Below are positions 1 to 20,767 of a DNA stretch of 20,767 nt, one piece after another. Every line of letters starts with the position of its first letter. Positions within the stretch are counted from its first letter, which is position 1. The notes beneath the pieces were generated by a model, which ran no database searches, was not told where the DNA came from, and saw only the letters and a list, made by a program, of their open reading frames with translations. Where the stretch lies: positions 1-20,767 of the forward strand of contig JAEOTF010000075.1 in assembly GCA_016840025.1 (NCBI GenBank). Direction: 5' to 3'. A program made the position numbers and the translations under genes. Source of the DNA: Candidatus Hodarchaeota archaeon. GTDB lineage: Archaea; Asgardarchaeota; Heimdallarchaeia; Hodarchaeales; YT1-039.

Positions 1-1635
1 CAATGTCTTTCTGGGGAAAGTAATTGTACTTGGTTTGATCCAGAAACTAATGAAGGAAATTATTGGTTGGATTATAGTGGCTCTGGTTATTATAGAATAG
101 ATAGTTCATTGCCTTATAATCCCTATGATAAATATCCTTTAACATCTTTTCCAAATGATACATATGCACCTACAGTTAATCATCCAGGTGATATATTGTA
201 TCTGGAAGGGATAATATGTAATCGGATCAAATGGAAAGCGATAGAACCTCATCCTTCACATTATGAAATATACCAAAATAATCTTTTAATTAAAAACACC
301 ATATGGTATGGTGAACCAATAACATATTATGTAGATGGCTTGGGAATTGGAGTTTATAATATAACAGTCTATATTTATGATTTGAAAGGTTATTATGTAA
401 ATGATAGTCTAATTGTAAAAGTTATCAAAGCAGATCCTAGTGCTAAATACAAACCTCATAATCCAATTTTCATTGATGGTAATGCAGACCTGCTTAAACA
501 AGCAATATTAGAAGGATGGCCTGGAGATGGTTCACTAACGAATCCCATCCTCATCAGTATGCTTAATATCACTTGTGTAAATGATTTAATTATGATTCAA
601 AATGTCTCTTCAGCATTTCACATATATAATTGCATCATAGATGGAAAAAGCGATACCGCACATGTTTTCGTAGGAATAAAACTCCTAAATGTCACTAATG
701 GTTACATAACTAATAATAGTATAACTAACAATGATTACGGAATTAAACTTGAGCAATCAAGTAATATTAATATTGCGAACAATTCTATTTTCAACAACTA
801 TAGACAAGGTCTCTCTCTCGACGGTTTTGATAATACTATAAGACATAATTATATCTACAATAATAAATGGGGGGGAATCGTTGATAATAAATATAGCTCT
901 AGGAATAACATATCCTTCAATCATATCCATAATAATGACATTAGTGGAATTAGATTATATAGTTCTAGTAATTTAATACAAAGTAATAAGATATTTGACA
1001 ATATTTGGGCAGGGATTGAACTCTATTCCAGTAACGTTATCATCTCACAAAATTGGATATATAATAAAGGGTGTCATGGAATTTACATATCAAGTGGTCA
1101 GAATAATATTATTAACAATAATGTTATTATTGAGAGTGGAGGACCTGCTCCGTCTCCTGGTCATGTTATTTACCATGGAATTTATTTAACTATTCATAGT
1201 AGTTTTAACGGTATAAAATGGAATGATTTCATAGATAACATCTATACAGCTCATGATTCAGGAACAGGTAACACTTTTTCAAATAATTATTGGAGCGATT
1301 GGAATAGTACAGATATTGATAATGATGATGTGTTCGATGATCCTTATTCTATTAGCGGTTCAGCTAGTAACTACGATCATTACCCAGTAATTGAACCTAA
1401 TAATAAAGATTTAATTTTCCCCTTAACTACTGTCCCAGCAACCACTTCAGAAGATACCTCGGTAGAAAATTCAACCAGTTCAGAAGATACTTCTGTCACA
1501 ACGTCTAGTGCACTTATAGATACATCCAAGGCCGTATCATCACCATCCAAAATTGGTTTATCACTCACTGAAACGATATTACTTAATTTTGGAGTTTTCT
1601 CCATTTTAACTATCCTAAGAAGATACAAGAAGTAA
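1..1635 (+). CDS. Extracellular NosD-like parallel beta-helix surface protein (5' partial)
   Basis: The frame is open from base 1, so the true start lies upstream; a TTG at 67 is internal. The visible 544 residues show: the end of one beta-helix module with a cap (NYWLDYSGSGYY, about 20-31, then a YPL tail); a beta-rich Ig-like domain (about 62-142); a NosD/PbH1 repeat domain (about 150-460) with many N-N-x-I-x-x-N rungs; a second cap (NNYWSDWNST, about 428-438); a Ser/Thr-rich stalk (about 475-517); and a hydrophobic stretch ending in RRYKK (about 519-544), which fits a membrane or sorting anchor. Many N-x-S/T sequons are present. This architecture is typical of archaeal surface proteins. 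The ligand is unknown: carbohydrate binding or lyase activity is known for some right-handed beta-helix proteins, but no catalytic residues can be assigned. It ends 52 bases from a convergent oxidoreductase gene. Confidence 0.85.
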   Translation, partial: QCLSGESNCTWFDPETNEGNYWLDYSGSGYYRIDSSLPYNPYDKYPLTSFPNDTYAPTVNHPGDILYLEGIICNRIKWKAIEPHPSHYEIYQNNLLIKNTIWYGEPITYYVDGLGIGVYNITVYIYDLKGYYVNDSLIVKVIKADPSAKYKPHNPIFIDGNADLLKQAILEGWPGDGSLTNPILISMLNITCVNDLIMIQNVSSAFHIYNCIIDGKSDTAHVFVGIKLLNVTNGYITNNSITNNDYGIKLEQSSNINIANNSIFNNYRQGLSLDGFDNTIRHNYIYNNKWGGIVDNKYSSRNNISFNHIHNNDISGIRLYSSSNLIQSNKIFDNIWAGIELYSSNVIISQNWIYNKGCHGIYISSGQNNIINNNVIIESGGPAPSPGHVIYHGIYLTIHSSFNGIKWNDFIDNIYTAHDSGTGNTFSNNYWSDWNSTDIDNDDVFDDPYSISGSASNYDHYPVIEPNNKDLIFPLTTVPATTSEDTSVENSTSSEDTSVTTSSALIDTSKAVSSPSKIGLSLTETILLNFGVFSILTILRRYKK

Positions 1636-1687
1636 AAAATCGAATCTGAATTTAAGGTTGAAGTATTAGCAACGGTTTACGTTATCC

Positions 1688-2677
1688 CTATTGATATCCA
1701 AAGATTTTTTCAGCTAATTGAGTATATGCTGCAGCTTTCTCTAAAGAAATTAATTCTGGTTTTTCAAAAGTAGCTTCAGTTAGCATTATCGCTATTTCTT
1801 CTGCTACGCCTTGCTTGACATCTGGATAAGCAGTTTCAAAAGGAACTTTTTCCCACTTTACTGACCCTTTTGGGCACACATACAAATCTTCTAATGGTAT
1901 CAAACGGTATGCATTCTTTTCAGTCATTATCTCAATACCCCAACGTCCTGAAGAAGTCCAGTCCGCATGATATGAAAATAACACATCATTTTCGGTAATA
2001 CCACTTCCAACAAACGTTTTTCCTGCTGGATGCCAATCTAATTTTCCCGATTGAGATGACCAAATCTCTTTAGGCATACCTATTAGTTCATGCGCCATAC
2101 TGATGGGATGTAGTGTATTAGCAATTCCCCAATGACTGAATGTCTCTGCAGATTCTTTTGTGAAGTCAAATCTATGGATCCATTCAGTAAATGTATAACG
2201 GCATGAAGTAATACCTCCTTCCTCTTCTGCTAGTTCTTTCAGTTTATAGAAGTTAGGATATACAATTCTGTTGTATGCTATCTTAACTACCTGACTATTA
2301 ACTTTCTCAGCTAATGATAATAGTCTTTGAGAATAGAGTGAACCCGGTTTTTCCACTAATATATTAGTTTGTCCTGACTCAATAGCTGCGATAGTAGCTG
2401 GTATCAGTGTCGGTATAGGGGTCGTTATTACTACAAGATCCATTTTTTTTAACGAAGATAGGTGTTTTTCAAAACCTCCACTCAGGGGACGAAAATTATA
2501 CTTATTACATAGTTGGGTAGTTCTTTTTTCAGCGCGAGAGAGTACTGTAACGTTTTTCATATTCATTCTGGAAAAAGCTTGAGCAAACTGTTCAGCCATC
2601 GCACCTGCGCCGATGAGAAGAATTGATTTATCCTCAAAATTTAGCGAATTGATGTTAATAAGCCAATTATAAGACAT
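1688..2677 (-). CDS. Gfo/Idh/MocA-family NAD(P)-dependent oxidoreductase
   Basis: A 329-residue protein, the usual family length. The N-terminal Rossmann fold carries the dinucleotide loop GAGAMA (23-28), and the family EKPG motif lies at 109-112. A conserved-looking YNRIVYP segment (135-141) and His190 in the C-terminal substrate domain are candidate active-site elements. Family members oxidise or reduce hydroxyls of sugars or nucleotide sugars, and such genes are common in surface-glycan loci. The substrate cannot be read from the sequence. The start is ATG at 2675-2677 with no strong Shine-Dalgarno; an A/T-rich TATA-like stretch (rc about 2711-2721) lies upstream. It stands alone on the minus strand, convergent with the beta-helix gene and divergent from the 3058 gene. 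It differs clearly from the second Gfo/Idh/MocA protein at 12869-13858, whose EKP motif is altered. Confidence 0.8.
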   Translation of the reverse strand: MSYNWLININSLNFEDKSILLIGAGAMAEQFAQAFSRMNMKNVTVLSRAEKRTTQLCNKYNFRPLSGGFEKHLSSLKKMDLVVITTPIPTLIPATIAAIESGQTNILVEKPGSLYSQRLLSLAEKVNSQVVKIAYNRIVYPNFYKLKELAEEEGGITSCRYTFTEWIHRFDFTKESAETFSHWGIANTLHPISMAHELIGMPKEIWSSQSGKLDWHPAGKTFVGSGITENDVLFSYHADWTSSGRWGIEIMTEKNAYRLIPLEDLYVCPKGSVKWEKVPFETAYPDVKQGVAEEIAIMLTEATFEKPELISLEKAAAYTQLAEKIFGYQ

Positions 2678-3057
2678 CTATCAACGGTCCCGATAAGCTG
2701 TTATTATAATAGATATAATTCTATTAAGTGGATAAATTTTACCTTTATAGAAGATAATGCATAGGATGTCTTTTACAGCTACTCTTATCAGGGAGTACGG
2801 AAGGGATAAGTTCATCTTCCATTTTATGAATACTAGATTTGATAATTTCTCGAACTTAAGGGGCATTTCCCTCTATTGCTTCCACATAATGTTCAAAAGG
2901 TTTTTAGGATATTTATATCGGGTTTTTATTTTAAAAAGAATTAAATAGAAAGAAAAATTATAAAAACAAGTTAGAACAAGAAAAGGACGTTCTTTCCACA
3001 AGATATTAGCGAAATTCAAGGACTACTAAAAACCAACATCAGTTTTAGGGGTATTTT
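2678..3057. promoter_or_regulatory. Divergent intergenic region, probable promoters on both sides
   Basis: These 380 bases separate two divergent genes. For the plus-strand gene, TTATAAAAA at 2958-2966, preceded by an A/G-rich stretch, is an archaeal TATA-box candidate with a leader of about 70 bases; TTTATATC near 2912-2919 is an alternative. For the minus-strand gene, the complement of about 2711-2721 reads GAATTATATCT. Short ORFs here on both strands lack ribosome-binding sites and recognisable motifs, and I consider them chance ORFs. No repeat or RNA gene was seen. Confidence 0.3.
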
Positions 3058-4698
3058 ATGAGTCAATATGAAGTATCAAAGTCTAAGACCATTATTGGTA
3101 TTCTTTTAAGCATCATTATCATTGGTCCTGCCATTATCATCCTTAATTTTTCCTTAAACAATCATCAAACCACACAAACTACCAATCAACAAACTTCTGA
3201 TATTCTAGTGGAGTCTAGTGCTACTCCATTAAATTCTGAAGAGCCTAGACAACCCTCTGCAACTACTTTGGCTGAACAAATCAATCTATCATTAAATACA
3301 ATAACTACATGGACATCTAGCATCAGAATATGGCACAGAGGGTATGTCTTTGGGAAAGTAACTGCGTTTGATCTAGATCAGATTATATCTAACTATCAAG
3401 TGGATAATAACTGGATTAAGGTATTAGAAACAAAAAGTTATGCAGAAATGATAAATTACACCTCATCAACAATCGATAACGCCGTCAAGTGGGCATTAAA
3501 CGCTGCACCGATGTTTTCCAATTATTCATTGGTTAAGGAATATTCCAAATCTACAAGGATTGCTTTCTGTGTTTGGGATAGATGGCTTTTACATGGGTAT
3601 AGATACGCAAGGGAATTGAACTATCTAACTGCGAAATGGAATACTACATCTGCTTTTGAAGGTATGAAAGCAGTTCGTGATGCTTTCGGACGCGCTTTCT
3701 ATGATTGTAACCCCGATGCTTTATCCGCTAAGGCAATGTCATATGGAACTCGATGGATGTCCACTTCAAACCTTGCTGATTGTTTTATGATGTTTTATCA
3801 TGAAACAGGATTGGAAGAAGCTTTAGATTATGCATTACAAGAATGGGATGATCTTAATGCTTTATACTGGGACCCAGATAAAGAATACTATGTATATGCG
3901 ACTAATTGGAGAACATGGGAATGGTCCGCAATAGAAGTATGCTTTAACTATGATAAACTCCGTCAGTTGAATGGTACATTAGAAAAATGGAATAGGATAT
4001 ATATTGACCTCCAAAACAGATATTTGGCCGATAAATGGTTCTCTCCCCAATGGTCAGGTACAATTGTTGTTCATTCTCCTGGATCATCACAGCGACGTTT
4101 ATTTGCTACAGAAAATGCTTGGCATTTGTTATTAACCTATTTTGGGAATTTTTCATTATCGAATCAGACTAATATGAAAAATATGCTCGAAGGGGTAGGT
4201 GTTACTCAAGCCTGGCGAGGGCTCTTGTCGACAGGAGGAGGATGTTATGATAGTTCAACATATAGATTTAGACATGATTCAGATGAACCTATTTCAGACC
4301 ATGGAACAGCAATTGGATGTATGACACTATTTTTGCAGGGTATTTCTCCACAAAGTGGTGCAGGGCTAATAATTCCCAAAAGGTGCCAATCTTACGCCGC
4401 TACGCCTGTTCCTTTTGATGTTTTTAGATATTATCCTAGTACTCACCAAATTTTAATTCCAGTTTATGGGGGAACAACCTTAAAGTTTTTGTACGGGTCT
4501 TCGTATCCAACTTATACATTTTCTGAGGATGGCGTTTATCTTATAACATTCAGCTCAGATTGGAACTCTATTATCAGTGTAGAATTAGGGGGGCAAGTTC
4601 CAGTTCAAGAGATCCAATATATCTATCTTTTACCGTTGTTGATGGTTGTAATAGTAGTTCTATTGGTTTTATTTCTCAGAAAGAAAACACAGAATTAA
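3058..4698 (+). CDS. Membrane-anchored extracytoplasmic protein, possible (alpha/alpha) toroid enzyme, function unknown
   Basis: A 546-residue protein. An N-terminal hydrophobic segment (about 11-31) after two lysines acts as signal anchor or signal peptide. A Ser/Thr/Gln-rich linker follows (about 32-75), then a large Trp- and Tyr-rich helical domain (about 78-435), a beta-rich segment (about 440-515) and a C-terminal membrane helix (about 522-541) ending in RKKTQN. The bulk should therefore sit outside the cell. Alternating amphipathic helices with segments such as EWDDLNALYWDPDKEYYVY resemble helix-pair toroids found in glycoside hydrolases and sugar epimerases, but I do not recognise a family and name no catalytic residues. 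TENAWHLL and DEPISDHGTAIG are conserved-looking loops. ATG at 3058 follows an AGGGG Shine-Dalgarno. Its position beside glycan genes suggests, without proving, a role in carbohydrate processing or cell-surface structure. Confidence 0.75.
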   Translation: MSQYEVSKSKTIIGILLSIIIIGPAIIILNFSLNNHQTTQTTNQQTSDILVESSATPLNSEEPRQPSATTLAEQINLSLNTITTWTSSIRIWHRGYVFGKVTAFDLDQIISNYQVDNNWIKVLETKSYAEMINYTSSTIDNAVKWALNAAPMFSNYSLVKEYSKSTRIAFCVWDRWLLHGYRYARELNYLTAKWNTTSAFEGMKAVRDAFGRAFYDCNPDALSAKAMSYGTRWMSTSNLADCFMMFYHETGLEEALDYALQEWDDLNALYWDPDKEYYVYATNWRTWEWSAIEVCFNYDKLRQLNGTLEKWNRIYIDLQNRYLADKWFSPQWSGTIVVHSPGSSQRRLFATENAWHLLLTYFGNFSLSNQTNMKNMLEGVGVTQAWRGLLSTGGGCYDSSTYRFRHDSDEPISDHGTAIGCMTLFLQGISPQSGAGLIIPKRCQSYAATPVPFDVFRYYPSTHQILIPVYGGTTLKFLYGSSYPTYTFSEDGVYLITFSSDWNSIISVELGGQVPVQEIQYIYLLPLLMVVIVVLLVLFLRKKTQN

Positions 4699-4795
4699 TG
4701 CTTTCTATGGTATTAATTCTAATCAATTCTTCAATAATATGACCATCAGAGATGGTTTCATGGAAAATATAACATCTAATAGATTGCAGTGATTT

Positions 4796-4842
4796 AAAAA
4801 ACGAATTAAAAACCAAATTAGCCTTATTATATTTCTTTTTTG
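4796..4842. terminator. Possible bidirectional poly-U terminator between convergent genes
   Basis: Between the stops of the 3058-4698 gene and the minus-strand flippase lies A-rich DNA at 4796-4813, which is a T-tract on the minus strand, followed by a plus-strand T-tract (TTTCTTTTTT, 4832-4841). Archaeal termination often needs only a U-rich run, so the pair could serve both genes. No strong hairpin was seen. Confidence 0.3.
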
Positions 4843-4869
4843 AGTCCAGAAAATTATGAAGTAATCTAA

Positions 4870-6321
4870 TTAACTACCTACTAACAACTTTAATTCTCGA
4901 TAAAAAACGCTAAAACAAAAGAATGTTAGTATTATAAATTTTAAAACAAATAGTAGAATTAAATTAGAAATAAAATCTGTTATAACTAGATATAAAGCAA
5001 AATAACAAAATAAGATTATAAAAGGTTTCCATATCATCCATAAAGGTGTTATTTCTATTTTTAGAACGTATTTAGGAACAAACCATGCCATATAAAATAA
5101 TAGAAAATAGGAAACAACAGTAGTATAAGCTGCTGCAATATAACCATATTGTGGAATAAATATTGCATTTAGGATAACATTAACCACCCCTGAAATTATC
5201 ATTATCACAGAAGAATATACTGTCTTTTTAATGTAAGTAATATAGCGCCCGTATACCGTAAACATTCCATAAAATAAGTAACCAATAACAACGATTGGAA
5301 CAATTTCTGCTCCGTCATGGAATTTTTTATCTACAAGGACTACGATTATCTCCTTGGCAAATAGAATTAACCCAAATGCTGCAAAACAGATTATTGAGAA
5401 TACTTTCTTAACTAATGCATTCAACCTTTGATATTGTTTTTTGTTTAAAAAATCATAGAAATCAGGGATAATTGCCATTTGGGTAGCTGTGATTACAAGG
5501 GCTATTATTAGAGCTATATTGTATCCTAAACTATATATTCCAGCTGCAGCGGTATTTTCCAATTCATTAATCATAATTCGATCAAAGAAAGCAATAATTG
5601 TGCTACTTAATGCATAAGGGATGAGGGGGATTGAAAAATAAAGGATATAGGAAAAATGTTCTCGTTTGAATGAAAAATTAGCATAATGTGAAATCTTTCT
5701 AAGATAATAATATGAGAAAATAAAGCCGATAATAAACGTTGCATAAATTTTTCCTAAATATCTGTCTTCTTTCATTAAAAAAATTAGCAATATTGCAAGA
5801 ATTAAAGAAAGAGTTCCACTAAGACCAGTTATTATTGCTGATTCCGTACTTTTCTTTTGAGCCTGAATTATCTGCAGATAAATACTTTGAAAGATTGTAC
5901 AGAAGCTTATTAAAATTAGAAATACTGGTAAGATACCAGGAAGATTTAATATATTTGTCACAGGATCAAAAAATAAGAGAAAAAGAAAGACATTAAATAA
6001 TAATATCAAACCAGTCAAAATTAAAGCTGTTCCAAGAAATTCTCCGAAGTCAGATTTTTGTTCATAGTAATATCGTCCAACAGAAGAATGTACATTTGCG
6101 GGTAGAATAATCAGAAAAATCGCTAGATAGGCTTGAAAAACAGCAATAACACCGTAATCCTCTTGAGTAAAAAGTCGCGTAAATATTGGAATAGCGATAA
6201 AAGCTAAACCTTGAGTGACTACTTGAGCTAAAAAATAATTTTGCGAATGTCTTAAAGTTTCAAAAATGTCGGATTGCTTTATTCTCCTACCAATTTTACT
6301 TCTTATTAGAAAATCAACCAT
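4870..6321 (-). CDS. wzx: Wzx-type polysaccharide/oligosaccharide flippase (MOP superfamily)
   Basis: A 483-residue, very hydrophobic protein with about a dozen or more membrane helices. The N-terminal signature is typical of the Polysacc_synt family: a polar lead, then the segment around residues 27-60 with QVVTQGLAFIAIPIFTRLF followed by TQEDYGVIAVFQAYL. These proteins flip lipid-linked oligosaccharides from the cytoplasmic to the outer face of the membrane. It most likely exports the glycan built by neighbouring enzymes. The start is ATG at 6319-6321; the Shine-Dalgarno is weak. A shared A/T-rich block at 6373-6385 may hold its promoter. It is divergent from the sulfotransferase, with 117 bases between starts. 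The exact lipid carrier and glycan cannot be told from sequence. Confidence 0.85.
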   Translation of the reverse strand: MVDFLIRSKIGRRIKQSDIFETLRHSQNYFLAQVVTQGLAFIAIPIFTRLFTQEDYGVIAVFQAYLAIFLIILPANVHSSVGRYYYEQKSDFGEFLGTALILTGLILLFNVFLFLLFFDPVTNILNLPGILPVFLILISFCTIFQSIYLQIIQAQKKSTESAIITGLSGTLSLILAILLIFLMKEDRYLGKIYATFIIGFIFSYYYLRKISHYANFSFKREHFSYILYFSIPLIPYALSSTIIAFFDRIMINELENTAAAGIYSLGYNIALIIALVITATQMAIIPDFYDFLNKKQYQRLNALVKKVFSIICFAAFGLILFAKEIIVVLVDKKFHDGAEIVPIVVIGYLFYGMFTVYGRYITYIKKTVYSSVIMIISGVVNVILNAIFIPQYGYIAAAYTTVVSYFLLFYMAWFVPKYVLKIEITPLWMIWKPFIILFCYFALYLVITDFISNLILLFVLKFIILTFFCFSVFYRELKLLVGS

Positions 6322-6372
6322 CTATAATCAACCAATAAATATAATCTAGGAAAACATTCCAATCAGTAAGCA

Positions 6373-6385
6373 ACATATAAAACAT
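6373..6385. promoter_or_regulatory. Candidate bidirectional TATA-like block between flippase and sulfotransferase
   Basis: The block ACATATAAAACAT reads as a TATA-like box on both strands (ATATAAAA forward, TTTTATATG reverse). Transcription starting about 25 bases away would give a leader of roughly 35 bases for the plus gene at 6439 and about 30 bases for the minus gene at 6321. No other equally placed box was found in this 117-base gap. Confidence 0.35.
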
Positions 6386-6438
6386 ATTAGTAATACAATT
6401 CTTTTCTTCCCTCTAAAAATAGGTAAAAGGAATTAAAT

Positions 6439-7347
6439 ATGACTCAAAAATTAATCATCACTGGTCCTATGCGTTCTGGAACAACCTTATTAGCAAATTT
6501 CCTAAATACTCAGGATTCTTGTTTAGTTTACCGAGATTTTCTCCGTTCAGTCTTTGAAGTCTCTACAAGATTGAAAATACATCATTTTTACACCCCAATT
6601 CCCTCTCGAGCTAAAAATATTATATTAAGAAATCTGAAAGCTGAAATGCAACAATTACGCTTGAATATCCTACAAGATCTAACACCTAATGATTTTACTA
6701 CGCTGAAAGAACTTCTTGACGTGTGTCTAAAGACTCTTATTTCCCCCAAGATACAGCTAATTGGATTAAAAGTTACTGAGAATGCAGATTATTTACCAAA
6801 ATTGTTAGAAGAAACAGATTTTTCGATTATATACATGCTTCGTGATCTTCGTGATGTTCTCCTTTCTTCTGCAAATTATTTTGTAGCGTACAACATATAT
6901 GATTGCGCTAAAAAATGGAATAAAGGCTTAAAAATTGTTAAATCATTAGAAAAGAAATACGATCGGCTTTATCTCCTTAAATTTGAAGATCTACTCCTTC
7001 AGTTAGATCAAGAAGTTAGAAAATTGTCCGATTTCCTAAAAATAGAATTAAAATTGTTTGATAAAGACTTGAAAGACCTTGATACATTAGGATGGCAAGA
7101 TAATTCAGCTTTTCATGATATTAACAAGCTATTCGATTCACAAGCTGTGTATCGTTGGAAAAAAGAGCTAAACTCTCATGAAGTGAAATATGGATCAAAA
7201 ATCTACCGGAAAACCCTTAAAGAGTTGGAATATGAAGAATTACAAATTCGTTTCCGAGAATCTCTTTATTACAAGGGATATCATTTACAGAGCCGCTTTA
7301 GACAGGGAATTAAACGTATAGGAAAAGCATTCTATAATCGTCTTTAG
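6439..7347 (+). CDS. PAPS-dependent sulfotransferase-family protein
   Basis: A 302-residue protein beginning with the P-loop-like 5'-phosphosulfate-binding motif GPMRSGTT (9-16), as in carbohydrate sulfotransferases. The 3'-phosphate-binding region is seen as MLRDLRDVLLSSANYF (133-148), with Arg135/Arg138 and the Ser pair at 143-144. Family members move sulfate from 3'-phosphoadenylyl sulfate to hydroxyl or amino groups of sugars or other acceptors. There is no signal peptide or membrane segment, so it should act in the cytoplasm on a nucleotide- or lipid-linked sugar before the flippase acts. ATG at 6439 has a good AAGGAA Shine-Dalgarno about 7 bases upstream. The C-terminal part is Lys/Arg-rich and less conserved. 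Acceptor unknown; sulfation of the locus glycan is inferred from context. Confidence 0.8.
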   Translation: MTQKLIITGPMRSGTTLLANFLNTQDSCLVYRDFLRSVFEVSTRLKIHHFYTPIPSRAKNIILRNLKAEMQQLRLNILQDLTPNDFTTLKELLDVCLKTLISPKIQLIGLKVTENADYLPKLLEETDFSIIYMLRDLRDVLLSSANYFVAYNIYDCAKKWNKGLKIVKSLEKKYDRLYLLKFEDLLLQLDQEVRKLSDFLKIELKLFDKDLKDLDTLGWQDNSAFHDINKLFDSQAVYRWKKELNSHEVKYGSKIYRKTLKELEYEELQIRFRESLYYKGYHLQSRFRQGIKRIGKAFYNRL

Positions 7348-7387
7348 ATCATCCCTAACAGTCAAATATGTATTCAGAAGTAATTAG

Positions 7388-7561
7388 TTTAAAAATTGGC
7401 TGATTCTTCATCAATCCCTAAACCAGATTAATCGTTCTTTCATATGGGGTAGATATCGACCTCTTCTTAACCGCTCCTCTCATGAACCTTGGCTCATACA
7501 GCTTCAGCTCGTTTTTTATCGCAACTATTATCTTTATTTGAAAGGATTACTTAGTAATTAA
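7388..7561 (+). pseudogene. Start-less coding-like stretch, possible gene remnant
   Basis: After the sulfotransferase stop, a frame stays open for 57 codons between TAG (7385-7387) and TAA (7559-7561). It has no ATG, GTG or early TTG start. The translation has protein-like composition, with phrases such as SFIWGRYRPLL and FYRNYYLYLKGLL, rich in aromatic and basic residues much like the tail of a glycosyl- or sulfotransferase. It may be the decayed 3' end of a lost gene. It could equally be chance, since the stretch is short. The rest of the 7348-7672 gap holds A/T-rich DNA with TATA-like candidates (CTTATATTA near 7567, CTTTTAAAT near 7592) for the neuB unit. Confidence 0.25.
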
Positions 7562-7672
7562 TCTCCCTTATATTAGTGATCTTTACATTTTCTTTTAAAT
7601 TCCACAAAAAGCTAAAGAGACTAATAAAAATAATCTAATTAATTTCGATTTATTCACTGAGGACACATAAAA

Positions 7673-8719
7673 ATGTCTGAAATTGAAATTGGTCGGCGTA
7701 AAATAGGAACTGACCATAAACCATTCGTAATCGCCGAGATTGGGATTAATCATGAAGGAGATATAAATAAGGCGATACAAATGATAGATTCTGCATTTGA
7801 AGTGGGAGGTGAATGTGTAAAATTTCAAACACATGTAATTGAGGATGAAATGATACCCGCTGCAAAAAACGTGATTCCTGGAAATGCTACAGTTTCAATT
7901 TGGGAAATAATGAGTCGTTGTGCATTAACAGAAAAAGAAGAGGCAGAATTGAAGGAATATACTGAATCAAAAGGACTAATTTTTCTAAGTACTCCGTTCT
8001 CACGAGCTGCAGCGATCCGATTAGAAAAGTTAGGAGTAGAGGCTTACAAAATTGGTTCAGGAGAATGCAATAATTACCCTTTAGTTGAACATATCGCGAC
8101 ATATGGAAAACCAGTTATCCTGAGTACTGGGATGAATGATATTGCAAGTATAAGGAAATCAGTGACAATCATGCAAAAATACAATGTTAAATACGCTTTA
8201 ATGCATTGTACAAGTATCTATCCTACACCATATGATAAAATTCGCCTTGGAGCCATTCCTGAACTGCAAAAAAGCTTTCCAGAGGCAGTTATTGGACTTT
8301 CAGACCATTCGTTATCGATATATCCACTTTTAGGTGCAGTAGCGTTAGGGGCGTGTATTTTAGAACGTCATTTCACATCAGATAAACAATGGTCAGGTCC
8401 TGACATTAGTGTTTCTATGGACCCTCATGAATTAAAACAAGTTATAGAGGGTAGTTTGATAATTCATCAAGCCATTGGTGGTAAAAAAGGCATTTTAAAG
8501 GAAGAAAAACCAACAATAGATTTTGCATATGCGTGTGTTGTTTCTATTCGTGATATAAAAGCTGGTGAAGTTTTAAACAATGAGAATATATGGGTGAAGA
8601 GACCAGGTACAGGAGAAATTAAAGCCGAGAATTTTAAAGAATTATTAGGTAAAAAGGTTAAAGTAGACATTAAAAAAAATATACAACTTAAGTGGAGTCA
8701 AATTGAAGAAAAAAAATAA
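7673..8719 (+). CDS. neuB: Nonulosonic acid synthase (NeuB/LegI family)
   Basis: A 348-residue protein, the normal length for sialic/legionaminic acid synthases, which condense phosphoenolpyruvate with ManNAc or a 2,4-diamino-6-deoxy-mannose derivative. The N-terminal TIM barrel starts with IAEIGINHEGD (20-30), with KFQTH at 50-54, STPFS at 106-110, KIGSGE at 126-131 and HCTSIYP at 178-184. His212 (GLSDHS) and His233 (LERHFTSDKQWSGPD) match the metal ligands of the family. A C-terminal SAF/antifreeze-like domain (about 283-345) carries the RPGTGE signature (310-315). ATG at 7673 follows a clear GAGG Shine-Dalgarno. Its end overlaps the start of neuC by 17 bases. The SGN-type motif of pseudaminic acid synthases is absent, so Neu5Ac or legionaminic acid is the likelier product; the two cannot be separated by eye. 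Confidence 0.92.
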   Translation: MSEIEIGRRKIGTDHKPFVIAEIGINHEGDINKAIQMIDSAFEVGGECVKFQTHVIEDEMIPAAKNVIPGNATVSIWEIMSRCALTEKEEAELKEYTESKGLIFLSTPFSRAAAIRLEKLGVEAYKIGSGECNNYPLVEHIATYGKPVILSTGMNDIASIRKSVTIMQKYNVKYALMHCTSIYPTPYDKIRLGAIPELQKSFPEAVIGLSDHSLSIYPLLGAVALGACILERHFTSDKQWSGPDISVSMDPHELKQVIEGSLIIHQAIGGKKGILKEEKPTIDFAYACVVSIRDIKAGEVLNNENIWVKRPGTGEIKAENFKELLGKKVKVDIKKNIQLKWSQIEEKK

Positions 8720-9860
8720 AATCGTTTTTATCACGGGAACCCGAGCAGACTTTGGAAAACTAAAATCTCTTATGCTGGAAGTAGATGCATCCGAAAAATT
8801 CGAACTTTCAATCTTTGCTACTGGGATGCATAATCTTTCCTTATATGGATTCACTGAAATTGAAATATATAGAGCAGGGCTCTCAAAAAGTCTTACAAAA
8901 GGTATACCTAATATTTATAGCTATATTAACCAAATTCCAGGCGAATCAATGGATTTAATTTTAGCAAATACAATTAATGGATTGTCTAGGTATGTCCATG
9001 AACATAAACCAGACTTGTTAGTAGTTCATGGTGATCGAGTAGAAGCACTTGCTGGAGCTATTGTTGGGGCTCTCCGAAACATTTTAGTCGCACATATTGA
9101 AGGTGGAGAACGCTCAGGGACTATAGATGAATTGATTCGTCATGCAGTTACTAAATTATCACATATTCATTTTGTTGCAAATAACGAGGCATCCGATCGT
9201 CTAAGACAATTAGGCGAAGATCCTCAAAGCATTTACATTATTGGTTCCCCCGATATTGATATAATGTTTTCTCCTGACCTTCCTGATCTTGAAACAATAA
9301 AAAATCGTTACGACATAAGTTTTAAAGAATATTACATTGTACTTTTTCATTCTGTTACTACTGAACTTGAGAATCTTCGTGAAAACACAGAAAATCTGGT
9401 GTCAGCATTAATAGAAAGTGAATTGAACTATGTAGTAATTTATCCCAATAATGATATTGGTTGTGAGGAAATTTTTAAATCTTATAAACGATTAGAAAGC
9501 AATTCAAGATTCCGTATCTTGCCTTCAATGCGATTTGAATATTTTCTAACTTTGTTAAAGAATGCAAAATCCATCATTGGAAACTCAAGTGCAGGTATCC
9601 GGGAAGCACCCGCTTTTTCTGTTTATTCCATCAATATAGGTACAAGACAAAACCATCGTTATGAATATGAATCAATAATTAATGTAAACAACGATAAAAA
9701 TTCGATTTTAGAAGCTATTACAAAAGTGAGTGATTTACCACGCCCCCAACCTTCGACCTACTTTGGCGATGGAAAAAGTGCAAAATACTTTATAGATGCC
9801 CTGAATACAGAAACGTTGTGGCAAACGCCCAAACAAAAGGTATTTTGGGATTTGTCTTAA
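8703..9860 (+). CDS. neuC: UDP-GlcNAc 2-epimerase (hydrolysing), NeuC family
   Basis: A 385-residue GT-B-fold epimerase/hydrolase that turns a nucleotide-GlcNAc-type sugar into a free ManNAc-type sugar. Signatures are ITGTRADFGKLK (10-21), ATGMH (39-43), VVHGDRVEALAG (107-118), HIEGGERSGTIDELIRH (131-147), IIGSPDID (179-186) and GNSSAGIREAP near the C-terminal third. The start is TTG at 8703, inside the neuB reading frame, supported by GGAG five bases upstream (8694-8697) and by the need to include the N-terminal TGTRAD strand. The 17-base overlap with neuB indicates translational coupling and a shared substrate route. The loop GERSGTIDE differs from GDITEGAFDE in the second paralogue at 19906, so the two probably belong to different subfamilies and may act on different sugars. 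Confidence 0.88.
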   Translation: MKKKNKIVFITGTRADFGKLKSLMLEVDASEKFELSIFATGMHNLSLYGFTEIEIYRAGLSKSLTKGIPNIYSYINQIPGESMDLILANTINGLSRYVHEHKPDLLVVHGDRVEALAGAIVGALRNILVAHIEGGERSGTIDELIRHAVTKLSHIHFVANNEASDRLRQLGEDPQSIYIIGSPDIDIMFSPDLPDLETIKNRYDISFKEYYIVLFHSVTTELENLRENTENLVSALIESELNYVVIYPNNDIGCEEIFKSYKRLESNSRFRILPSMRFEYFLTLLKNAKSIIGNSSAGIREAPAFSVYSINIGTRQNHRYEYESIINVNNDKNSILEAITKVSDLPRPQPSTYFGDGKSAKYFIDALNTETLWQTPKQKVFWDLS

Positions 9861-9948
9861 GACTAGAAGAAGCTCCATTCCTTCAGATAACAGTAGTTTA
9901 TGTTACTTCAACCCCCAAGCTTAGAGACTCCAAAAGAAGATTGGCGCG

Positions 9949-11544
9949 TTATAAGAAACTTTTTATCTGGTCTACCACTCTTTGACTTGCTTTTCCATCA
10001 ATTTTATGTAGATTTTTTTCCAGATATTTTCCTCTATTTTTTGCTAACTCTGTATCATCATTCAACAAATTTTCAATAGTTGTCTGTAGATTTTTTTCCA
10101 CATAAACTCCTGCAGCGACTCCTTCCCTTACATATTCCACTGTGTCATGATCCCCACTTAAATTTAATATAATCACTGGTTTATTAAAAGCTATAGCTTC
10201 CATCGCGGTGGCTGACTGTTTTGTAATCATTAAATCACAGTTGTATATCTGTTCGATGGTATCTGATTTTTTTGGAGTAACTCTCACATCAATTTTATAA
10301 TTTTTTACACAATCTTTAATCCAATTTGTATATCTAGCTCCTTCCCTCGGATGTTGCTTGATAATTAAAGTACAATCATTTAGATTTTGAATAGCTCCAA
10401 AGACAGTGTTAAAATTACTCAAATTTTCAACATCGTTTATCCCATGACAAGTAGTCGTCCATAATATGATTTTATTTGTTGAACTGATATTGTAACGTTT
10501 TAAAAAACTCTTTCTGGAGTAGAATTTATTTGCATGATGGATTATATCATATTTGGGGGATCCAGTAATGAAAAGTTTTTCAGATGGGTATACACTGTAT
10601 TTATTAAGAAGATCATAATGATATTGTCCATAAACACATGTTTTATCGGCTAAAATTATCGTATCCTTATCTTCTTGCTCGTAAATGTACGCGGGGTCAG
10701 TTTGAGTGATTACTCCGTGCTGGATTGCTACGGTTGGGACTTTTTTTTGCTTACTCGCCCAAATAAGTGAACGTCCAAAATCCCCGTTTTCATCTTGCAG
10801 TAGAACTAGATCTGGTTTCTCTTTTTTAATCAATTCCTTTGCGATTTCAATATATTTTACAGCTCGTGGGAATAAAACTAGAAAATAAAGTTTAAACTGT
10901 AAGTCTATATAAGGAAAAAGATCTCTTCCTTGATAATTACATAATTCTCGAAAGACCTTATCGTTTCTAATCGTCTTATAAACTGATCTGAAGTGTTTAC
11001 CGGCATCTCTTTCTTTTTTCCAGACTTTAAAAGACCAATAACGCTCAAAAGATTTGTGAGGGATGTACCAATTAATCAACTTATCTAAATAGACCTTAAA
11101 TCCATTGGTTTGTCTATAAATGTCTAATGGATATATGCCGATTAAATCAAATTCGTTATGTAGTATTTTCAGGATCGAATCATAAAAATTATCTGATTTT
11201 TTAAGCTTTAAACTCTCTATATCTCTAGTATACTTCCATTCTCTATCTTGAGCTGTTACTAGGATTTTTCGCTTTATTTTTCCCTTTCTGGTTAGATTCT
11301 TCCCTAAAAGTGCTAGAGTTGACTTTATAAGTAGTATAGTTGCAAGATCAAAAAATAACTCAATCTTCTTGTAAAAAAAGAGAATAGAGAAAAACGAGGG
11401 TTTTACCTTAAGGTAAAAATCACCAGAATAATATCTTTCCACAAATTCATGGAATCCTTGATTCCTATACCACCAGAAAGTTAATCCTTTGTATTTTGTG
11501 AGTTCAATCAGTGTTTTTCCACAGCTTAATTTTGTATGGGTCAA
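9949..11544 (-). CDS. GT-B-like surface-glycan glycosyltransferase (candidate nonulosonate transferase)
   Basis: A 531-residue protein. The C-terminal half resembles CDP-glycerol glycerophosphotransferase/polysialyltransferase-type GT-B enzymes: LLQDENGDFGR (248-258), AIQHGV (273-278), ITGSPKYD (326-333), IIKQHPREG (394-402), TKQSATAMEAIAFNKPVIILN (441-461). A DENG acidic patch, an HP motif and a Ser/Thr pair are also hallmarks of bacterial GT38/GT52-type sialyltransferases, but HP occurs in TagF-like enzymes too. Residues 1-90 hold a region with aromatic and hydrophobic stretches (about 48-80) that may touch the membrane. The TTG start at 11544 has no near Shine-Dalgarno; an AAAGGAG lies 39 bases upstream and sits 9 bases before an in-frame ATT at 11574. 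It is the last gene of a minus-strand three-gene unit, 54 bases after the previous gene. Confidence 0.75.
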   Translation of the reverse strand: MTHTKLSCGKTLIELTKYKGLTFWWYRNQGFHEFVERYYSGDFYLKVKPSFFSILFFYKKIELFFDLATILLIKSTLALLGKNLTRKGKIKRKILVTAQDREWKYTRDIESLKLKKSDNFYDSILKILHNEFDLIGIYPLDIYRQTNGFKVYLDKLINWYIPHKSFERYWSFKVWKKERDAGKHFRSVYKTIRNDKVFRELCNYQGRDLFPYIDLQFKLYFLVLFPRAVKYIEIAKELIKKEKPDLVLLQDENGDFGRSLIWASKQKKVPTVAIQHGVITQTDPAYIYEQEDKDTIILADKTCVYGQYHYDLLNKYSVYPSEKLFITGSPKYDIIHHANKFYSRKSFLKRYNISSTNKIILWTTTCHGINDVENLSNFNTVFGAIQNLNDCTLIIKQHPREGARYTNWIKDCVKNYKIDVRVTPKKSDTIEQIYNCDLMITKQSATAMEAIAFNKPVIILNLSGDHDTVEYVREGVAAGVYVEKNLQTTIENLLNDDTELAKNRGKYLEKNLHKIDGKASQRVVDQIKSFL

Positions 11545-11598
11545 TTTATGGCCTAATGGTGTAGTAGTAGAAATCTTTCTTCACTCCTTTAGTGATAT

Positions 11599-12837
11599 CT
11601 AAACCTCTGAAACATTTCCAAGCTGTACTTTTGACTGGTGAGTTAAAATTAATTCCTTTATTTTCTCTGCTGCTCTTTTTCCACTTTTACCATCAGTTGA
11701 ATAAAACATTTTTTTGAAATATTTTTCCCTTTCATCTATAAATGAGTTCCAATACTCATCTGATAATGCAAGATCGATAGCTGCTCCAATTTCTTTTGAC
11801 TCAAAAACTTTAATGCCAATTTCATCTCGAAAGAAATCAATTAGTCCGAGTTCTTTGTTGGGATTAAGAAGGATAATTGGTGTACCTGTAGCAATTGCAT
11901 AAAAAGCTGTTGCTGAGGTCACTGAGATTTGTACATCACAAATCTTTAATAATTCAGTTAAATCAGAATCTTTCACGAATTTAATGTTACTAAGTCCATT
12001 ATTTTCTATAATATTCTTATATTTCTCAATAGATTCCCGAGGATGGACCTTAATATAAAAATTAAAATCAGAGTGTGATTTAATTGCTTCGATATACATT
12101 TCATAGATCTCTTCTAGCTTAACTTTCGATTTAACTTCAGTTAATCTTTCTTCTATGGGTTGCGTACAAATTAGTATGTTTTTCTTAATTCTCCTAATTG
12201 GTGAAAATTCAGAAAGCTGTTTATCAAAAGCTGGATTACCAATTGTGAATATATTTCCTCTAGAAGGATCAAATATAAATTCATCACTCCACAGAAATAA
12301 ATAAGTCTTTGGACTTTCTTCTCCAAATCGTAGTTGTCTTGAATATCTAGGAATTCTCATTAACTTATTCACAAGAAAATATTTCATTCTATATCTCAAG
12401 TTAATGTCTCTAAAGTTCACAGGTACTCCATGGATAATCGATGGTTGTAAAATTATAAAGGGAATATTATTCTTTTTACACCAAGAAGTAATAAGCCGAT
12501 CACTTAAAGCTCTATCAGAACAACTAACAATTGCTTTAGGTTTGATTTTGTTACAGTAATTCTTAATTTCTTTTTCATAACCTTTAATAAATTGATATTT
12601 TTTCCACAGTCCTTCAACATGTGAAGAAGAAACTCCTAATTCATGATAACTATGAAATCCATCTACTTTTTTTGCTTCATTTATATAAAATACCTTATTT
12701 TGGGGAGTGACGCTAGGATCTTTAGTATCCAAAAGGATGTTATTGTAACCATCCAAGAAAGGAGTTATTGGCAAGTATTGAGGAATTGATAGATAACTAG
12801 AAGTGTTTAGGAAAATAATAGAAGGATTTTCTTGCAT
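11599..12837 (-). CDS. GT-B-like glycosyltransferase, surface carbohydrate family
   Basis: A 412-residue protein, related in layout to the downstream 531-residue one but shorter at the N-terminus. Visible landmarks are VSCSDRALSDRL (104-114 region), ILQPSIIHGV (129-138), FTIGNPAFD (197-205), YIKVHPRES (261-269) and ISVTSATAFYAIATGTPIILLN (304-325). The KVHPRE and S-x-T-S-A-T elements parallel KQHPRE and KQSAT of its neighbour, so both probably use a similar activated donor. No signal peptide or membrane helix is seen, so it should be cytoplasmic or peripheral. ATG at 12837 has an AGAGGAAT Shine-Dalgarno about 8 bases upstream. It lies 31 bases after the oxidoreductase gene, in the same unit. 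Transfer of the CMP-nonulosonate made by the locus is a reasonable inference; a glycerol- or ribitol-phosphate transferase is an alternative. Confidence 0.72.
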   Translation of the reverse strand: MQENPSIIFLNTSSYLSIPQYLPITPFLDGYNNILLDTKDPSVTPQNKVFYINEAKKVDGFHSYHELGVSSSHVEGLWKKYQFIKGYEKEIKNYCNKIKPKAIVSCSDRALSDRLITSWCKKNNIPFIILQPSIIHGVPVNFRDINLRYRMKYFLVNKLMRIPRYSRQLRFGEESPKTYLFLWSDEFIFDPSRGNIFTIGNPAFDKQLSEFSPIRRIKKNILICTQPIEERLTEVKSKVKLEEIYEMYIEAIKSHSDFNFYIKVHPRESIEKYKNIIENNGLSNIKFVKDSDLTELLKICDVQISVTSATAFYAIATGTPIILLNPNKELGLIDFFRDEIGIKVFESKEIGAAIDLALSDEYWNSFIDEREKYFKKMFYSTDGKSGKRAAEKIKELILTHQSKVQLGNVSEV

Positions 12838-12868
12838 TTTGAATTCCTCTTTGTTATTTTGATTTTCA

Positions 12869-13858
12869 CTAGGTTACTGGACAGGATTTTATCTCCTTAT
12901 TTAGATGTTTTTTGAAATGCGTAGTTAGTACTTCCAGAAAAGGAACATGTACCTTACTAGAATCTTCATAATTGGCTAATTTACAATTTCCAGTGTCTAA
13001 AATATCTTGCACTACTTTGTGAGATAACTGACTTTGGAATGGAATTTTAAAAGAATATTCTTCTTTTTTCCAATTATATTTAGTGTCTAAAACCCATAAT
13101 ATCGCATTATTCTCATTTTGTATGATTGAACACTGAATCTGAGGATTAGAAATCTGAATAATTATTGGGGCGTCACTAATAGCATAAGATGTTATTGATA
13201 ATAAGTTTCCTTCCTTTTTTTGTCCAGTAAGTGTTCCAGTAATCTCATAGAATCCTTTTCTTTTACTAGGTATGATATTTGGATCTAAATGGTCTCCAAA
13301 AAGCGTTATGTCCTGAGAATTAATAAGATGACTGAAGAAGTCTACAAAATGTAGGGCATTACACCCTAATCCCCAATTTGAACCCGTTACCCTGAATTGG
13401 ATTCGATTATTTCCTTCAAGTCTATTTTTCACAAATTGGTCAATTTCCCACATTCGACGCGCAAAATTGACCCAAGCCTGAACATTTTTTTCATCTAATA
13501 TTTTTTTTACAGAAGGAAAATCTTCTTTCTTTTGAAATACAACTTTTTCTAAAATTAAGTATCTTACTGACACTTTGTTCAAAAGAGATTCTATTACATG
13601 ACGTCGTATATTTGATGTAGTAGCAATTATTCCTACATCTATTTCTGAGGATAATTGTTCTATATCATTTAGATACTCTATATTTTTTACTTTTTTTGAG
13701 CCATTAACTTGGTTAAATCTTTCTCTAGCTACTTTTAAAGCATTTTGACTTGGATCTACAACTTGTATCCTTATAGGTCTATTAATTAGTGAAAGTGCTT
13801 GAAGATGTCGGCTACCGATTTGCCCAGCCCCTATAACTGCAACATTGTTTGTTTTCAA
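12869..13858 (-). CDS. Gfo/Idh/MocA-family oxidoreductase, divergent EKP motif
   Basis: A 329-residue protein with an N-terminal Rossmann loop VIGAGQIGSRH (8-18) and an acidic strand end VVDPS (33-37) suited to NAD(H). The usual family EKP is LEKVVF here (103-108). NFARRMW (131-137) replaces the common Y/F-N-R-R-F, and ALHFVDFF (168-175) provides a His/Asp pair in the position of the catalytic histidine region. It presumably oxidises or reduces a sugar or nucleotide sugar in the surface-glycan pathway; homologues of this type are often seen beside PtmE and CMP-nonulosonate synthetase genes. The TTG start at 13858 is backed by an AAAGGA Shine-Dalgarno about 11-14 bases upstream. A TATA-like AATATTTATTT on the minus strand at 13914-13925 would give a leader of about 35 bases. 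First gene of the minus-strand unit. Confidence 0.75.
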   Translation of the reverse strand: MKTNNVAVIGAGQIGSRHLQALSLINRPIRIQVVDPSQNALKVARERFNQVNGSKKVKNIEYLNDIEQLSSEIDVGIIATTSNIRRHVIESLLNKVSVRYLILEKVVFQKKEDFPSVKKILDEKNVQAWVNFARRMWEIDQFVKNRLEGNNRIQFRVTGSNWGLGCNALHFVDFFSHLINSQDITLFGDHLDPNIIPSKRKGFYEITGTLTGQKKEGNLLSITSYAISDAPIIIQISNPQIQCSIIQNENNAILWVLDTKYNWKKEEYSFKIPFQSQLSHKVVQDILDTGNCKLANYEDSSKVHVPFLEVLTTHFKKHLNKEIKSCPVT

Positions 13859-14003
13859 AATGAAAATCGTCCTTTTTCAAAAAATATTCAAAGCTCCCTC
13901 TGTTTTTAGATCCAAATAAATATTTTAGTGAATTTATGATCAATGGTGAGATATGATAAATTCTTCAACAGGCATAATAGATCAAAATCTAGAGGAAATT
14001 TAG

Positions 14004-14528
14004 ATGGGAAATACAATCCATGATATTAAGGATGAAATCTATCATAAGAAAAGAGAAGAATCATTAACTGCTCAGTCTTTTCTAATAGCATTAAAAGAAA
14101 ATCTCGATCCTGATATCGCTTTTAAGATTGCTGTGGCTGCATTCACTAATTATATGACAAGTATCTATGAAAATGTGTTAAATTCAACTGAAAGAGGATC
14201 TCAAGAACGTTTTAATCGGTTTAGAGAGTTTTACGAAGAATATGCGACGAAAACCCCATATCTTGAAATAATAAAATCCACTTTAACGACTTTGAAGGTA
14301 AAATACACACGTTGTCCCTTCTTTGAGGTTTCAAAGGATCTAGGACTAGATGATTTAGCTTATGCGTTCTGTTTATCAGATTCCGCATTTACTAAGAATG
14401 TTCTCCCTAGTGTGCAGTTCAGTCGGAAGCATGTGATTGCGAAAGGAGATCCTTATTGTGATCATGTTTGGGAATTTTCAAGGGAAAATAACAATTCGCT
14501 TTTAGATACAAAAGAAGATAGTGATTGA
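14004..14528 (+). CDS. L-2-amino-thiazoline-4-carboxylate hydrolase-like protein
   Basis: A 174-residue soluble protein. The C-terminal half carries the pattern of the ATC-hydrolase-like family: YTRCPFFEV (101-109), FCLSDSAF (122-129), and F-S-R-K-H-V-I-A-K-G (139-148) followed by YCDHVWEF (151-158). Cys104, Cys123 and Cys152 are the conserved-type cysteines. The first half is helical and Glu/Lys-rich. The best studied family member hydrolyses a thiazoline to S-carbamoyl-cysteine, but most relatives in archaea and bacteria have unknown roles, so the reaction here is not assigned. ATG at 14004 follows a strong AGAGGAAA Shine-Dalgarno. The stop lies 11 bases from the convergent amidotransferase stop. 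A link to nonulosonate chemistry is only suggested by position. Confidence 0.6.
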   Translation: MGNTIHDIKDEIYHKKREESLTAQSFLIALKENLDPDIAFKIAVAAFTNYMTSIYENVLNSTERGSQERFNRFREFYEEYATKTPYLEIIKSTLTTLKVKYTRCPFFEVSKDLGLDDLAYAFCLSDSAFTKNVLPSVQFSRKHVIAKGDPYCDHVWEFSRENNNSLLDTKEDSD

Positions 14529-14539
14529 AATTAGGCAAT

Positions 14540-15658
14540 CTAATGACAAGGTTCTTTAAGTCTATATATGCCATTTATTTTTTCTACAATCTCTTTATTG
14601 GCAAATTTATCTACGAGCTTCCAAAAATCTTCTTCTGTATAATCAATAAACCCTAGGAAATCATCTAACATTTTCTGATCTAATTTCCATTCTTCTTCAT
14701 TAACAAGTTTTACAGCCTCTTCTCTGGTCATTTTTCCCTCTCGAATATCCAAGCTCGTATAATCAGTAAGTACCCAATGACCGAATTTTACGAATTTGAA
14801 CCATGTATGAACAAGATATCCAATAGTATCCACTTGTAACCAATGATATAAATTCGTAATACCCTCTCTCTCCCATTCACCAGTGTCAGCAAGTCCCTTG
14901 AAACCATTTTTCACTGCATATGTGTAATTTTCATGATCGCTCCAAGGTAAATAATAACTTAAGAATATAGCCTCAATATTTGCTTTTTTAATTTCTTCCA
15001 TGTTTGGATAGACGCCAGGATTTAGATCTTTCATCGTTAAACCTTCAACAAGCCATTCGTCCCAAGGAATAGGTTTAACAACATCGTTTTCAAGCTGAAC
15101 TAAGGCATCTGGGGTATCTTCAGTTATGGGTCCACCTCGTTCATAACTTGTGTTTTCTCCCCAAATTATTAAAGGAATTCCTAATTTGATTCCAATTTGC
15201 AAAGGATACGCATAAACCGCCTTATCCCAATACCAATTCGGAAATAGTCCTTTTTCAAGTCCTGTTTTAGTCATAATTTTTGCTGCTTTTCTGTTCAGGG
15301 ACATAAGGTGAATATCTACCCCATATCTATCAGATATGTTGAAGTAGTTCTGTCTACCTGTTTCTGACCAACTAAAATTGTCAATAGAGACCAGAAGAGG
15401 ATTCATACCTAATTTTTCTTTAAAAATATGGACTTTGTAGTGGCTGTCCTTACCACTACTTGATGCAATAATGCAATCGTAATAATCACCATTTCGTCCC
15501 CGATGTCGATTAGCTAATTCTTCTAATTCTTCCCATCTCTTTTTCCAGTCTTTTTCTTTTCTACTTTCATATGCTCTGCAAGGATAACATACACCCTCGT
15601 CGTCAAACTTGATGTATGGTCTAGTATCGGGCATTACACACTTTTTACAGTATTTCAT
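14540..15658 (-). CDS. N-acetyl sugar amidotransferase (WbuX/PseA/PtmG-like)
   Basis: A protein of 372 residues from ATG at 15658; a GTG nine bases upstream (15667) is an alternative, but the family normally begins at MKYCKKCVMPDTRP. Two CxxC pairs (Cys4/7 and Cys24/27) form a probable zinc site. The PP-loop ATPase motif ASSSGKDS (65-72) follows, then NWYWDK and GENTSYERGGP. The family uses ATP and ammonia to change an N-acetyl group of a sugar into an acetamidino group; relatives modify pseudaminic and legionaminic acids and O-antigen sugars. Many partners are HisH/HisF-like proteins that supply ammonia; none is in this window. The promoter candidate is TATAAA on the minus strand at 15718-15723, giving a leader of 30-35 bases. 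It lies divergent from the ptmE operon, which supports action on the same sugar. Confidence 0.85.
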   Translation of the reverse strand: MKYCKKCVMPDTRPYIKFDDEGVCYPCRAYESRKEKDWKKRWEELEELANRHRGRNGDYYDCIIASSSGKDSHYKVHIFKEKLGMNPLLVSIDNFSWSETGRQNYFNISDRYGVDIHLMSLNRKAAKIMTKTGLEKGLFPNWYWDKAVYAYPLQIGIKLGIPLIIWGENTSYERGGPITEDTPDALVQLENDVVKPIPWDEWLVEGLTMKDLNPGVYPNMEEIKKANIEAIFLSYYLPWSDHENYTYAVKNGFKGLADTGEWEREGITNLYHWLQVDTIGYLVHTWFKFVKFGHWVLTDYTSLDIREGKMTREEAVKLVNEEEWKLDQKMLDDFLGFIDYTEEDFWKLVDKFANKEIVEKINGIYRLKEPCH

Positions 15659-15717
15659 ATCTGTCACAGCTTCTATTTCAGTCGTTAAATGATTGGATTA
15701 CCTCAATTTTTTATTAG

Positions 15718-15737
15718 TTTATAGAGAATTATCTCTA
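15718..15737 (-). promoter_or_regulatory. TATA box of the amidotransferase overlapping an inverted repeat
   Basis: The minus-strand TATAAA (15718-15723) is well placed for the amidotransferase gene. It overlaps the inverted repeat TAGAGA-ATTA-TCTCTA (15722-15737), six perfect base pairs with a 4-base centre. A repressor or activator bound there could control this promoter. The repeat is short and could be chance in AT-rich DNA. Confidence 0.35.
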
Positions 15738-15840
15738 AGTTCATAATATTTCAAGGTTGGAAATATAAGAACAGATTAGGATTTTCTTTGTTACAGAAAA
15801 ATCGTTTATTGTAGGATTATGTCTGGGAGAACAGAACGAA

Positions 15841-15848
15841 TTTATAAA
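15841..15848 (+). promoter_or_regulatory. Archaeal TATA box for the ptmE-legG operon
   Basis: TTTATAAA, 58 bases before the ATG of the first operon gene, with purine-rich ACGAA just upstream as a possible BRE. A start about 25 bases downstream would give a leader near 35-40 bases containing GGAG at 15890-15893. It is the only well-placed box in the 247-base gap on this strand. Confidence 0.45.
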
Positions 15849-15905
15849 ATGCCTCAAAGCAAACATCAAATTAATACCTATTAGTAATTGGAGTAATCTT
15901 TACAC

Positions 15906-16955
15906 ATGGAAAATTGGAAAGATGTTCTAGTTTCAAATGATATTACTATTCGACAGATTTTGTCAATTATTGATGAATACTCTCTAACAGTTGCCCTAGT
16001 CGTGGACAAACAAGAGAAATTGTTAGGCGTTATAACAGATGGAGATATTCGTCGTGGTCTTATCAACGGGGTTGATTTAGGAGAACCCGTATCTAAGATT
16101 ATGAGTAAAAATCCTCTCGTTGTATCCCCTGAAACCCCTAAACAAGAAATCCTTAATATAATGAATGAAAAATGGATACGACAAATTCCTATTGTTGATG
16201 AGTCTGGGATTGTAACCGGATTAGCCTTACTTGACTTACTTGTTCAACCAGAAAAGCAAGACAATTGGGTTGTGTTTATGGCGGGAGGATTAGGCACAAG
16301 ACTACGTCCATTAACAAAAGATGTGCCTAAACCGCTTTTAAAAATTGGAGAGAAACCTATAATTCATATATTGCTAGATGAGATGAAAAAACAAGGTTTT
16401 GAGAATTTTTATATTTCCATTAATTACAAAGCTGAGATGATAGAGGATTATTTAGGTAATGGATCCGAATGGGGAGTTAAAATTAAATATTTACAAGAGA
16501 AAGAAAAATTAGGAACTGCAGGTGCGCTTAGTTTATTCTCCGAACGCCCGAGTGATTCTTTTTTCATAATAAATGGAGACATTCTCACTAAAGTTAACCT
16601 TGAAAAAATGCTTCACTTTCATAACACGTATAAAGGTGTTGGTACCATGGGTGTACGTGAATATGAATTTCAAGTGCCATATGGTGTTGTAAATTCCGAT
16701 GGACGTCTTTTAACAGGGTTAATTGAAAAACCTAACCAATATTTCTATGTTAATGCTGGAGTTTATTTATTAGATCCAATATGCTTAGATTTTGTCCCTA
16801 ACCAAACTTATTTTGATATGACTGATCTCTTTAAATCTCTACTAGATGCAAATAAAAGGATGCTAACTTACCCTATTCGTGAATACTGGATTGATATCGG
16901 ACATCTTAGTGATTATGAGAAGGCAGTTCGGGATTATGGAGCGAATTTCTTTTGA
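15906..16955 (+). CDS. ptmE: CBS-domain sugar-1-phosphate nucleotidyltransferase (PtmE-like)
   Basis: A 349-residue fusion. Residues about 1-115 are a CBS pair (GVITDGDIRRGL at 41-52; KIMSKNP at 64-70; RQIPIVDESG at 92-101). Residues 120-349 are a nucleotidyltransferase with FMAGGLGTRLRPLT (124-137), the catalytic-type Lys in KPLLKIG (142-148), NGD (223-225) and a late WIDIGHLSDYEKA. CBS plus NTP-transferase is the layout of Campylobacter PtmE, which makes GDP-GlcN in legionaminic acid synthesis. The CBS pair may sense adenine nucleotides. Whether GDP or UDP is used here cannot be read directly. ATG at 15906 has GGAG at 15890-15893. First gene of the operon; its stop overlaps the next start by 4 bases (TTGA). 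Confidence 0.85.
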   Translation: MENWKDVLVSNDITIRQILSIIDEYSLTVALVVDKQEKLLGVITDGDIRRGLINGVDLGEPVSKIMSKNPLVVSPETPKQEILNIMNEKWIRQIPIVDESGIVTGLALLDLLVQPEKQDNWVVFMAGGLGTRLRPLTKDVPKPLLKIGEKPIIHILLDEMKKQGFENFYISINYKAEMIEDYLGNGSEWGVKIKYLQEKEKLGTAGALSLFSERPSDSFFIINGDILTKVNLEKMLHFHNTYKGVGTMGVREYEFQVPYGVVNSDGRLLTGLIEKPNQYFYVNAGVYLLDPICLDFVPNQTYFDMTDLFKSLLDANKRMLTYPIREYWIDIGHLSDYEKAVRDYGANFF

Positions 16956-17665
16956 TTGAAAATTATTCTGTTTTAGCATTGATTCCTGCACGAGGGGGAT
17001 CCAAAGGAATACCAAGGAAAAATATCCGTAATTTGGGTGGAAAACCACTTATTGCGTGGACCATTGAGGAAGCTAAAAAATCACGTTATATTGATCGTTT
17101 AATTCTTTCTTCCGAAAGTAAAGAGATAATTGAATTAGCAAAAAAACTTGGCTGTGAGGTACCCTTTACTCGCCCTGCTGAATTCGCCCAGGACGACACC
17201 CCAGGAGTAGAACCTGTTTTACACGCTATTGGAATGTTACCATCTTATGATTATGTAGTATTGCTTCAACCAACTTCACCTCTTCGAACAATTGAAGATA
17301 TTGATGGATGTATTGAATATTGCATCCAAAATGAAGCAAATGTAGCTGTTACAGTCTCTGAACCAAATAAAAGTCCATATTGGATGTATACATTAGATGA
17401 AAAACAACATTTAATCCCTCTTATAAAAGAATCTAGTCATTATACAAGGCGTCAGGACATACCCAAAGTTTATACTACAAATGGCGCTGTATATGTTGCC
17501 AAAACTTCTTGGCTTAGAAAAAAAAGAGTTTTTATATCTAAAGAAACAGTAGGATATCTAATGCCTACGAATAGATCTATGGATTTAGATACAATGTTTG
17601 ATTTTGAGCTCCTAGACAGTTTCTTAAGAAATAAAGGTAAAAAATTTCATTCTAAAAGAATTTAG
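16952..17665 (+). CDS. legF: CMP-nonulosonic acid synthetase (NeuA/LegF family)
   Basis: A 237-residue cytidylyltransferase, near the usual length. It shows the CTP-binding signature LIPARGGSKGIPRKNI (10-25), LSSES (52-56), VLLQPTSPLRT (103-113), TTNGAVY, and the late MDLDTMFDFELLD that carries metal-binding acidic residues. It activates a nonulosonic acid as the CMP-sugar, the donor for the transferases. The start is TTG at 16952, overlapping the ptmE stop by four bases, with GGAG at 16938-16941, so translation is likely coupled. No ATG fits, because the IPARGG strand starts ten residues in. The exact acid (legionaminic, sialic) cannot be settled from the motifs; the operon context favours legionaminic-type. 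Confidence 0.88.
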   Translation: MIENYSVLALIPARGGSKGIPRKNIRNLGGKPLIAWTIEEAKKSRYIDRLILSSESKEIIELAKKLGCEVPFTRPAEFAQDDTPGVEPVLHAIGMLPSYDYVVLLQPTSPLRTIEDIDGCIEYCIQNEANVAVTVSEPNKSPYWMYTLDEKQHLIPLIKESSHYTRRQDIPKVYTTNGAVYVAKTSWLRKKRVFISKETVGYLMPTNRSMDLDTMFDFELLDSFLRNKGKKFHSKRI

Positions 17666-17690
17666 GTTTAAAGAACCCTGTGTGATTGAT

Positions 17691-18707
17691 ATGAAAACAT
17701 TAAATTCTGAAAAACACATTCTAGTCGTTGGTGGGGCTGGTTATATAGGTTCTACTCTTGTTAGAAAACTGCTCGCTAATAAATATAAAGTTAGAGTACT
17801 AGATAATCTTCTTTATAATAATAATTCATCAATTGTTGGTTTTCTAGATGACCCACATTTTTCCTTTATTTATGGCGACTTTTGCGATGAAAAATTTCTT
17901 AAAACTGCTCTTAATGGCGTCACGGATGTAATTCATTTAGCTGCTCTAGTAGGAGATCCCATATGTAAAAAATATCCAGATAAGGCAGTAAGAGTCAATA
18001 AAGATGGCTCTGTCAACCTGTTTAACTATCTTATGGACTATGACATAAATCATTTTGTTTTTCTATCAACCTGTAGTAATTATGGTTTACGGGAAGATGA
18101 TAGCTTAGCGACTGAAGAATCAACTTTAAATCCAAAATCACTCTATGCAGAAACTAAAGTTGCTACAGAAAGATTTATCATTGAAAATACACGATCTGTC
18201 GATTTTCATCCTACAATTCTTCGTTTATCAACTGCTTATGGCATATCTAATAGGATGAGATTTGACCTAACAATTTCCGAATTTACTCGAGAGTTAGCTT
18301 TGGGAAGAGAGCTATTAGTTTATGATGAAACCACTTGGCGTCCTTATTGTCATGTTGATGATATTTCTCAAGCTATAGTGACTGTTGTGAACTCTCATCC
18401 TGAGAAAATTTCTGGTGAAGTATTTAATGTAGGGAGTAATAATGGCAATTTTACGAAAAAAATGATTGTTGATATGATTCAAGATTATATACCCAATAGT
18501 CAAATCCAATACAAGAAAGGTGGGATGGATCCCCGAAATTATAGAGTCTCTTTTGATAAAATTCATAACCAATTAGGGTTTAAAAGTGCCATAACGGCAG
18601 AGATTGCTATTAAGAATCTGATAATTGCTATAAAAAACGGTTTCTTTACTGATTATGATAAAAATCGGAATTTTTATGGAAATTACCAGATCAAATTTAC
18701 TGATTAA
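17691..18707 (+). CDS. NAD-dependent epimerase/dehydratase (extended SDR), possible LegB role
   Basis: A protein of 338 residues from ATG 17691; GTG at 17682 is an alternative that adds three residues, and neither has a strong Shine-Dalgarno. The Rossmann loop is GGAGYIGS (14-21), with a D at the end of strand two. HLAALVGDP lies around 82-90, the SDR Tyr-Lys pair is YAETK (152-156), and FNVGSN comes late. The threonine-region motif is STCSNYG (126-132), not the ST-D-E-VYG of RmlB-type 4,6-dehydratases. WRPYCHVDDIS is also a clear signature. In the operon it stands where LegB (nucleotide-sugar 4,6-dehydratase) would be expected, but the active-site motif also fits an epimerase or reductase, so the reaction is left open. 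Sixteen bases or so separate it from legF and 35 from legC. Confidence 0.8.
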   Translation: MKTLNSEKHILVVGGAGYIGSTLVRKLLANKYKVRVLDNLLYNNNSSIVGFLDDPHFSFIYGDFCDEKFLKTALNGVTDVIHLAALVGDPICKKYPDKAVRVNKDGSVNLFNYLMDYDINHFVFLSTCSNYGLREDDSLATEESTLNPKSLYAETKVATERFIIENTRSVDFHPTILRLSTAYGISNRMRFDLTISEFTRELALGRELLVYDETTWRPYCHVDDISQAIVTVVNSHPEKISGEVFNVGSNNGNFTKKMIVDMIQDYIPNSQIQYKKGGMDPRNYRVSFDKIHNQLGFKSAITAEIAIKNLIIAIKNGFFTDYDKNRNFYGNYQIKFTD

Positions 18708-18742
18708 GACCATGAGTACTGTAATGAAGGAGAAGCTTAGTC

Positions 18743-19909
18743 TTGAATCCAGTGAATCATGACAAAGTCATTAAAACTATCCAAGAAGTATTAAAACCGG
18801 AAAATAAAGTTCTAGCACTTCATGAACCTTATTTTGTTGGAAATGAATGGACTTATGTAAAAGACTGTCTTGATACCGCTTGGGTTTCTTATGCAGGTAA
18901 ATATGTAGATGAATTTGAAAACAAGCTTGCTGACTTTACTGGAATGAAACATGCTATTGTTGTAGTTAATGGCACTGTAGCAATCTTTATCTGTCTTAAA
19001 CTAATAGATACACAACCAAACGAAGAAGTTCTCGTACCAGATATTACTTTTGTAGCTACCGCTAACGCTGTAGCTCATGCTGGTGCTATTCCACACTTTG
19101 TTGACATAGAAGAGCGTACTCTAGGAATAAATCCTTTTAAACTAGAGGAGTATCTAACAGAAATCGCAGAAGTGCGCGATGATGGCTGCTATAACAAAGC
19201 CACTAAACGGAGAATAAAAGCCGTTATTCCCGTTCATATCTTTGGACATCCAGTGGATATTGATCCTCTGCTTAGATTATGCGATGAATATAAGTTAGAA
19301 CTCATTGAAGACGCAGCAGAATCAATAGGGTCATATTACAAAGGTGTACATACTGGAAAGTGGGGGAAAGTTTCAGCTTTAAGTTTTAATGGAAATAAGA
19401 CAATAACTACTGGTGGTGGAGGAGCAATAATAACAGATAACGATGAATTAGCCCATTTAGCCAAACATTTGACAACAACAGCTAAAGTCCCCCATAAATG
19501 GGCGTATTTTCATGATATGGTTGGCTATAATTTCCGACTGCCGAACATCAATGCTGCAGTAGGATGTGCACAGATGGAGCAGTTACCTACTTATCTTTCA
19601 CGAAAACGTGCATTAGCGGAGCGATATATAGAAGCTTTTGAAGATTTTCCTGGACTTTACTTCTTTCAAGAACCCTCTTTCGCTAAAAGCAATTATTGGT
19701 TAAATGCCATAGTATTAAATCAAGAAAATAAAAACCAGCGTGAAAGACTCTTAGAGGCTTTGCATAATAGAAAGCTATTAGCTCGTCCTTTATGGACTCC
19801 TATGCATGAACTTCCGATGTACCAAAACAACCCAAAAATGGAAAATTTAGATACAGCTAAGAGTTTAGCGGCACGATTAATCAACATTCCAAGTAGTGTA
19901 TTTCTATGA
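18743..19909 (+). CDS. legC: LegC-family PLP-dependent sugar aminotransferase (DegT/DnrJ/EryC1/StrS)
   Basis: A 388-residue type I aminotransferase that puts an amino group on C4 of a 4-keto-6-deoxy nucleotide sugar. Landmarks are NGTVAIFICLKL (76-87), VPDITFVATANAV (98-110), PVHIFGHPVDI (163-173), EDAAESIGSYYKG (189-201), and SFNGNKTITTGGGGAI (214-229), where Lys219 is the PLP Schiff-base lysine. GYNFRLPNINAAVG (261-274) is the conserved subunit-contact loop. Length and the FNGNK-x-x-TTGGGG phrase fit the LegC subfamily, as in legionaminic acid loci. The start is TTG at 18743, with AAGGAG at 18727-18732 ten bases upstream, the best Shine-Dalgarno in the operon. Its stop overlaps the next ATG by four bases (ATGA). 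Confidence 0.9.
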   Translation: MNPVNHDKVIKTIQEVLKPENKVLALHEPYFVGNEWTYVKDCLDTAWVSYAGKYVDEFENKLADFTGMKHAIVVVNGTVAIFICLKLIDTQPNEEVLVPDITFVATANAVAHAGAIPHFVDIEERTLGINPFKLEEYLTEIAEVRDDGCYNKATKRRIKAVIPVHIFGHPVDIDPLLRLCDEYKLELIEDAAESIGSYYKGVHTGKWGKVSALSFNGNKTITTGGGGAIITDNDELAHLAKHLTTTAKVPHKWAYFHDMVGYNFRLPNINAAVGCAQMEQLPTYLSRKRALAERYIEAFEDFPGLYFFQEPSFAKSNYWLNAIVLNQENKNQRERLLEALHNRKLLARPLWTPMHELPMYQNNPKMENLDTAKSLAARLINIPSSVFL

Positions 19910-20767
19910 CCACGCCAAGGAAAATCTGTGTTGTTACCGGCTCTCGTGCGGAATATGGTTTATTAAAACCTGTTATAGAAAAAATTCTGAAAGAAATCAG
20001 CTTTCATTTACAAATAATTGCAACAGGCATGCACCTTTCACCTGAATTTGGTCTAACTTATGAAATAATCGAGAAAGATGGATTTAAAATCGATGAAAAA
20101 GTTGAGATGCTTCTTTCTAGCGATTCTGCAGTAGGTGTTACCAAATCTATTGGAACAGCAACTATAGGATTTGCGGACGCTTTAGACCGATTAAAACCTG
20201 ATCTGCTTATTATTTTGGGTGATCGATTTGAAATATTAGCTGTAGCACAGGCAGCTTTAATTGCTAGAATACCAATCGCCCATATCGCTGGTGGAGATAT
20301 TACGGAAGGAGCATTTGATGAGGCTATCCGTCATTGTATAACAAAGATGTCTCATCTGCATTTTGTGACCAACGAACAATCTGCAAACCGTGTAAGGCAA
20401 CTCGGAGAAAATCCTGATCATATATTTAACACAGGCAGCCCAGGACTTGATCAAATCTTAAATACTCGACTAATGTCCAAAGAAGATTTAGAGTCTCAGT
20501 TAGAATTTCAATTTAAGTCCAAAAATTTATTGGTGACATTTCATCCTGTAACTTTAGACGTTAAATCATCTTCAGAGCAATTTCAAGAGTTACTTAATGC
20601 ATTGGAATCATTAGGATCAGAAATAGGCATAATTTTTACAAAACCTAACGCAGATCCAGAAGGTCGTGTCTTGATTCAAATGATTGACCTATTTACTGAT
20701 ACACATCCTAATGCTAAAGCCTATACGTCACTTGGCGCATTACGTTACTTTAGCACTATTAATCAAG
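19906..20767 (+). CDS. legG: Hydrolysing nucleotide-sugar 2-epimerase, LegG/NeuC family (3' partial)
   Basis: The frame runs off the window end after 287 codons; about 90-100 more residues are expected. Starting at ATG 19906 inside the legC stop (ATGA), it reads MTTPRKICVVTGSRAEYGLLK, then IIATGMHLSPEFG (37-49), IILGDRFEILA (near 104-114), HIAGGDITEGAFDEAIRH (near 125-142), TGSPGLDQI, TFHPVT and TKPNADPEG. These are hallmarks of NeuC/LegG epimerases, which invert C2 and release the nucleotide, giving the hexose substrate of the synthase. The 4-base overlap with legC fits LegC then LegG acting in sequence. It is the second such enzyme in the window; the GGDITEGAFDE loop is the commoner NeuC/LegG form. 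A synthase gene could follow just outside the window. Confidence 0.88.
   Translation, partial: MTTPRKICVVTGSRAEYGLLKPVIEKILKEISFHLQIIATGMHLSPEFGLTYEIIEKDGFKIDEKVEMLLSSDSAVGVTKSIGTATIGFADALDRLKPDLLIILGDRFEILAVAQAALIARIPIAHIAGGDITEGAFDEAIRHCITKMSHLHFVTNEQSANRVRQLGENPDHIFNTGSPGLDQILNTRLMSKEDLESQLEFQFKSKNLLVTFHPVTLDVKSSSEQFQELLNALESLGSEIGIIFTKPNADPEGRVLIQMIDLFTDTHPNAKAYTSLGALRYFSTINQ

Follow-up and report, generated by a model that had tools for sequence, protein, structure and literature searches.

A possible replacement of LegB by a Cj1427-clade SDR in a nonulosonic acid operon of an Asgard archaeon

The window analysed here (the whole stretch of DNA, 20,767 nucleotides) is a surface-glycan locus that ends in a run of five genes, which almost certainly form a nonulosonic acid (NulO) operon of the bacterial LegC/PtmE type. 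LegB, an NDP-GlcNAc 4,6-dehydratase, is normally the first enzyme of the legionaminic acid route. We propose that in this Asgard operon a Cj1427-clade SDR takes the place of LegB within the visible stretch and that the product would be a 9-hydroxy sugar, a reading to which we give a probability of about 0.43. The features of the window on which the argument is built are the following:

7673..8719, + strand: NeuB of the Neu5Ac-synthase type (TIGR03569, 369 bits, the cut-off of 400 not being reached)
8703..9860, + strand: a second hydrolysing UDP-GlcNAc 2-epimerase, NeuC_a (TIGR03568, 400 bits, cut-off 236)
14540..15667, - strand: N-acetyl sugar amidotransferase of the WbuX family (TIGR03573, 317 bits, cut-off 203), divergent from the operon
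15906..16955, + strand: PtmE-like protein of 349 aa, with two CBS domains (PF00571) and a sugar-1-phosphate nucleotidyltransferase domain (PF00483)
16952..17665, + strand: NeuA/LegF-type CMP-NulO synthetase of 237 aa (PF02348), TTG start
17682..18707, + strand: extended SDR of the Cj1427 clade (341 aa, STCSNYG), lying between NeuA and LegC and distinct from LegB
18743..19909, + strand: LegC-family PLP aminotransferase (TIGR04181, 520 bits, cut-off 420)
19906..20767, + strand: hydrolysing UDP-GlcNAc 2-epimerase of the LegG/NeuC type, NeuC_b (TIGR03568, 371 bits, cut-off 236), 3' end cut

The five ORFs of the run (15906-20767) are joined by a 4-nt overlap, a 16-nt gap, a 35-nt gap and a second 4-nt overlap, in agreement with the tight packing described in the first-pass annotation, and the families it had named (CBS-nucleotidyltransferase, CMP-NulO-synthetase type, SDR, LegC and hydrolysing 2-epimerase) were recovered by family scans. 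However, its claim of a complete legionaminic acid operon is not supported: the fifth gene is truncated by the end of the window, which is also the contig end, the SDR is not LegB, and no acetyltransferase family was matched in the Pfam scan of 17 window proteins (3/17 without any Pfam family; two ORFs of 82 and 85 aa lie outside the scan). Likewise, Leg-type LegI, LegB, LegH and PtmF were not recognised in the window. The gene order, which had been called distinct, proved to be a rearrangement of the bacterial set, its unusual part being the SDR.

The GC content of the window is 33% and even along its length (0.30-0.36). RNA families and tRNAs were searched for in the window and none was found, and the matches of promoter and terminator scans, made with bacterial models only, were not above those of shuffled sequence. 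The protein encoded at 3058-4698 has 21 non-self homologues in a large protein set, and all seven that bear an organism name are archaeal (three Hodarchaeota and one each from Heimdallarchaeota, Kariarchaeaceae, Bathyarchaeota and an organism named only as 'archaeon'). These homologues of one protein support an archaeal origin of the window, as had been supposed, which looks Asgard and near Hodarchaeota. The LegC relatives that bear organism names are, among the best 120 listed, bacterial, so the operon may have been acquired from bacteria, with the even GC as a counterpoint.

Apart from the SDR, the run is built of enzymes known from bacterial clusters. The LegC aminotransferase expected in a legionaminic operon is present by model score and by tree position, in which L021_LegC is its sister (87/82) within a 96/92 group of LegCs from LegB-context loci. 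The same holds for the LegG-type hydrolysing 2-epimerase, which exceeds its cut-off despite the truncation: NeuC_b has L016_NeuC as sister (97/97) and is grouped with NeuCs of LegB-context clusters, and its best solved relative is the GDP/UDP-N,N'-diacetylbacillosamine 2-epimerase (257 bits). In these trees (proteins >220 aa in the LegC/PtmE set and >200 aa in the NeuA/NeuC set), the check proposed with the first-pass annotation, LegC and NeuC_b thus fall with legionaminic-type enzymes and not with non-NulO enzymes. This part of the supposed legionaminic-type logic stands, while the LegB 4,6-dehydratase that it also calls for is not in view. NeuA, by its PF02348 domain and its tree position, is a LegF/NeuA-type cytidylyltransferase as expected of such an operon, its acceptor sugar being a prediction. 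It reaches 163 bits on the PseF model, under the cut-off of 206; its best solved relative is a CMP-N-acetylneuraminate synthetase (134 bits), and its sister is L020_NeuA (98/98, LegB context) within a 98/96 group that includes the SDR-context NeuAs of two bacterial genomes, G019 and G1229, discussed below. The PtmE-like protein is 45-47% identical to the nucleotidyltransferases of bacterial clusters L020, L016 and L003, and groups with LegB-context clusters at 90/92, which is below the star threshold. Its CBS fusion had been read as a pointer to a GDP-sugar route. This fails as proof, and the GDP route is not supported, because CBS-nucleotidyltransferases of the PtmE kind are ordinary in bacterial NulO clusters and the CBS domain alone is thus no demonstration of GTP use; the NCBIfam matches listed for the protein are a mix of UTP, GTP and dTTP enzymes, all of them below cut-off.

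The identity of the SDR is the central point. LegB was not found in the visible window, the SDR itself reaching 96 bits on the LegB model against a cut-off of 475. In the SDR tree, flagged for long branches meeting, it is grouped with Cj1427 (35% identity) and apart from LegB and GalE by a 100/99 split. The STCSNYG motif occurs in 120/120 SDR-family sequences, the window SDR included, whereas STSEVYG is found in 13/13 distinct LegBs inspected; these were the LegBs of retrieved loci, those of G077, G952, G960 and G1110 lying outside the set. Score, motif and tree position rule out that the SDR is LegB, and they argue for its replacement. The acid/base pair of 4,6-dehydratases is missing from the SDR family, which has TCS at this place in 120/120 sequences; in a review table, the 4,6-dehydratases listed have an acid/base pair or a Glu in this motif, and the 4-epimerase GalE has neither. 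In published work, C4 oxidation by Cj1427 proceeds with 2-oxoglutarate and without dehydration (PMC10680097). Cj1427 is there a GDP-D-glycero-D-manno-heptose C4-dehydrogenase of a capsule pathway, whereas the window SDR lies in a NulO operon.

We infer the following reactions, together with the nucleotide, the product and the premise that LegB does not simply lie off the contig. PtmE would make an NDP-hexosamine, and the SDR would oxidise its C4 with bound NAD+, leaving the 6-hydroxyl in place because the enzyme is without the acid/base residues of 4,6-dehydratases. LegC would aminate C4 with glutamate as donor and, after N-acylation, the hydrolysing 2-epimerase would release a 2,4-diamino-mannose, to which a NeuB-type synthase would add PEP before NeuA makes the CMP sugar. 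The predicted product is a 7-amino-7-deoxy sialic acid (7-N, 9-OH) and not the 9-deoxy legionaminic acid. As a DMB quinoxaline it would have a predicted m/z of 467.18 (+15.995), against 451.18 for Leg5Ac7Ac, a value taken from the Pse isomer (PMC7371886). The 2-oxoglutarate formed by LegC could re-oxidise the NADH of the SDR, as 2-oxoglutarate does for Cj1427.

Also encoded in the window, and absent from the first-pass annotation, are NeuB, NeuC_a and the WbuX amidotransferase. WbuX-family proteins also occur in bacterial NulO clusters (L016, L017, L024, L040, L052 and L053). NeuC_a, the gene of which overlaps that of NeuB by 17 nt, is 29-35% identical to the NeuCs of bacterial clusters, and NeuB is 29-38% identical to their NeuBs. 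With Neisseria NeuB (1xuu), however, NeuB shares 194/344 residues (56.4%), including the motifs IPGNAxVSI and AYKIGSGECNNYP, and the active-site motifs are near-identical. NeuB, of the Neu5Ac type, is the sole synthase in the window. In a NeuB active-site study, positions 70-85 are linked with C4-C6 of the sugar, and Leg and Pse substrates are without the C6-OH. Taken with this study, the sequence suggests that the one visible synthase belongs to the kind accepting a 6-hydroxy sugar, which fits Neu5Ac and also a 9-hydroxy product made through the SDR. G019 and G1229 have synthases of another type; the NeuBs of these two SDR clusters have Val in the HC-motif strand against Asn or Thr in 11/11 other cluster NeuBs, which are too few sequences to use (this comparison was made without L017_NeuBx, 302 aa, and a 140-aa fragment of L021).

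Evidence for an exchange of LegB and the SDR comes from bacterial genomes. LegC over its cut-off of 420 was surveyed in two phylum samples of 247 and 301 genomes, in which LegB was scored at E<=1e-80 and the SDR at E<=1e-70; since the first 5-8 candidates were scored in many genomes, the SDR and LegC counts are lower bounds. LegC was found in at least 11/247 and at least 4/301 genomes, respectively, and 12 of these 15 carry LegB (7/12 over its own cut-off), directly upstream of LegC in eight. The LegC genomes without LegB are G001, with LegC on a 4.9-kb contig, and G019 and G1229, which show no LegB at this threshold in their whole assemblies. The last two alone among the 15 also carry the SDR (46% and 41-42% identical to that of the window, respectively). 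In both, the related SDR occupies LegB's slot: the G019 run is NeuA-NeuB-NeuC-PtmE-SDR-LegC, with GNAT and PIG-L genes in between, and that of G1229 is NeuA-NeuB-NeuC-WbuZ-HisH-WbuX-acetyltransferase-PtmE-SDR-methyltransferase-LegC. The mutual exclusion of SDR and LegB among these few genomes gives p = 0.029 in Fisher's test. This value rises to about 0.08 (hand calculation) when G1110 is counted, a LegB genome in which an SDR-family member (STCSVYG) lies 3 kb from LegC and LegB is near the same LegC. Also against a replacement stand PF02719 dehydratase-family genes elsewhere in the two SDR genomes, two in G019 and one in G1229, the latter on the contig of the cluster, together with the precedent of a PglF-like enzyme in place of LegB in B. 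subtilis.

The trees are consistent with this picture, in that within one LegC and PtmE clade (L014, L025, L026 and L040) LegB and the SDR alternate, L026 having PtmE-LegB-LegC and L014 PtmE-SDR-LegC in the same slot. The genomes of L025 and L026 carry LegB, and their LegC and PtmE share a clade with the LegC and PtmE of G019 and G1229. Judged from gene order and trees, it thus looks like LegB and the SDR have been exchanged in place in bacterial clusters. Further loci associate the SDR with an aminotransferase. On a Cupriavidus plasmid, PtmE-SDR is followed by LegC in two pieces, and a DegT aminotransferase lies within about 1 kb in 10/24 SDR loci (the window not counted), which favours the proposal; against it, none was found in the other 14/24, some of which are short. 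Among the 10 are 5/6 SDR copies from haloarchaeal plasmids, each immediately preceded by a DegT aminotransferase; that of L028, which was scanned, scores 258 bits with the LegC model, under the cut-off, and is not LegC proper. In a Pseudomonadota clade, the SDR adjoins a protein with PF01973 and TPRs (2/2 scanned). PF01973 (formerly DUF115) covers the Maf transferases, by which flagellin is decorated with NulOs, a possible lead. The phylum of G003 (398 genomes) gave at least 10 SDR matches, none with a LegC over 180 bits in its locus and only that of G934 with a DegT aminotransferase near. In the phylum of G002, the candidates scored in 299 genomes included 0 SDR matches at E<=1e-70, and neither the order (4 genomes) nor the class (110 genomes) to which the two SDR genomes belong held a further case. 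A search of genome contigs with LegC gave six loci, all bacterial by record title. Viral contigs gave no match with the SDR or LegC as query, and three loci (30-39% identity) with the SDR alignment.

The main competing explanation, a serious one that falls somewhat short of an even chance, is that of an ordinary bacterial-type legionaminic operon taken up by the archaeon. LegH, LegI and LegB (or another 4,6-dehydratase) would then be encoded past the contig end or elsewhere, and the SDR would have an accessory role, e.g., as an oxidoreductase that modifies NulOs or glycans and stands where PtmA does. In the trees, LegC, NeuC_b and PtmE of the window have LegB-context proteins as their nearest relatives and not those of G019 and G1229, which suggests that either the SDR and LegC were paired independently in the window or LegB is off the contig; from the same nesting, the three enzymes may be tuned to a 6-deoxy substrate. 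However, the window NeuA groups also with SDR-context NeuAs. As to position, LegB is directly upstream of LegC in 11 of the 16 LegC loci with LegB seen in the locus or genome and elsewhere in five (L005, where it follows NeuC, L020, L025, L053 and L054), and G960 has it on a contig other than that of LegC. The SDR, directly before LegC, thus stands in LegB's commonest place, but a PtmA-type SDR follows NeuA in L016, L017, L018 and L022, and the window SDR is longer than such proteins (341 aa vs 274 in L016). In L003 and L004, LegC is over cut-off and neither LegB nor a Cj1427-clade SDR was recognised in the locus, which together with the co-occurrence in G1110 favours the ordinary operon; against it is the lack of any LegB in the assemblies of G019 and G1229. 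In G952, the SDR is accompanied by a LegB-like gene, and no LegC was found at E<=1e-115.

Two further readings are considerably weaker. It is improbable that the SDR works as a GalE-like epimerase at C4 of an NDP-hexosamine, yielding a precursor epimeric at C4 or a glycan sugar of galacto configuration, while LegC is fed by another dehydratase. Still less credible is a locus that serves Neu5Ac, with NeuB and NeuC_a making N-acetylneuraminate, NeuA activating it and the LegC/SDR part making an unrelated 4-amino sugar, a reading suited by the likeness of the sole synthase to the Neisseria enzyme and by the NeuB/NeuC_a overlap but opposed by the single tight run of NeuA, SDR, LegC and NeuC_b and by NeuC_b itself, which, from its nearest solved relative and its Leg-type grouping, would be expected to act in NulO synthesis.

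The replacement of LegB by the SDR would set the operon apart from known systems. The cluster of the Rhizobium sp. WL3 plasmid (L016) likewise holds LegC, NeuC, a CBS-nucleotidyltransferase, NeuA and WbuX, the first three being close kin of the window proteins, but its run also includes an acetyltransferase and NeuB and has LegB directly before LegC; in the visible run of the window, the former two are absent and the Cj1427-type SDR is found in place of LegB. The CMP-legionaminic pathway of Campylobacter jejuni, reportedly described by Schoenhofen in 2009, is said to use GDP-linked precursors with LegC, LegG, a CMP synthetase and a CBS-fused PtmE. These four proteins are alike in the window, which differs in having no recognised LegB, LegH, PtmF or Leg-type LegI. 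Among archaea, Halorubrum sp. PV6 also carries NulO genes inside a surface-glycan locus, with LegC, LegG and LegF; by the excerpted main text, in which PtmE is not named, it differs in having LegH, LegI and a predicted LegB whose gene number adjoins that of LegC (PMC6137143). Since a legionaminic pathway is also predicted, in an excerpted source, for Ca. Methanoperedens, the archaeal setting alone is not new. In the Bacillus subtilis sps pathway, again from excerpts, LegB is replaced by another enzyme as well, but this enzyme, SpsM, is a PglF-like UDP-GlcNAc 4,6-dehydratase and the product is still Leg, unlike in the SDR proposal (PMC7439481). In an spsM deletion strain of that study, Leg was restored by PglF and Pen-Pal and, to a limited extent, by LegB. 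A search of the available literature gave no paper joining Asgard with nonulosonic, or Heimdallarchae with sialic.

Of the new elements, the SDR-LegC pair lends itself best to testing. That archaea and bacteria have a second diamino-nonulosonate pathway, in which a ping-pong Cj1427-clade C4-dehydrogenase and LegC replace the 4,6-dehydratase and the 9-hydroxyl is kept (Neu5Ac7NAc type), with an Asgard archaeon that may make this product beside true Neu5Ac, is a bolder claim and an unlikely one at present. If the SDR does replace LegB, surveys that label such clusters as legionaminic acid would predict the wrong sugar, and there would be a natural route for a sialic acid variant met so far as a laboratory-made compound; in the excerpts at hand, a sugar of the Neu5Ac7NAc type appears only as a chemoenzymatic product. 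Asgard archaea are the group nearest to eukaryotes. In the plainer reading, an Asgard NulO locus with a Neu5Ac-type synthase thus bears on the occurrence of sialic-acid-like surface sugars near the origin of eukaryotes.

Beside the core pathway genes, the window carries the following features:
3058-4698, 546-aa protein with a hydrophobic stretch at its C-terminal end
6439-7347, sulfotransferase-family gene adjoining the flippase and NeuB
9949-12837, minus strand, two genes separating both nonulosonic-acid parts
14004-14528, protein with an ATC_hydrolase domain (PF14196), within the glycan locus

Given the sulfotransferase-family gene, the glycan may be sulfated. One of the minus-strand genes matches both PF04464 and PF02350 (49 bits each), while the other has no Pfam family. 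The 546-aa protein lacks a Pfam match and has 21 non-self relatives, of which the organism-named ones are all archaeal.

Two compared loci carry further candidate genes near the SDR:
L014, 5131-7951 region, GNAT gene and PIG-L deacetylase gene
L042, 12000-12680, PIG-L deacetylase gene

From these neighbors, the SDR route may include a de-N-acetylation step. In two loci from genomes of G003's phylum (a compared genome), the SDR-family gene is directly adjoined by a ~835-aa PF01973 and TPR protein, possibly Maf-like (L031, 9363-12926; L036, 6912-10454). An SDR relative (39%) also occurs on an IMG/VR viral contig (L045, 8001-8945).

At window positions 7673-9860, a second NeuC overlaps NeuB, which is of the Neu5Ac-synthase type. 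From this pair, true sialic acid synthesis is possible in an Asgard archaeon.
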